In this document: positions 1 to 64,000 of the stretch, one piece after another
How the letters are laid out: each line of letters begins with the position of its first letter
Numbering within the stretch: the stretch's first letter is position 1
Source of the DNA: Agrococcus sp. ARC_14
GTDB lineage: Bacteria; Actinomycetota; Actinomycetes; Actinomycetales; Microbacteriaceae
DNA length: 64,000 nt
Direction: 5' to 3'
NCBI RefSeq assembly: GCF_022436485.1
Contig: NZ_JAKUDO010000001.1
Location: 1,612,001-1,676,000, forward strand
Notes under the pieces: model-generated
Seen by the model: the letters and a program-made list of their open reading frames with translations, nothing else
Told to the model about the DNA's origin: nothing
The model's database searches: none
Translations under genes and position numbers: made by a program

Positions 1-1081
1 TGACGTCGATGTCGAGAATCAGCTTCTGGTACTCTGCACGATCAGCCCGGGAGTAGCAGAAGACGATCACTTGCAGTGTCGGATTTGCCCGCGCGGCCCG
101 CAGCACGACGTCGCGAAGGTGCTCGTCTCGGAAGGAGAATCCGTGAACGAACAGGACGCTGTTCTCCTTCTCCATCTCGTTTGCGAATCGGCGGATCAGT
201 TCGTAGTAGGTTTCATTGAGAACCGTGGTCGCGAACTTCTGCTTGTCAGGGTTGACGATGCCGAGCTTCTTGTACGCCGCCACGAAGTCGTGAACAGCGG
301 GAGAAGCAAGTCCAGGTGACGCCTTGGCGACGAGGGCAGCCGCATTGACCTCAGCGGGTTCGCCAATCGAGATGAGGTCGTCTCGCGCTGCGGCCAGTGC
401 CTCCTGAACTTCGGCGACCACTGTCAGGCCGTGATCGAAGATGATGTCGATTCGCCCAGGCGAGCGCGTTTCTTGGCGCCATCCTACTGAGCCATGGAGC
501 TTCACCAGGTTGAACACCGGCATCTCGGATCGTTGTTCGAACCTGCTGGCCATACGGAGGCGGATGGTGTTGAAGTCGCCGAGGTCAAATCGAGGTCGAA
601 TCTTGCCGCTGAAGCCATCGCTGAAGTCGATACCCATCTGCTCCATGGCGACCTCGAAGACCAAGTCAACGTTGGTTGTGAAAACACTGGCCTGCTTGGC
701 GAGAATCGAGCTGTGACGCTTCAGCAAGATGCGGTTGACAGTGCGCAGGAACTCAGCGTACGAGGTCAACACGCCCTCTGCGTCAGCATGGCGGTCAACG
801 ACCTTCACGTTCGGTACAAGTACTGAGTCGAAGAAGTACGCCTGGATGGACGCCCGGACGATAGTCTTCACGTCGTCATCAGCGGTTGATTCGGAGAGTT
901 CAGTAAGTGCATCTTCGACATTGCCGAGCAGACCGAAGAACGATGAAGGGGTTCCTGCACCGATCAGGAAGCTCAGGTGAGAGTCCTGAACGATCGTACG
1001 AAGACGTTCCGGACTGATGCCGTCAACGGAACTGCCCGGCACAGGCCTATGTGGAACGCCGTTGATGCTGACGTCGGTCAT
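1..1081 (-). CDS. SIR2-fold (sirtuin-like NADase) protein, C-terminus off the left edge
   Basis: Reading leftward from an ATG at 1081 gives about 360 open codons that run off the window. Motifs typical of SIR2-domain defence proteins are visible: FLIGAG with GAG at residues 41-43, FTTNVD with TTNVD at 135-139, KLHGS at 194-198 and HGFSFRDEH at 313-321. Such domains in phage-defence systems (DSR, Thoeris ThsA, SIR2-HerA) hydrolyse NAD+ to abort infection. The ATG overlaps the brxL stop by 4 bases (ATGA), so the protein should be translated together with BREX. Whether a HerA-type ATPase or another partner follows lies outside the window. The fold assignment is firm; NAD+ hydrolysis is inferred from the family. 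Confidence 0.85.
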   Translation of the reverse strand, partial: MTDVSINGVPHRPVPGSSVDGISPERLRTIVQDSHLSFLIGAGTPSSFFGLLGNVEDALTELSESTADDDVKTIVRASIQAYFFDSVLVPNVKVVDRHADAEGVLTSYAEFLRTVNRILLKRHSSILAKQASVFTTNVDLVFEVAMEQMGIDFSDGFSGKIRPRFDLGDFNTIRLRMASRFEQRSEMPVFNLVKLHGSVGWRQETRSPGRIDIIFDHGLTVVAEVQEALAAARDDLISIGEPAEVNAAALVAKASPGLASPAVHDFVAAYKKLGIVNPDKQKFATTVLNETYYELIRRFANEMEKENSVLFVHGFSFRDEHLRDVVLRAARANPTLQVIVFCYSRADRAEYQKLILDIDV

Positions 1082-3204
1082 GAGGCCTCCTTGCCTTCGC
1101 GGATATAGGTGATGCCGAACGCGAAGACCTGGCGGAACTCCTGGCGGCGGGAGCCGAGGTCGAACTGGCTGCCGGAGCCCTTCTGGAAGATGTCGAGCCC
1201 TCGTCCGAGGAGGAGTTTCCAGCCGTGGTCGGTGCGGATCGACCTGTCGTGGATGGTCATGTCCCAGTTGACGGTGAACCGGATGCCGACGGTGGCGGCG
1301 CTGTCTTGGATGTCTTTGAGCATGAGGAGGTGCTGCTGGGCGTACTCGCCGCGGTCTTCCTTGGTCACCAGCGTCACCGCGATCTCGTCAGCGGGGTCTT
1401 TGCTCGCGGCAAGCAGTGCGAGTAGGTCTACGAGGTTGCGTCCTTGGTGCGGTAGTCGGATGTAGGGATCGACGATGGTGATCTCCGTCGCGCCGCGCAG
1501 GTAGGGCACGAGCAGCGTCTCGTAGGAGACCCCGCGCTGGTTCTCCTGGAACTCGCGGTGGCCCTCGAACAGTTGAGGCGCTGCGTCGACCGCCGGCGGG
1601 GCCGGAACACCGGCCTCCTCGCCCGCCAACCCGGAGAGGCTGGACGAATCGGTGCCTGGCTCGGTCTCGGGGCGTCGGGCTCGGTAGTAGTCGGGGTACT
1701 CGCCCTCTTCCAGCGCGGTGACACCGTGCCACGTGCCTGCCGTCTCGGTGTAGCCAAAGTTGACGGCGGCCATCGTGGTGTCGATCCGCAGGATTTGGTC
1801 CTTGACGCGCTTGCGTCCCTCGATGGCGAACCGGAGTAGCTCCTCGATCTCCTCCGGTGTCGCCTGGCCGTTGGGGTAGATGAGTTTCATCAGGCCGGAG
1901 AAGGTCTTGTGGATGCCGTCGCGGTCGCGCGTGGAGATGTCGGAGCCGAGGGTGAAGTGCTGCTGATAGCGGTCGGAGTAGTCGGTGTTGCGCATGGACC
2001 GCAGCACTTCGGCGATGTAGTCAACGACGAAGCCGTAGCCGGACGAGAACATCTCGCTGCGGATCGTGTCGACCTCCCAGCCGGGGATATAGAAGTGGAG
2101 CCGGTCGAGGAAGGCGGAGTCGTGATAGCTCTCGGGTAGCTCGTCGAACAGATCGGAGTGCTTCAGCATGTAGGGCACGTTGTGCGAGGTGTTGCCGACG
2201 AAGACCATCGACGCCTCTGCTCCAAGAGTCTCGACGCCACGGGAGAACGTCTTGTTCGCCATGTAGTTCTTCATGATGTCGACGAGTGCCTTGTCGGTGC
2301 GCTTCTTTTTGCCGGCGAACTCGTCGAACGCGACGACGTCCCAGTATCCGACCAGACCGATGCGTCCGTTGGCGTTGTTGACGAAGAGCTTCGGGACGGT
2401 GACCTCGCCGCCGGAGATCAACATGCCGTGGGGTGAGAACTCGGAGTAGATGTGGGACTTGCCGGTGCCCTTGGGGCCCAGCTCGACGAGGTTGTAGTTG
2501 CGCTCGACGAACGGGATGAGCCGGACGAGCTGCAGCAGCTTGGCCCGCCGTCCGAACATCTCGGGATTGAACCCGATGGACTGGATCAGTAAGTCGATCC
2601 ACTCCTCAGTGTTGAAGCCTCCGCGCGAGGCGAGGTAGCCCTCGTAGTCGAAGCTCGACATCTGGATCGGCTTCAGGCTCCCCAGAATCCACGGCACGAC
2701 GCGGGCGTCGTCGCTGTGGAAGTACTCGATGTCGCAGATGCACCAGACGCCGCCGACGAGCAGCTTCGGGTTCGTCTTCACCGTTGCCGGTTCGACGATC
2801 ACGCCGCCGAGGCCGAGGTTAGCGAACGACGCCTGGTACACGTCTTGCTTGTCGTTCAGCGTCACCGTCACCTTGTCGATGATCCGGTGACGGCCCTTTT
2901 CACGGATGGCGGACTTCACCAGCTCGGACTCGTTGCGGTGCACGTAGTGGTCGGCGAGAATCTTGCGCACCGCGTCGATGCCCGCCTGGATCGTCGCCTC
3001 ATCGTCGGAGGCGGCGTACTGGCCGAGCAGGTATTCCAGCACATAGGAGGGGACGATCGCGTTTCCTTTGACTGTCTTCACGAGGTCTTTGCGCACGACG
3101 GACCCGCCGAACAGCAGGTTGATCTTGTAGTCGAGGTCGCTCTGCTGCGGCGTGCTCGGCTCCGCATCCGTGTTCCGTGCGCTCGGGTTCTCGGTGTCGG
3201 TCAT
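1078..3204 (-). CDS. brxL: BREX type 1 protein BrxL (AAA+ ATPase) with PLD-like C-terminal domain
   Basis: 708 aa from ATG 3204, which has AGGGG upstream; longer in-frame starts lie inside pglZ. BrxL is the ring-forming ATPase of type 1 BREX. A Walker A motif GPKGTGKS lies at residues 243-250 and a Walker B-like VVAFDEF around 292-298. The C-terminal 150 residues (about 558-700) contain IVDPYIRLP and HDRSIRTDHGW followed by LGRGLDIF, which resembles the MIT_C phospholipase-D-like domain rather than an evident Lon protease. It starts 14 bp after pglZ and overlaps the following SIR2 gene by 4 bases. Identity as BrxL is clear; the C-terminal domain reading is from motif memory. Confidence 0.92.
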   Translation of the reverse strand: MTDTENPSARNTDAEPSTPQQSDLDYKINLLFGGSVVRKDLVKTVKGNAIVPSYVLEYLLGQYAASDDEATIQAGIDAVRKILADHYVHRNESELVKSAIREKGRHRIIDKVTVTLNDKQDVYQASFANLGLGGVIVEPATVKTNPKLLVGGVWCICDIEYFHSDDARVVPWILGSLKPIQMSSFDYEGYLASRGGFNTEEWIDLLIQSIGFNPEMFGRRAKLLQLVRLIPFVERNYNLVELGPKGTGKSHIYSEFSPHGMLISGGEVTVPKLFVNNANGRIGLVGYWDVVAFDEFAGKKKRTDKALVDIMKNYMANKTFSRGVETLGAEASMVFVGNTSHNVPYMLKHSDLFDELPESYHDSAFLDRLHFYIPGWEVDTIRSEMFSSGYGFVVDYIAEVLRSMRNTDYSDRYQQHFTLGSDISTRDRDGIHKTFSGLMKLIYPNGQATPEEIEELLRFAIEGRKRVKDQILRIDTTMAAVNFGYTETAGTWHGVTALEEGEYPDYYRARRPETEPGTDSSSLSGLAGEEAGVPAPPAVDAAPQLFEGHREFQENQRGVSYETLLVPYLRGATEITIVDPYIRLPHQGRNLVDLLALLAASKDPADEIAVTLVTKEDRGEYAQQHLLMLKDIQDSAATVGIRFTVNWDMTIHDRSIRTDHGWKLLLGRGLDIFQKGSGSQFDLGSRRQEFRQVFAFGITYIREGKEAS

Positions 3205-3218
3205 GGCTGCTGGTTCCC

Positions 3219-5714
3219 CTAGAAATCGAAGTCCGACGTAAACGAACGCTTGAGCAGGTACTGAGCCCGCTGGTAGACGCGCCATTGGGTGGTGTTGGGT
3301 ATCTGCTCTTCGAGGCGGAACTCGACGGAGCGGTTGTTGAACTCGTTGGCGTCCTGGCTGAGCAGCATCGGTGCGCTCTGGTAGCGGTCGCGCTTGTCGT
3401 CGGAGGGCTGGTCGAAGACCAATGCGGGCTGGTTCGAGATCAGCGTCTCGCCGACGTAGATGCCTGCGCGCAGCGTGCGCGGCTGCACCTTCTCACTGAC
3501 CGGCTCGGACTGGAAGAGCTTCACGACGAGCTGGCCGGTGGTGATCTTGTCGGTCTCGGGCAGCACCTCGACGTTGACCGGGCGGGTGTCGCTTTTGCGT
3601 TTCTTGTTGACTGTCAGCACCGGCACGACGACTTCCTGGAGCGAGGCGCCGCCGTGGACGAACCGTGAGCCCGCGCCGGGCAGCTTAAGTCGGTGGATCG
3701 ACTTGGGAATCTGCACCTCAAGGTCGCTACTGAGCCCGAGCTGTTCGGGCTCGAACTTCCGGAACGCGGGATCGTCCTTGAGCCCTCGGCCCAATACGTA
3801 TCGGCGGTTCGTCACCACGAGGTCATCGCCCTGCGGCTTGGTCGAGAGGTAGAACGCATCGGCAAGGGCAGTGTCCTGGTAGAGGAAGCCGTGGTCGGCG
3901 GTCACGAGGATGTTTGTGGCGTTCGCATTCGTCAGGCGCTTGATCAGGTCGAGGAGATCGCGCAGCGCCTCATTGGCAGCCTCGAACACCTGCCGCTCAG
4001 TGCGGGCCTTGTCGCCGGTCGCGTCGATCCGGTCGTGGTACACGTACAGCACTTGGTGTGCGCTGTATAGCTCCCGCAGTTCGCCGCGCGGCATGGAGAG
4101 GACGTCCTCGGCCTGGATCGCGTACCCATCCACCGGGGCCAGCACCTTGTTGCGGTTCCCTGTTCCGTCGGAGCGCTGGCCGTCGACGAGCACCGGATCG
4201 CCAGCGGACGAGTGACCCAGCGTCTTGTGCGGTAGGAGTGCGGCCATGCCGAGCTGGGTATAGCTCGGCAGGACGCCGAGCATCGCGTCGAGTGTGGCGT
4301 CGAACTTGTCTTCCTGTCGGATGCGTGAGCGCAGTTCGTCGGCGACTTCGTAGCGCAGGGCATCGGAGATGATGACGACGGCCTTCCGGTTGCCCTTGCG
4401 GATGATCGGCTCCACGTGGTCGGCGAAGAACCGTGTCTGGGGCCGCAGCGTTACCGACCGCCAGCCGTCCACCGCATCTACGTGCTGCTGCCAGGTGTTG
4501 CCGAGTTCGTAGAGGAACTTGTTCGCGTAGTGCTTCTCCACCTCGACCCGGAGCGCTTCGAGCGGGCCGGCGTACTCGGTGGTACGGGCGGCGAAGTGGA
4601 ACTGCCGGTAGAGCTGGTCGATGCGGAACCAGGTCTTGCGGTATCGGTCGAGCCCCTCGTCGAACGAGGTAATCCCGAATTGTGCGGTCGCGAGTTCACC
4701 GAGCAGATCGGAGGCGGCACCGAGTGCTGCGTACAGCTCCCGATAGCCGTCAACCCAGATGCTGCTCTGGCGCGCACGGATGGTTTCGGACACCTCGCGT
4801 GCGCTCATCGTCCGCTCGACCACGCCGTGAGCAAGGGCGCTGATGACCTTGCGTTCCACGTCTTCGAAGAGGTCGTTGCCGACAATCTCGGAGAGTTCGG
4901 CGTCCTCAATGCTGTTGCCGTAATCCAGGCTCTCCGATGCCCGTCGTGCGAGGGTGGCGAGGGCGTCGGCGCTGCGCCGGTCGTTGCGCAGGCTCGCGAA
5001 GTCGAGCTGAATGTTGCGCAGGGCTCCCGGGGTTTCTGATGCGAAGCCGGTGATCGCATGGCGGAACATCCACAGCACGAAGTCGTCGACGCTCGGCTCG
5101 CTCGCTTCGTAGCCGTAAATCTTGGCGACCCCAGCCCAGTGAAAGCCATCGAGTCCCTGCTCGGCCAGCGCCGCGTACTTATCGTGGCCACCGCGCGCGT
5201 TCTCGATCAGCAGGGTGCGCGTGAGTTCCAGCATGCTGTGCTCGTGTTGAACGAGGATCACCGCGCACATCTTCGCCCGCAACCTGTCCGCGTCATCGCC
5301 GGCCGCCAGCAGCGTCTTGAGGCTCTGCACCCGCTTGGCGGCGCGGAAGAACTTCTCATGGTCGCGGATCACCGCGTCGATCCCGCTGCCGGTGAGGCCG
5401 AGCCCCTGGCGCACCAGCGCCGTCCGGTCGGCGGTGAAGACCCCATAAGCCAGTTCAAGATCGAGCAACCAATTCCCTATGCCGGGAGGCACCGGGGCTC
5501 CGCGGTAGATGAGGAACTTGCCGGTCGGCTCATCATGGAGCACTTGGTTCTTCACCGCGTACTCGTTGTTCTCCACCCGCACCGTAGTGACGGCAGCCAG
5601 ACCCAGGGCGTCGAGTTCGGCGGCATACTCGCCGTGGGCGTCATGCCAGAAGACGAGCCGTTGTGACTCGAACCGCTGTTCCAGATGCGGGAGGACCGCG
5701 CTAAGTGAACTCAC
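3219..5714 (-). CDS. pglZ: BREX type 1 phosphatase-fold protein PglZ (type A)
   Basis: 831 aa, the usual size for BREX type 1 PglZ. The alkaline-phosphatase-superfamily core is visible: VVIISDALRYE with the metal-ligand Asp at 451, YVYHDRID at 558-565, and LVTADHGF with Asp607-His608. The protein is required for BREX methylation and phage restriction; its biochemical substrate is not settled. The GTG start at 5714 overlaps the stop of the 61-codon gene upstream by 4 bases, indicating translational coupling. The gene order pglX-pglZ-brxL matches type 1 BREX. Confidence 0.95.
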   Translation of the reverse strand: MSSLSAVLPHLEQRFESQRLVFWHDAHGEYAAELDALGLAAVTTVRVENNEYAVKNQVLHDEPTGKFLIYRGAPVPPGIGNWLLDLELAYGVFTADRTALVRQGLGLTGSGIDAVIRDHEKFFRAAKRVQSLKTLLAAGDDADRLRAKMCAVILVQHEHSMLELTRTLLIENARGGHDKYAALAEQGLDGFHWAGVAKIYGYEASEPSVDDFVLWMFRHAITGFASETPGALRNIQLDFASLRNDRRSADALATLARRASESLDYGNSIEDAELSEIVGNDLFEDVERKVISALAHGVVERTMSAREVSETIRARQSSIWVDGYRELYAALGAASDLLGELATAQFGITSFDEGLDRYRKTWFRIDQLYRQFHFAARTTEYAGPLEALRVEVEKHYANKFLYELGNTWQQHVDAVDGWRSVTLRPQTRFFADHVEPIIRKGNRKAVVIISDALRYEVADELRSRIRQEDKFDATLDAMLGVLPSYTQLGMAALLPHKTLGHSSAGDPVLVDGQRSDGTGNRNKVLAPVDGYAIQAEDVLSMPRGELRELYSAHQVLYVYHDRIDATGDKARTERQVFEAANEALRDLLDLIKRLTNANATNILVTADHGFLYQDTALADAFYLSTKPQGDDLVVTNRRYVLGRGLKDDPAFRKFEPEQLGLSSDLEVQIPKSIHRLKLPGAGSRFVHGGASLQEVVVPVLTVNKKRKSDTRPVNVEVLPETDKITTGQLVVKLFQSEPVSEKVQPRTLRAGIYVGETLISNQPALVFDQPSDDKRDRYQSAPMLLSQDANEFNNRSVEFRLEEQIPNTTQWRVYQRAQYLLKRSFTSDFDF

Positions 5715-5896
5715 TCGTGGCCCTCCAGCTTTCGCTCGATCGCTCGCAGACTCTCAAAGTCGGCGGCATCAACTTTGAGCGCTTCCTGACGCTTGCGCTT
5801 ACCATCCGACTCCGGGTAGCGGGCGCCGGCGAGGGACTGTCGTGCCAGTGAGACGACAATCTTCCTGCCACCAGGCGTCCGCTCGGTCTCACTCAT
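5711..5896 (-). CDS. small basic protein encoded between pglX and pglZ, unknown function
   Basis: 61 aa, starting MSETERTPGGRK and ending LRAIERKLEGHE. It is rich in Arg, Lys and Glu, with a predicted helical C-terminus. I do not recognise the family. It is a credible gene because it fits the operon exactly: its ATG overlaps the pglX stop by 8 bases and its stop overlaps the pglZ GTG start by 4 bases. Canonical type 1 BREX has no gene here, so this is a lineage-specific addition that could bridge or regulate PglX and PglZ (inference). An alternative frame from 5892 to 5701 is possible but fits the junction with pglZ less well. Confidence 0.7.
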   Translation of the reverse strand: MSETERTPGGRKIVVSLARQSLAGARYPESDGKRKRQEALKVDAADFESLRAIERKLEGHE

Positions 5897-8800
5897 CGGC
5901 AGCCTCCAACCCTGCGATCTTCTTGAGGGCCGGGTAGAACTTCGGATAGTTGGCCCTCACCCCGTCATCGAAGTCGATCGCGATCTGCTGCGATGCCAAT
6001 GGATAGAGCACGTCATGTTCATACTCGCCGAGTTCCAGCAGCACCTTGCGCAGCCGCTCGGCTTCCTTGAGCGCCGCAGCCTTCTCGCGTGGTGTGCCGT
6101 CCCCGGCGGCGAGACGATCCTGGTGCTGAAGGTTCGCCTCCAGCTTTGACTCGAACTCGCGCAGGTACTCGTTCAGCACCGTTGAGACCGTGGACGAGGT
6201 GTAGCGGTGCATGTAGATCAGCGCGTTGAACGACCCTTTCGGACTGGAGAACAGCCAGTAGATCGGACGCTTCTTGTACCGCTTCACGTGATCGTCGTAG
6301 AACTTCGACCGCCCGGCTCGGGTGATGAAGTACTCCCGCAGAGACGTGACCCCAAGCGACCCCTCAACGAACCGAAGGTTCTCCTCAAAGTGCTGCTCGC
6401 CGAATGCAGCCCGCAGGAACTGACGGAACCGCGCAACGATGTCGTCCTCGAACCAGTCACCATCCACTAGCGGAAGAACGTTGTCGGCATCGGGGGCGAG
6501 CGTTGGCACCGGCACCTTCGCAAGGTAGTCCTGCACGGTCGCACCCTGATCGGCGAGGATCAGCCCCGGCACGTCGAGGCTGTAGCGACCAAACATGCAG
6601 CCGACGCCATAAGAGACGAGTTCTGCCACCGCGGCGGACCGCTGAGCCTTCGCGGCTTCAGCATCACTTGCCCGAAGGAACGAGTACGCAGGGTTGATCC
6701 CGAGCGAGACCGTGCGCGGGTAGTCGGCCTGCCGGAACCAGTCCGAGACTCCATCGGGATCTGCCAAACTGTCCACGGCCACTTCAATATCGTGCAGTTC
6801 GTCGATCTCAGCGCGCCATTGCGTGACAAGCGACTCGTAAATGCGCCGAAGTGGTTGTGCGGGGTCTGTGACAGAGACCAGCTCGCTTGCCTGGAATCGG
6901 GATGAAGTCTCGGATCTATCGAAATCACGTCTAGACAACTCAACCGCACGCGCAGCGAGATGTGCCATCGCGGAACGATCGAACTCCGTGACGGGAATCC
7001 GTGCGACGTCGCCAACTTGAGCGTGCATCGTGGAGTTGAGCACGGACAGGTACATCTGAAACACCCGAGAGTTTGAGAAACCTAGAACCCACTCCGCGTC
7101 CCGGGCATTCGGGTAGAAGCAGTGGCCCGAGATGTCATGGAAACTTCCTTGGGGTGCGAGACGGGCGCTGAAATCCCCGCTGGTCAGGTCGGTCCACGTG
7201 ACCTTCGGAGCCATCCCCCTTTCGAGGGAGAGAATGGTCGCGTTGCGCTGGCTAAGGATGTGGCCCGGATCGCCGTTGTAGTGCAGCAAGAGTTCGACGT
7301 TGCCATACCAGCGCCGGAACGCACCGCCCTTCAAGTAAGTGATCCACTTCGACGAACCCGAGAGCGGAGCCGTCGCTTCAGTTGCAGACACCTCCCACCA
7401 GGATCGAAGGAACTTGCCGTTGTTCGATGTCTGCATGCCTACGCGCGGCGAGGCGATATCGCCAAGTGAAGGCAAGTCCACAAACGCACGTCGAGCCGCC
7501 TCCGGCAGCCAGTACGCAAACGGACTCCCGGGAATCGCCGCGAAAGTGTCGGCTTCGACCAAATACCTACGGTCTTTCACGTCGCCATGAACGGAATCAC
7601 GGAGGGCCGCCGCCTTCAGCGCCTCGCTACGGAGATCTGTAAGGCGAACGAAGGTCGCAACCTTTGCAGATGCGCCCGGCTCTAGCACGAACGCAACAGT
7701 TGACACCACCTCACCGCCGATGCTGTCGAACGCGCCTGTTCCTAGATGCGCAAGCGTCACCAACTCTGAGTCGGCAAGGATTTTAGCCCGGAGGCCCGCG
7801 TAGGTCGTCAGTGACATCCAAGACTGCATGGTGATCATCGCGAGGTAGCCGCCTGGTGCCACAAGCTCAAGCATCCTTTCGATGAACGCGGAGTAAAGAT
7901 CGGACTTCGTACTCGGATAGCGCGATTTGAGGAACGATTGGAGTGCATCCGAAGCATTCCGCTGTCCCATATATGGCGGGTTGGCCACTGCAACGTGGTA
8001 TCGCCGCGACAGGACGGTCGCTTGTTCGATCACACGCGCCGCCCATTTAATTGTGTCTGCCTTGAGCATGTCGCCGCTGTCATCGAGCGTTTCTAGGTGT
8101 CGCAAGAGACGGTCCGTTACGTTCGGGTCAGGCTGGATCAACGCGCCGAGTGTGTCAGCCTCGGCGAACTGGTTCCAGAAGTCCTCCTCCTCACGGCGGT
8201 CACCGTAGCGCGTTACGAGGAAGTCGACCTCGTGAGGCGTGAACGAGATCGGGTCGATCGCGCACGTGTTTGGCGCTACAGGGTTGTTGAAGAACGATCG
8301 CTGCATGGCACGCGCCTTCATCGTGAGCGCGAATGCTGCCAGCGACCCGGCGCGTGGGTCGATCTCGGTGCCATACAGGTTATGGGTGAGGATCAGTTCG
8401 GGAATCTCGGAGGGAGCGTAGCCCTCTTCTTCGTAGATCGCGTGCAGCAGGTCGAAGGCGTAAGTGAGCATGTGCCCGGAGCCGCAGGCGGGGTCGATGA
8501 CCTTCAGTTCCTCGGGGCCACTGACCTTAAGGAAGTCAGCTTCTTCGTTGACTGGGGCGATGTAGTAGTCCATCTGCTCAACGAGCCGCGATGAGGGGTG
8601 GTTGAGCATCCAGAGGCGGCCGAGGGAGTTCTCGACGAGGTAGCGGACGATCCAGTGCGGGGTAAAGAGCTGGGTCGCGGCGGGAATCTCTTCCGCGCCA
8701 GCCTTCTTGCCCCTCTTGAACCCCGCGAAGACCTCGTCCTTCCGTTCCGAGATGTAGAACTGGTAGAGCCAGCCGATCACCTCGACATCTCGGCAGGCAT

Positions 8801-9389
8801 CTGCGGTGAGGGCCGCAGTGGCCCTGGTGAGGATCGAGTCTGACGCGAGGAGGTTTGCCGGGATGAGGAGTTCGGTGTAGTCGCCTTCGCGCTCGAACAT
8901 GAACGGCATGGAGCGGTTCCAGTAGCGGCAGTACTCCGCGAGCAGAATTGTGTACGCCTCGCCTTGGGCGTCTGCGCTGGGACGGGTGCCGTCGAGGAGT
9001 CCGATGATCGTGTCAAGGGTGCGCTTGTTGCTAACAACGGCGGGGTCGATGTTGCCGCGCTTGGCGTCGGCGAGTATCTCTGGTTGTCCGGTCTGCTGGC
9101 CGTGGGCGGGTGAGACGACGCCGACTCCGGTGTAGCCGTTGGCGTCCATGAAGCGCAGCGCGATGATGCGGTTGAACCAGGTGTACGCGACCTTTTCGGC
9201 GATCGCGTCCTTGCCCTTGGCTCCGCCGCCGGCGGCTGCGATGTCGCGCTCGAGCATGGTGATGGCACGCTGGTTCTCGACCCGGGCCGGTGATGCGGGG
9301 GCGAGCACGGCGGTCAGTCGTGCGCTGACCTGGGTGATGAGCTCGCGTCTCGCCCAGGTGGCGAAGCTCTTCAGCGGTGCGGTTTCCAT
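5889..9389 (-). CDS. pglX: BREX type 1 adenine-specific DNA methyltransferase PglX
   Basis: 1166 aa. The SAM-binding motif IDPACGSGH lies at about 298-306 and the amino-methyltransferase motif NPPY at 470-473, followed by a long target-recognition and C-terminal region, as in BREX PglX. It methylates an asymmetric non-palindromic site to mark self DNA; the site cannot be read from sequence. The ATG at 9389 follows brxC by 12 bases, and the brxC stop TAG is the first part of the Shine-Dalgarno TAGGAG. No frameshift or phase-variation repeat was noticed, so the gene looks intact. Confidence 0.95.
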   Translation of the reverse strand: METAPLKSFATWARRELITQVSARLTAVLAPASPARVENQRAITMLERDIAAAGGGAKGKDAIAEKVAYTWFNRIIALRFMDANGYTGVGVVSPAHGQQTGQPEILADAKRGNIDPAVVSNKRTLDTIIGLLDGTRPSADAQGEAYTILLAEYCRYWNRSMPFMFEREGDYTELLIPANLLASDSILTRATAALTADACRDVEVIGWLYQFYISERKDEVFAGFKRGKKAGAEEIPAATQLFTPHWIVRYLVENSLGRLWMLNHPSSRLVEQMDYYIAPVNEEADFLKVSGPEELKVIDPACGSGHMLTYAFDLLHAIYEEEGYAPSEIPELILTHNLYGTEIDPRAGSLAAFALTMKARAMQRSFFNNPVAPNTCAIDPISFTPHEVDFLVTRYGDRREEEDFWNQFAEADTLGALIQPDPNVTDRLLRHLETLDDSGDMLKADTIKWAARVIEQATVLSRRYHVAVANPPYMGQRNASDALQSFLKSRYPSTKSDLYSAFIERMLELVAPGGYLAMITMQSWMSLTTYAGLRAKILADSELVTLAHLGTGAFDSIGGEVVSTVAFVLEPGASAKVATFVRLTDLRSEALKAAALRDSVHGDVKDRRYLVEADTFAAIPGSPFAYWLPEAARRAFVDLPSLGDIASPRVGMQTSNNGKFLRSWWEVSATEATAPLSGSSKWITYLKGGAFRRWYGNVELLLHYNGDPGHILSQRNATILSLERGMAPKVTWTDLTSGDFSARLAPQGSFHDISGHCFYPNARDAEWVLGFSNSRVFQMYLSVLNSTMHAQVGDVARIPVTEFDRSAMAHLAARAVELSRRDFDRSETSSRFQASELVSVTDPAQPLRRIYESLVTQWRAEIDELHDIEVAVDSLADPDGVSDWFRQADYPRTVSLGINPAYSFLRASDAEAAKAQRSAAVAELVSYGVGCMFGRYSLDVPGLILADQGATVQDYLAKVPVPTLAPDADNVLPLVDGDWFEDDIVARFRQFLRAAFGEQHFEENLRFVEGSLGVTSLREYFITRAGRSKFYDDHVKRYKKRPIYWLFSSPKGSFNALIYMHRYTSSTVSTVLNEYLREFESKLEANLQHQDRLAAGDGTPREKAAALKEAERLRKVLLELGEYEHDVLYPLASQQIAIDFDDGVRANYPKFYPALKKIAGLEAADE

Positions 9390-9401
9390 GCGTATCGTCT
9401 C

Positions 9402-12400
9402 CTACAGCGCGATGCGCTTGTGGTCATTGAGGGCCTGCACCAGTGCCGTGCGCAGCGCGTTGAGGTAGCGATCGACGTCTTCTTCGGTCTGCAGGACGCC
9501 GTGAATGCCGGTGGCGTTGATGCTCTTGACCGAGACGGTCTGCTTCGTGGGGGGTGCCGGGGTTGGCTCGCTGCCGTCATCCGGGCGGCTGGTGCGGGGG
9601 GATGCGGCGAGACGGTCGAGGATGGATGGGTAGGTGCGTTCCTCGAAGGTGTTCGCAATCTCGCGGACGACGGCGATTTGGCTCTCGCGACCGACGCGGT
9701 CGAGGATTCCACTGACCATCTGGTTGACGTTGCGCTGGGCGTCGTCGGTGGCGTCCAGATAGATGGTGCTGGTCTGGAGAGGCGCCCAGCGGGAGTCGAT
9801 CTCCAGTCGTGCTCCGTCGCGATTGGTGAGGAGAGCCTCGTCGATGCGGGACTGGAGTTCGATGGCGGCGGCCTTGAGCCTGGTCATCCGGTTGCCGCGG
9901 AAGGCCTGCGGGTCGGCCAGGAGCTGCGCCACCTCCTGGCTGCTGCCGGAGGGCAGGTAGTTCAGGTTGCTGGCGTTGCTGGTCAGAAGGTCGGTTGCCT
10001 CGTCGAAAATTGTCCGCTGGGCGCCACCGAGGAAGGCCTGGATCGGGTCGATGGTGTCGGTTTTCGCGTCGAGCAGATCGTCGGCCATGGCGAAGTCGGT
10101 CAGGTACCAGTCGTCCGGTTTGCCGACCACGGACTCCAGCAGCGCGATGGGAGCGTCGAGCTGAGTCACGAAGGGGTACTTCGAGCCGTTGACGCGTGCC
10201 TTGAGCTCCTCGCACTTGGCGCGAAGGCGCTCACTTGTGTGCCGGGCCAGTTCGAGTGGGTCTTTCGGCGCGGCGGGTTCGTCGAAGAAGTCGGTGCAGA
10301 AGGCACGCAGCGCCGCGACCTTGCGCTGGTCGAAGGTCTTCTGAGGGGCGGCGACGGTGTGGGAGTGCTTCTGCGTATTGCGCAGTGCGGCGGCGACCTC
10401 GCTGCGCTTGAGGATGTTCGAGTCGACGGTCAGAGTGATCTTTGAAGTGCCGACGAGCCAGGCTGAGACGCACTCGATGGACGCGAGGTCCCAGCCGTAG
10501 GGCTTGGCCTGGAAGTGATCGACGATCTTCTTGACAGTGACCTGCTCGCGGAGCCGGTCTCGTTGAAGCAGGTACGACAGCACTTCGTCGGCCGGCGCGG
10601 CGAGTGCGTGGATGGAGGAGTCGTCGATCGCGGCGCCGTCCAGCAGCGTGGACTGGTCGGGGTTCGCGAACCCGGCGACTTGCTGCTCGGAGTAGGTGCG
10701 CCCGCCGAGGATGCCTAGCTGCGTGTAAGTCCGTGCGATGAGGTCCTGGAACCCTTCGGTGATCCGCGTCACCGCGTCCTGCGACCCCACCGTGAGGTCT
10801 GCGGCGTTGATCACGAGATCGGCTCGCCCGACGGCGCGGCGGATACGCTCGACCAGTTCCTTCTCGCGCTCGGAGTTCTGGGTGGCCTTGCCCCGCAGAA
10901 TCTGCTCCTGGACCGGGGACAGCGAGCTGGTTTGCTTGCGCTTGGTGTACTTCTCGGTCTTGATCAGCAGCCGCAGGTCTGCCAGCACGCGGTCGTCGGG
11001 CGCGAGGATCACGCGCAGCTCATCCTTGCCTGCCGAGTGCATCCGAATCTCTTCAGGCCCGTAGGGGTACTCGGGAGTGACGAAGTGCAGCGAGAGTTCA
11101 CGCTGCTGACCGAATGCCTGGTCGTCGAGCTTGTACCCGAACGCGAAGTCCTGCCCGTTCTTGGCGTAGCGGAGCTTAGAGGTCTTGACGACATCGCCGG
11201 AGAGAATCTTGTTGAGCCGGGTGGAGACCTCGGAGGAGTCGATCTCGACGTTCTTGATCTCTTCCTCGATCACCTGCTCTTCATTGGTCAGGTACTCGTA
11301 GACGTTGCCGTTGCGCTGGACATAGGTTTGCGTCTCCAACAGTGTCAGCGCTTCCTGGACCTGCTTGGACAACGCTGGCAGGTCAAGGCCGAACCGGTCG
11401 TATACCAGCACGGTCAGGTTGCGCCGAGTGGCCCGGAAGCTCTCCACATACTTCACCAGGAACAGCGCCTTGAGCAGCCGCACCGCGAGCTTGGTGACCG
11501 GCGAACCGCTGTCGGGGAGGTCGCGCTCGGCCCGGTCGATCGACCTCTGTGCCGCGGACTTCAACGACGCGCGGATGCCGGCGAAGAGCTGATCGAAGGT
11601 GGCCAGTGTGCCGATCTCGACGTCGCCGATGTCCTTGGCGACCTGCTGGACGACGCCGAGCATGGAGCGCTCCCCGACCGAGCTGTTGCGGCCCTCGAAG
11701 ACGTTGTGGTCGGAGATGCCCTCGATCGCGGCTTGGAACAGCGGGAACTGGTAGCTCACGAACGGATAGGTGCCCACGAAATGGGTCACATCGGTGAAGT
11801 TCCGGTAAGTCTTGGCGCCATCGACGAAGTCGAATAGCGTCTTGAAGTTCCCCGCCTCCTGCGCATACACCGCTTCGAGCATCTGGGTGCCCTTGTCGTT
11901 CTTCTCCAGCAGACGCTTGCGGATGACCTCTTCCACATCGGCGGAAGTGAGCTTGACGCGCGTCTTGAATCGGGCCTGAATCTTTGAGAAGTCGTTGCCC
12001 TGCTGCTGAGTGCGGTCGCCGACGACCTTGTCCATGTCCTCCTGCGAGGTCACGAACACCCAGGCCCGCCCACCGCACTTCGTGTTCAGCGACTCGGCGA
12101 TCGTCTGAAGGTTCAACATCAGATGCGTGTTCGAGCCGATGAACTGCCCAACTTCATCGACGAAGAAGTTCAACCGGTAGCCCGAGGGCTGCTGGTCGAG
12201 CCAGCCGCGAACCTCGTCGGCGAAGTCCTCGATCGACACCGAGTAAGTATCCTGGTAGGTCTTCAGGATGTCGGGCGCGGTTGATGCGTCGAGGCCAGTG
12301 ATCTGGGCGTATGCCTCGTTGACCTGGCGACGCACGGTCGGGAGCCCAAAGCTCGGCCTGCGCTCTACCCAGTCGCGGCCGGAGACCGCTCGGAAGGCGT

Positions 12401-12947
12401 GCTTGAACGCCTCCAGCTGGCCCTCGTCGTCGAGCTGCCGTTCGAACCTCGCTATGTGACCCTGGTCGCCGTAGTAGCCGCGGGACTCATCGAATACCTT
12501 CACGAACACGCGCAGCAGTGCGTCGGTCTGATCCTTGCTGATCAGGGTGGCCTTCTGATCGATATTGAAGAGCAGACTCTTCGCCGGGGTGCGATCGGCC
12601 TTGTCGAGCAGCGGCGGCAGGAAGGCATCCGTTGCCTTGACGCGGAAGCTCTCCGAGACGCGCTCGCGCGGGAAATCGTCGCCCTCCACGTCACCGAGGA
12701 GGTGCGCGAGCATCTTCAACAGGTGTGACTTACCGGAGCCGAAGAAGCCCGAAATCCACACCCCGTTCGCGTTGGTGTAGTTCGTGTACGCCTCAAGCAG
12801 CAGCTCCAGCCCCTTGGCGGCTTCGTTGGTCAGGACGTACTCGTCGACCTCGGTGCCCAGGTGCCGGGCGTCGTCGGCCTTGATGACGCCCTCGATGGGC
12901 CGCTGGACGTCTTTGGCGAAAATCTCGGTGAGGTGCATGACGGTCAC
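9402..12947 (-). CDS. brxC: BREX type 1 ATPase BrxC
   Basis: 1181 aa, the normal size for BrxC, a large P-loop ATPase of the ORC/Cdc6-like class. Walker A is GFFGSGKS at residues 67-74, and a hydrophobic strand ending FFVDEVGQ near residue 260 fits Walker B. The C-terminal end carries a Pro/Thr-rich linker and a short tail. The GTG start at 12947 overlaps the brxB stop by 4 bases; an ATG three codons in (12938) is a possible alternative. It acts in the core BREX complex with BrxB, PglX and PglZ. Confidence 0.95.
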   Translation of the reverse strand: MTVMHLTEIFAKDVQRPIEGVIKADDARHLGTEVDEYVLTNEAAKGLELLLEAYTNYTNANGVWISGFFGSGKSHLLKMLAHLLGDVEGDDFPRERVSESFRVKATDAFLPPLLDKADRTPAKSLLFNIDQKATLISKDQTDALLRVFVKVFDESRGYYGDQGHIARFERQLDDEGQLEAFKHAFRAVSGRDWVERRPSFGLPTVRRQVNEAYAQITGLDASTAPDILKTYQDTYSVSIEDFADEVRGWLDQQPSGYRLNFFVDEVGQFIGSNTHLMLNLQTIAESLNTKCGGRAWVFVTSQEDMDKVVGDRTQQQGNDFSKIQARFKTRVKLTSADVEEVIRKRLLEKNDKGTQMLEAVYAQEAGNFKTLFDFVDGAKTYRNFTDVTHFVGTYPFVSYQFPLFQAAIEGISDHNVFEGRNSSVGERSMLGVVQQVAKDIGDVEIGTLATFDQLFAGIRASLKSAAQRSIDRAERDLPDSGSPVTKLAVRLLKALFLVKYVESFRATRRNLTVLVYDRFGLDLPALSKQVQEALTLLETQTYVQRNGNVYEYLTNEEQVIEEEIKNVEIDSSEVSTRLNKILSGDVVKTSKLRYAKNGQDFAFGYKLDDQAFGQQRELSLHFVTPEYPYGPEEIRMHSAGKDELRVILAPDDRVLADLRLLIKTEKYTKRKQTSSLSPVQEQILRGKATQNSEREKELVERIRRAVGRADLVINAADLTVGSQDAVTRITEGFQDLIARTYTQLGILGGRTYSEQQVAGFANPDQSTLLDGAAIDDSSIHALAAPADEVLSYLLQRDRLREQVTVKKIVDHFQAKPYGWDLASIECVSAWLVGTSKITLTVDSNILKRSEVAAALRNTQKHSHTVAAPQKTFDQRKVAALRAFCTDFFDEPAAPKDPLELARHTSERLRAKCEELKARVNGSKYPFVTQLDAPIALLESVVGKPDDWYLTDFAMADDLLDAKTDTIDPIQAFLGGAQRTIFDEATDLLTSNASNLNYLPSGSSQEVAQLLADPQAFRGNRMTRLKAAAIELQSRIDEALLTNRDGARLEIDSRWAPLQTSTIYLDATDDAQRNVNQMVSGILDRVGRESQIAVVREIANTFEERTYPSILDRLAASPRTSRPDDGSEPTPAPPTKQTVSVKSINATGIHGVLQTEEDVDRYLNALRTALVQALNDHKRIAL

Positions 12948-13543
12948 GGTTCCTGTTCCAGAATGTTCTTGGCGCGGTAGTACTGGTCGTCCTTCAACCT
13001 GCCGAACAGCACTAGCGATGAGCCGAGGGCGTCGGACTGCTCATAGCGGCCGGGAAAGAACATGAGCATGGGTCGGCCTACCACGACGCTCTGCAAGTTG
13101 TTGAGCACGTTGTGGGAGCGGATGTAGGGGAAGACTTCGCCGATCCCCGTCAGGAACACGATGTCGAAACCGCCATCCGCAAGCTTCGCTCTGATGGCTG
13201 GAGCGAGATGCTGCTGCGGGTTGAGCATGGACTGCAGCATTTCGGTGAACTCGGCCTTATCCAGCTCGGGCTCCACTTCGAGGACTTCATCCCAGTCGCC
13301 GCGCTCCTTGAGTACCTCGACCGACAGGTCGTAGATGTTGATCTCGCGGACCTCGATGCCTTTGTTGGCCAGCCGATTCTTGACTCGTTTCTTGGCCTGC
13401 GCCACGTCGAGTGCGTGCTCGGGCTCGTAGGGATAGATGAAGAACGGAACTTCGTTCGACAGTCCCTCCATCTTCAAGAAGCGCTGACCGCTCAGCACCG
13501 AGAACAAGTGCTCCTCTTGGCGAGTGAGTTCATGTGGTGTCAC
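12944..13543 (-). CDS. brxB: BREX type 1 protein BrxB (DUF1788)
   Basis: 199 aa, the standard length of BrxB. The segment RFLKMEGLSNEVPFFIYPY, the central GIGEVFPYIRSHNVLNNLQ and the MLMFFPGRYEQ stretch are typical of DUF1788. BrxB has no known enzymatic activity and is a structural partner in the BREX core. The GTG start overlaps the brxA stop (GTGA), and the gene in turn overlaps brxC, so brxA-brxB-brxC form one coupled unit. Confidence 0.95.
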   Translation of the reverse strand: MTPHELTRQEEHLFSVLSGQRFLKMEGLSNEVPFFIYPYEPEHALDVAQAKKRVKNRLANKGIEVREINIYDLSVEVLKERGDWDEVLEVEPELDKAEFTEMLQSMLNPQQHLAPAIRAKLADGGFDIVFLTGIGEVFPYIRSHNVLNNLQSVVVGRPMLMFFPGRYEQSDALGSSLVLFGRLKDDQYYRAKNILEQEP

Positions 13544-14160
13544 CGTGGGACCTCCTTGCGGTCGCGGGTCGGGAGGAACCGCACATCGCTCGGCGTCTGT
13601 GCGTCGAGCGCGTCTCGGACACGCTCAGACAGCGGCGCGTTCACAACCTCACCGCCGATGAGAAGACCGGCTTCGGTCAGCATCCTGAACACGGTCGAGC
13701 GGAGCTTCTGCAACGTTGAGTCCTTCACTTCAGCGAGCTCCGGATGCCACAGCGCTTTCCTCCGAACGAAGCTGTCGAAGTCCTCGTAGCTCAGCGAGGG
13801 GGTGAGCAAGAGGAATCGTTCGCGCAGGACCTCCTCGGCGAAGTCACCAATCACGGCGTAGCGGCGACAGGCCGCGACCCACATCAGATGGTCGCGCTCG
13901 CTGGGGCTCGCATCTCGCAGCAACTCCAGCTCCGCATCTGTGAGCACCGCCAAGCGCTGCGCGACCTCGCGCGCCAGCCGGAACCCCGACGAGGCCGTTC
14001 TCGCCTGGAGCAGATTCTCCGCGCGGAGTTGGTCACGGACAATGCGCCAGTCACGAACGTCCAGGTAGAGCGGCACAGCGATCACGGCCTCCCGCGTCAG
14101 GAGGGCACCGCTGGTGAACGACAGCGCGTATCGGCCGTCCGTCTGGGATGTGCCGCTCAT
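13540..14160 (-). CDS. brxA: BREX type 1 protein BrxA (DUF1819)
   Basis: 206 aa, matching BrxA (DUF1819, NusB-like helical fold, DNA-binding in described homologues). Characteristic features are the N-terminal YALSFTSGALLTRE, the central LMWVAACRRYAVIGDFAEEVLRERF and the C-terminal winged region ending in RFLPTRDRKEVPR. The ATG at 14160 has a strong GGAGG upstream. A 90-base gap separates it from the HTH gene ahead, so it may have its own promoter, but no clear hexamers were identified in that gap. Confidence 0.94.
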   Translation of the reverse strand: MSGTSQTDGRYALSFTSGALLTREAVIAVPLYLDVRDWRIVRDQLRAENLLQARTASSGFRLAREVAQRLAVLTDAELELLRDASPSERDHLMWVAACRRYAVIGDFAEEVLRERFLLLTPSLSYEDFDSFVRRKALWHPELAEVKDSTLQKLRSTVFRMLTEAGLLIGGEVVNAPLSERVRDALDAQTPSDVRFLPTRDRKEVPR

Positions 14161-14250
14161 TCTGGTGCCTCCTTCCGGTTTCTGGGCAGTGGATCAAGCT
14201 ATGGGGTGCCACCGACAAAGGGTCGGTGACGGCTCAGAGTGGTGCGATGC

Positions 14251-14451
14251 TCACCCTGGCGGGGAACTCTCGGAGGAGGAGGCAGCACCGCCTCGGCGCA
14301 CCCAGTCGTCTATCTCGCTGGCTTGGAACTTCCAGAGGCGGCCGACCTTGTGTGCGGGCATGCCCTTCTCGGCGATCCACGTGTAGACGGTGTCTTTGGT
14401 GATGCCGAGGTGGGCGGCGATGTCGTCTGCGGACAGCCACGGCTCAGACAC
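14251..14451 (-). CDS. excisionase-family helix-turn-helix protein at the head of the BREX operon
   Basis: 66 aa, GTG start at 14451 preceded by GGGAGG. Residues 4-52 match the excisionase/MerR-like HTH_17 domain: LSADDIAAHLGITKDTVYTW then GMPAHKVGRLWKFQASEIDDW. Proteins of this kind either assist recombination directionality or act as small DNA-binding regulators. Its place as first gene of the BREX operon, 90 bp upstream of brxA and far from the recombinase, favours a regulatory role, but a recombination-directionality role for the ICE cannot be excluded. Confidence 0.85.
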   Translation of the reverse strand: MSEPWLSADDIAAHLGITKDTVYTWIAEKGMPAHKVGRLWKFQASEIDDWVRRGGAASSSESSPPG

Positions 14452-14486
14452 GTTGGTCCTCCCTCGCTCTACGGCCCAGCGGGGGC

Positions 14487-14513
14487 CAACACCCCGGATG
14501 TTATCGGGGGTTG
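14487..14513. promoter_or_regulatory. inverted repeat upstream of the BREX-leading HTH gene
   Basis: Arms CAAC-a-CCCCG and CGGGG-GTTG flank the AT-rich centre GATGTTAT, with one bulged base. It lies about 36-62 bases upstream of the HTH start codon and downstream of the hydrolase stop. It could be an operator for the HTH protein, a promoter-embedded repeat, or a terminator that separates the hydrolase transcript from BREX. There is no U-run. Confidence 0.4.
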
Positions 14514-14577
14514 TGCCGCTTGAACTGGGTTTCTCCGGGCGTGGCCGAACTAAGCGGGGTGCAAGCGGCCACGGTCG

Positions 14578-15717
14578 TCAGGTCGGAAGGTGCGTCGCGA
14601 GCCAGTCGGTGACGGCGACGCGCCAGCGGGCGGAGTCGGTGTTCCAGGTCAAGGTGTGACCAGCATCGAAGGTCTCTAGCGTCACGAGGTCGGGACGCTG
14701 GCGTTGCAGTACCTGTGAGAGCCCGATCGGTGCGGAGTCGTCGTGTGCGCCGTGAAGGATGAGCATCGGGGTGGTGAGCTCGGCGGCGCGAGCGATCCAG
14801 TCGAATGAGCGGAGCGGGAGCGGTTCAGGCACACCGACCATGCGTGCGAGTGGGCGAAGGGTGAGCCACGGGACGGCAAGGACGCCCGCTGCCGCGGGTA
14901 GTCCGCTGCGGGCGCAGTTGGCTTTGATCGTCTCCGTCCAGTTGAGCACTGGTGAGTCGAGCACGAGCGCTGTAATGAGGCCGTGGTGCCGAGGTCTGGC
15001 GGCGAGCCGGAGCGCGATCGCGGCACCCATTGACCATCCGAACAGGACGATCTGTTGAGCACCTCGTCGAGCGGCGTATCCGAGGGCCTCGTCAACGTCT
15101 GCCGTCTCGAAGTATCCGAGGGTCGATCGGCCGTTGCCTACACGCGGCCCTTCGTCGGTGTTGCGGTATGTGACGACAAGTGAGGTGTAGCCGAGTTCGG
15201 TTGCGGCGAGCACGCCGCGGAGAGTTCCAGCGCGGGTGCTGCCGAGGCCGTGGATGTGGATCGCCCACGTCGAGGGGTCGCCGTCGATGCGCCAGGCTGG
15301 ACACCTTCCTGCGGGCGTGTCGATGGTGATGTCGCGCGCGTTGAGGCCGGCGTCTGCCGGAGTCGCGAAGTGAATCCCGCTCCACGAGACGCGCTCACCA
15401 GCCGCGAGACTCAGCCCCGGCGAAGCGCCGGTCACAGTTCGTGCGATTCGGGTTGGCCCGCGTTCCAGTACCGCTGCGGAGAGCTGCGCCCAGCCACCGC
15501 CGTCGAACCAGAGGCTGTAGATGCCGCCGGCTGTGGTGTTGGCGCTGCGATCGAGCACGATCTGCTGAGTCCCGTCGTCGTCGTGCTCGATTCCACGGAT
15601 GGTCAGGTCGAACGTGCGCGGGCAGACGGGAGCGGTCAGGCGTCGTGCGATGACCCAACCGGTGGCCACGGCAGCTGCCGCCGCGATCCCCGCCCCCAGG
15701 GCGAGGCGGCTGCTCAT
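14578..15717 (-). CDS. membrane-anchored alpha/beta hydrolase
   Basis: 379 aa from ATG 15717, overlapping the upstream gene by 4 bases. An N-terminal hydrophobic segment (about residues 5-25) suggests a membrane anchor with the enzyme outside or at the membrane face. The catalytic triad is readable: nucleophile elbow GWSMG with Ser229, acid Asp326 in HGAHDD, and His354 in DAGHT; the HGLGS oxyanion loop is near 156-160. The substrate is unknown. It is the last gene of the XRE-ImmA-MAB_1171c cassette, so it may process or degrade a lipid or peptide signal sensed by that cassette (inference). Confidence 0.85.
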   Translation of the reverse strand: MSSRLALGAGIAAAAAVATGWVIARRLTAPVCPRTFDLTIRGIEHDDDGTQQIVLDRSANTTAGGIYSLWFDGGGWAQLSAAVLERGPTRIARTVTGASPGLSLAAGERVSWSGIHFATPADAGLNARDITIDTPAGRCPAWRIDGDPSTWAIHIHGLGSTRAGTLRGVLAATELGYTSLVVTYRNTDEGPRVGNGRSTLGYFETADVDEALGYAARRGAQQIVLFGWSMGAAIALRLAARPRHHGLITALVLDSPVLNWTETIKANCARSGLPAAAGVLAVPWLTLRPLARMVGVPEPLPLRSFDWIARAAELTTPMLILHGAHDDSAPIGLSQVLQRQRPDLVTLETFDAGHTLTWNTDSARWRVAVTDWLATHLPT

Positions 15718-16721
15718 GAGCGGCTCTCCTCGTTCGGCGTTCGTGGCGACGATGCGGCGACGCCGTCGAGTCCGAGGAGGTGGCTCTCGGCGTGCTCTAG
15801 CAGGGTGCGCTCGGCTCTGCTGATGTCGAAGGAAACGCGCGGGTCGATCATCGCGTCGCGAATCTCGACGATCTCTCGGTGCAGACGACGTTCCGGGTCT
15901 TCCGCGTTCGCGGCGAGCGGGTCTGCTTGGCTCAGGCCAGGTCGCACCAACGTCGCCTCGTTCCAGAGTGGTTCCAACTGTGTCACAAGGCCAGCGGTGC
16001 GCCTCCGGCGCAGGTAGTGCCGGGCGCGGCGCACGGCGGGCTGAGTCGCGGAGCCAGCACACAGGAACAAGAAAGTGAGCAGAGAGAGCGGCCCGTAAGC
16101 GGGCTGGACGGCGCGCATGAAGTCGAGGTGGCCGGTGACGTGGGCGATGTCCATGGTGAGCACGGATAGGCACAGGGCGACGCCGAACGCTGATCCGAGG
16201 CTCAACAGTCCTGCGGGTAGACGCTGAATCCCGAAACTGTGCCGATACTGTCGCGCAGCGAGAACCATCATCGTTGCGACGACGAGACCGGCGTAGGTGA
16301 AGTTGATGATCGAGTACGTCGCTGTTGCGGGCTGTGCGCCGAGGTCGCTCATGAACCGGGTCGTGGTCACGCCGCGGTCGATGAATAGGAACGTGGCAGT
16401 GATCGCAAGCAGAGCGACAATGAGCATGGGGACGCTCACGGCGGTGCGGACGAGCCGGGGTCGGTACTCGCCGGTCTTCATCACTCCTCGGCCGAGGAAG
16501 AACAGCCCGGTCATCAGCAGTGCGTCCGCGACCAGGGTCGTGATGTTGGTTCGGCCAAGGAGTGGATCGGTAGCGGTGTAGATGGCATCGACGTTCAGCG
16601 TCATCGCGACGGCGATGGTGAGGGCGGCGTAGGTGATGCTCCGGTCGGCGCGGTTGCGGCGGAAGATGAGCAGGCTCGCCACGAGCACCCACATGAGCGT
16701 CGCGACGAGCGTCTGGATCAT
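15714..16721 (-). CDS. multi-pass membrane protein, MAB_1171c/DUF6545 type
   Basis: 335 aa with about seven hydrophobic spans in the first 230 residues (for example MIQTLVATLMWVLVASLLIF and LLTFLFLCAGS), then a basic segment RRARHYLRRRR and a soluble cytoplasmic tail of about 100 residues. The pattern and context match the MAB_1171c putative transporter family. In my recollection this family is commonly encoded beside XRE regulators and ImmA/IrrE peptidases in actinobacteria. Function is unknown; it could be a sensor or an exporter. Its ATG overlaps the ImmA stop by 4 bases and its stop overlaps the hydrolase start by 4 bases. Confidence 0.75.
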   Translation of the reverse strand: MIQTLVATLMWVLVASLLIFRRNRADRSITYAALTIAVAMTLNVDAIYTATDPLLGRTNITTLVADALLMTGLFFLGRGVMKTGEYRPRLVRTAVSVPMLIVALLAITATFLFIDRGVTTTRFMSDLGAQPATATYSIINFTYAGLVVATMMVLAARQYRHSFGIQRLPAGLLSLGSAFGVALCLSVLTMDIAHVTGHLDFMRAVQPAYGPLSLLTFLFLCAGSATQPAVRRARHYLRRRRTAGLVTQLEPLWNEATLVRPGLSQADPLAANAEDPERRLHREIVEIRDAMIDPRVSFDISRAERTLLEHAESHLLGLDGVAASSPRTPNEESRS

Positions 16722-17182
16722 CCGAATATCTCCGAGTATCGGGACTCAGCGAACACCGATCTTCGGATGCCCGCGGCGAGCCGGTCGGCGAGGGACTCGG
16801 CAGCTATCTCTGTCTCGGAGTCGATGTCTTGCCGCTTCAGCAGGCGTCCGCGCGTGTATGGCGGGATGGTGGGCAGCAGCACGTCTTCGGCCGCGCAATC
16901 GTCGCCCTCGCAGTGGCCGAGGATCATGTGGGCGAACTCGTGCAGGACGAACTGCTGCCGGTGGAGCGCCGAGTCGCTGCGCGCGTGGAGCACGATGTCT
17001 TCGGTGTCGGTGACCAGCCAGACCGCGCAGATGCCGTCGTGCGTGTCGAGGTCGGCGAGTTCAACGACACGGAGCCTGCGGTGCCGCCAGTTCTGAACCG
17101 CGTGGAGGAGCTCGTCGAGGGTGAAGGTGCCGTCGAGCCGAAGGTCTGTGACGGCCGCCGATACGGTCTGTTCGACGTTCAC
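16718..17182 (-). CDS. ImmA/IrrE-family metallo-endopeptidase
   Basis: 154 aa from GTG 17182, which has GAGGGG eight bases upstream; a longer in-frame GTG at 17239 lacks a good ribosome site. The zinc motif HEFAH is at residues 81-85, and a downstream AESLADRLA supplies the likely third ligand. In ICEBs1 the homologous ImmA cleaves the ImmR repressor to derepress the ICE. Here the XRE gene is immediately upstream, 60 bp away, so the same switch is likely. The substrate is inferred, not seen. Confidence 0.85.
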   Translation of the reverse strand: MNVEQTVSAAVTDLRLDGTFTLDELLHAVQNWRHRRLRVVELADLDTHDGICAVWLVTDTEDIVLHARSDSALHRQQFVLHEFAHMILGHCEGDDCAAEDVLLPTIPPYTRGRLLKRQDIDSETEIAAESLADRLAAGIRRSVFAESRYSEIFG

Positions 17183-17242
17183 AATGTGCCCCTCTCGGTG
17201 GAGAGCATGTACCGGTATCGGCTCCGCGGCGCGCGACACCCG

Positions 17243-17674
17243 TCAGTGCTCGGGTATGTGCGCCATTTCCTCATCCAGGAACGTGCTGATGGCTTGGAGT
17301 GCTTTCGGCGAGATGTCCCCGAGTGTGCGGGCGGCGAAGGACTTCACCTTCGCTGCGCGCATCGAACGAACTAGGTCGAGCTGAGCGGAGACCTTCTCGG
17401 GGGTCGCTGCGCCGTCCTCGCCCATCAGGAAGGCGGTATCTACATCGAAGAACGCCGCCAGCCCCTTGAAGAGGGCAGGGTCTTGGACGTAGCGGTGGCC
17501 GTTGACCATGTAGGTCCATCGCGACCGCGACAGGTTGGCGCCGCGTTCCTTGAGGTAGTCCGCAATCTGTGAGTAGGTGGGTTCGGAGCCGGACTCGGCG
17601 ACGGCAACGTCCATCAAGAGCCGCAGACGCTTGGCAAGGTCTTCAGCCGCAGCCTGGCTCTCGTCTTCGGTCAT
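17243..17674 (-). CDS. XRE-family helix-turn-helix regulator
   Basis: 143 aa. The N-terminal half carries the HTH (TYSQIADYLKERG through SRWTYMVNGHRYVQDP), followed by a conserved segment LFKGLAAFFDVDTAFLMGED and a C-terminal helical dimerisation or peptidase-sensitive region. ATG 17674 is the first gene leftward of the divergent control region, where four copies of a 14-bp palindrome lie. It probably represses itself and the ardC-led transfer operon and is inactivated by the neighbouring ImmA-type peptidase. That model follows ICEBs1 ImmR/ImmA and is inference. Confidence 0.85.
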   Translation of the reverse strand: MTEDESQAAAEDLAKRLRLLMDVAVAESGSEPTYSQIADYLKERGANLSRSRWTYMVNGHRYVQDPALFKGLAAFFDVDTAFLMGEDGAATPEKVSAQLDLVRSMRAAKVKSFAARTLGDISPKALQAISTFLDEEMAHIPEH

Positions 17675-17733
17675 GGTCTGCCCCTTCCCTTCGCGACGGG
17701 CAAGGCATCGAGGTACCGCACCTCAGAGGGTGG

Positions 17734-17838
17734 TTGTGCATGCTCAAACATACTCGTTGAGCATGCACAAGTCAACGGTTGCGCATGCTCAACAGCCGGT
17801 GCTAGAACGGGACCCTCGGACCCATTGAGCATGCTCAA
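17734..17838. promoter_or_regulatory. four-copy palindromic operator array TTGAGCATGCTCAA
   Basis: The 307-bp gap 17675-17981 between the divergent XRE and ardC genes contains four 14-bp sites: TTGTGCATGCTCAA (17734-17747), TTGAGCATGCACAA (17757-17770), TTGCGCATGCTCAA (17779-17792) and TTGAGCATGCTCAA (17825-17838). The last is a perfect palindrome, and sites 1 and 2 are exact reverse complements of each other. Start-to-start spacings are 23, 22 and 46 bp, close to two and four helical turns, so a protein would bind one face. They are the obvious binding sites for the adjacent XRE regulator. No other gene is visible in the gap. Confidence 0.85.
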
Positions 17839-17919
17839 CATGCTCCGCAAAGTCGGCTCACGCTGTCTCAAGGAGGCGAACGGTGTCCAACTTACGGGAC
17901 CGCCACGGGAGCTCGCGCC

Positions 17920-17932
17920 CACCTGGCAGGTG
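17920..17932. repeat. 13-bp perfect palindrome upstream of ardC
   Basis: CACCTG-G-CAGGTG, 50 bases ahead of the ardC start codon. It contains the CACCTG hexamer that also forms the core of the motif repeated through the transfer region and the ends of the palindrome at 38608-38658. It may be a second regulator site for the rightward operon or a hairpin in its leader. Confidence 0.45.
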
Positions 17933-17981
17933 TACAGCCGCGCGCACGCGCGTCGTGGCACACCGAAGAGGAGGCCGGAGC

Positions 17982-19070
17982 ATGGCATCGACACTGGACG
18001 CCCGCGCCGCGCGCGACGCGAAGCTAGACGAGCTGCACGAGAAGCTGACCGCGGCGGTCGAGTCGCTGGTGACGGGCGACCACTGGCGGCAGGCGCTGGC
18101 CTTCGCAGCGCGTTTCCGCAGCCGATCATTCAACAACACGCTGCTGATCTGGGTGCAGCACCAGGCGGCATTCGACGCAGGCCGGGTGCCGGAACCGTTT
18201 CCGACTCTGGTCGCCGGCTACCGCCAGTGGCAGGGAGTCGGCCGACAGGTGGTGAAGGGCCAAGCCGGGTACATGATCTTCGCGCCGGTGACGGGTCGGT
18301 TTGCTACGACGACACCTGGCGATGCAGGCTCGTGGCGACGGTTGGGGCCGCGGGAGAAGCCGAAGGCGGGCGAGGTCGTGCGCTCGCGGATGATCGGCGC
18401 GCGACCCGCCTACGTGTGGGATGCATCCCAGACCGACGGCGACCCGCTGCCGACCCTGCCCTCGCCGGTATTGCTGGAAGGTGAGGCTGCATCTGGCCTG
18501 TGGGACGGGCTCGCGGGACAGATTCGCGGTGCAGGGTTCGAGGTGCTGTGGGTGCCGCACGAGGGGATGATGTCGGGGGCGAACGGCCTCACCGACTACA
18601 AGGCACGCACGGTCGCGGTCCGGGAGAACATGGACCCCGCCGCTCAGGTCAAGACACTCGCGCACGAGCTGGCGCACGTGCTGATGCACGATCCCGACGA
18701 CGACGACGTCCGACAGCACCGCGGCATCCGCGAGGTCGAGGCCGAAAGCGTCGCGCTGATGATCGGTGCCGCGCACGGCATGGACACCACCGGGTACACG
18801 ATCCCGTACGTCTCCACCTGGGCCGCCAGGGTAGACGGCCAAGAGCCCGCCAACGTGGTTCAAGCGACCGGCGAACGCGTGCGAAAGACCGTGCTGGCGA
18901 TCCTCGACCAGCTCGACACACCCCAGGTGGGCGACGGCACCCCGCCCGGACTCGAACGTGACGCCGCGGTGCGTTCACCCGCGAGGCCCACGCAGGCGGC
19001 CACGGTGTCGTCGTTGGCTGAATCGGACCGTCCCTCAGGGGTGCCGGTGCTGGCAGGGCGGGAGCTGTGA
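17982..19070 (+). CDS. ArdC-like antirestriction protein with metallopeptidase domain
   Basis: 362 aa from ATG 17982 with GGAGG just upstream; an upstream in-frame ATG at 17883 is less likely. The N-terminal part (about 10-110) matches the ArdC ssDNA-binding domain: FRSRSFNNTLLIWVQ and YRQWQGVGRQVVKGQ. The C-terminal part has HELAH at 228-232 and a REVEAES helix for the third zinc ligand. ArdC of plasmid pSA protects incoming single-stranded DNA from host restriction. As the first gene of the transfer operon it is placed to act early in a new host, and the operator array lies directly upstream. Confidence 0.85.
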   Translation: MASTLDARAARDAKLDELHEKLTAAVESLVTGDHWRQALAFAARFRSRSFNNTLLIWVQHQAAFDAGRVPEPFPTLVAGYRQWQGVGRQVVKGQAGYMIFAPVTGRFATTTPGDAGSWRRLGPREKPKAGEVVRSRMIGARPAYVWDASQTDGDPLPTLPSPVLLEGEAASGLWDGLAGQIRGAGFEVLWVPHEGMMSGANGLTDYKARTVAVRENMDPAAQVKTLAHELAHVLMHDPDDDDVRQHRGIREVEAESVALMIGAAHGMDTTGYTIPYVSTWAARVDGQEPANVVQATGERVRKTVLAILDQLDTPQVGDGTPPGLERDAAVRSPARPTQAATVSSLAESDRPSGVPVLAGREL

Positions 19071-20017
19071 TGACCGAGCCGCCGGATTTCACCAGGGCGC
19101 TGCTCCGCGCAAGTGGAGCAGCGACGCTGGCGGTCGCCGCCCGCAATCTGGCGCTGGCAGGAGTGCCGGTGTTTCCGTGCGCGCCGGATGGGAAACAGCC
19201 GATCACCCCGCACGGGTTCCGCGACGCGACCACCCGCGTGGCGGAGGTCGCGACGTGGTGGTCGCGGACCCCCGAGGCGAACCTGGGTGTCCCGACCGGC
19301 GGCACCTCCGGGATGGTCGTGGTGGATGTCGACGTGCATGGCCGCGCCGATGGGCGGATCGCGTTCGACCGCGCCAACCGCGCTGGACTGGTCGGCGGAT
19401 GGGCGCTTCTGGTGCGGACTCCGTCGGGAGGGTTGCACGCCTTCTACGCTGCGACGCCGGGCGTCGAACAACGGTCGTGGCAGGCTGCCGCTGCCGGTGT
19501 CGATTTCCGGGGTGACGGCGGCTACATCATCGTGCCGCCCTCGGAGCGGGTCATCGACGACGTGCCGACTCGATACGAAGTGGTGAGGGCCAGCGCTGAT
19601 CGCGCCAATGTTGATGCGGCCGGGCTGCGAGAGTTCCTTGATCCTCGCCTCGAACCCGCCACCCTTCGCACGGGCGTCGAGGTCCAAGGGACCGATGTTG
19701 CGCGACTGGCGGCATGGGTCGCCGGGCGGGGTGAGGGCGAACGGAACCGAAGCCTGTTCTGGGCGGCATGCCGCCTCGCGGAGAACGGCGTACCCACCTC
19801 CGATGCGCTCGATGTCCTCACCACTGCCGCAAGCCAAGCAGGGCTCAGCGAGCGAGAGATCACCACGACGGTGCGCTCCGCCTATCGCCTCGTTCCGCCC
19901 GCACCCCGTTCGCCGTCGCATCCGGACCCGCCGACAAGTGGCGTGCGTTCGGCGGGGTGGTTCGAGCGGCAACGCAACCCGCCGCCGGTCGCGTCCCAGC
20001 GAGGGCGGGACTTGTGA
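19070..20017 (+). CDS. bifunctional DNA primase/polymerase (prim-pol)
   Basis: 315 aa from ATG 19070, in TGATG overlap with the ardC stop; GTG 19067 is also in frame. Residues 20-190 form the prim-pol catalytic domain: GVPVFPCAPDGKQPIT, then VVVDVDVHG supplying the metal-binding acidic pair, the PSGGLHAFY motif and the FRGDGGYIIVPPS motif. The C-terminal part (about 220-295) resembles the primase C-terminal helical domain. It likely primes complementary-strand synthesis of the transferred or circular ICE. No helicase domain is attached. Confidence 0.88.
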   Translation: MTEPPDFTRALLRASGAATLAVAARNLALAGVPVFPCAPDGKQPITPHGFRDATTRVAEVATWWSRTPEANLGVPTGGTSGMVVVDVDVHGRADGRIAFDRANRAGLVGGWALLVRTPSGGLHAFYAATPGVEQRSWQAAAAGVDFRGDGGYIIVPPSERVIDDVPTRYEVVRASADRANVDAAGLREFLDPRLEPATLRTGVEVQGTDVARLAAWVAGRGEGERNRSLFWAACRLAENGVPTSDALDVLTTAASQAGLSEREITTTVRSAYRLVPPAPRSPSHPDPPTSGVRSAGWFERQRNPPPVASQRGRDL

Positions 20018-20703
20018 TGCGCGCCGCGGATGGGCGAAGGTGGGCGGTCGTGACGGCGGCGGCCGGGACGGTGTTCATCGCCGCCGGCGCGTTCTGGCTG
20101 TCGTTCACGTCGCTGGCCGACCTCGCCGCCCGCTCGGGGATCGGCGCCGGGCAGGCGTGGGCCTGGCCGCTGATCGTGGACGGCATCATCGTCGTCGCTA
20201 CGGTCGCCGTCGTCGCACTGGCCGGGCAACGTTCTGCCTGGTACCCGTGGGCTCTCCTGGTCGGCGGCGCCCTCGTCTCGGTTACCGCCAACGCCATCCA
20301 CGCCGTCGTTGCCGCGGACGCCGACGTACCGGGCGTGCTCGCGGCCTCCGTCGCGGCAGTGCCGCCCGTCGTGCTGCTCGCCATCACCCACTTGACCGTG
20401 ATCCTCACTCGACCAGCCGGAACCGACACCGACCGACCCGCTGGTGCGTCGTTCTCGACGGTCATTGCGGATGCCTTGCCGGCGCTACCAACTGCTGATC
20501 CACAACCGCCTGCTCGCGGCGCGACGGCGACGGTCGTGGATCGCAGAGCTCTGGGGTCGGAGTTGCGCGAGGCGGGTTGGTCGAACAAGCGGATCGCCCG
20601 CGAACTCGGAGTGCATCCCTCGACGGTCGGCCGCTGGTTCGCCATCGCGCACCTGGCTGACACCAACGACACCTCCGACGAGCGGAAAGAGACAACCCCA
20701 TGA
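20017..20703 (+). CDS. DUF2637 membrane protein with C-terminal helix-turn-helix
   Basis: 228 aa from ATG 20017, overlapping the primase stop by one base. Four hydrophobic spans lie in residues 8-130, in the DUF2637 pattern with GQAWAWPLIVDGIIVVATV. The C-terminal 60 residues hold a homeodomain-like HTH: LREAGWSNKRIARELGVHPSTVGRW. Proteins of this build are common in actinobacterial mobile elements and in Streptomyces conjugative plasmids (SpdB-like). Membrane placement plus a DNA-binding tail suggests it tethers element DNA to the membrane or helps intramycelial spread (inference). Confidence 0.85.
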   Translation: MRAADGRRWAVVTAAAGTVFIAAGAFWLSFTSLADLAARSGIGAGQAWAWPLIVDGIIVVATVAVVALAGQRSAWYPWALLVGGALVSVTANAIHAVVAADADVPGVLAASVAAVPPVVLLAITHLTVILTRPAGTDTDRPAGASFSTVIADALPALPTADPQPPARGATATVVDRRALGSELREAGWSNKRIARELGVHPSTVGRWFAIAHLADTNDTSDERKETTP

Positions 20704-21104
20704 ACACCGCCGACACCCCGCAGCAGAATGGCGCCACTGAGCCCGATCTGGCTCGTCAGGTACCCCACGAGCCGCGCGAGCGTCACGAATCCGTCGAGGC
20801 AACGAGCACTCCGGAGGCGGTACGGGTTGCGCAGGTCGCCCGTGACGACAAGCATCACGCGATCGTTCGCGGCAGGGGCGTGGAGTGGGTGCGCCCGACC
20901 GACTTGATCGCTCGTCACTCGGCGCACGCGGCCGGTCGAGGTCTCGACTTCCAGGCCGAATTGGCGCGCCGCACCCGGACCCCGATTGGTGCCGGAGCAC
21001 GTCGTCTCGGGGATCGTCCCCGCCGGTTGCCGCCGATCTCGGCGTTCGGGCGCAGCAGCGCACCCTCGTCTCAGCCGTCCCGGCCCGGGGTCTCGATGAG
21101 CTGA
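20700..21104 (+). CDS. conserved ICE-associated protein, unknown function
   Basis: 134 aa; the ATG overlaps the DUF2637 stop by 4 bases. No known domain recognised. The central block GRGVEWVRPTDLIARHS, then GRGLDFQAELARRTR, is of a kind I recall in actinobacterial ICEs next to DUF2637 and primase genes. The N-terminal 45 residues look disordered and acidic, and the C-terminus is basic and Pro/Ser-rich. It is probably a DNA-handling accessory; no enzymatic motif is seen. Confidence 0.75.
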   Translation: MNTADTPQQNGATEPDLARQVPHEPRERHESVEATSTPEAVRVAQVARDDKHHAIVRGRGVEWVRPTDLIARHSAHAAGRGLDFQAELARRTRTPIGAGARRLGDRPRRLPPISAFGRSSAPSSQPSRPGVSMS

Positions 21105-21166
21105 CGGTGGTGACAGGTCATGGCCCCGCCGGCATCGGCAAGCAGGACGCACTCGTGGGAGCGAGT

Positions 21167-21179
21167 GCGCACCTGCCTG
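21167..21179 (+). promoter_or_regulatory. recurrent junction motif, copy A (GCGCACCTGCCTG)
   Basis: Lies in the gap between 21104 and the GTG at 21198. The segment ACCTgCCTG can pair with the following CAGGAGGT, which is the ribosome-binding site, leaving a 3-base loop. Related copies are at 23109, 26686, 30834 and 35531. Confidence 0.6.
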
Positions 21180-21197
21180 TCAGGAGGTACCGACACC

Positions 21198-22091
21198 GTG
21201 ACCACATCCACCAGCACCAGCACCAGCACCGAGCAGACGGCCCACAGGCCTGAGGACTTCACCACCAGCGAAGGCCTTCGTGCCCTGCTCAACCGTCTTT
21301 ACGTGGGAGGCGAGGACGCCTGGGTTCACGACCCGGTGGCACGCGACCTGATGGAGTTCGCCGCCGACAAGTACCGAGCCCTGGCACGCAAGCACAAGCT
21401 CGACACCTGGGAGGCGGTCGCTGCCGCATTCGACGCGATGCGGTACCGCTCGACCCGCGAAGCCAACGATCCGTGGGCGATCATCACCCACGCCGTCCGG
21501 ATCACCTGCGTCTACGAGGAACGTGCCCAAGGCCTGCTCTGCTCGGTACACCAGGCCCGCCGCGCGCACGTCTCGGCGTTCCACGACCCCGAAAGGTTTT
21601 CAGAACGCGACACCGCGCTTACCGACTACCATCCCGCGTTCCACAGCACCGACGCCCATCCCAGCGACTTCGACGCTGGGCCGCGCGAGGGTCTCGGCTC
21701 GGCCCAGGCCTGCATGTCCGCCGGCTCGGCGGCCGAGGACGCCATCGCGATGTTGTGCCTGCTCAACTGGCCGCCCGACGCTGCCCGGGCGTCGGTGGAG
21801 CACGTGTGTGGCGCGTTGATGAAGGCCGGCACACGTCAATCCGCCTACGAGGCGCTACGCCGGGACCGTCACGCGCGGGCACTGCTCGATCTGCCGCGCC
21901 GCTCCTGGACCGCCCTGCTCAAGGCACTGCTCGGCAACCCGCACCCGGCGTACGCGGCGACCAGGAGCGGACGAGGCGTCCTGCTGCGACTACTGCTCGG
22001 CGAGACCCTCGACCTGCTGTTGCGCGACGACGATCTGATCCTCGCCCTCGCACTGGCCGCGCCGAGCGGCGGAGGCGGTGAGGCGTCGTGA
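21198..22091 (+). CDS. conserved ICE-associated protein, unknown function
   Basis: 297 aa from GTG 21198, which is preceded by AGGAGGT at seven bases; an upstream in-frame ATG (21120) would put the ribosome site inside the gene. After a Thr/Ser-rich start the protein is helical, with DAWVHDPVARDLMEFAADKY and EANDPWAIITHAVRITCVYEERAQGLL blocks, and a Leu-rich C-terminus LLRLLLGETLDLLLRDDD. No catalytic motif recognised. Its position ahead of parB, overlapping it by 4 bases, links it to element maintenance. Confidence 0.75.
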   Translation: MTTSTSTSTSTEQTAHRPEDFTTSEGLRALLNRLYVGGEDAWVHDPVARDLMEFAADKYRALARKHKLDTWEAVAAAFDAMRYRSTREANDPWAIITHAVRITCVYEERAQGLLCSVHQARRAHVSAFHDPERFSERDTALTDYHPAFHSTDAHPSDFDAGPREGLGSAQACMSAGSAAEDAIAMLCLLNWPPDAARASVEHVCGALMKAGTRQSAYEALRRDRHARALLDLPRRSWTALLKALLGNPHPAYAATRSGRGVLLRLLLGETLDLLLRDDDLILALALAAPSGGGGEAS

Positions 22092-23089
22092 CCGAGCCAC
22101 AGATCGGCAGCATCCAACTCGACCGGGCCGTCGATTCGATCATCGTGGGGCACCGACACCGCGCCGACCTCGGCGACATCGACGCGTTGGCCGCGTCCAT
22201 CGAACGCGACGGACTGCTGCAACCCCTCACGATCACCATCGATGGCGTGCTCGTATGCGGGGCACGTCGCCTCGCCGCGATCAAGAGGCTCGGCTGGCGC
22301 ACCGTCAACGTGTGGGTACGCAGCGGCCTGTCCGACCGGCTCGGGCAACTCTTCGCCGAGCAGGACGACAACGTGCTCCACAAGCCCTACACCCAGCTCG
22401 AAGCCGCTGGCTTGTACCGCGAACTCAAGCGGGTCATGGCCGAAGACGCCGCCCGACGCCAGACCGCCACACAGTTCAGCAGCGAGAACCAGCCAGGGAT
22501 AAACGGTGCGGGAAAATTTCCCACACCGTCACGCACCCCGCACGGACGTGCCCACGAACAGGCCGCCGCGATGGTCCCCGGAGGAGCGTCCTACAAGACG
22601 ATGGACAAGATCGGCTACCTCGAAGACGTCGCCAACGACCCCGCTCAACCCGAGACGCTGCGCACCGAGGCCGCCGCTGGGCTGGAGCGGATCGAGGCCG
22701 GCGATCCGGTGCATTCGATCTATCAAGCGATCCGCGAGGCCGATGCCATTGCCCGTCAGCGCCTCGAGGCCGAGCTTCAGGCTCGCGCTGAGGCGGCCGT
22801 GGCCCACGCGAAGTCGGTCAAGAAGGGCAAGCGGACGCCGCCACGGCTACTGCCCATCGTCGCCAACGAGGGTCAGCCGGTGCGATACCCAGTGCGCGCG
22901 TTCATCCAGACCTGGGGCGAGCTGACCAACTGGTGGACCCACTACGACACCGACGCACTGGCCAACGAGCTGACCCAAGGGCAGTTCGAGAGCTTCCTCG
23001 AAACAGCTGAAGGCACCGCCCGGGTCGCCGACGAACTCCGTTCAGCTCGCCAAGCCACGGGTGAAGGCCCACACCTGCGCGCACTCTGA
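22088..23089 (+). CDS. ParB-like nuclease-fold partition protein
   Basis: 333 aa; the GTG start overlaps the previous stop by 4 bases. The N-terminal ParB domain is clear: HRADLGDIDALAASIERDGLLQPLTI, then CGARRLAAIKRLGWRTVNVW with the GxRR box, then EQDDNVLHKPYTQLE. A central HTH-like stretch HEQAAAMVPGGASYKTMDKIGYL follows, with a long helical C-terminus. No ParA is seen in the window. It may stabilise the excised circle or regulate transfer genes; CTP use by the GxRR box is known for ParB but not shown here. Confidence 0.85.
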   Translation: MTEPQIGSIQLDRAVDSIIVGHRHRADLGDIDALAASIERDGLLQPLTITIDGVLVCGARRLAAIKRLGWRTVNVWVRSGLSDRLGQLFAEQDDNVLHKPYTQLEAAGLYRELKRVMAEDAARRQTATQFSSENQPGINGAGKFPTPSRTPHGRAHEQAAAMVPGGASYKTMDKIGYLEDVANDPAQPETLRTEAAAGLERIEAGDPVHSIYQAIREADAIARQRLEAELQARAEAAVAHAKSVKKGKRTPPRLLPIVANEGQPVRYPVRAFIQTWGELTNWWTHYDTDALANELTQGQFESFLETAEGTARVADELRSARQATGEGPHLRAL

Positions 23090-23108
23090 CCGAGGGCGGA
23101 TGCCGGGT

Positions 23109-23120
23109 GCGCACCTGCTC
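23109..23120 (+). promoter_or_regulatory. recurrent junction motif, copy B (GCGCACCTGCTC)
   Basis: Fourteen bases before the probable ATG at 23124. Unlike copies A and E, no Shine-Dalgarno sequence that it could pair with is visible, and if the downstream gene starts at 23100 or 23061 this copy would be coding. Confidence 0.45.
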
Positions 23121-23123
23121 AGC

Positions 23124-23813
23124 ATGAGCCCTGCAGCCTCTGATCCCCGTACTCGACGACGCACCGTTGCACTCATCGCCGCCGGCGTCGTGCTGCTGCT
23201 CCTCGCCGGAGTCGGCATCTACGGACTCCTCACAGGCCCACGCACAACGCTGAACACCGACCCGGACTCGGAGCCTGGCCGGGCCGCCACGACACCAACC
23301 TCGCCGCCAACCGCGCCCAAGCCGCCGCACGTTGCTTCCGTCCCGCGCTCCGCCGATCCAGAGACCTTCGCTCAAGGCGTCGCCGCCACGCTGTTCGCCT
23401 GGGACACCGCCTCAGGTCGGTGGCCGCTCGACTACACCTCGGCGATCCTCGCGGTCGGTGACCCCAGCGGAGACGAACAAGCCGGGCTCGCCTCCGATGT
23501 CGCCGCGTACCTGCCGAACCGGGAGGCTTGGATCGAGCTGCGGCAGTACGCCACCCGCCAGCACCTCACCATCGACGCTGCACACGTTCCCGCAGCCTGG
23601 GCCGACGCGGTAGAGCAGGCGCAACCGGGGCAACTCGCGCCAGGCACGACCGCCATCACGATCGAGGGCACCCGCCACCGCGCAGGGGTATGGAACGGCC
23701 AATCGGTCACCAGCGAGCATCCCGTGGCCTTCACCGTGTTCGTCGTCTGCGCACCGACCTATCCCACCTGCCATCTGCTTCGGCTCTCGCAGCTCGACAA
23801 TCCGCTGCGCTGA
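23124..23813 (+). CDS. single-pass membrane protein of the transfer region (VirB8/TcpC-like position)
   Basis: 229 aa from ATG 23124; in-frame alternatives are ATG 23100 and GTG 23061, none with an ideal ribosome site. A short basic N-terminus (RTRRRT) is followed by one membrane span, VALIAAGVVLLLLAGVGIYG. A Pro/Thr-rich linker and an extracytoplasmic alpha/beta domain with CAPTYPTCHLLRL near the end follow. The layout and location resemble VirB8/TcpC proteins, but no sequence motif proves this. It is followed 12 bases later by the cell-wall hydrolase. Confidence 0.7.
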   Translation: MSPAASDPRTRRRTVALIAAGVVLLLLAGVGIYGLLTGPRTTLNTDPDSEPGRAATTPTSPPTAPKPPHVASVPRSADPETFAQGVAATLFAWDTASGRWPLDYTSAILAVGDPSGDEQAGLASDVAAYLPNREAWIELRQYATRQHLTIDAAHVPAAWADAVEQAQPGQLAPGTTAITIEGTRHRAGVWNGQSVTSEHPVAFTVFVVCAPTYPTCHLLRLSQLDNPLR

Positions 23814-23825
23814 AGGGATGGCGTC

Positions 23826-25436
23826 GTGTTCCGCAAAGTCGCCTTCGCAGCACTGGCGCTGCTGTTCTTCGGACCCGCCGCAGGACTGCTCAGCATCGGA
23901 GTGCTGATGAACCCCGCCGCCGCCCACTGCGCCACACCGAGCGGCGCTTTTGCTCTTGGCCCTGTCCCGGATTCGCTCACCGCAACCACCGCGGACGGCG
24001 AGACCTTCACCCTGGGCCGTCAGCAGCTCACGCACGCCGCAACGATCATCACCATCGGCGACGGCGTCGACGACGTAGGCCGGCTGGGAGTCAAGATCGC
24101 GCTGATGGCCGCCCTCACCGAGTCCACACTGCGCATGCTCACCAACACCGGCGCCTACCCCGAGTCCGCGAAGTACCCGAACGACGGCAACGGTGGCGAC
24201 TACGACTCGCTCGGGCTGTTCCAGATGCGACCGCAATCGGGATGGGGCACCGTCGCCGAACTCATGGACCCCACCTACCAGGCCCGAGCGTTCTTCGGCG
24301 GACCGACCGGGCCGAACTATCCCTCGCCTCGCGGCCTGCTCGACCTCCCGGGCTGGCAACAGATGGACCCCGGCGAAGCCGCTCAAGCCGTCGAGGTCTC
24401 CGCCTACCCAGATCGATACCGCAACTACGCACCCGTCGCCGACAGCATCCTCACCGCCCTCACCAACGGCGGCGGCACCGCTCTGGGCGTCGGTGGCCCA
24501 GCATCTTCGTCGTCGCGGGTGGTGTTCCCGCTGCCCGAGGGCACCTGGGTGCTGTCCTCGCCGTTCGGGATGCGCGTGCACCCGATCACCGGCGAACGGA
24601 AACTACACACCGGCACCGACCTCGCAGCAGCCGACGGTACACCGATCCTCGCCGCCGCTGACGGAACTGTCACCGTCGCGGAGTTCTCCGGCTGGTACGG
24701 CGGTCTCATCGTCATCGAGCACGCCATCGACGGCCAGACCGTCGCGACCGCCTACGCGCACATGTGGCAGACCGGCATCTACGTCCGCGCTGGCGACCGG
24801 GTGAGCGCCGGGCAACACATCGGCGATGTGGGCTCCTCCGGCATGAGCACCGGCGCACATCTCCACTTCGAGGTCCGGCCCGGCGGCACCAACGGCGAGG
24901 CCATCGACGCCGCAGCCTGGCTCAACCAGCACGGCGCCGCGAACCTCCCCACCGCGACCAGCGGATCACCGGCCGCTTGCAACAACGGCACTGCCGGCGC
25001 GCCGATCGGCGTCGATGGAGACCCCGACCGGCTCGTCGACGATCCCACCAGCTCAGGGCAGGTCACCGCCCGCCTGCTCCACCTCTACCAACAGACCCTC
25101 ACTGCGTTCCCCGACACCGGCTGGGGCTGCTACTCACCCCGGCCCGGCACCGAGTCCGAGCACCCCCTCGGACGCGCCTGCGACATCGCCTTCGGCAACC
25201 AGATCGGACAACGCCCCACCGCGGTGCAACTCTACGCAGGCTGGAAGCTCACGCACTGGATGAAGGACAACGCCCAGGTCTTGGGGGTTCAGTACCTCAT
25301 CTGGCAAGGCCAGATCTGGTCCGTCGACCGCGACGCAGACGGCTGGCGACCCTACAGCGGCGGCGGCATGCACGACCCCGCCTCGATCACCGGAGGCCAC
25401 TACGACCACCTCCACGTCACCGTGAAAGGCGGGTGA
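23826..25436 (+). CDS. three-domain cell-wall hydrolase of the conjugation machinery (lysozyme-like, M23, M15-like)
   Basis: 536 aa, GTG start with AAGGGATGG upstream. An N-terminal signal or anchor segment (VAFAALALLFFGPAAGLL) is followed by a transglycosylase-like domain: ALTESTLRML with the candidate catalytic Glu, and YDSLGLFQMRPQ. Next comes an M23 endopeptidase with LHTGTD and HLHFEV metal-binding motifs, about residues 240-380. The C-terminal domain has EHPLGRACDIAFG and GHYDHLHV, typical of ARB_07466/M15-like peptidases. It opens peptidoglycan for the transfer channel. Combining glycan and two peptide-cleaving modules in one chain is notable. Confidence 0.88.
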   Translation: MFRKVAFAALALLFFGPAAGLLSIGVLMNPAAAHCATPSGAFALGPVPDSLTATTADGETFTLGRQQLTHAATIITIGDGVDDVGRLGVKIALMAALTESTLRMLTNTGAYPESAKYPNDGNGGDYDSLGLFQMRPQSGWGTVAELMDPTYQARAFFGGPTGPNYPSPRGLLDLPGWQQMDPGEAAQAVEVSAYPDRYRNYAPVADSILTALTNGGGTALGVGGPASSSSRVVFPLPEGTWVLSSPFGMRVHPITGERKLHTGTDLAAADGTPILAAADGTVTVAEFSGWYGGLIVIEHAIDGQTVATAYAHMWQTGIYVRAGDRVSAGQHIGDVGSSGMSTGAHLHFEVRPGGTNGEAIDAAAWLNQHGAANLPTATSGSPAACNNGTAGAPIGVDGDPDRLVDDPTSSGQVTARLLHLYQQTLTAFPDTGWGCYSPRPGTESEHPLGRACDIAFGNQIGQRPTAVQLYAGWKLTHWMKDNAQVLGVQYLIWQGQIWSVDRDADGWRPYSGGGMHDPASITGGHYDHLHVTVKGG

Positions 25437-25442
25437 TCGACC

Positions 25443-25709
25443 ATGGGCGTGTTCCCCGACTTCGACGGCCTCGGCGGCATCGGAGACCTCCGCGCGGTAG
25501 TCGGCGCACTCTTGACGTTCGTTCTCATCGTCGCCGTCTTGATGCTGATTCTGTCCGCGATCGTCTGGGCCATCGCGACGGCCCACGGCAACTACGCGGC
25601 CGCCAGCAAGGGCCGAACGGGCGTCCTCGTCGCACTCGGTGCCGCAGCGCTCGCCGGAGGTGGCGTGGCCTGGATGAACTGGCTACTCACAGTCGGATCG
25701 AGCTTGTAG
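25443..25709 (+). CDS. DUF6112 small membrane protein (first copy)
   Basis: 88 aa with two membrane spans (about 18-46 and 60-82) joined by a short loop ATAHGNYAAASKGRTG. Such small two-span proteins occupy the place of VirB2-type pilin subunits in actinobacterial type IV-like systems; that role is inferred. It is seven bases after the hydrolase stop. A second, clearly related copy follows at 26753 on the other side of a cargo gene. Confidence 0.8.
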   Translation: MGVFPDFDGLGGIGDLRAVVGALLTFVLIVAVLMLILSAIVWAIATAHGNYAAASKGRTGVLVALGAAALAGGGVAWMNWLLTVGSSL

Positions 25710-25723
25710 CTGGAAGGTTGGCG

Positions 25724-26590
25724 TCATTGGTCCGAATCCTCCACCTCGGCGCTCGCTGTCTCGCACCGATCAAGCAACCGCGCGAAGTAGCTATAGGCCC
25801 CGAGGCGCTCCATTGCCTCTTGCTCAGACAGCTCGGTGCGCGTGTGCGTTGTCACGTTGCGGACTGTGAGGTTCAGACCGGTGGCCAGCGCGTTGAGGGC
25901 TTTTCCAAGCGGTTCGAGGCCACCGCGCATGCTCCTCACCGTCTTGTCGTCCGACGCTCCCGGCCAGTTGAGCTTCGGCTTGCCCGGTTCGGGTGCACCT
26001 GGTGAGAGCGTCTGCTGCCAGAAGACAGTGTCATCGACATCGTTTCTGCCGAGCCGCTCCTTCCAGTGGACCGTGAGGCCCTCGGCCGCCTCGCGAACTG
26101 CCACTCGGTACTGATGCATCGTCCAATGTGCGGACGCGCCCGCCCAGACCACCGGGTGAAACTGCGCGGGCGCGAAAGTCGGTAGCTCAGAGTCCGTGCG
26201 CGACTCTGCATCGACGATCATTGCGTCCAGCCTGCCCTTGACATTGGCGGTCGTCGTACGAATGTCTCGAGGCGCGATCGGAGCCTTGGGAGCGGCCATG
26301 AACGACCAGTTGGAGATCGGGTCGATCACTCCGATGCCCGCAATCGCAATATAGGCACCGCTTACCGACACTGCGCTCGCTGCCAAGCCGGCTGCCTCCG
26401 CAACACCGAGTTCGAGGCGTTGGACCTCGTTCTGATCCTGGCCTTCCTTAGTCCACACAGTCGGAAAGAGGCCGCGTGCAGACATGTGATCTGACTCGAC
26501 CTGAGTGCTCATCCAGGCGTTGAACGCTTCCTCGAACTTCTCGACAGCGGCGCGTAAACGCCGGAGATAGTCCACCCCGTACTGACTCAT
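25724..26590 (-). CDS. TIGR02391/HEPN-type protein, probable defence cargo on the opposite strand
   Basis: 288 aa from ATG 26590; the frame is open further upstream but would run through the next transfer gene. The C-terminal 90 residues match TIGR02391 (Ymh-like): DDTVFWQQTLSPG, NWPGASDDKTVRSMRGGLEPLG, then VRNVTTHT with Arg244 and His249 in the R-x4-H arrangement of HEPN ribonucleases, then MERLGAYSYFARLLDRC. The N-terminal half has hydrophobic helices around AAGLAASAVSVSGAYIAIAG. The base composition looks less GC-rich than its neighbours. It probably cleaves RNA when triggered (family inference), as abortive-infection or toxin cargo. Confidence 0.75.
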   Translation of the reverse strand: MSQYGVDYLRRLRAAVEKFEEAFNAWMSTQVESDHMSARGLFPTVWTKEGQDQNEVQRLELGVAEAAGLAASAVSVSGAYIAIAGIGVIDPISNWSFMAAPKAPIAPRDIRTTTANVKGRLDAMIVDAESRTDSELPTFAPAQFHPVVWAGASAHWTMHQYRVAVREAAEGLTVHWKERLGRNDVDDTVFWQQTLSPGAPEPGKPKLNWPGASDDKTVRSMRGGLEPLGKALNALATGLNLTVRNVTTHTRTELSEQEAMERLGAYSYFARLLDRCETASAEVEDSDQ

Positions 26591-26685
26591 CTTGCTTGCA
26601 CCCCTCGATCCGGCGACCCCGTTCGGGCGAGCGACGCACAGACACCTCAAGGCTAGGGGGACCACCGACGAGGACGGTGACGAGG

Positions 26686-26696
26686 GCGCACCTGTC
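26686..26696 (+). promoter_or_regulatory. recurrent junction motif, copy C (GCGCACCTGTC)
   Basis: In the 162-bp divergent gap between the HEPN cargo gene and the second DUF6112 gene. The ribosome site AAGGAGAT is about 45 bases further on. The match is GCGCACCTG followed by TC rather than CC. Confidence 0.5.
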
Positions 26697-26752
26697 GCGT
26701 GTACCCGTTTGCGAGTTCGCAGGCGGGACGCTCGTCGCCAAGGAGATCCACC

Positions 26753-27073
26753 GTGCTCGATCTGCTCACTACCGCCATGTCCGCGCCGCTGATAGTGCCG
26801 ATGGACATCAACATCGACCCGAACACCGACGGCCTGCCGGGGATCAATCAGCTGCGCACCATAGTCGGCGCGGTGATGACCATCGGCCTGATCCTGTCCG
26901 TGCTGGCGCTGATCGTCTCCGCGATTGTGTGGGGTTTCGGCGCGAACTCGTCGAACCCGCACCTCGCGTCGCGGGGGAAGATCGGCGTCCTGGTCTCCTG
27001 CGGCGCGGCGGTGATCTGCGGCGCGAGCGTGACGCTCATCAACTTCTTCTGGAACGTCGGCCAACAGGTCTGA
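26753..27073 (+). CDS. DUF6112 small membrane protein (second copy)
   Basis: 106 aa from GTG 26753, preceded by AAGGAGATCCACC. A related sequence to the first copy: INQLRTIVGAVMTIGLILS and LIVSAIVWGFGANSSN align with DLRAVVGALLTFVLIV and LILSAIVWAIATAHGN. It has two membrane spans and an N-terminal extension MDINIDPNTDG. Two non-identical subunits could form a mixed pilus or channel ring (inference). Confidence 0.82.
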   Translation: MLDLLTTAMSAPLIVPMDINIDPNTDGLPGINQLRTIVGAVMTIGLILSVLALIVSAIVWGFGANSSNPHLASRGKIGVLVSCGAAVICGASVTLINFFWNVGQQV

Positions 27074-27103
27074 CCACGCCCACGTCGAGAGCTGGTGTTC
27101 GTG

Positions 27104-28459
27104 ATGGGCGTGTGCGACGTTCCCGTGATCTCCTCGGTCTGCGATGCCGTCGGCGAAGGAGCCGCCTCTCTGGTCGCGGCACCGTTCGACTGGCTCGCGC
27201 AGGCGATGGGGGCTGCCGCCGGGTGGCTGTTCGAGGCGGTCTGGTCGGTGTTCGACACCACGACACTGGTGGATGTCACCAAGCCCGGCTACCTCGCCGT
27301 CTACAATTTGCTGTTCGGCATCGCAGTCTTCGTGATGCTCATCTTCTTCTGTATCCAACTCATCACCGGGCTGATCCGCCGTGACCCGGCCGCCCTTACC
27401 CGCGCCGCACTCGGACTCGCCAAGTCGGTGCTGGGATCGTTTGTCGTCATCACGCTCACGGCGCTCCTGCTGGAGGTCGTGGATCAGCTGTGCCTCGGGA
27501 TCGTGCAGGCCGCCGGGGAGACCACCGGGTCGATGGGAGACAAGATCGCCCTCCTCGCCACCGGGCTGGTCGGGATCAACATCGCCGCCCCTGGCGTGGG
27601 AGCGATCATCACGATCTTCCTGGCCGGCCTCGCGATCGCCGCCGCCGCGATCGTGTGGCTGTCCCTCCTCGTCAGGAAGGCGCTGCTGCTGGTTACAGTC
27701 GTGTTCGCCCCGCTCGCGTTCAGCGGCGCATCGTGGGACGCGTCGCGCGGCTGGATCGGGAAGTGGGCGATGTTCGTCATTGCACTGATCTGCTCCAAGC
27801 TCGTACTAGTCGTCATGTTCCTGGTGGCAATCACCCAGGTCTCCGCACCGATCGACGCCGACCTGGCATCGATCAGCGACCCAATCGCGGGGATCGTTCT
27901 GATGGCGATGGCTGCGTTCGCGCCCTACCTGACGTACAAGTTCATCGCCTTCGTCGGGTTCGACATGTACCACGCGATCGGTTCCGAGCAAGACGCCAAG
28001 AACGCCCTCAACCGGCCCATCCCCATCCCAATTAAGCCGCAAGGCGGCGGAGACCGGAAGAAGGTGCTCGACGGGGCAAGCAGCAGCAGTGGCTCGGGCG
28101 GACCCTCCGGCAGTGAGAGCGGGACTCCACCGGCGGCGAAGGCCCTCGCACCTACATCCGCTGCGAGCGGGGGAGGGGCCGCAGCAAGCGGAGGCAGCGC
28201 AGGCGCAGCCGGTCCCGTGGCCGCGGGCGTGGTGGTCGGAGCGAGCGTAGCCAAGGGAGCCGCGACCGCCGGCCCGAAGGCCGGAACCGCACTGGGGGCC
28301 CAGGGCGAACGCGCCGCCGATGCAGCCGCGCAGACACCGCCACCGCCCGCAGCGCCACCCGCAGCACCGCCGGCGGCGGGCCCGGCCCGACGCCCGCCGA
28401 GCACCGACCTGTCACCGCCTCCACCGAACCAGCCCGCGCCACGCCCGCCGAAGGAGTAG
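27104..28459 (+). CDS. TrbL/VirB6-like polytopic channel protein
   Basis: 451 aa from ATG 27104; in-frame GTG codons at 27095 and 27101 are alternatives, and the nearest Shine-Dalgarno-like GAGAG at 27087 best fits 27101 or 27104. Six to seven membrane spans cover residues 20-300, with the VirB6/TrbL pattern VRKALLLVTVVFAPLAFSG. The C-terminal 140 residues are low-complexity Ala/Gly/Pro, ending in Pro-rich PPPPNQPAPRPPKE. It is expected to form the inner-membrane pore of the transfer system. It precedes the SCO6880-type gene by three bases. Confidence 0.82.
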   Translation: MGVCDVPVISSVCDAVGEGAASLVAAPFDWLAQAMGAAAGWLFEAVWSVFDTTTLVDVTKPGYLAVYNLLFGIAVFVMLIFFCIQLITGLIRRDPAALTRAALGLAKSVLGSFVVITLTALLLEVVDQLCLGIVQAAGETTGSMGDKIALLATGLVGINIAAPGVGAIITIFLAGLAIAAAAIVWLSLLVRKALLLVTVVFAPLAFSGASWDASRGWIGKWAMFVIALICSKLVLVVMFLVAITQVSAPIDADLASISDPIAGIVLMAMAAFAPYLTYKFIAFVGFDMYHAIGSEQDAKNALNRPIPIPIKPQGGGDRKKVLDGASSSSGSGGPSGSESGTPPAAKALAPTSAASGGGAAASGGSAGAAGPVAAGVVVGASVAKGAATAGPKAGTALGAQGERAADAAAQTPPPPAAPPAAPPAAGPARRPPSTDLSPPPPNQPAPRPPKE

Positions 28460-28462
28460 ACG

Positions 28463-29932
28463 TTGAGCAGCGCGAACAACGACCGGCAGACCGCGGGTGA
28501 GCTGGTGCCGGTGAAGTTCTCCCGGCTCACCCGCCGCGGCGTCCTCCTCGGGCTGTCGCTCACACAACTCATCACCCTCGCCATCGGCGGAGGCACACTG
28601 GTCGGAGCGCTATACGCCGGCGGAGCGATGCTGCTCGCCTACACCTCCCCAGTGTGGGTGCTCGCCGCCGCGCTGACGTGGATACCGGCCGCGGGCCGTC
28701 CGATAGTGGAGTGGCTGCCCGTGGCCGGCTGGTGGCTGTGGCGCACAACGGGTGGGCAGCTGCTTTACCGGCGCAGGATCGTTGTGCCGCGTCCGGTTGG
28801 CACGCTCGCACTGCCCGGCGACATGGCGAGACTGCGTGAGTACTCCGATCCCGACACCGGTGCCGGGATGATCCACGACCCCCACGCCGCCACCCTCACG
28901 GTGGTGTGCGGGTTCACGCACCCCGCGTTCGTGCTGCTCGATCCCGGTGAGCAGGAACGTCGTGTCACCTCCTGGGGCCGTGTCCTTGCGACGGTGTGCC
29001 GGTCCGGGCGCATCGGCACGCTGCAAGTCCTCGAACGCACCCTCCCAGACTCCGGCACCGGCCTGGCCGAATGGTGGGCCAATCACGGCACACACGACGG
29101 ATCATGGGCGGCCGACACCTACGCCGAACTCATCGACCGTGCCGGGCCCGCCGGTGAGCGTCACGCCACGACGCTCTCGCTCAGCCTCGACACGAAGGCT
29201 AGTGCTCGGCAGATCAGGACCGCAGGCGGCGGCATTCGCGGTGCCGCCGCCGTCCTGCGGCAAGAGATGAACACCCTTGTCGCGGCGCTCCGCTCGGCCG
29301 ACCTGTCACCCTCAGGATGGCTGACACCAGGACAGATCGCAGTGATGCTGCGCTCGGCCTACGATCCGGCTATCGCCGCCACCCTGGAACGCCACGGCGA
29401 ACTCGGACAGTCGCTCGCCACCGCGGGTCCGGTCGCGGTCACCGAAACCTGGGGACGGCTACGCACCGACTCCGCCCACCACGCCGTGCTCTGGATCAGC
29501 GAGTGGCCCCGCTCGCTGGTCTATCCCGGTTTCCTCTCGCCGGTGCTGCTGTCCACCGGCATCCAGCGGAGCTTCTCGCTGATCTGCACCCCGATGCGCT
29601 CCGACCAAGCCGCCCGCGACATCCGCAAGAAGAAGGTCGAGCACATCTCCGACCAAGCCCAGCGAGCGAAGATCGGTCAGATCGAAGACGCCTCCCTAAC
29701 CGCCGAATACCACGACGTCCTCCAGCAAGAAGCCGACCTGACCGCCGGCCACGGCATCCTGCGCTACACCGGACTCATCAGCGTGTCCGCGCCCACCGTG
29801 GAGGAACTCGACGCCGCCGTCGCCGCAATCGAGCAGGCCGCGATCCAGGCATCATGCGAAACCCGACTGCTCGTCGGGCAGCAAGCCGCTGCATTCTCTG
29901 CGGCTGCGCTTCCGCTCTGCCGCCCAGTGTGA
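28463..29932 (+). CDS. SCO6880-family type IV secretion-like membrane protein
   Basis: 489 aa with a TTG start at 28463 preceded by GGAG. Two N-terminal membrane spans (about 30-80, VLLGLSLTQLITLAIGGG and VWVLAAALTWIP) are followed by a large cytoplasmic domain. The C-terminus QQAAAFSAAALPLCRPV is like that of the SCO6880 family. The build combines a PrgI/VirB3-like membrane part with a VirB4-like N-terminal region, the ATPase itself being the separate gene at 31705. Full length, not disrupted by the opposite-strand cargo gene that begins four bases after its stop. Confidence 0.82.
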   Translation: MSSANNDRQTAGELVPVKFSRLTRRGVLLGLSLTQLITLAIGGGTLVGALYAGGAMLLAYTSPVWVLAAALTWIPAAGRPIVEWLPVAGWWLWRTTGGQLLYRRRIVVPRPVGTLALPGDMARLREYSDPDTGAGMIHDPHAATLTVVCGFTHPAFVLLDPGEQERRVTSWGRVLATVCRSGRIGTLQVLERTLPDSGTGLAEWWANHGTHDGSWAADTYAELIDRAGPAGERHATTLSLSLDTKASARQIRTAGGGIRGAAAVLRQEMNTLVAALRSADLSPSGWLTPGQIAVMLRSAYDPAIAATLERHGELGQSLATAGPVAVTETWGRLRTDSAHHAVLWISEWPRSLVYPGFLSPVLLSTGIQRSFSLICTPMRSDQAARDIRKKKVEHISDQAQRAKIGQIEDASLTAEYHDVLQQEADLTAGHGILRYTGLISVSAPTVEELDAAVAAIEQAAIQASCETRLLVGQQAAAFSAAALPLCRPV

Positions 29933-29935
29933 CTA

Positions 29936-30793
29936 TCAGCCGACGTGGTAGTCCTGCTCTTTCGGCTCCCCATTCTCGATCCAGCGAATGCGGAGGATGT
30001 CAGGGTCGCCTCCACCCATGTGGTGAAAGACGTTGAGGCGGCGAGTCTGGCCGGCATGGATGACCGTGGGTGCATCGGCACCAGCCAGCATCATGCTGGA
30101 GTTGTCACCTGCCGATTCGAAGACGACATCCGTCGCGTCTTCGTCTCCCGCGTTGGTGATCTCGATCCAGTGGCGGTTCGAGTAGCAAGGCTTGCCCTTG
30201 TTGTCGAAGCTCTTGACTTCGCGCTCTTGCTGCGGCTGAGCTGAGAACCTCACTCCGCGAGGGGGTGACGACAAGACGGGCACCCCCAAGTCGAGTTGCG
30301 CGATGTCATACTCAATCGCCTTCCATACTTCGTGACCGAGCTGGGCAGTCGTGGCAAACTCACCGAGCAGCCCGCGTTGGCTGATCTCAGCGCGAAAATT
30401 TCGAAGCCCATCCAGCTGACGTGTGTCGACATCGTTCGGAAGCGCCGCTGTAGAAAAGTAGAGGTGAACCGGCTTCCCGCTGTCCACCGCGCGCGCAATC
30501 TCCTCGACGGTGCCCGACACCGCGTCTGGCGTCGGGGACCCAAGACGGCTACCGAACAGCGCAAAGACGATGTCGGACTCATCAACTCCCTGTGAGTTGA
30601 TGAGTGACTGCGGGTGCCCACCGAGCACCGGTACGGACGACGTCTCCCATCGCCAAGGAAGCAGCACCACTTGCTTGTTCTTGGCGTTCGCATTGTTCCA
30701 GTCGTTGATGGCCGCCTCTACGGCATCGCGGGCGTCGGGGATGTCCGATGGAGAGGCGATCATGACGCGCAGCACGGAGGCGGTGAAACCCAT
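29936..30793 (-). CDS. DUF4062/TIR-like protein with beta-rich C-terminal domain, probable defence cargo
   Basis: 285 aa from ATG 30793. Residues 8-100 match DUF4062, a TIR-related fold: VMIASPSD at 10-17, a strand VVLLPWRWE, then SDIVFALFGSRLGSP and SGTVEEIARA with Glu97/98 in the place of the TIR catalytic Glu. Residues 110-180 are helical. Residues 185-285 are beta-rich, with WIEITNAGDEDATDVVFE and the HMGGGDPDILRIRWIENGE tail suggesting an immunoglobulin-like ligand or target-binding domain. A TACCCT hexamer six bases before the ATG points to a leaderless promoter. Probably a stand-alone anti-phage sensor-effector (inference). Confidence 0.75.
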   Translation of the reverse strand: MGFTASVLRVMIASPSDIPDARDAVEAAINDWNNANAKNKQVVLLPWRWETSSVPVLGGHPQSLINSQGVDESDIVFALFGSRLGSPTPDAVSGTVEEIARAVDSGKPVHLYFSTAALPNDVDTRQLDGLRNFRAEISQRGLLGEFATTAQLGHEVWKAIEYDIAQLDLGVPVLSSPPRGVRFSAQPQQEREVKSFDNKGKPCYSNRHWIEITNAGDEDATDVVFESAGDNSSMMLAGADAPTVIHAGQTRRLNVFHHMGGGDPDILRIRWIENGEPKEQDYHVG

Positions 30794-30833
30794 GCCTTAA
30801 GGGTATGGGGGAGCACTGACATAGGGCCTGGGG

Positions 30834-30846
30834 GCGCACCTGCCTG
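30834..30846 (+). promoter_or_regulatory. recurrent junction motif, copy D (GCGCACCTGCCTG)
   Basis: Lies 32 bases upstream of the ATG at 30878 and 41 bases behind the start of the DUF4062 cargo gene. ACCTgCC can pair with the GGAGGT of the ribosome site of the downstream gene. Confidence 0.6.
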
Positions 30847-30877
30847 GTGATTCAGTTGCTCGCTCCCGGAGGTCGCT

Positions 30878-31708
30878 ATGCCTACGTTCTTCGATCCGAC
30901 CGCCGACGCCGCTGAGGCGTCCGAAGCGCTGCGCGGGCTGGCTCACGCGAGCCGGGGCTTCGATCAACCCGCTCAGATGTACGGGGTGATCGGTGATCTG
31001 TCCTCTGGTCTGCGCTCGTTGCGGCAGGTGCTCGACCAACTCGCCGGTGTTCACTCCCGCAAAGTCGCCCACGCGTTCAATGATGATGGCGACCACCAGG
31101 CAGGAGTTCGGGACGCGCTTGCCGCCGCGGAGGAGTTGCATCAGGCCGCGAACCTCGTCGACCGGGCTTACGACAGGCTCGCGGAAGGGTTCATCGCGGC
31201 CGGGCGAATCGCCTGGCACACCAGCCCTGCCCTCGAGGATGCCGCGCAGTCGCGGTGGGTCAGCGTGGTCTTCCTCCAGGGCGATGAGGCTGACCGACCG
31301 TTGCGCATCCTTGGCGAGCTGGGACACGTCGATGCAGTGGACTATCTCGCGCAGTGGGATTACGGAGACGAGACCACGCAGGCCGCATTGGAGAACGGGT
31401 ACATCTACAACGTGCCCGGCGAGGGCGCCAACGATCGAGTTGTGACGTCCGGCGAGTACGCGCTGGTCGTCAATCCGCACATCGGCTACGTCTCGCTCCT
31501 GCGCCGCTACACCGAGCCCGTCTTCGAGCCGCAGGAACCTGAGCCAGCCGCGCCGTCGCCGACGCAGGGTGGCCCGGAGCTGCTGGTGTCGTACTCGTCG
31601 CCGGGCGCTCCGAAGCAGACCGACATGCCGGCGTCGAAGCCGGATGGGTCGTGGTTCGAGCCGGCCAAGATCACGGCGGTCAAGCAGGCGCGGGGGCTGG
31701 GACTGTGA
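30878..31708 (+). CDS. transfer-region protein of unknown function
   Basis: 276 aa, ATG with CCGGAGGT upstream. Mostly helical in the first 110 residues (SEALRGLAHASRGFDQPAQMYGVIGDL, SLRQVLDQLAG, AAEELHQAANLVDRAYDRL), like a four-helix bundle. A mixed alpha/beta section with YNVPGEGANDRVVTSGEYALVVN and a disordered C-terminus follow. The start reads FFDPTADAAEASEALRGLAHA. No family recognised. It overlaps the ATPase gene by 4 bases and so belongs to the transfer machinery. Confidence 0.72.
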   Translation: MPTFFDPTADAAEASEALRGLAHASRGFDQPAQMYGVIGDLSSGLRSLRQVLDQLAGVHSRKVAHAFNDDGDHQAGVRDALAAAEELHQAANLVDRAYDRLAEGFIAAGRIAWHTSPALEDAAQSRWVSVVFLQGDEADRPLRILGELGHVDAVDYLAQWDYGDETTQAALENGYIYNVPGEGANDRVVTSGEYALVVNPHIGYVSLLRRYTEPVFEPQEPEPAAPSPTQGGPELLVSYSSPGAPKQTDMPASKPDGSWFEPAKITAVKQARGLGL

Positions 31709-33189
31709 CCCAGGATCGGGAGCGGCTGCACACCGCCGTCCTTCTGGCACCGTCGAACGAGCGGCGAAAGCTCCGCAAGCAGCGCCGAAAGGCGGAAGCG
31801 CGACTGCACGCCGAGCAACGCAAGGCCGAACTCGATACCGCCAAAGCCAAGGCTGAGCGGGAGCGTGCCGAGCGACGGGCGACGGTCTACCTACCGAAGG
31901 CAGGCGAGTCCGGGCCGGCCCAGCTGCGGACACCAGGCAGGTTCCGCCTGACCCGGCATCAGGACACGTCCGCGACGCTGGCGGGCGCGTACCCCTTCGT
32001 CGCCGAGGGTGGTCTCGGAGCCGACGGTGTCTTCGTTGGCCAGGACCTCTACTCGGGCGGCAGTTTCGTCTACGACCCGTGGGTGCTCTACGCGCGCGGA
32101 GTCATCACGGCCCCGAACGTGGTGCTGGCCGGGATCGTTGGTTCCGGAAAGTCCAGCCTCGCCAAGTCCCTCTACACCCGCTCGCTGCCCTTCGGGCGGC
32201 GCGTGTACGTGCCCGGCGATCCCAAGGGGGAGCACACCGCAGTCGCCAACGCTGTCGGTGGCCGGGCCATCGTGCTTGGTCACGGCCTGAACACCCGCCT
32301 GAACCCGCTCGATGAAGGTCATCGGCCCGCTGGTCTCTCGGGCGAGCAATGGGCCTCCACGGTTGCTGCCCGTCGCCGTGACCTGATCGGTGCGCTGGCA
32401 GAGACGGTGCTGGGGCGGGGCTTGTCGCCGTTGGAGCACACCGCGATCGACATTGCCCTGGCCCAGACTGTGCGGGAGAACGACGTGCCGATCCTGCCGA
32501 TGGTCGTCGATCACGTCCTGACCCCCAGCTCCGATGCTGACGGCAGGCTGGCCGAGGACGGTCGTCTCGTTGGCCATGCGCTGCGTCGACTGGTCGCGGG
32601 TGACCTGGCGGGACTGTTCGACGGCCCCTCGACGGTTGCGTTCGACCCCAGCCTGCCGATGATCACACTCGACTTGTCTCGTGTCACGGAGAACTCGACC
32701 CTCATCAGCGTTCTGATGACGTGCTCGTCGGCGTGGATGGAGTCCGCGCTGCTCGACCCGAACGGCGGGCAGCGGTGGGTGATCTACGACGAGGCGTGGC
32801 AGCTGATGTCCCATCCGGCGCTGTTGCGCCGGATGGACGCTCACTGGCGACTCGCTCGTCACTACGGGATTGCGAACATGCTGATCTTCCACAAGCTCAC
32901 CGACCTGGACAACGTAGGCGATCAAGGCTCCGCCATGCGCTCGCTGGCGAACTCGCTGCTGGCAAATGCGGAGACGCGGATCGTGTATCGGCAAGAGTCC
33001 GACCAGCTCGGGCCGACCGCGACCGCGCTGGGCCTGACTGGCACCGAAAAGCACCTTCTGCCGAACCTCGGGGTCGGGCAGGGCTTGTGGCGTATCAAGG
33101 CCAGGAGCTTCGTTTGCCAGCACCAACTCCACCCGGCCGAACTCGCGTTGTTCGACACCAGCAGTCGCGCGGCTGGAGGTCACCGATGA
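31705..33189 (+). CDS. VirB4-like conjugation ATPase
   Basis: 494 aa from GTG 31705, overlapping the previous stop by 4 bases. After a charged coiled-coil N-terminus (residues 20-60, repeating KAEARLHAEQRKAEL) lies the ATPase: Walker A GIVGSGKS at 143-150, VYVPGDPKGEHT at 167-178, and Walker B RWVIYDEAW with Asp362-Glu363. It powers assembly or substrate transport in the transfer channel. The N-terminal part of canonical VirB4 is missing and is probably supplied by the SCO6880-type protein. Confidence 0.88.
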   Translation: MTQDRERLHTAVLLAPSNERRKLRKQRRKAEARLHAEQRKAELDTAKAKAERERAERRATVYLPKAGESGPAQLRTPGRFRLTRHQDTSATLAGAYPFVAEGGLGADGVFVGQDLYSGGSFVYDPWVLYARGVITAPNVVLAGIVGSGKSSLAKSLYTRSLPFGRRVYVPGDPKGEHTAVANAVGGRAIVLGHGLNTRLNPLDEGHRPAGLSGEQWASTVAARRRDLIGALAETVLGRGLSPLEHTAIDIALAQTVRENDVPILPMVVDHVLTPSSDADGRLAEDGRLVGHALRRLVAGDLAGLFDGPSTVAFDPSLPMITLDLSRVTENSTLISVLMTCSSAWMESALLDPNGGQRWVIYDEAWQLMSHPALLRRMDAHWRLARHYGIANMLIFHKLTDLDNVGDQGSAMRSLANSLLANAETRIVYRQESDQLGPTATALGLTGTEKHLLPNLGVGQGLWRIKARSFVCQHQLHPAELALFDTSSRAAGGHR

Positions 33190-33737
33190 ACCTCCCAAGC
33201 ATGCACCGCTTCAGTCCGGACGACGAAGGGGTCGAGGCGGCGGTCGAGTTGCTGCATGTCCTCGTCACCGTCGCCGAGGACGGAACACTCACCGCAACGG
33301 TCGATGGAACACCGTTTCCGTCACCGGCCGCGACCGCCTGGACGCGCGCGACGTTCGGCCCGCTCATGGACGCCATCACGAGGGACCGCACAGTCGCGGT
33401 CCGAGTGGAGGTGCGCGAGCCTGACGGGACCGTGTTCACCGACATCATCCGCGCCCGCCAGCCCCAACGCGCCGCAGCCCCACCTGACGCGTCGACATCG
33501 GAGACGCGCCGGACTGGCCATGCGCGCGGTGTGCCGCGCTTGATGGAGGTCACCGCGCGCGGATTCATCCCTGGCGAGAATGTCGCAGTCGCGACGATCG
33601 TCTGCCACACCAACGCCACCGAAAGCGGAGAAGCCCGCGCGCTCATCGACCTCGACACTCTCCCCGACGGTTCGGGGCAGGAAGCCATCCTGCTTGGCCG
33701 TATCTCAGGAACGCTCGCGGTGCGGCGGATGACATGA
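33186..33737 (+). CDS. transfer-region protein of unknown function
   Basis: 183 aa; the ATG overlaps the ATPase stop by 4 bases and its stop overlaps the coupling-protein start by 4 bases. The N-terminal half (30-95) is beta-rich with LHVLVTVAEDGTLTATVDGTPF; the C-terminal half (115-180) has MEVTARGFIPGENVAVATIVCHTNA and GQEAILLGRISGTLAVRR, also beta-rich. The tight position between the ATPase and the coupling protein suggests it bridges them (inference). No family recognised. Confidence 0.72.
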   Translation: MNLPSMHRFSPDDEGVEAAVELLHVLVTVAEDGTLTATVDGTPFPSPAATAWTRATFGPLMDAITRDRTVAVRVEVREPDGTVFTDIIRARQPQRAAAPPDASTSETRRTGHARGVPRLMEVTARGFIPGENVAVATIVCHTNATESGEARALIDLDTLPDGSGQEAILLGRISGTLAVRRMT

Positions 33738-35509
33738 ACGAGCGGCAGACCGGGAGCATGGGCGACGAACTGACCAACGCCGCCCTCTTCGGTCTGGTCG
33801 GCATGTTGGGCATCGCTCTCGTCCTCCGTGCCGCTGGCAGCGTCACCGCGTTCCTGACCGCTGCGCCGCAGCCCGATGCCGGCCCGGCCGCGGGCCTCGC
33901 CGTCCTGTTCAACCCCGCCGATCCCGCCTCCGCGCTCGGGACCGACGGGCTCAACCCAGTCGCATACTGGCTGGTCAGCGTGGGACTGCTCGGCGGACTC
34001 GCCGTCGGGATCGTGTGGGTCTGGCGCATGCTGCGTAATCACACGCGGAAGACCGAGACCGATCCGCATCGACTTGCCGGCGTCGCGACCAACCATGAGG
34101 TCAAGGTCGCGGCGTCAGCGAAGGCGCTGCTGCGGCGCGCCCCAACGCTGCGACCGTCACTCGAATCACCGACACCGCAGGACGTCGGCTACCTGCTGGG
34201 GTCAAGCCGCGGCACCAAGGTGTGGGCATCGGTAGAGGACTCGATCCTGCTGATCGGCCCGCCCCGCTCCGGCAAAGGCCTGCACGTCGTCATCAACGCG
34301 ATCCTCGACGCCCCCGGTGCCGTCGTCACCACCAGCACCCGGCCGGACAACCTCACCGCCACCCTGAAAGCCCGGCAACGGCGAGGCGGGCCGGTCGCCG
34401 TTTTCGACCCCCAACGCCTGGCCGAGCGCATACCCGCCGGACTGCGGTGGTCACCGATACGTGGATGCCACGATCCGCTGACCGCGATGATCCGCGCCAA
34501 CGGGTTCGCCGCAGCCACCGGCCTAAGCGCTGGAGGTGTCGAGTCCGGCGGATTCTGGGAAGGCAAGACCCGCACCGCACTCCAGAGCTTGCTGCACGCC
34601 GCTGCACTCGACGGCAGGGCACCGGCCGAGCTGTTCAGGTGGACCCTCGACCCCAGTGCCGCGTCGGAGGCTGTCGCGATCCTCGCCTCACATCCGAACG
34701 CAGCGCTGGGCTGGGACGACTCCCTGGGCGCGATGATTGACGCCGACCCCAAGACCCGCGACAGCATCTGGCAGGGCGTCTCCCTCGCACTCGCGGCGCT
34801 GGCCGACCCCCGCGTGCTCGATGCGGTCACGCCCGCCCCAGATGAGCACTTCGATCCCGAAACCTTCCTCACCGAGGAGGGCACCCTCCACCTCCTCGCC
34901 ACGGGGGCCGGAGCGGGTGCCTCCGCCGCGCTGGTCGCGGCGTTCGTCGAAGACCTCATTGAGACCGCCCGCAGCCTGGCCGCCCGCTCACCCGGAGCGC
35001 GGCTCGACCCGCCTCTGCTGCTCGCGCTCGACGAGATCGGCAACCTCGCGCCGCTGCCGTCCCTTCCGACGCTTATGGCCGAAGGTGGCGGCACCGGGAT
35101 CACGACACTGCCCGTCTTGCAGTCGCTCGCTCAGGCTCGTGACCGGTGGAGCGAACATCAAGCAGGTGCGATCTGGGATGCCAGCATCGTGAAGATCATC
35201 CTTGGGGGCGCGTCCAACAGTCGCGACCTTCAAGACCTCGCCACTCTGATCGGTGAGCGCGACGAGTACACCGACAGTGTGACTCTCGGCGACCGCGGCA
35301 CCCGCTCCAACCAGCGCTCTATCCGCCGCATCCCGATCCTGCCGCCAGACCGCATCCGCAGGCTGCCGTTCGGCACCGGCATCACCTTGCTGCGCTCCGC
35401 ACCGCCCATCGTCACCGACCTGCGCGCCTGGCCGACCCGGCCTGACGCCGCACAGCTCCGAAGGGATCGAGACGAACTCGAAGCACTCCTGCGCAATCCG
35501 ACTCCCTGA
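33734..35509 (+). CDS. type IV coupling protein (VirD4/TraG family)
   Basis: 591 aa. Two membrane spans (residues 14-45 and 77-100) precede the motor domain. Walker A is GPPRSGKG at 175-182 and Walker B LLLALDEIGNLAPLPSLP near 428-445, both in the VirD4/TraG pattern, with VLQSLAQARDRW and KIILGGASNSRDLQDLATLIG following. It brings the DNA-protein substrate to the channel. The gene ends the tightly overlapping block that starts at 30878; a gap with motif copy E follows. Confidence 0.92.
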   Translation: MNERQTGSMGDELTNAALFGLVGMLGIALVLRAAGSVTAFLTAAPQPDAGPAAGLAVLFNPADPASALGTDGLNPVAYWLVSVGLLGGLAVGIVWVWRMLRNHTRKTETDPHRLAGVATNHEVKVAASAKALLRRAPTLRPSLESPTPQDVGYLLGSSRGTKVWASVEDSILLIGPPRSGKGLHVVINAILDAPGAVVTTSTRPDNLTATLKARQRRGGPVAVFDPQRLAERIPAGLRWSPIRGCHDPLTAMIRANGFAAATGLSAGGVESGGFWEGKTRTALQSLLHAAALDGRAPAELFRWTLDPSAASEAVAILASHPNAALGWDDSLGAMIDADPKTRDSIWQGVSLALAALADPRVLDAVTPAPDEHFDPETFLTEEGTLHLLATGAGAGASAALVAAFVEDLIETARSLAARSPGARLDPPLLLALDEIGNLAPLPSLPTLMAEGGGTGITTLPVLQSLAQARDRWSEHQAGAIWDASIVKIILGGASNSRDLQDLATLIGERDEYTDSVTLGDRGTRSNQRSIRRIPILPPDRIRRLPFGTGITLLRSAPPIVTDLRAWPTRPDAAQLRRDRDELEALLRNPTP

Positions 35510-35530
35510 GGACGGCGCCGGGGTGCCGGA

Positions 35531-35543
35531 GCGCACCTGCCTG
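35531..35543 (+). promoter_or_regulatory. recurrent junction motif, copy E (GCGCACCTGCCTG)
   Basis: Fifty bases upstream of the SSB start codon. CCTgCCTGA is fully complementary, with one bulged G, to TCAGGAGG, the ribosome site of the SSB gene, so a stem that hides the site can form. Confidence 0.62.
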
Positions 35544-35592
35544 ACACAGCGACCACATTCAGCTGGTCGTCGGAGATCAGGAGGAAGACATT

Positions 35593-36030
35593 ATGGCCGT
35601 TCGCACACACCAGTCCATCTCTGGCTTCGTTGCCTCGGAACCGCAGCTCAGCCGTACCGAGCGTGGCGACGCGCGCCTCTACATGAAGGTCGGCATCGAG
35701 CACTACCGCAAGGAGCCGGACAACAGCTTCACTCAGCTCGAGACCACCTTCCACGATCTAATCGCCTATCGCGGTGCCGCAGAACAGGGAGCCGAGCGGC
35801 TGGCGAAGGGCGACAACATCATCGCCGACGGACGGGTCCGCGACTACTCGTACGAACGCAACGGCCAGCGCTACGACGGCGAGGAGTTCATCGCGACGCG
35901 TATCGGCCACGACCTGGCCCGCACCCGCTACGAGGTGGACCGCAGCGGGCGCACTGCCGGCCGCGAAGCCACACCCTTCGCATCCCCGCAGCACTCCGCG
36001 CCGTCCAGTGCGGCTGCGATCGTAATGTGA
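35593..36030 (+). CDS. ssb: ICE-encoded single-stranded DNA-binding protein
   Basis: 145 aa, ATG after AGGAGGAAG. An OB-fold of the SSB family covers residues 5-110: SISGFVASEPQLSRTERGDARLYMKVGIE, TFHDLIAYRGAAEQGAERLAKGDNIIADGRV. The tail is Ser/Ala-rich and lacks the acidic DDDxPF-type tip of replication SSBs. It probably coats transferred strands and works with the prim-pol and ArdC-like proteins. A second, chromosomal SSB-like gene is at 45168. Confidence 0.85.
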   Translation: MAVRTHQSISGFVASEPQLSRTERGDARLYMKVGIEHYRKEPDNSFTQLETTFHDLIAYRGAAEQGAERLAKGDNIIADGRVRDYSYERNGQRYDGEEFIATRIGHDLARTRYEVDRSGRTAGREATPFASPQHSAPSSAAAIVM

Positions 36031-36605
36031 GCGATCCCGTCATGACCGATCAGTTCCTCCCCGAGCATGACGACATGCCGCCCGAGGGAGGGGCGTCGCC
36101 AACCCGATTCGACGTGCCGGAGCCGCCGCATCCGGTCAACTGGAATCTCCTCACGGCCAACGACCTTGAAGCAGAGTTGCTCGAACTGAACCGCTGGGTG
36201 GACTGGCTCCGGCATGCCTACGGACTCCCGGCCAGTGTCGTGCCGCCGTACTGGCACCGCCACACCGAACTCCTCTGGGAGCTGTCCGCGCTGCATCTCC
36301 ACTGGTTGTGCGCCTACGACCCGGAGCAGAACGGTTCCGCGCCGCTCGGCTGGCACCGTGACTTCGCGGATACCCGTGCTCGGCTTCGTGACTGGACAGC
36401 GGCCTGCGGTACCCGGCTCGACAGGGACCGCCCGACACGTCAGACGAGCTGGCCGGGCGAAGACCCCGCACAGCCGGTCGAAGAGTCGTCGATCACGGAC
36501 CGTGACGAGGACTTCGTGCGGTTCGTCCTTGATGAGGTTGCCGCGCGGCAAGAAGCAGAGGATGCCTTCTTCGCGGCTGCAGATCCGGAGAACGGCGAGG
36601 TGTGA
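36027..36605 (+). CDS. DUF4913 protein
   Basis: 192 aa from GTG 36027, which overlaps the ssb stop by 4 bases, the coupling style used throughout this operon; ATG 36042 is an alternative. The DUF4913 core is clear: LNRWVDWLRHAYGLPASVVPPYWHRH, ELLWELSALHLHWLCAYD, GWHRDFADTRARLRDWTA. The family is found in actinobacterial plasmids and ICEs near transfer genes; function unknown. The C-terminus is acidic. Confidence 0.85.
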   Translation: MSDPVMTDQFLPEHDDMPPEGGASPTRFDVPEPPHPVNWNLLTANDLEAELLELNRWVDWLRHAYGLPASVVPPYWHRHTELLWELSALHLHWLCAYDPEQNGSAPLGWHRDFADTRARLRDWTAACGTRLDRDRPTRQTSWPGEDPAQPVEESSITDRDEDFVRFVLDEVAARQEAEDAFFAAADPENGEV

Positions 36606-36608
36606 ATC

Positions 36609-36815
36609 GTGGCGCGCCGCTATGTGCGGAAGACCGGGCAGCGTCAGCAGAGCGAGCGCGAGCTGACGATCCGCGCTGACTTCCACGAGCCACCCGACCT
36701 GGACAAGCTCAGCGAACTACTGATTCGCATGGCACTCCAGCAGTCCGGGTCGTGTCGCTCGGGTGACGCGCCAGGACCGAAGCGCCCTCGTGCCTCCGGG
36801 CGGAGGTCGTCGTAG
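36609..36815 (+). CDS. small basic ICE protein, unknown function
   Basis: 68 aa, GTG start three bases after the DUF4913 stop. Arg-rich ends (MARRYVRKTGQRQQSERELT and a tail of Arg, Lys and Ser) flank a short helix DLDKLSELLIRMALQQ. Looks DNA- or RNA-binding; no family recognised. It is the last gene before the recombinase control region. Confidence 0.65.
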   Translation: MARRYVRKTGQRQQSERELTIRADFHEPPDLDKLSELLIRMALQQSGSCRSGDAPGPKRPRASGRRSS

Positions 36816-36823
36816 AATGAGCC

Positions 36824-36946
36824 CATCCGCCGCGGATGGCGGATGTTGTGGTCCTAGCGCTTCGTCGTCTCGACGAGGCAAAGTCAACGTGGCCGTCTTG
36901 GCCTGGTCCTTCAGCCTTCGGGCTCTTCTCACGATCAACATCCGCC
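36824..36946. repeat. inverted repeats ahead of the recombinase
   Basis: A hairpin CATCCGCC-gcggat-GGCGGATG (36824-36845) shares its right arm with a longer-range repeat: GGCGGATGTTG at 36838-36848 recurs exactly inverted as CAACATCCGCC at 36936-36946. Between them is AGCC-TTCG-GGCT (36913-36924), followed by a pyrimidine-rich stretch, which resembles a terminator. Possible roles are a terminator of the transfer operon, a regulator-binding pair for recombinase expression, or a transfer-origin-like structure. Confidence 0.5.
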
Positions 36947-36993
36947 GTCACATCAGTCCGCGTCGGCAGGCCCAGCGACTGTGGAGAAGAGCC

Positions 36994-38673
36994 ATGACTT
37001 TCATCGACACGGACCGCACCGCGATCGACAGCCTCGTTGCGCCGACACCCTTCCCCGGAGCGATCGCAGTCTCGTACTTGCGGGTCTCTACGAAGGAACA
37101 GGCGGAGAAGGGCGGCAACGCCGAAGGCTTCTCGATCCCGGCGCAACGGGAGGCGAACCAACGCAAGGCCGATCAGATTGGCGCGACGATCGTCGAGGAG
37201 TTCGTCGACGCTGGGGAGTCCGCGCGCAAGGCGGACCGGCCCGCACTCAAGCGGATGATCCACTACGTCACCCAGCACAAGACCAACTACTGCATCGTCC
37301 ACAAGGTCGACCGGCTCGCCCGCAACCGTGCCGACGACGTGACCATCCATCTGGCACTCAAGGACGCGGGCGTCACGCTCGTGTCGGCGACCGAGAACAT
37401 CGACGAGACGCCCTCGGGAATGCTGCTGCACGGAATCATGTCCTCGATCGCCGAGTTCTACTCACGCAACCTCGCCACCGAGGTCGTCAAGGGTTTGTCG
37501 CAGAAGGCAGCGCAGGGCGGCACAGTGACGAAGGCACCCATCGGCTACCGCAACGTCGGCGTGCGAGACGAGTTCGGACGGGAAGTCCGTACCGTCGAGA
37601 CCGACGGTGAACGAGCGCCGCTGGTCCGGTGGGCGTTCCTGGTGTTCGCTTCCGGCGACTGGACGACAAGCCAGCTCCACCAAGAGCTCGTGGCGCGCGG
37701 ACTGTCCAGTGCGGCGACGCCACGACGGCCATCCCGGCCCATCGCCAAGTCATCTGTGCACCGGATGCTGACGAACCCCTACTACAAGGGCAGCGTGCGG
37801 TACCAGGGTGTCACCTACGCCGGAGTGCACGAGGCGATCGTCCCCAACGAGGTGTGGGACCAGGTTCAGACTGTGCTCGGCACTCACCGCTCGGCGGCGG
37901 ACGCGACCCAAGTGCATGAGCACTACTTGAAGGGGACAGTTTTCTGCGGGCAGTGCGGGTCGCGTTTGCTGGTGTGCAACGCGAAGAGCAGCCAGGGCAC
38001 GATCTACCCGTACTTCGTGTGCGCAAGTCGGCATGGGGGCAGGAGCGACTGCACTCGGCAGGCGATGCTGATCGAGCACGTCGAGCGGCTCGTCGAGCGC
38101 TTCTACGCACGGGTTCAGATCAGTTCCGAGACGATGCAGGCACTGTCGTCGATGCTGCATGCCAAGTTCGACCAGATGATGTCCGAGGGAGCAGCCGAGT
38201 TGGCTGACCTTGCGACGCGCAGGACGCAGCTGGAAGGCGAACAGCAGAAGCTGCTTCAGGCCCACTACGCTGGCGCGATTCCTCTCGATCTCCTCAAGAA
38301 GGAGCAGGACCGGATCACGGCCTCGCTGGAGACGATCGCTCACCGGATCGCCGCGCACCACGGTCACTACGCGGAGGCGCGGGCGAATCTCGATGACTCG
38401 CTGGAGCTGCTGTCCAACGTCGCCGACATCTATGCCAACGCCGACGACGCGAACCGCCGGCTCTGCAACCAGGCGCTGTTCAAGGCGATCTACGTCGACG
38501 AGGACAACGACGTGCGCGTCGGGTACCGGTCTCCATACGACGGACTGAGCGGCGCCGACTTGCAGGCCGACGCTCTCACCTGGGCCGCCGAGGCGAAGAG
38601 AGAGGGCCAGGTGCGAACTTCCTCCAAGGGTGGTCCCTTGGTCGAAAGTTCACACCTGACCCGTCTGGGGTGA
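36994..38673 (+). CDS. large serine recombinase (ICE integrase)
   Basis: 559 aa from ATG 36994 with GGAGAAG upstream. The resolvase catalytic domain has Ser32 in YLRVSTKEQ and the Arg motif VHKVDRLARNRADD; a recombinase domain (about 175-290) and a zinc ribbon FCGQCGSRLLVC...C follow. A coiled coil (about 390-450) lies in the C-terminal third. It would integrate and excise the ICE. Its last codons contain a long palindrome, and the TGA stop (38671-38673) lies within the 3' part of tRNA-His, so the chromosome supplies the stop codon. Confidence 0.92.
   Translation: MTFIDTDRTAIDSLVAPTPFPGAIAVSYLRVSTKEQAEKGGNAEGFSIPAQREANQRKADQIGATIVEEFVDAGESARKADRPALKRMIHYVTQHKTNYCIVHKVDRLARNRADDVTIHLALKDAGVTLVSATENIDETPSGMLLHGIMSSIAEFYSRNLATEVVKGLSQKAAQGGTVTKAPIGYRNVGVRDEFGREVRTVETDGERAPLVRWAFLVFASGDWTTSQLHQELVARGLSSAATPRRPSRPIAKSSVHRMLTNPYYKGSVRYQGVTYAGVHEAIVPNEVWDQVQTVLGTHRSAADATQVHEHYLKGTVFCGQCGSRLLVCNAKSSQGTIYPYFVCASRHGGRSDCTRQAMLIEHVERLVERFYARVQISSETMQALSSMLHAKFDQMMSEGAAELADLATRRTQLEGEQQKLLQAHYAGAIPLDLLKKEQDRITASLETIAHRIAAHHGHYAEARANLDDSLELLSNVADIYANADDANRRLCNQALFKAIYVDEDNDVRVGYRSPYDGLSGADLQADALTWAAEAKREGQVRTSSKGGPLVESSHLTRLG
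38608..38658. repeat. 51-bp interrupted palindrome at the recombinase 3' end
   Basis: Arms read CAGGTG-C-GAACTT-cct-CCAAGGG and CCCTTGG-tcga-AAGTTC-A-CACCTG around a TGGT centre. All three blocks pair exactly. The length resembles a serine-recombinase attachment site, but the repeat lies wholly on the element side of tRNA-His and is coding. It may instead be a strong hairpin terminator or a binding site. Confidence 0.6.
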
Positions 38674-38741
38674 GTAACGGGACTTGAACCCGCGACATCC
38701 GCCACCACAAGGCGGCGCTCTACCAGCTGAGCTATACCCAC
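38666..38741 (-). tRNA. tRNA-His (GTG), ICE insertion target
   Basis: Acceptor GTGGGTA pairs with TACTCAC; D-arm GCTC/GAGC; anticodon stem CCGCC/GGCGG with loop TTGTGGT, anticodon GTG; T-arm GCGGG-TTCAAGT-CCCGT; encoded CCA end. The 3' end (38666-38673) overlaps the end of the recombinase gene, so the ICE junction lies at or next to this end. The tRNA itself is complete. Confidence 0.95.
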
Positions 38742-38807
38742 CATGTGCGCTCGAAGCGCAACCAGGACAGTGTACGACATCCTGCGGCCGAATGCCGCAT
38801 CGAGCGC

Positions 38808-39431
38808 TCAGCCCGGAAGATGCGTGCCGAAGCCCTCCACGACCTTCGCCGAGATCTGCTGCAGCTCCTCGCTCGCACGCCCCGGTGCATCCGTGAAGAC
38901 CGCGGCGCGGTAGTAGCGCAGCTCGCGGATCGACTCCAGGATGTCGGCGAGCGCGCGGTGGCCCCCCGCCTTCGCCGGGCTCTGGAAGTAGGCGCGCGGG
39001 AACCAGCGGCGCGAGAGCTCCTTGATGCTGGAGACGTCGATCGATCGGTAGTGCAGGAAGCCGTCGAGCGCCGGCATGTAGCGGGCCAGGAACATGCGGT
39101 CGGTGCCGATCGTGTTGCCGCCCAGCGGCGCGGTGCGCTCGAGCGGCACGAAGCGCTGCACGTACTCGAGCACCTGCAGCTCGGCCTCTGCGAGGCTCAC
39201 GCCGTTCGGGATCTCGACGTCGAGGCCGCTCGTCGCGTGCATCTGCCGGACGAAGTCGTTCATCTGCTCGAGCGATTCGTCAGAGGGCTTGATCACGACC
39301 TGCATGCCGGGCTCGAGCACCTCGAGCTCGAAGTCGGTGACGACGACCGCGATCTCGACGAGCTCGTCGACCTGCGGGTCGAGTCCCGTCATCTCGCAGT
39401 CGATCCAGACGATCCGATCACTCACAGCCAC
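38808..39431 (-). CDS. orn: oligoribonuclease
   Basis: 207 aa. A DEDDh exonuclease: IDCEMTGL with the first Asp-Glu pair at residues 10-12, the central Asp in SIDVSSIKELSRRW and the final HRALADI. It degrades 2-5 nt RNAs and pGpG to mononucleotides. The GTG start at 39431 is supported by TAGACT exactly six bases upstream, giving a leaderless transcript. The adjacency of orn and tRNA-His is a common actinobacterial arrangement. Confidence 0.95.
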   Translation of the reverse strand: MAVSDRIVWIDCEMTGLDPQVDELVEIAVVVTDFELEVLEPGMQVVIKPSDESLEQMNDFVRQMHATSGLDVEIPNGVSLAEAELQVLEYVQRFVPLERTAPLGGNTIGTDRMFLARYMPALDGFLHYRSIDVSSIKELSRRWFPRAYFQSPAKAGGHRALADILESIRELRYYRAAVFTDAPGRASEELQQISAKVVEGFGTHLPG

Positions 39432-39437
39432 GGATGG

Positions 39438-39443
39438 AGTCTA
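39438..39443 (-). promoter_or_regulatory. -10 element TAGACT of orn (leaderless)
   Basis: On the minus strand, six bases separate TAGACT from the GTG start, so transcription should begin at or next to the start codon. Confidence 0.65.
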
Positions 39444-39503
39444 TGCGGCGTGGCGGATCGGCGCTCCGCTCACGCCGATACCGCGCTCAGCCTGGCGCCG
39501 GGC

Positions 39504-40145
39504 TCAGCCCAGTGCCGCGAACAGCTCTCCGTGGTCGACGTCGGCGAGGGTGCCGAACGTGCGCGCTGCCGGAACCGGCGACTCGATCAGTTGCGTCGTC
39601 AGGAACCACAGCTGCGCGCCCGCCGCGGTCGCCGATCGCGCGCCAGGCCCGGAGTCCTCGAAGGCGATGCACGCGGATGCATCGGCACCGAGCCGGTGCA
39701 TCGCGGTCGCGTAGGGCTCAGGGTCGGGCTTGTCGCGCTGCACGTCATCGCGCGTGATGGCGAACCGCAGCGCGCCGGCGGGTGCGCTGTCCAGGAGCGC
39801 TCGCGCGTTCGCGCGGCTCGCATTGGTGACGAGCGCGGCGGGGATGCCGTCGGCGCCAACACGCTCGAGCAGCGCGAGGCTGCCTGGCAGCCATGGCACG
39901 TCCTCTCGCACACGCTCAGCCACAGCCTGTGCGACCGTCGCGATGATCGTCTCGCCGTCCAGCGCCATGCCGCGCTCGCGCATCCGCGCTGCCCATTCCG
40001 CCATGGGCCGCCCCGTCGTCCAGTGGGCGTCCTCGGCGGTCCACACGATGCGGTGCTGGCGTGCCAAGGCGCGCATCTCCTCGTGCCACATCGGCTCGGA
40101 GTCGATGAGCGTGCCGTCCATGTCGAACAGGAGTGCGCCGGTCAT
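39504..40145 (-). CDS. HAD-superfamily phosphatase (beta-phosphoglucomutase-like)
   Basis: 213 aa from ATG 40145; the longer upstream frame is not needed. Motif I FDMDGTL with nucleophile Asp near residue 8, motif II LVTNASR, motif III Lys in RDKPDPEPY, and motif IV FEDSGPG. The helical cap between residues 15 and 85 marks subfamily I. Substrates of such enzymes are small sugar or nucleotide phosphates; the exact one cannot be told. It is 72 bases beyond the orn start, on the same strand. Confidence 0.88.
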   Translation of the reverse strand: MTGALLFDMDGTLIDSEPMWHEEMRALARQHRIVWTAEDAHWTTGRPMAEWAARMRERGMALDGETIIATVAQAVAERVREDVPWLPGSLALLERVGADGIPAALVTNASRANARALLDSAPAGALRFAITRDDVQRDKPDPEPYATAMHRLGADASACIAFEDSGPGARSATAAGAQLWFLTTQLIESPVPAARTFGTLADVDHGELFAALG

Positions 40146-40258
40146 GGCCCCAGCCTGCCACGGGAGCGGATGTCTGTAGATTTGCCGAACACGCCGTTCT
40201 GCATGCACACGCGGGCACGGCTCGGACGACGCAGCGACCGACGACACGAGGAAGTGAC

Positions 40259-41539
40259 ATGGCCGACACCAGCACTGGCAGCACCGGCACACCGCGCAGA
40301 TGGAGCATCATCGGCCCAGGCATCGTCGTGGCGGCGACCGGCGTCGGCGCCGGCGACCTCGTCGCGACGCTCGTCGCAGGATCGAACTACAACTACATCC
40401 TGCTCTGGGCAGTCATCGCCGGCACGATCTTCAAGATCGTGCTCGTCGAGGGCGCGGGCAGGTACTCGCTCGCGACCGGCAAGACGATCTTCGTCGGCTG
40501 GCGCTCCCTCGGCCGATGGACGACCTGGTACTTCGGGCCCTACATCGTGCTCTGGGGCTTCGTCTACGGCGCCACCGCGATGCTCTCGTCGGCACTCCCG
40601 CTGGCATCGATGATGCCGGCAGTGCCGCTGCAGGTGTGGGCGGTCCTCACCGGCCTGATCGGCTTCGCGCTCGTCTGGTGGGGCAAGTACTCGGTGGTCG
40701 AGAAGGTGATGGCGGTGCTCGTCGGCATCATGTTCGTCACCGTGGTCGGCGCCGCGATCATGACGCTGCCGAACCTGCTCGACATCCTCAGCGGTCTCGT
40801 GCCGATCATCCCCGAGGGAGGGCTCATCACGACTCTCGCGCTCGCCGGCGGCGTCGGCGGCACGATCACGCTCGCCGCCTACGGCTACTGGCTGCGCGAG
40901 AAGGGGTGGAGCGACGCATCATGGATGCGCGTCATGCGTCTGGACAACGCGGTCGCCTACGTGATCACGGGCATCTTCGTCATCGCGATGCTCATCGTCG
41001 GCGCAGAGCTGCTGTACTCGGCCAACCTGGCGATCTCGACGGGTGACGAAGGGCTGCTCGACCTCTCCAACGTGCTCGCAGAGCGCTATGGCGCCGTGTT
41101 CGGCATGGTCTTCCTGGTCGGGTTCTGGGCCTCGTCGTTCTCGTCGCTGATCGGCGTCTGGAACGGCGTGAGCCTGATGTTCGCCGACTTCCTCGGCACG
41201 CTCCGCAAGCTGGAGCCCGCCGACTCGCGCATGCGCGCGGGTGGCTCCTACTACCGGGCCTATGTGCTGTGGCTGACGTTCCCGCCGATGATCCTCGTCT
41301 TCCTCGGCAGGCCGATCGAGGTGATCCTCGCCTACGGCGTGCTTGGCTCGCTGTTCATGCCGTTCCTGGCGCTGACGCTGCTGGGGCTGCTCAACACCGA
41401 TCGCACACCGCGCGAGTGGCGCAACCGCTGGTACACGAACGCGCTGCTGGGGCTGTGCGCGCTCGTGTTCGTGGTGCTGGGCGGCAACGAGCTCGTCAAG
41501 GCGATCACCGGCTACGTCACCGCGCTGCAGGGCGGCTGA
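40259..41539 (+). CDS. NRAMP-superfamily transporter lacking the DPGN motif
   Basis: 426 aa from ATG 40259 after GAGGAAG. Ten to eleven membrane spans in the NRAMP pattern, starting IIGPGIVVAATGVGAGDLVATL. Canonical NRAMP metal transporters have DPGN in the first span; here the aligned segment is GAGD, and the MPH motif of span six is also not evident (TLAAYGYWLREKGW). The substrate is therefore uncertain and may not be manganese or iron. The gene ends back to back with the flavin-type oxidase gene on the other strand. Confidence 0.85.
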   Translation: MADTSTGSTGTPRRWSIIGPGIVVAATGVGAGDLVATLVAGSNYNYILLWAVIAGTIFKIVLVEGAGRYSLATGKTIFVGWRSLGRWTTWYFGPYIVLWGFVYGATAMLSSALPLASMMPAVPLQVWAVLTGLIGFALVWWGKYSVVEKVMAVLVGIMFVTVVGAAIMTLPNLLDILSGLVPIIPEGGLITTLALAGGVGGTITLAAYGYWLREKGWSDASWMRVMRLDNAVAYVITGIFVIAMLIVGAELLYSANLAISTGDEGLLDLSNVLAERYGAVFGMVFLVGFWASSFSSLIGVWNGVSLMFADFLGTLRKLEPADSRMRAGGSYYRAYVLWLTFPPMILVFLGRPIEVILAYGVLGSLFMPFLALTLLGLLNTDRTPREWRNRWYTNALLGLCALVFVVLGGNELVKAITGYVTALQGG

Positions 41540-42061
41540 TCACCACCGGAACCGCGTCACATCCTGCGGGAACGAGAACCACGCGAGCACCCGCGAGGGC
41601 GTGACGACGCGCAGCCCGCCGCCATCGTCGCCGGCCCAGGCGTCGGCGGCGGGCGCGTAGCCGTCATCGTGGTACTTCGCGAACGCGACCGAGAGCCGCT
41701 CGCCGAGACCCGTGGCATCCGCTCTCGTCGCATGTGACTCGCCCTCGACGACCACGGCCTCCTTGCCGTCCTCGAGGGTGAGGGTGACGGATGGGTTGTG
41801 CTCGGCGTTTCGCGCATGCCGCGTCGCGGGGGAGCCGTCGTACCAGAATCGGCCGTCGACCCACACGCCCCAGCGCGGGATGGCGTGTGGGCGGCCGTCG
41901 GGGCGGACCGAGCCGAGCCAGTAGTGGTGCGACGCCTGCAGGCGCGACTCGACCTCGGCCCATTCGAGCAGCCCCGAGTCGTCGTCCGGGAGACCGTAGC
42001 CCTCGGGCAGTACCGGGCGGTCGCGGCGGGGCGCGGGCATGGGGGTGAGATCGGTGAGCAT
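41540..42061 (-). CDS. pyridoxamine 5'-phosphate oxidase-family protein
   Basis: 173 aa from ATG 42061; an earlier in-frame start at 42094 exists. A split beta-barrel flavin-binding fold: ASHHYWLGSVRPDGRPHAIPRWGVWVDG, then RNAEHNPSVTLTLEDGKEAVVVEG. It probably binds FMN or F420 and reduces or senses a small substrate; no specific reaction can be given. Convergent with the NRAMP gene, with no bases between the stops. Confidence 0.85.
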   Translation of the reverse strand: MLTDLTPMPAPRRDRPVLPEGYGLPDDDSGLLEWAEVESRLQASHHYWLGSVRPDGRPHAIPRWGVWVDGRFWYDGSPATRHARNAEHNPSVTLTLEDGKEAVVVEGESHATRADATGLGERLSVAFAKYHDDGYAPAADAWAGDDGGGLRVVTPSRVLAWFSFPQDVTRFRW

Positions 42062-42183
42062 GCCGACAGAGTGGCGTGGGCCGCCCACATGCACCAGACG
42101 TGCGTCACGATCGCGCGGGGCGGCAGGCGGCGCAATCGGCAGGCAGCATCCAGCGCGAGGCGCCCAGCCAGTAGATTGGTGTG

Positions 42184-42256
42184 GCCCCCGTAGCTCAGCG
42201 GATAGAGCAGAGGCCTTCTAATCCTTTTGTCGCGGGTTCGACTCCCGCCGGGGGCG
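42184..42256 (+). tRNA. tRNA-Arg (TCT)
   Basis: Acceptor GCCCCCG pairs with CGGGGGC; D-arm GCTC/GAGC; anticodon loop CTTCTAA gives TCT; T-arm GCGGG-TTCGACT-CCCGC. The last anticodon-stem pair is mismatched (C-T), as in related actinobacterial tRNA-Arg. CCA is not encoded. Confidence 0.93.
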
Positions 42257-42297
42257 CGTCCGCCCGATCTGTCAGTGGTGCGCCTGAGCCTCCGCCC

Positions 42298-42747
42298 ATG
42301 AAACGCTGCTCGCGGTGCCAGACCGAGAAGCCTGTCGGCGAGTTCAATCGAGGCCCGCGCAACAAGGACGGCCGGCATTCGTACTGTCGTGCGTGCCAGA
42401 AGGCGCACTACCGGGACAACGCGGTCCGGCACAAGGCCAACGTGCGGCGCATCAGCAAAGCTCGGCGCAAGCAGGCGCTCGACGCGATCATGATCCGGTT
42501 CTCCGAGGGCTGTGTGGACTGTGGTTGCAAGGACATCCGGGTGCTGGAGTTCGACCATGTGCGTGGCGTGAAGGTCGCCAGTGTCGGAAGCATGGTGCGA
42601 CGAGGGCGTTCGCTGGCCATGATCTTGGCGGAGATCGAGAAATGCGAAGTGCGCTGTCGGAACTGCCATGCGATCGTGACGATCGAGCGCCGAGGGGCGT
42701 CGTGGCATGACGCCTACTTGCCGAGCCCGTCAGGGCGCCGGCCGTAG
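42298..42747 (+). CDS. HNH-type zinc protein downstream of tRNA-Arg
   Basis: 149 aa from ATG 42298. N-terminal zinc cysteines CSRC and CRAC (residues 4-35) are followed by a basic helix. A second zinc unit follows: CVDCGC, then VLEFDHVRG and CRNCHAIV, the typical start, core and end of an HNH nuclease domain, with His in FDH and in CHA. It may be a nuclease or a nucleic-acid-binding zinc protein. Its position 42 bp from tRNA-Arg suggests possible past acquisition, but the base composition is like the chromosome. Confidence 0.75.
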   Translation: MKRCSRCQTEKPVGEFNRGPRNKDGRHSYCRACQKAHYRDNAVRHKANVRRISKARRKQALDAIMIRFSEGCVDCGCKDIRVLEFDHVRGVKVASVGSMVRRGRSLAMILAEIEKCEVRCRNCHAIVTIERRGASWHDAYLPSPSGRRP

Positions 42748-42750
42748 GCT
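42745..42750 (+). promoter_or_regulatory. -10 element TAGGCT of the DedA gene, overlapping an upstream stop codon
   Basis: TAG is the stop codon of the HNH gene. Six bases separate the hexamer from the GTG at 42757, predicting a leaderless transcript. Confidence 0.65.
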
Positions 42751-42756
42751 GGCTGA

Positions 42757-43431
42757 GTGATCGACTCCCTCGTGCAGACCGCGACCGACACCGATGGGCT
42801 CACCGGCGTCGCCGGCTGGGCGGTCGGCCTGATGGACGCGATCGGCGCACCCGGTGCCGCGGTGGCGATCGCCGCGGAGAACCTGTTCCCGCCGATCCCG
42901 AGCGAGATCATCCTGCCGCTCGCAGGGTTCGCTGCTGCGCAGGGCTCGTTCACGGTCGCCGAGGCGATCATCTGGACCACCATCGGCTCGGTCGTCGGTG
43001 CGCTCGTGCTCTACCTGCTCGGCAGGCTGCTCGGGCACGAGCGGCTCTCGGCGATCGCTCGCAAGATGCCGCTGGTGCGCTCGAGCGACATCGACAAGAC
43101 CACCGCCTGGTTCGCCAAGCACGGCTGGAAGACGGTGCTCTTCGGCAGGTTCCTGCCGATCTTTCGCAGCCTCATCTCGATCCCGGCCGGCATCGAGCGG
43201 ATGCCGGTGCTGCTCTTCCTCGGGCTCACCGCGCTCGGCTCCGCGATCTGGAACACGATCTTCATCATGATCGGCGTCACGCTCGGCATGAACTTCCACA
43301 TCATCGAGCCCTACATGGAGTGGCTCCAGTGGATCGTGATCGGTGCGGTCGTGCTGGTCGTGGTGGTCTGGGTGACGCGGCGGATGCTGCAGAACAGGGC
43401 AGAGGGCAAGCACCTGCTCCACGGGGAGTGA
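42757..43431 (+). CDS. DedA-family membrane protein
   Basis: 224 aa, GTG start six bases after TAGGCT. The DedA/SNARE-associated fold is evident: AAENLFPPIPSEIILPLAGFAA, GSVVGALVLYLLGRLLGHE and KHGWKTVLFGRFLPIFRSLISIPAG with the conserved Gly-Arg-Phe-x-Pro and Arg residues. Four to five spans. DedA proteins act in lipid carrier or phospholipid flipping and proton-linked homeostasis. A second, more divergent DedA gene is at 56120. Confidence 0.92.
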   Translation: MIDSLVQTATDTDGLTGVAGWAVGLMDAIGAPGAAVAIAAENLFPPIPSEIILPLAGFAAAQGSFTVAEAIIWTTIGSVVGALVLYLLGRLLGHERLSAIARKMPLVRSSDIDKTTAWFAKHGWKTVLFGRFLPIFRSLISIPAGIERMPVLLFLGLTALGSAIWNTIFIMIGVTLGMNFHIIEPYMEWLQWIVIGAVVLVVVVWVTRRMLQNRAEGKHLLHGE

Positions 43432-43527
43432 CGTCGCTCAGACGGGTTTCGAGCGATCGGGAATGCCACCCCCGGGTGCCTCGTTGTTAGAATCTGAACG
43501 ACTTCCGACTTCGAAAGGCACCGAACC

Positions 43528-44088
43528 ATGCTGCAGAACATTCCCGGCTACCAGCCCGGCACCTACGTCATCGACGGCTCGCACTCCAACGTCACCTTCT
43601 CGGTGCGCCACATGATGGTCGCCAAGGTGCGCGGCGAGATCGAGGGCCTCGAGGGCACCATCGTGCTCGGCGAGAACCCCGAGCAGTCGTCGATCACGGC
43701 GACCATCGACCCGTCGACGATCAACACGAAGAACGCCGACCGCGACACGCACCTGCGCTCCAACGACTTCTTCGCGATCGAGGAGAACCCGGAGTGGACG
43801 TTCGCCTCCACCGGCGCGCGCGTCGAGGGCGACGACCTCTACATCGACGGCGACCTGCAGCTGCGCGGCGTCAGCAAGCCCGTCTCGCTGCTCGTCGAGT
43901 TCGGCGGCATCGGCCCCGACACCTGGGGCGGCACTCGTGCCGGCGCCTCCGCTCGCACGCGCATCAAGCGCAGCGACTTCGGCATCAGCTGGAACGTCGC
44001 GATCGAGACCGGTGGCGTCATGCTCTCCGACGACGTCGACGTCGAGATCGAGATCTCTGCCGTGAAGCAGGTTCCTGCGGCCGTCTGA
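43528..44088 (+). CDS. YceI-family lipid-binding protein
   Basis: 186 aa with no signal peptide, hence cytoplasmic. The YceI lipocalin-like barrel is clear: YVIDGSHSNVTFSVRHMMVAKVRGE, DASIN-type ATIDPSTINTKNADRDTHLRSNDFF and SKPVSLLVEFGG. It binds isoprenoid-type lipids in known homologues. The leader of 95 bases ahead holds TAGAAT (43488-43493) as a probable -10. A strong hairpin terminator follows the gene. Confidence 0.9.
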   Translation: MLQNIPGYQPGTYVIDGSHSNVTFSVRHMMVAKVRGEIEGLEGTIVLGENPEQSSITATIDPSTINTKNADRDTHLRSNDFFAIEENPEWTFASTGARVEGDDLYIDGDLQLRGVSKPVSLLVEFGGIGPDTWGGTRAGASARTRIKRSDFGISWNVAIETGGVMLSDDVDVEIEISAVKQVPAAV

Positions 44089-44102
44089 GCCCAGCAGCTG
44101 CA

Positions 44103-44132
44103 GCGGGGTCGAGGCGCATGCCTCGGCCCCGC
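44103..44132 (+). terminator. hairpin terminator after the YceI gene
   Basis: Thirteen-base stem with arms GCGGGGTCGAGGC and GCCTCGGCCCCGC, one G-T pair, loop GCAT, ending 44 bases after the stop codon. The T-run is weak, as is usual in actinobacteria. Confidence 0.8.
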
Positions 44133-44157
44133 TTCGCTGTGCGAGGCGCGTCGCCGC

Positions 44158-44409
44158 TCAAGGCCCCGTGAAGCAGGCGAGCGCATCCTCGAGCGCCCAG
44201 CCCCTGCCGATCGGCAGCATCGTCGTCCCACCGGGCAGCAGCCTGCGAGCTTCGAAGACGCGGCCTGCGGGGCCGTCGATCAGCGTGATGTAGCCGAGGG
44301 CGAGACCGGATGCGCTGGTCACGCGCCAGAGGTCGTCGCGCACCCGTCGGGTGGCGACGTGCGGTGCTCCGGGTGCGGTGCCCCGCTGCGTGCTCGTCAT
44401 GATCGCCAT
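44158..44409 (-). CDS. small actinobacterial protein of unknown function
   Basis: 83 aa from ATG 44409, with GAGGAG upstream. The pattern VRDDLWRVTSASGLALGYITLIDGPAGRVFEARRL reads as a compact beta-sheet protein; the end GWALEDALACF is helical. No family named. Its start region faces msrA, with about 130 bases of shared upstream sequence. It lies convergent with the YceI gene across the terminator. Confidence 0.65.
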   Translation of the reverse strand: MAIMTSTQRGTAPGAPHVATRRVRDDLWRVTSASGLALGYITLIDGPAGRVFEARRLLPGGTTMLPIGRGWALEDALACFTGP

Positions 44410-44536
44410 TGCGGCTCCTCTCGCCTCCGGCCGGGCTGTCGTGCTGGTCTGCGGTTTACCTGACGGGTGTCTGCCCCGCTCGTCTCCGACGCTATGTCGA
44501 GCCACCCACACGCATCCGGCTGACAGCGACGAGGGG

Positions 44537-44542
44537 TAGCCT
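44537..44542 (+). promoter_or_regulatory. -10 element TAGCCT of msrA (leaderless)
   Basis: Six bases separate the hexamer from the ATG at 44549. Confidence 0.65.
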
Positions 44543-44548
44543 CGGAGC

Positions 44549-45073
44549 ATGCAGGAGATCGTGCTCGCCGGTGGTTGCTTCTGGTGCTTGGACGCCGCGT
44601 ACCGCGTCGTCGACGGCGTCGAAGACGTCGTGTCCGGCTACACCGGCGGTTCGGTCGTCCAGCCGAGCTATGAGCTCGTCTGCACGGGCTCGACCGGCCA
44701 CGCAGAGGCCGTCAAGGTCGTCTACGACGAGTCGAGGGTGCCGACGGAGGTCATCCTCGACATGTTCTTCACGATGCACGACCCTCGGCAGCTGAATCGC
44801 CAAGGCAATGACGTCGGCACGCAATACCGCTCGGCGATGTTCTATCGCGACGAGGCCGAGAAGGAGCGCTTCGAGACGGCGATCGCTCGCGCGAGCGAGT
44901 GGTGGCCGGGCGAGCTGGTCACGACGCTCGAGCCGCTTCGCGAGTTCTTCGGCGCCGAGGACGAGCACCAGGACTTCTTCGCGAAGAATCCGACGCAGGG
45001 CTACTGCCTCGCGGTCGCCGCGCCCAAGGTCAACAAGATCCGCGCAGGCTTCGCCGACTACCTGCGGGTCTGA
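44549..45073 (+). CDS. msrA: peptide-methionine (S)-S-oxide reductase MsrA
   Basis: 174 aa. The catalytic motif GCFWC has Cys10 as the nucleophile, followed by SGYTGG, HAEAVKVVYD and GNDVGTQYRS, all conserved in MsrA. It repairs oxidised methionine with thioredoxin. The transcript is predicted to be leaderless from TAGCCT. Confidence 0.95.
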   Translation: MQEIVLAGGCFWCLDAAYRVVDGVEDVVSGYTGGSVVQPSYELVCTGSTGHAEAVKVVYDESRVPTEVILDMFFTMHDPRQLNRQGNDVGTQYRSAMFYRDEAEKERFETAIARASEWWPGELVTTLEPLREFFGAEDEHQDFFAKNPTQGYCLAVAAPKVNKIRAGFADYLRV

Positions 45074-45167
45074 CCTCGCGCGGGCGGTGCACCCGCATCG
45101 GCCCGTTCTCCACAGCTCGGCGACGAGCACGCACGACGCTGCCCGCGCCCGGGGCATCCTTCGTGGC

Positions 45168-45665
45168 ATGAACGAAGCAATCACCGTCGTCGGGTCCCTC
45201 GGAGGCGACCCGACGCTCAAGTCCGTCAACGGCGACCAGGTCGCCGAGTTCCGCCTCGCATGCACGGCTCGCCGCAAGGACGGCGACGTGTGGGTCGACG
45301 GCCACACCAACTGGTTCTCGATCGAGGCATGGGGAGGCTTCGCCGATCACATCGGCGCCTCGCTGCACAAGGGCGACGTCGTCATGGTGCTCGGCAAGCT
45401 CAAGGTCGACCAGTGGGAGTCCGGCGACAAGCGCGGCACCAGCATCAAGATCCGCGCGGAGCACATCGGTCACTCCCTGCGCGTCGGTCCAGCCCTGCGT
45501 CAGCGCAAGGCGAGGCCGGCCGAGCAGGGCGACGACCCGGCCGTGAGCGAGCGCGACGCCCTCGCCGAGGCCCGCGTCGATGCGACAGGCAGCGTGGGGG
45601 CACCCGAGCCCGACCATGAGCCCATGTGGGCCGAGCCGGCGGCGGCCAGCAGCTTCGGCACCTAG
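45168..45665 (+). CDS. single-stranded DNA-binding protein (chromosomal paralogue)
   Basis: 165 aa from ATG 45168. The OB-fold spans residues 3-105: AITVVGSLGGDPTLKSVNGDQVAEFRLAC, WFSIEAWGGFADHIGASLHKGDVVMVLGKL. The C-terminal 55 residues are acidic and disordered and end in SFGT rather than the DDDxPF tip of the replicative SSB, so this is probably the secondary SSB-B type used in natural transformation or repair rather than replication. Interesting next to the comEA end of the window, though 18 kb away. Confidence 0.85.
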   Translation: MNEAITVVGSLGGDPTLKSVNGDQVAEFRLACTARRKDGDVWVDGHTNWFSIEAWGGFADHIGASLHKGDVVMVLGKLKVDQWESGDKRGTSIKIRAEHIGHSLRVGPALRQRKARPAEQGDDPAVSERDALAEARVDATGSVGAPEPDHEPMWAEPAAASSFGT

Positions 45666-45668
45666 GCT
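45663..45668 (+). promoter_or_regulatory. -10 element TAGGCT of the lipoprotein gene, overlapping the ssb stop codon
   Basis: TAG at 45663-45665 is the stop of the SSB gene. The lipoprotein start is 34 bases further, with its own ribosome site. Confidence 0.55.
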
Positions 45669-45702
45669 GGAGGCGTCCCAGTCTGGCGGTGAAGGAGGGC
45701 GC

Positions 45703-46128
45703 GTGCGCCGGTTCGCAGCACTCGCTCTGCTCGCGTCGCTCGCGCTCGTCGGCTGCTCGCCGGGCGTGCTGACCGATGGGCCCGATCCGGCCACGCCGGA
45801 GTCCGGCGAGCCAGCGACCGGCACGCCTGCGACCGCTGCGCCCGATGCCGAGCTGGATGCGTTCCGCGCCGCCCTGCAGGGGCAGTCGCCGGCAGATCCG
45901 GATGCGCTGGTCGCCGCGGTCGAAGCCGCCGGCTTCGACCGCGGGTCGATGGAGCGCACGCGAGAGCTCGACTCGCTCGGCGCGCCCGTGACCTTCCTGG
46001 AGGTCGCGGTGCGCGTCGACGACGGCTGCCTCATCGGCCAGGTGGGCGACGGCGAGCCTCTCGCCCAGCGCGCCGGAGTGCTCGGCGGCGAGCGATGTCT
46101 GGTGGGAGACGTCATCGCCCTAGACTGA
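45703..46128 (+). CDS. small secreted lipoprotein
   Basis: 141 aa, GTG start preceded by AAGGAGGG. A lipoprotein signal peptide RRFAALALLASLALVGC has the lipobox LVGC with the acylated Cys at 18. A Pro/Thr/Ala-rich linker precedes a folded domain from about residue 50, with LDAFRAALQGQ and a C-terminal pair of cysteines (DDGCLIGQ and GERCLVGD) that could form a disulfide. Resembles actinobacterial DUF6993-type lipoproteins; function unknown. Confidence 0.78.
   Translation: MRRFAALALLASLALVGCSPGVLTDGPDPATPESGEPATGTPATAAPDAELDAFRAALQGQSPADPDALVAAVEAAGFDRGSMERTRELDSLGAPVTFLEVAVRVDDGCLIGQVGDGEPLAQRAGVLGGERCLVGDVIALD
46121..46126 (+). promoter_or_regulatory. -10 element TAGACT of ettA (leaderless)
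   Basis: Lies within the last codons of the lipoprotein gene; six bases separate it from the ATG at 46133. Confidence 0.65.
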
Positions 46129-46132
46129 GGGC

Positions 46133-47814
<1,682 letters not shown>

Positions 47815-47815
<1 letters not shown>

Positions 47816-48300
47816 TGCGCCTGCCGGTGCCCGTCCTGGTGCGCTGGTCGGATCTGGACGCGTACGGGCACGTCAACAACGCCTCGCTGCTGACGCTGCT
47901 CGAGGAGGCCCGCGTCACGGCGTTCTGGGCTGGTGGGCCGGAGGGCTCGCCGACGACAGCCGTCATCGATGCCGGGCCGGGCGCGACGAGCGTCACCGTC
48001 ATCGCGCGCCAGGAGGCCGAGTACCTCGCGCAGATCCCGCATCATCGCGAGCCGATCGTGGTCGACACCTGGATCGGTCGCATGGCTGGCGCCTCGATGG
48101 ACGTCTGCTACGAAGTGCTCTCGCCCGATGCGAAGCAGGTCTACGCGCGAGCCCAGACGACGGTGGTGATGCTGGATGCAGCCACCGGCGAACCGCGTCG
48201 GCTCACGGCCGACGAACGCGCGGCATGGGAGCCATACCTGGAGGAGCCGATCGCGTTCCGGCGTGGAGCCAGGCACGCCGCGGAGACCGACGCTCGCTAG
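47815..48300 (+). CDS. hotdog-fold acyl-CoA thioesterase
   Basis: 161 aa. 4-hydroxybenzoyl-CoA thioesterase-type hotdog: VRWSDLDAYGHVNNASLLTLLEEAR, with Asp and His-Val-Asn of the active site, and YLAQIPHHREPIVVDTWIGR. It likely hydrolyses acyl-CoAs; the exact substrate is unknown. One-base stop/start overlap with ettA means it is co-translated with it, a pairing seen in other Microbacteriaceae as far as I recall. Confidence 0.88.
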
Positions 48301-48303
48301 GCT
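48298..48303 (+). promoter_or_regulatory. -10 element TAGGCT of mmsA, overlapping the thioesterase stop codon
   Basis: TAG at 48298-48300 is the stop codon. The mmsA ATG is 41 bases further and has GAGGAG upstream, so this transcript has a leader. Confidence 0.55.
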
Positions 48304-48343
48304 GGAGGGGCAATGACGCCACCCTCAGTGAGGAGCTCCACCC

Positions 48344-49873
48344 ATGACCGACACCGTCGTCGAGACCACCGAGCAATCCGACAAGCCGACTGCGATCCCG
48401 CACTGGATCGCCGGCGCCCGCAGGGAGGGGACGGGCCGCACCGCCCCCGTCTACAACCCCGCTCTCGGCACGGTCGTCTCTGAGGTCGGGCTTGCGAGCT
48501 CGGAGGAGATGAGCGAGGCGATCGCCTCCGCGAACGCGGTGTTCCCCGCGTGGCGCGACCTGTCGATCGCGAAGCGCCAGTCGATCATGTTCCGGTTCCG
48601 TGAGCTGATCGTGCAGCGCAAGGATGAGCTCGCCACGATCGTCACCCGCGAGCACGGCAAGGTGCACTCCGACGCACTGGGCGAGATCGCCCGCGGCATC
48701 GAGGTCGCAGAGCTCGCGACCGCGTTCCCGCTGCTGACGAAGGGCGAGTACTCGGAGAACGCCTCGACCGGCGTCGACGTCTACTCGCTGCGCCAGCCGC
48801 TCGGCGTCGTGGGCATCATCAGCCCGTTCAACTTCCCGGCCATGATCCCGCTGTGGTTCGCGCCGGTGGCCCTGGCCGCAGGCAACGTCGTCGTCATCAA
48901 GCCGAGCGAGAAGGATCCCTCCTCGGCTGTCTTCATCGCGGAGCTCTTCAAGGAGGCCGGACTGCCGGATGGCGTGCTCACGGTCGTGCACGGCGACAAG
49001 GAGGCGGTCGACACGCTCCTGACGCACCCCGACGTGCAGGCGATCTCGTTCGTCGGATCGACGCCGATCGCCGAGTACGTCTACCGGACCGGCTCAGAGC
49101 ACGGCAAGCGCGTGCAGGCGCTCGGCGGTGCGAAGAACCACATGCTGGTGCTGCCCGATGCCGATCTCGACGTGACGGCGGATGCCGCCGTCAACGCCGG
49201 CTTCGGCTCCGCGGGGGAGCGCTGCATGGCGATCTCGGTGGTCGTCGCGGTCGACTCGATCGCCGACGAGCTCGCCGCGAAGATCAAGGAGAAGATGGGG
49301 GCCATCCGCACCGGCGACGGCACGCGCGACAACGACATGGGCCCGCTCATCACCGGCCAGCACCGAGACAAGGTCGTCGGCTACATCCAGACCGCTGCCG
49401 ATGACGGCGCCGACGTGCTCGTCGACGGTCGGGACCCCGAGGTCGACGGCGACCCGAACGGCTTCTGGCTGAAGCCGACGCTCATCGACAAGGTGCCGAC
49501 GGACTCCACCGCCTACAAGGAGGAGATCTTCGGACCGGTGCTCTCGATCGTGCGCGTCGCCTCCTATGAGGAGGGCCTCGAGCTCATCAACGCGAACCAG
49601 TACGGCAACGGCACCGCGATCTTCACGAACGACGGCGGCGCAGCCCGACGGTTCCAGAACGAGGTGCAGGTCGGCATGGTCGGCATCAACGTGCCGATCC
49701 CGGTGCCGGTCGGCTACCACTCCTTCGGCGGCTGGAAGCGATCGATCTTCGGCCAGGGCAAGGCCTACGGCAAGCACGCGTTCGACTTCTACACGCGCGA
49801 GAAGGTCGTGACCAGCCGCTGGCTCGACCCGAGCCACGGCGGCCTCAACCTGGGCTTCCCGCAGCACGACTAG
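48344..49873 (+). CDS. mmsA: CoA-acylating methylmalonate-semialdehyde dehydrogenase
   Basis: 509 aa, ATG with GAGGAG upstream. An aldehyde dehydrogenase fold: SPFNFPAMIPLWFAPVALAAGN, FVGSTPIAEY, LGGAKNHMLVLPDADL and catalytic Cys in GSAGERCMAISVV, the form typical of MmsA/IolA rather than hydrolytic ALDH. It converts methylmalonate or malonate semialdehyde to propionyl-CoA or acetyl-CoA in valine, thymine or inositol catabolism. A bidirectional terminator follows. Confidence 0.94.
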   Translation: MTDTVVETTEQSDKPTAIPHWIAGARREGTGRTAPVYNPALGTVVSEVGLASSEEMSEAIASANAVFPAWRDLSIAKRQSIMFRFRELIVQRKDELATIVTREHGKVHSDALGEIARGIEVAELATAFPLLTKGEYSENASTGVDVYSLRQPLGVVGIISPFNFPAMIPLWFAPVALAAGNVVVIKPSEKDPSSAVFIAELFKEAGLPDGVLTVVHGDKEAVDTLLTHPDVQAISFVGSTPIAEYVYRTGSEHGKRVQALGGAKNHMLVLPDADLDVTADAAVNAGFGSAGERCMAISVVVAVDSIADELAAKIKEKMGAIRTGDGTRDNDMGPLITGQHRDKVVGYIQTAADDGADVLVDGRDPEVDGDPNGFWLKPTLIDKVPTDSTAYKEEIFGPVLSIVRVASYEEGLELINANQYGNGTAIFTNDGGAARRFQNEVQVGMVGINVPIPVPVGYHSFGGWKRSIFGQGKAYGKHAFDFYTREKVVTSRWLDPSHGGLNLGFPQHD

Positions 49874-49883
49874 GCCTCGCGGC

Positions 49884-49920
49884 CCGAGGCGAGCGCCGCC
49901 GCAGATGGCGCCCGCCTCGG
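49884..49920. terminator. bidirectional hairpin terminator between mmsA and the GNAT gene
   Basis: Arms CCGAGGCGAGCGCC and GGCGCCCGCCTCGG with one mismatch, nine-base loop, between convergent genes. Confidence 0.8.
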
Positions 49921-49933
49921 GGGCCGGTCGGCT

Positions 49934-50512
49934 TCAGGCGCGGGGTCGAAGCACCCCCATGTACAGCGAGGTGCCGAGCTCGCCGGTCGCCGGATTGAGC
50001 TCGTCGTTGACGAAGCGTCCTTCGAGCGTCATGCCGATGCGCTCTGCTACCCGGCGTGAGGCGACGTTCTCCTCGTCGAGCTGCGCGGTGACCCGTTGTG
50101 CGCCGAGCGCGAAGCACACCTCGAGCCCGGCCTGCGCCGCCTCGGTGGCGATGCCCTTGCCCTGCGCCGCGGTAGCGATCATCCACCCGAGCTCTGCCTG
50201 CCGGCTCGCGAGGCTCGTGATCCGCACCATCAGGTCACCGACCAGCGTCCCCTCGAGCTCGATGGCCAGCTGCACCGCGTCACCGTCGCGCAGGAACACC
50301 GGCGCGCCGCCGGCCGTCCAGGCCATCAGCTCTGCCTCGGTCTGGTTGCGGGTGTACGTCCACCGCCGCTGACCGGGCGCGTTGCGATACGACCGCACCG
50401 ATTCGAGATCGTCAGGGCGCAGCGTGCGCAGCACGAGTCGCTCCGTATGGATGGGCAGCGCGGCCCGCAGGACGCGCATCGCGTCTTCCGGAGCGATCGG
50501 CTGCACGGTCAT
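49934..50512 (-). CDS. GNAT-family N-acetyltransferase (RimJ/RimL type)
   Basis: 192 aa from ATG 50512, overlapping the upstream thioesterase by 4 bases. TERLVLRTLRPDDLESVRSYRN opens the RimJ-like fold, with the acetyl-CoA loop ELGWMIATAAQGKGIATEAAQAGLEV (Q/R-x-x-G-x-G/A form, here AQGKGIA) and VTAQLDEENVASRRVAERIGM. The acceptor is unknown, a protein N-terminus or small molecule. Confidence 0.88.
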   Translation of the reverse strand: MTVQPIAPEDAMRVLRAALPIHTERLVLRTLRPDDLESVRSYRNAPGQRRWTYTRNQTEAELMAWTAGGAPVFLRDGDAVQLAIELEGTLVGDLMVRITSLASRQAELGWMIATAAQGKGIATEAAQAGLEVCFALGAQRVTAQLDEENVASRRVAERIGMTLEGRFVNDELNPATGELGTSLYMGVLRPRA

Positions 50513-51408
50513 GGCTGTTCCTGTCGCGCTGCGGCGTTCGTCTGCGGCACGCGCACCATGCCTTCCTGCGCGACCGTCGCGACATGCGTGCCGTCGGCCG
50601 CGTAGATGTAGCCGTGTCCGAGGCCTCGCCCGCCGCCGGAGGAGCTCGTCTCGAGCTCGAGCAGCAGCCACTCGTCGACCCGCGCAGGCCGGTGCCACCA
50701 GAGCGCGTGGTCGAGGCTCGCGGCCTTGAGCCCCGGCGTCGTCCACGCGGCGCCGTGCATGCGCACGATCGGCTCGAGCATCGCGTAGTCGGACAGGTAG
50801 GCCAGCGCAGCGCGGTGCAGCGCGTCGTCGTCGGGCAGGGGGCTCTTGGCCTTGATCCACACGTGCTGCTTGCCATCGCGGGGCCGCGACGGGTCGGGCA
50901 GGAAGATCGGGCCCTCCACATGACGGATGTCGAACGGGCGCGCGATCACGGCCCGCGCCTGCGGGTGGTCAGCATGGGCGGCCAGCAGCTCGTCCGTGCT
51001 CGGCAGCTGCTCTGGTCGCGGCAGCCCCTGCGGCATGGTGTGCTGCGAGGAAGGGCCATCGTCGACGTCCTGGAAGGACGCGATCATCGACATGATCGGC
51101 TTGCCGTGCTGGTAGGCCTGCACACGTCGGGTCGAGAACGATCGACCGTCGTGGATCCGCTCGACAGAGAAGGTGATCGGCTGCTCGACGTCGCCCGGTC
51201 GCACGAAGTAGCCGTGTACCGAGTGGATCGGTCGAACGGTGTCGACGGTCTGCTGCGCCGAGACCACGGCCTGGGCCATCACCTGGCCGCCGAACACCCG
51301 CCCGTGCGGCATCGGGTGACTCTGTCCCGTGAAGATGTCCTCATCGGTGCGCGCGCCGGTGTCGGTCAGGGTGAGGGTCTCCAGCAGGATGCGGATGCTG
51401 TCGGTCAT
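50509..51408 (-). CDS. tesB: acyl-CoA thioesterase II (TesB family)
   Basis: 299 aa from ATG 51408 after GAGAGGACCGG. Double hotdog: the N-terminal half has HGRVFGGQVMAQAVVSAQQTV and SVHGYFVRPGDVEQPI, the C-terminal half LDHALWWHRPARVDEWLLLE, GLGHGYIYAADGTHVATVAQEGMVR. It hydrolyses medium to long acyl-CoAs. Typical length and organisation. Confidence 0.92.
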   Translation of the reverse strand: MTDSIRILLETLTLTDTGARTDEDIFTGQSHPMPHGRVFGGQVMAQAVVSAQQTVDTVRPIHSVHGYFVRPGDVEQPITFSVERIHDGRSFSTRRVQAYQHGKPIMSMIASFQDVDDGPSSQHTMPQGLPRPEQLPSTDELLAAHADHPQARAVIARPFDIRHVEGPIFLPDPSRPRDGKQHVWIKAKSPLPDDDALHRAALAYLSDYAMLEPIVRMHGAAWTTPGLKAASLDHALWWHRPARVDEWLLLELETSSSGGGRGLGHGYIYAADGTHVATVAQEGMVRVPQTNAAARQEQP

Positions 51409-51465
51409 GCCGGTCCTCTCGGTGATGCTCTTCCCCGGACGGGGCCGCTCTAGTCTAGAGAGCGC

Positions 51466-52080
51466 ATGCACGCAATTCTCTCGCTCGACGAGCGCGCCCG
51501 CGCCGACCTCGCACTGCTGCTCAATCGAGCAGCAGTCTTCGGCGACGGCAGCGTGCGCCTCGCCGCCGACGGAGACGTCGCGCTGCTCACGACGCCCATG
51601 ACCGCATCCTCTGGTCTGCTCGACAGCGGCCCCACCGTGCTGATCGCCCGCGCCTCGCGCATGCGCGAACCTGCGCGCTTCGACGGGGTGGTGGCGTTGA
51701 CCGCGCTGCGCGACGCGCTCAGGGAGGGCGCCGACATCGAGGTGCCGGATGCCGTCGGTCGCCCCGCGTGGGCCGCCGTCTCTCCGCCGCGTGGTGGTTG
51801 GACGGCCACCGGCGAGGTCGAGGCCGCACTGGTACGGGAGCTTGCGTCGCAGGCGGCGTCCGACGTCGAGGCGGCGCTGCCGCGTTCGCCGGGCGAACCG
51901 GTGCGCCGCAGGGCCGAGCGTGCGGTCTGGGGTCGCAGCGTCGATCCGAGCGGGCTCACCGCCGGCCAGGCCGCGGCGCTCGTCGCGATGCGGTTCCTGG
52001 GCGAGGCGCCCGTGCGCGTCACCGAGGCGGGCGGCTGGATGCGCGCCTCCGGCCACGCGGGCGAGGTGCTGGCCCGCTAG
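51466..52080 (+). CDS. actinobacterial protein of unknown function
   Basis: 204 aa. Begins MHAILSLDERARADLALLLNRAA, then a beta-rich part (VRLAADGDVALLTTPMTA, TVLIARASRM) and a C-terminal helical part. No known family. It is divergent from tesB, with a shared promoter zone CTCTAGTCTAGAGAG whose TAGTCT (51451-51456) and its reverse TAGACT could serve both directions. Convergent with the HAAS gene, overlapping its stop by 4 bases. Confidence 0.72.
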   Translation: MHAILSLDERARADLALLLNRAAVFGDGSVRLAADGDVALLTTPMTASSGLLDSGPTVLIARASRMREPARFDGVVALTALRDALREGADIEVPDAVGRPAWAAVSPPRGGWTATGEVEAALVRELASQAASDVEAALPRSPGEPVRRRAERAVWGRSVDPSGLTAGQAAALVAMRFLGEAPVRVTEAGGWMRASGHAGEVLAR

Positions 52081-52730
52081 CTCCCGGCGTCGGACGCCGA
52101 GCGCCGACGCCTCGCACTGAGCAGGAGCACGGTGCCCGCGATCGCGAGCAGGATGCCGGGAAGCGCAATCACGACGACCGAGCGCCACCGCGTCGTGAGT
52201 GCGAACATGCCGCCGCCGATCGCCAGCACGATGAGCCCCGCCGCGAGTGCCGCGATGCCGAGCCATGTGAGGATGCGCTGCGTCTCCAGCGCGGCCGTTG
52301 GCCTCGACCGCATGGCTCGGAGCTCCCGGATCAGCAGGAGGACGCCGGCGACCGCGAGCAGGATGCCGGGGATCGCGATGAGCGTGGAGCGTCCTCTGCC
52401 GGTCAGCACGAAGACGGTTCCGCTGAGCAGCAGCATGAAGAGACCGGCGGCGAGCGCCACGACCGCGAGCCACAGCAGGAGGCTTTGCCGCGACAGCGGT
52501 GCCGCAGGCGGAGTCTCGTCTCCGCGCGCTGCCTGGACGAGTTCGCGGGGATGGCCAAGGCGTCGAAGCGCAGCCTCGACATCCGAGTCGTCATCGATCG
52601 CCTCGGACATGTGCTCGCGGATCTGGCCCAGCAGCTGCTGTCGCGATCCCTCCGGGAGCACGGCTGACTCGTGCGTGAGCTGCTGGAGATAGTGCTGCGC
52701 GGCGGGCGGCAGTTCGGCCGACTCGGTCAT
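52077..52730 (-). CDS. HAAS-domain membrane protein paired with PadR regulator
   Basis: 217 aa. The N-terminal 70 residues are the HAAS-type helical signalling domain (HYLQQLTHESAVLPEGSRQQLLGQIREHM, EAALRRLGHPRELVQAA). Four membrane spans follow in two similar pairs: LLLWLAVVALAAGLFMLLLS and IAIPGILLAVAGVLLLI, then WLGIAALAAGLIVLAIGGG and IALPGILLAIAGTVLLL, an apparent internal duplication. HAAS proteins are co-encoded with PadR regulators, as here, five bases away. Confidence 0.85.
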   Translation of the reverse strand: MTESAELPPAAQHYLQQLTHESAVLPEGSRQQLLGQIREHMSEAIDDDSDVEAALRRLGHPRELVQAARGDETPPAAPLSRQSLLLWLAVVALAAGLFMLLLSGTVFVLTGRGRSTLIAIPGILLAVAGVLLLIRELRAMRSRPTAALETQRILTWLGIAALAAGLIVLAIGGGMFALTTRWRSVVVIALPGILLAIAGTVLLLSARRRRSASDAGS

Positions 52731-52734
52731 GGCA

Positions 52735-53070
52735 TCACCCTTCGTGGTTGTCGAGGATCGAGTCGACGGCGCGCGTGAACGCGGGCCAATCGGCGCGGAA
52801 GGCCGCGAGCTCGTCGCGGCCCGCGGCGGTCAGCCGGTAGTACCGGCGCGGGCGCTCGGAATCGGAGACGACCCAGGTGCTCTCGACCGCCCTCGAATCC
52901 TGCAGTCGGGTCAGCAGCGGGTACACGGTGCCCTCGCTGGCGATCAGCTCGAGCGCCGCAAGCTCCCGCACGATCTCGAGCCCGTATCGGTCACGCTGCT
53001 CGAGCAGCGCGAGCACGACCGGCCCGAGCACGCCCTTGCGCAGCTGCGGTGCCGCCGATGCCGTCGCCAT
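52735..53070 (-). CDS. PadR-family transcriptional regulator
   Basis: 111 aa from ATG 53070, chosen because TATGGT lies seven bases upstream (leaderless); ATG 53082 is also possible. The winged helix is clear: LRKGVLGPVVLALLEQRDRYGLEIVREL, ASEGTVYPLLTRLQDSRAVES, RPRRYYRLTAAGRDELA. It likely represses its own operon with the HAAS protein until an envelope or drug signal is present. Confidence 0.9.
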   Translation of the reverse strand: MATASAAPQLRKGVLGPVVLALLEQRDRYGLEIVRELAALELIASEGTVYPLLTRLQDSRAVESTWVVSDSERPRRYYRLTAAGRDELAAFRADWPAFTRAVDSILDNHEG

Positions 53071-53208
53071 GCGAGACACCATACTGTGCGTTGCAAGGTA
53101 ATGGCCGGAGGATGACCGTCGCTCAGCGCGCCCGGCTGGACTATCCAGCCGGATGCCCTCAGAGACGGATCTGCTCCGGTGGCTTGCGGGCGATCCGGCA
53201 GCAGGGGC

Positions 53209-53640
53209 TCAGCCCGAGACGTCCGCAAGCAGCGCGACCAGACCGGCAGGCACGAGCTCGAGCGAGGGGTCGTCGAAGCGGTCGACCGGGAGCCACCACA
53301 CCGGATGCCCCGCGTCCGTCGTCGACGGGAGGGACGCATCCGCCCCCATCTCGGCAGCGACGACGTGCACGAGCTCGTGCAGCTCGCGCCCCGCGAAGCG
53401 GATGCGGTGCTCGATCGCGCCGAGCGGCCGCACGCCGGTGATCTCGACGCCGAGCTCCTCCTGCAGCTCCCGCACCGCCGCATCCCCCGCCGTCTCGCCC
53501 TGCTCGATGCCGCCGCCGGGCGGGCGCACCAGCGTGCGAGGCGACCCCGCCTCGGCCGTGCCGGGCTCGACCGCGCTCGTCACCAGCAGCGCGCCGTGCG
53601 CGCGGCGGATGACCGCGATCGCGATCGGCCGGGCGCTCAC
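53209..53640 (-). CDS. NUDIX hydrolase
   Basis: 143 aa from GTG 53640, overlapping the App1 gene stop by 4 bases. The Nudix box is G-x5-E-x7-REUxEE: GGGIEQGETAGDAAVRELQEELG at about residues 42-64, with catalytic Glu in RELQEEL. Substrate not predictable from sequence. Short proteins of this type are often nucleotide-sugar or oxidised-nucleotide pyrophosphatases. Confidence 0.88.
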   Translation of the reverse strand: MSARPIAIAVIRRAHGALLVTSAVEPGTAEAGSPRTLVRPPGGGIEQGETAGDAAVRELQEELGVEITGVRPLGAIEHRIRFAGRELHELVHVVAAEMGADASLPSTTDAGHPVWWLPVDRFDDPSLELVPAGLVALLADVSG

Positions 53641-54674
53641 AGCACGTGCAGCTCGGGGATCGCCGCGAGCTCCTTCGCGAGGCCGCCCCCGTTCGGCGAC
53701 CACACCCAGGGGTGCATCGAGCGCGTCTCGGCGTGCTTGCGGCCACCGGCGAGCACCGCCTCCTGCGCCGACAGCTCGCGGATCGCGACCGCCCGCACAG
53801 AGGTCGGATGCGCGTTCGCGAACTCGCCGTAGATCTCCTCGTCGTGCTGGCCGTCATCGCCGACGAGCAGCCACCGGATGTCGGGGAAGTCGCGCGCGAG
53901 CCGGCGCAGCTCGGCGCGCTTGTGGTCCTTGCCGGAGCGGAAGAAGCGATCGTGTGTGGGGCCCCAGTCGGTCAGCAGCATGCTGCCGGCGGGATAGAGG
54001 TTGCGCGAGAGGAAGCGAGTGAGTGCGGGCGCAGCGTTCCAGGCGCCCGTCGAGAGGTAGACGAAGGGGCTGCCCGGGTGCTCGCCCGCGAGGCGCTCGT
54101 AGAGCACGGCCATCCCTGGCACCGGTTGACGGCCGTGCTCGTCGAGCACGAAGGCGTTCCAGGCTGCCAGCAGCGGGCGGGGGAGGGATGTGACCATGAC
54201 CGTGTCGTCGATGTCGCTCACGACGCCGAAGCGGGTCGCCGGATCGACGACGAACACGGGCGCCACCACGGGCACGGATCCGGCGGCCGAGACCGTGACC
54301 TCCTGCCAGCCGGGCTCGAGCTTGAACGGCACGATCGCATCCACCACGCCGCCTCGGTCGGCGATCACCACGTGCCGCTCGCCATTGGCCTCGAGCGTGA
54401 CGTCGACATCGTTGAGCGAGAGCGACGTGAAGGAGCGCCAGCCGCGCACGTTCTCGTAGTGCACGCTGCGCTCTGCGCCCGGCTGCACCAGCAGCACGCG
54501 CGCGAGCACGCGCACCCAGCCGTCGCCGCCGTAGCCGGGGTACGCGACGATCGCGGGCAGCCGGCCGGCGCGCAGCGCGTTGGCCTCGCGCTGCTCGTGG
54601 ATCCAGTCCTCGATGCGCGCCGCCGTGTGCTTGATCGGCTCCGGGATGCGTGAGAGCGGATCGAGCTCATCCAT
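53637..54674 (-). CDS. App1-family phosphatidate phosphatase
   Basis: 345 aa from ATG 54674. The catalytic motif GVVSDIDDTVMVTSLPR has the DxDxT signature of HAD-type App1 phosphatases; STGAWNAAPALTRFL, DHKRAELRRL and LLVGDDGQHDEEIY are other family marks. The N-terminal 150 residues form a beta-sandwich. It dephosphorylates phosphatidate or a similar lipid in the fungal prototype; the bacterial substrate is not known. Confidence 0.88.
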   Translation of the reverse strand: MDELDPLSRIPEPIKHTAARIEDWIHEQREANALRAGRLPAIVAYPGYGGDGWVRVLARVLLVQPGAERSVHYENVRGWRSFTSLSLNDVDVTLEANGERHVVIADRGGVVDAIVPFKLEPGWQEVTVSAAGSVPVVAPVFVVDPATRFGVVSDIDDTVMVTSLPRPLLAAWNAFVLDEHGRQPVPGMAVLYERLAGEHPGSPFVYLSTGAWNAAPALTRFLSRNLYPAGSMLLTDWGPTHDRFFRSGKDHKRAELRRLARDFPDIRWLLVGDDGQHDEEIYGEFANAHPTSVRAVAIRELSAQEAVLAGGRKHAETRSMHPWVWSPNGGGLAKELAAIPELHVL

Positions 54675-54736
54675 GCGTGACCTCCCGAGCCGTGAACGCC
54701 ACTCGACCCTACTGGCTGGGGGTTGCTCCTCGGCGA

Positions 54737-55432
54737 CTACGCGGCGTCGATCGGCGCGATCAGCGCAGGGCCCTGCTCGCGCACATTGCCGACCCGGCCG
54801 TCGACGATGTGCAGGGTGAGCCCGGCAGCGACCTCGCCCGCCTCCGCGATGACGGCCTCGAGCGCCGCCTCGCCGTCCTCGGTCGGGTCGAGCCACGCAT
54901 CCCGCATCTCCGGAGAGACCACCAGAGGCATCCGCTCATGGATCGTGGCGAGCTCGCCCGTCGAGGCGGTCGTGAGGATCGTGGTCGACAGCAGCCAGGC
55001 GCCGTCGGGCTGCTTCCACCAGGCATACAGCCCGGCGAACGAGATCGGCGCCTCGCCGTGCACGTAGTACGGGGTCTTGGCATCACCCAGCCTCTGCCAC
55101 TCGAACCAGCCGTCGGCCGGCACCAGCGCGCGGCGCTCGCGCACGCCGTCGCGGAACATCGGCTTCTCGGCCGCCGACTCGCCGCGGGCGTTGAAGGCTC
55201 GCACCCCGACCGAGATGTCGTCTGCCCAGGCGGGCACGAGACCCCAGCGGGCGGCTTCGAGACGGCGGATGGGCGGGGTCTCGTCGCGCGGCCTCGGCTC
55301 GACGACGATCGGCACCGTGCTGGTCGGAGGGATGTTCCAGCTCGGCTCCGGAAGGTCCGCACCCGCCTCGTCGATCTCGAACAGCGCGACGAGGTCGCTC
55401 GCGGGTGTGGCCATGACGTAGCGTCCGCACAT
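54737..55432 (-). CDS. SOS-response-associated peptidase (SRAP/YedK, HMCES family)
   Basis: 231 aa. Starts MCGRYV, giving Cys2 as catalytic nucleophile after Met removal; other SRAP marks are SWNIPPTSTVPIV, AARWGLVPAWA, FNARGESAAEKPMFR with the conserved Asn and Glu, LVPADGWFEWQ, and HERMPLVV with the active His. It forms a covalent cross-link with abasic sites in single-stranded DNA to shield them. Divergent from a TetR gene. Confidence 0.93.
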   Translation of the reverse strand: MCGRYVMATPASDLVALFEIDEAGADLPEPSWNIPPTSTVPIVVEPRPRDETPPIRRLEAARWGLVPAWADDISVGVRAFNARGESAAEKPMFRDGVRERRALVPADGWFEWQRLGDAKTPYYVHGEAPISFAGLYAWWKQPDGAWLLSTTILTTASTGELATIHERMPLVVSPEMRDAWLDPTEDGEAALEAVIAEAGEVAAGLTLHIVDGRVGNVREQGPALIAPIDAA

Positions 55433-55481
55433 ATCCGAGATGGTCTCACCATCTGGCCCTCGATGCGAGAGGATGGCCCCC

Positions 55482-56123
55482 ATGAACGATCGCACCCCCG
55501 GCGTGCCCTCCGTGACCGTGCGCAACGAGCCGGTGCAGGCGCGTGCAGCCCACCGCATCGAGGCGCTGCTCGACGCAGCCGCCGCGGTCGTGGAGGAGCA
55601 CGGCATCGAGCACCTCACCACCGCGCTCGTCGCAGAGCGCGCCGGTGCATCGATCGGCACGGTCTACCGCTACTTCCCGGATCGCGTCGCCGTGCTCGTG
55701 GCCCTCGCGGAGCGCAACCTCGAGCGCATGCGGTTCGCCATCGAGCGCGTGCTGGTCGCAGAGCACGAGAGCTGGGTCGATGCGATGGAGGCGATGGTCG
55801 CCGCCATGGTCGAGACCTTCCGCGAGGTGCCCTCCTTCCGTGCGCTTCGCACGGGCGAGGGTCTCGATCTGGGGCCGCAGGATCGGGATCCGGTCGCGCC
55901 GCTGTTCGTCGATGACCTGGCCGGCTACCTGCACGAACGCTGGGGCGTCACGCTCGACACCGAGCGCCGCGAGCGGCTCGAGCTCGGCATCGGCGGACTC
56001 GACGCGCTCGTCACCTATGCGTTCCTGCACGACCCGGACGGCGATCCGCGCTACCTGGCCTTCGGGCTCCAGCTCGCGCACGAGCAGCTCGACGGGCTGA
56101 TCCCGGTTGCGCGCGACGCCTAG
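55482..56123 (+). CDS. TetR-family transcriptional regulator
   Basis: 213 aa from ATG 55482 after GAGAGG; in-frame upstream starts at 55473 and 55440 are less likely. N-terminal HTH: RIEALLDAAAAVVEEHGIEHLTTALVAERAGASIGTVYRYFPDR. The ligand-binding domain is alpha-helical with ETFREVPSFRALRTGEGLDLG. Target genes are unknown; SRAP upstream on the other strand is one candidate. Convergent overlap with the DedA gene by 4 bases. Confidence 0.9.
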   Translation: MNDRTPGVPSVTVRNEPVQARAAHRIEALLDAAAAVVEEHGIEHLTTALVAERAGASIGTVYRYFPDRVAVLVALAERNLERMRFAIERVLVAEHESWVDAMEAMVAAMVETFREVPSFRALRTGEGLDLGPQDRDPVAPLFVDDLAGYLHERWGVTLDTERRERLELGIGGLDALVTYAFLHDPDGDPRYLAFGLQLAHEQLDGLIPVARDA

Positions 56124-56782
56124 CTGCGCTCCTGCGGCTCGTCGTCCATGTGGCGCGCCTCGTAGCGCGCGATCAGTCGCTTGGCGAGCCACACGAGCAG
56201 GATGAACACCGCGATGACGGCGACCAGGATGTAGCCGGCGCCGTGCAGGCTGTCGGCGAGCTCGCGGTAGGTGCCGCCGGCGAGCCAGCCGGCGGTCGCG
56301 TAGGCGCCCGCCCAGAGCACGCAGGCCGGGATCGTCCACGCCAGGAAGCGCCGGTAGGGCATCGCCGACGCGCCGACGATGAGCGGCACGAGCGAGTGCG
56401 CCACGGGTAGGAAGCGCGAGAGGAAGATCGCCGGGCCGCCGCGGCGGGCGAGGTAGCGCTCGGTGCGCCGCCACTGCGCCGAGGCGCGCGGCCAGCGGCG
56501 CTCGAGCCAACGGTCGATCTTCGGCCCCAGCCAGTGCCCGATCGCGAAGCCGATCGACTCACCGGCCAGCGCTCCGAGCACGATCGCGCCGATGAGCGCG
56601 AGCCACCAGGGCCAGTGCTCGACGGCGAGCGCCGCCACGATCACGATCGTGTCGCCCGGCACGACCAGCCCCAGCAGCACGCTCGTCTCGAGCAGCATCG
56701 CGACGCCGGCGAGCAGCGTGCGCAGCAGCGGATCGATCGCGCCGACGGCCTCGAGGAAGTCGCCGATGAGCTGGTCGATCAC
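56120..56782 (-). CDS. DedA-family membrane protein (second)
   Basis: 220 aa from GTG 56782, overlapping the pabC stop by 4 bases. DedA marks: LLETSVLLGLVVPGDTIVIVAALA, GESIGFAIGHWLG, RRGGPAIFLSRFLPVAHSLVPLIVGAS. About five spans. Likely lipid carrier flippase or envelope homeostasis protein. It is transcribed with pabC. Confidence 0.9.
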   Translation of the reverse strand: MIDQLIGDFLEAVGAIDPLLRTLLAGVAMLLETSVLLGLVVPGDTIVIVAALAVEHWPWWLALIGAIVLGALAGESIGFAIGHWLGPKIDRWLERRWPRASAQWRRTERYLARRGGPAIFLSRFLPVAHSLVPLIVGASAMPYRRFLAWTIPACVLWAGAYATAGWLAGGTYRELADSLHGAGYILVAVIAVFILLVWLAKRLIARYEARHMDDEPQERS

Positions 56783-57570
56783 CGCCGGCTCGCGGTCGGG
56801 GCGAGCCGCAGGCGCTCGAGACGGGCCTGCCAGGCAGCCGCGCGGGTCGGGGCGGCGACCACCGGGGCGCCATGCTCGGGCGTGCCGTGCCAGTCGGCCA
56901 CGGCGCGGATCCCGCGCAGCGCGTTGGCGAGCCACACCTCGCAGCCATCGAGGTCGCTCGGTGCCGCGCGCTCCTCGCGCAGCTCGACGCCGTCGATCCT
57001 GGCGAGCTCGGCGAGCACCGCTGCCGTCACCGACGGCAGGCGCGGCGTGTCGGCCGCCGGCACGCACAGCACGTCGTCGCGCCACCACAGCAGCGCAGAC
57101 CACGTGCCCTCGGCCACGAGCCCGTCGACCGTGATGATCGGCTCGACCTCGGTGCCGGCCCTGGCGGACTCCTCGGCCTGCAGCTCGGCGAGCGCGGCGA
57201 GGTCGGGGCCCTTGCGCACCGGGTGCTGACGCGGGTCACGAGCGGCGGTCACGACCGAGACGGTGCTGCTCTGCGCCGGGGCGGGGCGCACGCGCAGCCG
57301 GATGCCCGCCGGCGTGAGATCCAGCCTGGGCGACCACCGGCCCTCGAGGGGCACCTGCGTCATCGCCTGCCTGGCCGCGCTCAGCGCGTCGAGACGGTCG
57401 CCGCCCGCGTCTGCCACCGCATCCGCGAACCTCAGACGATGCCGGTCGAGCGCCAGGACCCGACCATCGTCGACCAGCCAGGAGTCGGCGGCGAGCGTCT
57501 CGGAGACCGGTTCGCCGATGGGGGAGAAGCTCGGGTGCACCCACGCGCGCACGGCCTCGATCCCGCTCAT
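56779..57570 (-). CDS. pabC: aminodeoxychorismate lyase-like class IV aminotransferase
   Basis: 263 aa. Class IV PLP fold, with DRHRLRFADAVADAGGD near the start, ARDPRQHPVRKGPDLAALAELQ carrying the lysine for PLP, and EPIITVDGLVAEGTWSALLWW. It converts 4-amino-4-deoxychorismate to p-aminobenzoate and pyruvate in folate synthesis. The assignment is supported by the divergent pabB only 12 bases away. Function of the lyase versus D-amino-acid aminotransferase subgroup rests on this context. Confidence 0.82.
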   Translation of the reverse strand: MSGIEAVRAWVHPSFSPIGEPVSETLAADSWLVDDGRVLALDRHRLRFADAVADAGGDRLDALSAARQAMTQVPLEGRWSPRLDLTPAGIRLRVRPAPAQSSTVSVVTAARDPRQHPVRKGPDLAALAELQAEESARAGTEVEPIITVDGLVAEGTWSALLWWRDDVLCVPAADTPRLPSVTAAVLAELARIDGVELREERAAPSDLDGCEVWLANALRGIRAVADWHGTPEHGAPVVAAPTRAAAWQARLERLRLAPTASRR

Positions 57571-57583
57571 AGGATCGACCCTA
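57570..57583. promoter_or_regulatory. compact bidirectional promoter of pabC and pabB
   Basis: TAGGATCGACCCTA is nearly palindromic. TAGGAT (57570-57575) lies seven bases before the pabB ATG, and on the other strand TAGGGT (57583-57578) lies seven bases before the pabC ATG. Each -10 overlaps the opposite start codon, so both transcripts should be leaderless. Confidence 0.65.
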
Positions 57584-58923
57584 TGCCAGCGACCTCTGCG
57601 CCGCTCCTGCCGCACCTCGGTGCGCGCTGGGCGGTGCCGAGCGACCTCACCCCGGAGGCCGCGTTCGCCGCCCTCGAGTCGGCGAGCGACGACGTCGTGT
57701 GGCTCGACTCGTCCTCCGACGGCGATCACGTCATCGGCACCGGGGCGCATGCGCTCGTGATGCACGACGGGGAGGCGTTCCTCGACGGCGAGCCGCTCGC
57801 CGGCGACGCCGTCGCCGCGCTCGAGGCTGCTCGCGCCACGCATCCCGGTGCCTGGGTCGGCTGGTTCGGCTACGAGGCGGGCGTGCGGATGCTCGGGCTC
57901 GCGCCCGGCGCGGAGGGCACAGACGAGCGCGGGCCGGGCGCAGACAGCCTGGGCGCCGGGCGCTTCCCCGAAGCGGCGTGGCTGCTGCTCGATCGCTGGC
58001 TCGTCGTCGCCGACGGGGAGGCGCAGCTGCAGTCGCGTGACGGCGAGCCGTGGTCGCTCGAGGCTGCGCCGGTGCGCCAGCCATCCGCGAAGACGCTCGA
58101 CAGCAGCCTGCTGCGCTGGCGCGACGACGACGCCGGCTACGCCGAGAAGGTCGAGCGCTGCCGCGAGCACATCCGCGAGGGCGACTCCTACGTGCTGTGC
58201 CTGACGACCGCGATCGCGGCGCCGCCCATCGACGCGATCGCGACGCACGCTCGGCTGCGCGCCGCGAGCCCCGTGCACCACGGCGGCCTGCTGCGCATCG
58301 CGGGCGTGACCGTCTCGAGCGCGAGCCCGGAGACCTTCCTCCGCGTCGAGCAGGGCATCGCGACGACGCGACCGATCAAGGGCACGCGGCGGCGCGGTGC
58401 TGCATCAGGCGGCGACGACGCCGCGCTCGCGCTCGAGCTGTTCGAGAGCGAGAAGGAGCGGGCCGAGAACGTCATGATCGTCGATCTGTGCCGCAACGAC
58501 CTGCAGCGGGTGTGCGCGCCGGGCTCGGTCGAGGTGACGAGCCTGCTCGCGGTCGAGACCTACCCGACCGTCCACCAGCTCGTCTCGACGGTGCGCGGCC
58601 GCCTGCTGCCGGGGCTCGGGCCGCTCGATACCGTGCGCGCGCTGTTCCCGGCAGGCTCCATGACCGGTGCGCCCAAGCGCCGCACCGTCGAGCTGCTGCA
58701 GGCGCTCGAGGGCGGCAGGCGCGGCGTCTACTCCGGATGCTTCGGGCTGGTCGCGGGGGAGACCTGCCAGCTGGCGATGGTCATCCGCAGCGTCGTCGCG
58801 GATGAGCACGGCACGCACATCGGGGTCGGTGGCGGCGTCACGGCGCTGTCAGAGCCCGCCTTCGAGGTGGAGGAGCTGCACGTGAAGGCGGCGGCACTGC
58901 TCGCCTCGCTCGTGCCGCGCTGA
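57583..58923 (+). CDS. pabB: aminodeoxychorismate synthase component I (PabB; anthranilate synthase I family)
   Basis: 446 aa from ATG 57583. Chorismate-binding fold in the C-terminal 260 residues: [67 protein letters not shown] and [22 protein letters not shown] is the form found in PabB-type enzymes, where the Lys forms a covalent intermediate. The amidotransferase partner PabA is not in the window. With pabC it makes p-aminobenzoate for folate. Confidence 0.92.
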
Positions 58924-58927
58924 CGGC

Positions 58928-58980
58928 GAGCCTCCCGAGATCGCGCGGTTGCGCGCGGGAACGCACGACCCGGGAAGCTC
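58928..58980. terminator. terminator region between pabB and the SRPBCC gene
   Basis: Outer arms GAGC-C-TCCCG and CGGGA-A-GCTC enclose an inner hairpin CGCGC-GGTT-GCGCG (58942-58955). It serves convergent genes. Confidence 0.65.
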
Positions 58981-58995
58981 GGCGAGAGCGATCGG

Positions 58996-59466
58996 TCAGG
59001 CGTCGAGCGACTCGGCGAGGTCGACGAGCTCGTCGAGCTCGACCGTCCAGCCCGCGGCGAGCGAGCGCAGCGCCCCGCGCCGGGTGGCGTCGTCGCCCTC
59101 GAGCGGGAAGTCGGATTCGACCAGGTGCATCTGCGTTCCGCCGTCGATCTCGGCAAGGGTGATCTCGACCGTCGAGGCGCGGCCGGAGAGGATGCCCTCC
59201 GCCCACTCGAAGCAGAAGCGCGCCTGCGGCACGACCTCCTGGATGCGGGCGGCCAGCACGACCTCGCCCGTCCAGGCGAAGCGACCCATGGCGCCCGGCA
59301 CGACGCCGTCGGGGAAGGCCGCGATATCGCCCAGCCACTGTGCGAGCAGGTCAGGCTCGACCAGGCAGCGCCACACCGTGGCGACCGGCGCGTCGACCGC
59401 GACGATTCGCGTCACGCGCGACGCGGGCACGTCGACGGTCGCTGGCGGGTTCTCGAACTCCGGCAC
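58996..59466 (-). CDS. SRPBCC/AHSA1-type protein
   Basis: 156 aa from GTG 59466, after AAGGAGGTGG. START-like fold: [37 protein letters not shown], then [23 protein letters not shown] and [23 protein letters not shown]; a C-terminal helix follows. It probably binds a small hydrophobic ligand. No partner gene marks the ligand; the HTH ArsR gene that often accompanies AHSA1 proteins is absent. Confidence 0.87.
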
Positions 59467-59528
59467 CGACCACCTCCTTGACGTCCCTCGGACGATTCTG
59501 GCACGACGCACGCATCCGCGGTCGCGCC

Positions 59529-59534
59529 TAGACT
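59529..59534 (+). promoter_or_regulatory. -10 element TAGACT of leuS
   Basis: Followed by about 47 bases to the GTG start at 59582, so this transcript has a leader and a proper ribosome site CAGGAG. Confidence 0.55.
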
Positions 59535-59581
59535 TGAGAGCCGCATCCGCCGCCGACGGCGTGCGCCATCCAGGAGCATCA

Positions 59582-62125
59582 GTGACCGACGAGATCTACG
59601 ACTTCGCCCGCATCCAGCAGCGTTGGCTGCCCGTGTGGGACACCCTGCGACCCTTCGCGACCGACGACGAGAGCGACACGCGCCCGCGCAAGTACGTGCT
59701 CGACATGTTCCCGTATCCCTCCGGCGACCTCCACATGGGTCACGCGGAGTCGTACGCGTACGGCGACGTGCTCGCGCGCTACTGGCGCCAGCAGGGCTTC
59801 AACGTGCTGCACCCGATCGGCTGGGACTCCTTCGGCCTGCCCGCCGAGAACGCGGCGATCCAGCGCGGCATCGACCCGAAGGAGTGGACCGAGTCGAACA
59901 TCGAGCAGCACAAGCGCTCGATGCGCGCGTACGCCACCGCGTTCGACTGGGACCGCATCCTCCACACCTCCGACCCGCAGTACTACAAGTGGAACCAGTG
60001 GCTCTTCCTCGAGCTCTACAAGGCCGGCCTGGCCTACCGCAAGCCCTCCAACGTCAACTGGTGCCCCAAGGACCAGACGGTGCTCGCGAACGAGCAGGTC
60101 GTCGACGGCGCGTGCGAGCGCTGCGGCACCCCGGTCGTGAAGAAGAAGCTCACGCAGTGGTACTTCAAGATCACCGACTACGCCGACCGCCTGCTCGACG
60201 ACCTGAACCAGCTCGAGGGCCGGTGGCCCGAGAAGGTGCTGCGCATGCAGCGCAACTGGATCGGGCGCTCGATCGGCGCAGAGGTGGAGTTCGAGATCGA
60301 GGGCCACGCCGGCCGCGTGCCGGTCTTCACGACGCGCCCCGACACGCTCTACGGCGCCACCTTCATGGTGGTCGCACCCGATTCCGACTTGGCAGCAGAG
60401 CTGGCGGCTGGCGCCGACGCTGAGGTGCGGATGCGGTTCCAGGCTTATGTGGACGACGTCGGCAGGCTGACCGAGATCGACCGGCAGAGCACCGAGCGCG
60501 TGAAGACGGGCGTCGACCTCGGCCGCTGGGCGATCCACCCGCTCACGGGCGAGCGGCTGCCGGTCTGGGCCGCCGACTACGTGCTCGCCGACTACGGCCA
60601 CGGCGCCGTCATGGCCGTGCCCGCGCACGACCAGCGCGACCTCGACTTCGCGCGTGCCTTCGACCTGCCGGTGACGGTGGTCGTCGACACGAATGCGCCG
60701 GTGACGGGCGTCATGCCGCAGATCCCGCTCGACGAGGACGGCAACGCCGTCTGGCCCGAAGACCTGGCGCCGCTCGACCCGAAGTCCACTGGCGAGGCGC
60801 TCACCGGCGACGGTCGTCTGATCAACTCCGGCGAGCTCGACGGCCTCTCGAAGGCGCACGCGATCGGCCGCATGGTGCAGCTGCTGGAGGCCAAGGGCGC
60901 CGGCCGCGCCGCGAAGTCCTACCGGCTGCGTGACTGGCTCGTGAGCCGGCAGCGCTACTGGGGCACGCCCATCCCGATCATCCACACCGAAGACGGGCAG
61001 GAGGTGCCGGTGCCGTTCGAGCAGCTGCCCGTCACGCTGCCCGACTCGGCGGGGCTCGATCTGAAGCCGAAGGGCACGAGCCCGCTGGGCGCGGCCGAGG
61101 ACTGGGTGAACGTGCCGTCGCCGATCGACGGCACGCCTGCCAGGCGCGACGCCGACACGATGGACACCTTCGTCGACTCGTCCTGGTACTACCTGCGCTT
61201 CCTCAACCCGCAGGATTCCACGCAGCCGTTCGACCGCAAGCAGGTCGAGCGCTGGGCACCGGTCGACCGCTACGTCGGCGGCGTCGAGCACGCCATCCTG
61301 CACCTGCTCTACGCGCGCTTCATCACGAAGGTGCTCTTCGACCTCGGCCACGTGCCGTTCACGGAGCCCTTCGAGTCGCTGCTCAACCAGGGCATGGTGA
61401 TCCTCGACGGCGCGAAGATGTCGAAGTCGAAGGGCAACCTCGTCACGCTCTCCGAGGAGCTCGAGCGCTTCGGCGTCGACGCGGTGCGCCTGACGATGTC
61501 GTTCGCAGGCCCGCCCGAGGACGACATCGACTGGAAGGACGTCAGTCCCACCGGCTCGCAGAAGTTCCTGGCGCGCGCCTGGCGGCTCTCGAACGAGCCG
61601 CTGGCCAAGCGGGGCTCCGACCCCAAGCCCGGGGACGCCGGCCTGCGCCGCGAGACCCACAGGTTCCTGGCGGATGCGCCGGGGCTGATCGAGGGCATGA
61701 AGTTCAACGTGGTCGTCGCGCGCCTCATGGAGCTGACGAACGCGACGCGCAAGGCCATCGATGCGGGCCCAGGCGCGGCAGATCCTGCCGTGCGTGAAGC
61801 CGTGGAGACGATCGCGCTGGGCCTGTCGCTCTTCGCGCCCTACACGGCGGAGGACATGTGGGCGAACCTGGGCTTCGAGCCCTCGGTCGCCAACGCAGGC
61901 TGGCGCAAGGCGGATCGCTCGCTGCTCGTCGAGCAGTCGGTGACGGCGGTCGTGCAGGTCAATGGCAAGGTGCGCGACAAGCTCGAGGTCGCCGCCGACA
62001 TCACGGAGGCCGACCTGGAGGCCGCCGCGCGCGAGCTGCCAGGTGTGGTGCGCGCGATCGGCGACGCGGGGATCCGGAAGGCGATCGTGCGCGCGCCGCG
62101 CCTGGTCAACTTCGTGATCGGCTGA
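59582..62125 (+). CDS. leuS: leucyl-tRNA synthetase
   Basis: 847 aa from GTG 59582 with AGGAG upstream; the frame is open upstream but without a good start. Class I synthetase marks: HMGH at about residues 45-48 in [10 protein letters not shown], the editing CP1 domain with [12 protein letters not shown] and [12 protein letters not shown], zinc [21 protein letters not shown] near 613, and the C-terminal anticodon and tRNA-binding region ending [13 protein letters not shown]. It charges tRNA-Leu. Confidence 0.97.
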
Positions 62126-62128
62126 GCG

Positions 62129-62143
62129 GCGGGGGTCACCCGC
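62129..62143. terminator. short hairpin between convergent leuS and marR
   Basis: GCGGG-GGTCA-CCCGC; only 17 bases separate the two stops and the hairpin fills this space. Confidence 0.6.
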
Positions 62144-62691
62144 TAGCGCTCGGCGCCGGGCTTGGGTCGTCGCCGTGCGCTCGAGCCTCCCGCCGAGTCG
62201 TCGCTCGACGGCGGACGCCATGTTGGCGCCGCGTCGACAGCCTCGGCGATGCGCCGGCTGATCACGCCCAGCTGTCGGGCCTGCGCGTCGCTCAGCGTGT
62301 CGAACACAAGCTGCTGCACGAGCGCGTGGTGCGCGGGAGCGGCTCGCGCTACCGCTCGATGGCCCTCCTCGGTGAGGCTGGCGAGCGTGATGCGTCCGTC
62401 GCCTGGGTCGGGCTCGCGGCGCACCCAACCCTTCGCCTCGAGGCGTGTGACGGCGCGGGAGAGTCGCGACAGGGTTGCGCTCGCGAAGTCGGCGAGCACG
62501 CTCATGCGCAGACTGCGGTCGGGCGCGGTATCGAGGGCGTAGAGCAAGCCGTGCTCGAAGTGCGTCAGGCCGCTGTCGCGCTGCAGCTGCGCATCGAGCG
62601 CCGAGGGAAGGCGCTCCAGGAGCGTGGCGAGCGCCGCCCAGATCTCGAGCTGTGCGGGCGGCAACGCTGCAGGTGAGGACTCGATCGCCAT
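62143..62691 (-). CDS. MarR-family transcriptional regulator
   Basis: 182 aa from ATG 62691, supported by TACCCT six bases upstream (leaderless); GTG 62709 is in frame. Winged helix: DSGLTHFEHGLLYALDTAPDRSLRMSVLADFASATLSRLSRAVTRLEAKGWVRREPDPGDGR. The C-terminal tail is basic and disordered. It likely represses the divergent SDR gene through the palindromes at 62728-62780. Confidence 0.9.
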   Translation of the reverse strand: MAIESSPAALPPAQLEIWAALATLLERLPSALDAQLQRDSGLTHFEHGLLYALDTAPDRSLRMSVLADFASATLSRLSRAVTRLEAKGWVRREPDPGDGRITLASLTEEGHRAVARAAPAHHALVQQLVFDTLSDAQARQLGVISRRIAEAVDAAPTWRPPSSDDSAGGSSARRRPKPGAER

Positions 62692-62727
62692 GGCGAAAGG
62701 GTACGGCACCGTGCTCGACCGACGTAA

Positions 62728-62780
62728 TTGGTTGCCTAAGCAAGTGATATCGTCGAATTGACGCTTGCTTGAGCAAGCAA
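62728..62780. promoter_or_regulatory. two MarR-type operators between marR and SDR genes
   Basis: TTGGTT-GCCT-AAGCAA (62728-62743) and TTGCTT-GAGC-AAGCAA (62765-62780); the second has perfect 6-bp arms, the first has one mismatch. Start-to-start spacing is 37 bp. They lie in the divergent gap, the second 18 bases ahead of the SDR start codon. Confidence 0.75.
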
Positions 62781-62798
62781 CTCAAGAGAGGGGTCGAC

Positions 62799-63590
62799 AT
62801 GGATCTGAAGCTGTCGGGGAAGACTGCGTTCGTGAGCGGTTCGACGCAGGGCATCGGGTACGCGATCGCTGCCGCGATCGCCCGCGAGGGCGGGCGGCTG
62901 ACGCTGAACGGCCGGGATCCGGCTCGGGTCGAGGCTGCCGTGGATCGCCTCCGACAGGAAGTGCCGGGGTCTGATCCGTCGGGCTTCGCAGCCGACTTCG
63001 GCGAGCCGGAGGAGGTGGAGGTGCTGCTCTCATCGCTCGAGCGCATCGACATCCTCGTCAACAACGTGGGGCTGTTCGGCCTCGCCGAGTTCGAGACGAT
63101 CCCCGACGAGGCATGGGCGCGCTACTTCGAGGTGAACGTCATGAGCGGCGTCCGACTCTCCCGCCACGTGCTCCCTGGCATGCTCGAGCGAGGATGGGGG
63201 CGGATCATCTTCGTCAGCAGCGAGTCGGGCGTGAACGTGCCCGCCGACATGGTGCATTACGGCGCGACCAAAGCAGCGGCGCTCGCGCTCGCCAACGGGC
63301 TTGCGAAGCGCACGCGCGGCACGTCGGTCACGGTCAACTCGGTGCTGGGTGGCCCCACCTACTCCGACGGTGTCGCGGCGACCGTGGCGGGCATCGCCGC
63401 CGCACAGCGCGTCCCGGTCGAGCAGATGCGCGATGCGATCATCGGCCAGAATCCGACGACGCTGCTCGAGCGGTTCATCGAGCCGGATGAGATCGCAAAC
63501 CTCGTCGCCTACCTCGCGAGCCCGCTGGCGTCCGCGACCAACGGCGCCGCGCTGCGCGTCGACGGCGGAGTGCTCACCGGCACGCTGTAG
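62799..63590 (+). CDS. short-chain dehydrogenase/reductase
   Basis: 263 aa from ATG 62799 after GAGAGGGG. Rossmann glycine motif GSTQGIGYA at 14-22, NNVG at about 89-92, catalytic Ser in VSSESGVN, and Y-x3-K in HYGATKAA. It is an NAD(P)H-dependent oxidoreductase of the FabG-like class. Probably induced by a compound that releases the MarR regulator; the substrate is unknown. Confidence 0.92.
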   Translation: MDLKLSGKTAFVSGSTQGIGYAIAAAIAREGGRLTLNGRDPARVEAAVDRLRQEVPGSDPSGFAADFGEPEEVEVLLSSLERIDILVNNVGLFGLAEFETIPDEAWARYFEVNVMSGVRLSRHVLPGMLERGWGRIIFVSSESGVNVPADMVHYGATKAAALALANGLAKRTRGTSVTVNSVLGGPTYSDGVAATVAGIAAAQRVPVEQMRDAIIGQNPTTLLERFIEPDEIANLVAYLASPLASATNGAALRVDGGVLTGTL

Positions 63591-63738
63591 CGGCTCCGCT
63601 GCCGGGCGCCGACAGCGTCGCTCGCGAAGCAGGGCCGCCACGGGCGACCGGGCACGGATCTGCGCCTCACGCGCCGACCTCCACAGCCGGGCGCTCACCG
63701 CTGACGCGCCCAGACGCATCCGCCCTACCGTGCCCGGC

Positions 63739-64000
63739 ATGGCCGGAACGGATGCGCGCTGGCGGCTGGGCGCGGGGGCCGCGGTGCTGCTCGTGCTCGG
63801 CGCCGTTGCCGGCGGCGTCGCGCAGCGGATGGTGGTGGACGCGCAGCCTGCCGCGGTGCTGCCGACCCCGGTGGCGACTGCGACGGCCGAGCTCGTCATC
63901 GATGTGCAGGGCGCGGTCGCACAGCCGGGCGTCTACCGGCTGCCGCAGGGATCGCGGGTGCTCGACGCGCTGGCGAGGGCGGGCGGCACGGCAGATGCGG
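63739..64000 (+). CDS. comEA: ComEA-type DNA-uptake protein, N-terminal part
   Basis: At least 87 codons run off the right edge. The N-terminal membrane anchor is GAGAAVLLVLGAVAGGVA, then a linker and an SLBB-like domain, LVIDVQGAVAQPGVYRLPQGSRVLDALARAGG, the standard start of ComEA. The helix-hairpin-helix DNA-binding part would follow outside the window. TACCGT seven bases before the ATG suggests a leaderless start. The place after leuS matches other Microbacteriaceae, where comEC follows. Confidence 0.88.
   Translation, partial: MAGTDARWRLGAGAAVLLVLGAVAGGVAQRMVVDAQPAAVLPTPVATATAELVIDVQGAVAQPGVYRLPQGSRVLDALARAGGTADA

Follow-up and report, generated by a model that had tools for sequence, protein, structure and literature searches.

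A divergent SIR2-HerA gene pair appended to a type 1 BREX operon in Agrococcus sp. ARC_14

At the end of a BREX operon in Agrococcus sp. ARC_14 a gene with SIR2 motifs begins inside the stop codon of brxL, and the question is what such a gene does there. A sequence-only reading of this DNA had proposed that the SIR2 protein is either a second-line abortive arm deployed with BREX or the first gene of a SIR2-HerA module placed under BREX control. The window, i.e. the whole analysed stretch of 64,000 nucleotides, maps to C1:1612001-1676000 of the genome, and positions without prefix refer to it.

The BREX operon and the start of sir2

On its minus strand the window encodes a complete type 1 BREX gene set, assigned by PADLOC and Pfam, in which the top PADLOC match of each gene bears the corresponding name: brxA (13540..14160), brxB (12944..13543), the ATPase gene brxC (9402..12947), the methyltransferase gene pglX (5889..9389, with Pfam methylase domains), pglZ (3219..5714) and brxL (1078..3285). 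BrxL scores 1136 bits in PADLOC and is of the BrxL-HKD type with a C-terminal PLD-like (MIT_C) domain; its true start is probably located downstream of 3285, as the open reading frame overlaps pglZ by 67 nt. A small DNA-binding protein of 66 residues with a GTG start (14251..14451, minus strand; HTH_17, E=1.1e-14) is encoded just ahead of brxA and may be a regulator of the operon. The gap between pglX and pglZ, only 174 nt long here, is a second variable place in other genomes, being occupied by a YhcG/DUF1016 PD-(D/E)XK nuclease in Enemella (L004:4325-5371) and, on a Methylomonas plasmid, by a PDDEXK nuclease (L072:2286-3443). A Rhodococcus opacus plasmid harbors an AbiE-type toxin-antitoxin pair between pglZ and brxL (L071:4599-6028).

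The start codon of sir2 and the TGA of brxL share the bases of an ATGA at 1078..1081 (minus strand). Such 4-nt overlaps are frequent in operons and are also found at the brxA/brxB and brxB/brxC junctions of this one. The sir2 frame (1081..2) is open to the window edge, so that 1..1081 holds codons 1-360 of 421; in the 16 kb around the left edge 61 further open residues are followed by TGA, and the full gene spans C1:1611816-1613081 (L002:11816-13081). The features that had been read from the letters are all present, namely the 360-codon frame starting in the brxL stop and the motifs GAG (residues 41-43), TTNVD (135-139), KLHGS (194-198) and HGFSFRDEH (313-321), and the interruption just left of the window that was envisaged as a counterargument is absent. 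A pseudogene at the window edge is thus rejected, as the frame runs uninterrupted to the TGA after 421 codons. Compared with three relatives, dN/dS is 0.09-0.11 for sir2, close to 0.11-0.14 for brxL and 0.08-0.10 for herA (dS exceeds 1 in two of the three), which indicates a gene under selection and rules out a chance open reading frame.

Within the 3′ end of brxL a putative Shine-Dalgarno-like AAGGAGG, read by eye, is positioned 4 nt ahead of the sir2 ATG (1086..1092, minus strand). A search for internal sigma-70 promoters in L002:9100-15990 gave none, with a mean of 1.1 in shuffled sequences, a result of low information in a high-GC actinobacterium. The earlier statement that independent expression is unlikely goes too far: the ribosome-binding site and a Sinomonas copy that is under purifying selection with no brxL detected both speak for an expression of sir2 that does not require BREX.

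Identity as a divergent SIR2-HerA pair

The next gene after sir2 is herA (C1:1609832-1611823, L002:9832-11823, minus strand, 663 residues), which starts ATGTTTGA and overlaps the sir2 stop by 8 nt. The suggestion to look left of base 1 for a HerA-type ATPase is hereby borne out, as is the alternative of sir2 being the first gene of a SIR2-HerA module, whereas a lone SIR2 effector is rejected because of the adjoining, overlapping herA. HerA matches Pfam DUF87 (E=2.2e-14) and the PADLOC HerA model (E=1.1e-164), both scans having been run on a mechanical open reading frame of 687 residues. The 663-residue protein contains the P-loop GNTGSGKS at 172 and LIIDEAH at 496, and the GNTGSGKS and DEAH columns are invariant in all nine aligned relatives. 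A MobF relaxase of 1209 residues (C1:1605537-1609166) follows on the same strand 665 nt after herA; a MobF gene is likewise located behind the pair or its counterpart in G301, Enemella and Leucobacter.

The SIR2 protein is assigned by Pfam SIR2_2 and PADLOC SIR2 with E=2.3e-11 and E=3.3e-49 for the 360-residue part and E=3.2e-11 and E=8.1e-50 for all 421 residues. In Thoeris and DSR systems SIR2 is part of a fusion with either a SLOG domain or a large sensor domain; these systems are rejected here, as the 421-residue protein contains SIR2_2 only in Pfam and neither Dsr nor ThsA is among its 25 PADLOC hits. Judged by sequence, SIR2 and HerA are a complete SIR2-HerA pair of the Nezha type, added behind a type 1 BREX operon that has all six core genes. 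Systems of this kind are reportedly described in Garb 2022, Tang 2023 and Shen 2023. The Agrococcus locus resembles them in its two adjacent genes, in a SIR2_2 NADase-type domain with aligned Asn and His and in a DUF87 HerA with a P-loop, and differs in its distant sequence and in being joined to BREX, whereas Nezha is stand-alone.

Among solved structures, three distinct sequences match SIR2 (best 8j4u, E=2.5e-14) and nine match HerA (best 8yho, E=6.5e-29), and the entries 8j4u and 8yhx contain both SIR2 and HerA chains. With a profile of 18 SIR2 sequences the structure matches reach about E=7e-16, and Asn137 is aligned to Asn168 and His196 to His227 of 8j4u; both residues are the same in all 21 sequences of the alignment of relatives. 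According to PMC11559045, the Nezha complex of V. cholerae consists of 12 SIR2 and 6 HerA subunits, its defence is abolished by N168A or H227A, and deletion of herA also impairs immunity. Asn168 and His227 of 8j4u would be these mutated residues, the numbering being read from two sources as equivalent. By homology, SIR2 is therefore a predicted NADase that would deplete NAD+, and by analogy with the characterised relatives it presumably forms one NAD+-hydrolysing complex with HerA. Scores of 90.6 bits for NCBIfam SIR2_antiphage (cut-off 500) and 127.3 bits for HerA_antiphage (cut-off 800) are far below these equivalog thresholds and point to a divergent subfamily of the same kind. AlphaFold2 monomers of close relatives are poor (mean pLDDT 54.6 and 51.2) and were left unused.

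Recurrence and exchange of the cassette

A protein search returned 438 relatives from the 8000 best candidates, and those among the 120 listed that carry an organism name are from actinobacteria. A scan of one genome per species with two peptide patterns gave ten loci and misses relatives, e.g. in Naumannella and Agromyces. Whole-genome samples yielded 5 of 396 genomes in the same order (the Agrococcus genome, G103 and G418, plus Miniimonas and Trueperella already in the pattern scan) and only the Agrococcus genome in the class (1/394), in the phylum (1/396) and among 99 relatives searched with the single SIR2 protein; these low counts show that a pair of this type is rare. No match at E 1e-10 was found in 50,697 phage records, and no phage-borne copy was confirmed in an IMG/VR scan with two patterns.

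Pattern-scan loci and whole-genome samples together comprise 13 genomes, G103 being the most distant with 43% identity in SIR2. Their neighbours, assigned with tblastn and Pfam, place sir2 behind brxL in seven, behind a type III res in two and ahead of a type III mod-res in one, with none of these in three. The pairing therefore recurs in other genomes, and its uniqueness to this genome is rejected: a 4-nt overlap between brxL and sir2 is found in Agrococcus, Enemella, Tessaracoccus, Mycobacterium interjectum, a Leucobacter MAG, a Microbacteriaceae MAG and G418, reading ATGA or GTGA in the six others as well as in G301. Enemella and Tessaracoccus are not independent, being 96% identical over 13 kb. 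Two dynamin-like GTPase genes follow herA in Enemella (L004:13364-17183, Pfam) and in Tessaracoccus (96% DNA identity) and are absent from the Agrococcus locus. In G418 the sir2 match ends after codon 137 and is followed by transposase-like open reading frames (by eye), with no herA in the 8 kb behind, while pglZ and brxL are open.

In Microlunatus and Miniimonas, where the contig ends inside sir2, the gene is joined by a 1-nt overlap to the res of a type III restriction-modification (R-M) operon containing a helicase, DUF4391, Mod and Res (assigned by Pfam and tblastn, respectively). In Trueperella a type III mod-res pair begins 78 nt after herA. Sinomonas, Actinomyces and G103 show no BREX or R-M neighbour by tblastn with the Agrococcus BREX and Microlunatus type III genes and, for three flanking open reading frames in Actinomyces, by Pfam. 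For two Rhodococcus plasmids with the pair, out of four plasmid records of which two were examined for context, an incomplete gene table lists no BREX gene within 12 kb.

As for the base rate, BrxL is present in 22 of 396 genomes of the order, and 21 brxL loci were read (20 plus that of Agrococcus; G185 was left out), several of them on contigs ending soon after brxL. The first gene behind brxL is a recognised SIR2 in four of the 21, namely in Agrococcus, G301, the truncated G418 and the Dsr1-like G355 (140 nt away), a count that could miss divergent SIR2 proteins, as in nine loci the first gene was not compared with the family library. Other occupants are GmrSD_N and HEPN in G175, an NsnC/HEC-07-like protein and GmrSD in G064, and an 83-residue AAA_15 (OLD-like) stub in G300. 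In G175 the two genes follow brxL with a 4-nt overlap each (L053:6406-8018), a further case of tight effector coupling at this position. In G444 the place between brxL and MobF, held by SIR2-HerA in Agrococcus, encodes a 434-residue protein (L049:6562-7866) without match in Pfam or PADLOC, a candidate new defence gene.

HerA proteins of the PDLC04106 type occur in 7 of 297 genomes (and in one of 14 control genomes), and of the seven only that of G301 is behind brxL. In G311, G300, G284 and G317 a SIR2-HerA pair is confirmed by tblastn with no BREX hit in the stretch examined; the 308-residue herA neighbour in G285 is SIR2-like by position and motif only, and G205 does not hold such a pair. Besides its BREX locus (L082:6349-9652, reverse complement), G300 has a divergent SIR2-HerA pair on a separate contig, next to a fragment of MobF. 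Pairs of the G301 type are also carried by plasmids: in Mycolicibacterium 371 nt downstream of a type I R-M operon whose last gene is sprT-like, in Corynebacterium with no R-M gene among those listed for the preceding 6 kb, and in Rhodococcus opacus after two open reading frames without Pfam match.

The locus G301, found via brxL, depicts an exchange of the cassette. Its proteins are 98% (a pglZ fragment of 297 residues) and 95% (brxL) identical to those of Enemella, whereas SIR2 and HerA align only locally, with 28% identity over 231 and 35-36% over 157 residues. Accordingly, the best PADLOC models are PDLC04084 and PDLC04106 for the G301 pair versus PDLC04080 and PDLC04097 for the Agrococcus pair. 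At the DNA level, G301 follows Enemella with 93.6% identity until 2 nt after the brxL stop; across the cassette the two then share no match of at least 100 nt, and they are similar again (87%) from 55 nt behind the G301 herA, the replaced stretch on the Enemella side including the two dynamin-like genes. The incoming pair has a 4-nt overlap with brxL as well, and the relaxase is conserved. Between the Microlunatus type III locus and the BREX locus of the Microbacteriaceae MAG, the match (plus strand, pieces of at least 60 nt) is confined to sir2-herA at 10013-13305 and 10013-13311, with 80.5% identity. The HerA of this MAG is 88.5% identical to that of Microlunatus; between this MAG and that of Leucobacter, identities are 90% for BrxL, 69% for SIR2 and 61% for HerA, and as no sharp DNA break is seen between these two MAGs, this further case of exchange is weaker.

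The sharp break at the brxL stop in G301 and the joins to both BREX and type III operons characterize SIR2-HerA as a precise, swappable effector cassette; as far as the alignments reveal, it is an exchangeable two-gene unit that is also joined to other restriction operons. The dN/dS of sir2 and herA is 0.08-0.17 in four pairs (dS being high in two), and in both comparable pairs dS of brxL is lower than that of sir2-herA, which fits separate histories.

In Sinomonas brxL was not detected in the 10 kb before sir2. About 30 nt ahead of its ATG nevertheless resemble a brxL 3′ end: 33 nt including the ATG are 85% identical to Agrococcus brxL (E=2e-5 in a three-gene comparison), and the same stretch is 79% identical to M. 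interjectum brxL (E=0.01) and 73% to that of Enemella (E=5.9). This remnant, of moderate support, hints at a past linkage to brxL; the ribosome-binding site lies among these bases, which may therefore be retained for that use. In the trees Sinomonas groups with Agrococcus, Enemella and Tessaracoccus (support 97/95 for SIR2 and 93/96 for HerA), next to M. interjectum, which is linked to BREX. The two type III copies are placed beside that of the Microbacteriaceae MAG, likewise linked to BREX. Support is weak at several forks, roots are midpoints, and sampling is without G301 and G418 for SIR2 and without G301 for HerA.

Cooperation with BREX and its alternatives

Our preferred reading, held with moderate confidence, is that the type 1 BREX operon has acquired SIR2-HerA at its 3′ end as a two-gene cassette, which is expressed from the operon message. 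As inferred from the layout, the operon message would likely also yield SIR2-HerA by co-transcription and translational coupling. BREX would block most phages by modification-based exclusion, and upon replication of a phage that gets past or inhibits BREX the complex of HerA and SIR2 (Asn137/His196) would hydrolyse NAD+ and stop or kill the cell. As the cassette brings its own sensor candidate (HerA/SIR2) and relatives live alone, it most likely fires by itself, a view that we hold with the same moderate confidence and that overlaps in part with the alternatives below. What BREX would contribute is joint expression and mobility, not the trigger. From the gene order a second-line deployment together with BREX is plausible, since the junction is kept in 7 of the 13 genomes and survives replacement of the cassette. 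Related pairs that stand alone and the strong ribosome-binding site that sir2 has of its own speak against taking a dependence of SIR2-HerA on BREX for granted.

A less probable account, which we regard as a serious one, takes the place behind brxL on a relaxase-bearing element as a tolerant landing site, where an independent SIR2-HerA is a passenger and its nearness to BREX reflects shared transport only. It is consistent with the varied other occupants behind brxL (G175, G064, G355, G300 and G444), with MobF behind the cassette in all four loci named above and with the related pairs standing alone. Contrary to this expectation, the swap in G301 did not bring a random system but a second SIR2-HerA pair, to the same place and with the same 4-nt overlap, and fusions with 4-nt or 1-nt overlap are made to two unrelated modification-based operons.

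These same fusions, together with the 5′ arrangement of the type III mod-res pair in Trueperella, would also be expected if the BREX or type III R-M enzyme made the trigger, e.g. unmodified, nicked or stalled phage DNA sensed by HerA, such that the NADase is gated by the modification system. We consider such a composite system improbable, as the Sinomonas copy is under purifying selection with no BREX detected and closely related pairs in the trees occur with BREX, with type III R-M or with neither. A comparable case is PrrC, a suicide effector embedded in a type Ic R-M operon; the R-M enzyme keeps it silent until an anti-restriction peptide releases it. SIR2-HerA resembles PrrC as a predicted suicide effector carried by a restriction operon, but no such control is known for it. 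Very improbable is a role in element protection, in which NAD+ depletion would be the penalty for damaging or inhibiting BREX or for the entry of a rival element, as addiction or competition on a relaxase-bearing island: the MobF gene behind the cassette and the related pairs on Rhodococcus, Mycolicibacterium and Corynebacterium plasmids would fit, but no antitoxin arrangement is seen and G418 has lost the SIR2-HerA arm with pglZ and brxL still open, so that the loss is tolerated.

Comparable arrangements are known among BREX systems. As described in a recent survey (Rakesh and Krishnan 2026, PMC12839542), type 1 BREX with BrxL-HKD and auxiliary effectors shares with the Agrococcus locus the six core genes, the C-terminal PLD-like domain of BrxL and an extra effector beside the core. 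The effectors catalogued there are nucleases, and its main text mentions neither SIR2 nor sirtuin nor NADase. BREX-Related Capture, also described in PMC12839542, likewise combines a HerA-family ATPase with BREX-like proteins but has its own protein set with HerA/FtsK as the constant part, whereas the HerA described here has SIR2 as its partner and comes as an addition to a standard type 1 BREX. BrxU, a GmrSD type IV enzyme found with BREX (Picton 2021, as described in PMC10952713), is likewise an independent second system complementing BREX; unlike SIR2-HerA, which is predicted to act on NAD+, it acts on modified phage DNA. Among the titles and abstract openings searched, none reports a SIR2-HerA pair linked to BREX; an earlier mention is possible, as preprints, supplements and most of the subscription literature lie outside this scope.

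A more far-reaching proposal, which we rate as quite unlikely, is that SIR2-HerA cassettes of this type are dedicated metabolic kill switches of modification-based immunity with interchangeable effector modules, and that the BREX or type III R-M operon both co-expresses them and supplies the signal (failed exclusion, or nicked or unmodified replicating DNA) upon which HerA would activate the NADase. A predicted NAD+-depleting pair joined to the operon would add a metabolic arm to the nuclease auxiliaries catalogued in PMC12839542. Loci that share BREX and relaxase flanks but carry one of two different SIR2-HerA pairs, loci in which the arm is truncated and loci that have SIR2-HerA without BREX provide a natural comparison set, and they bear on the question of whether defence systems encoded in one operon cooperate or merely travel together.
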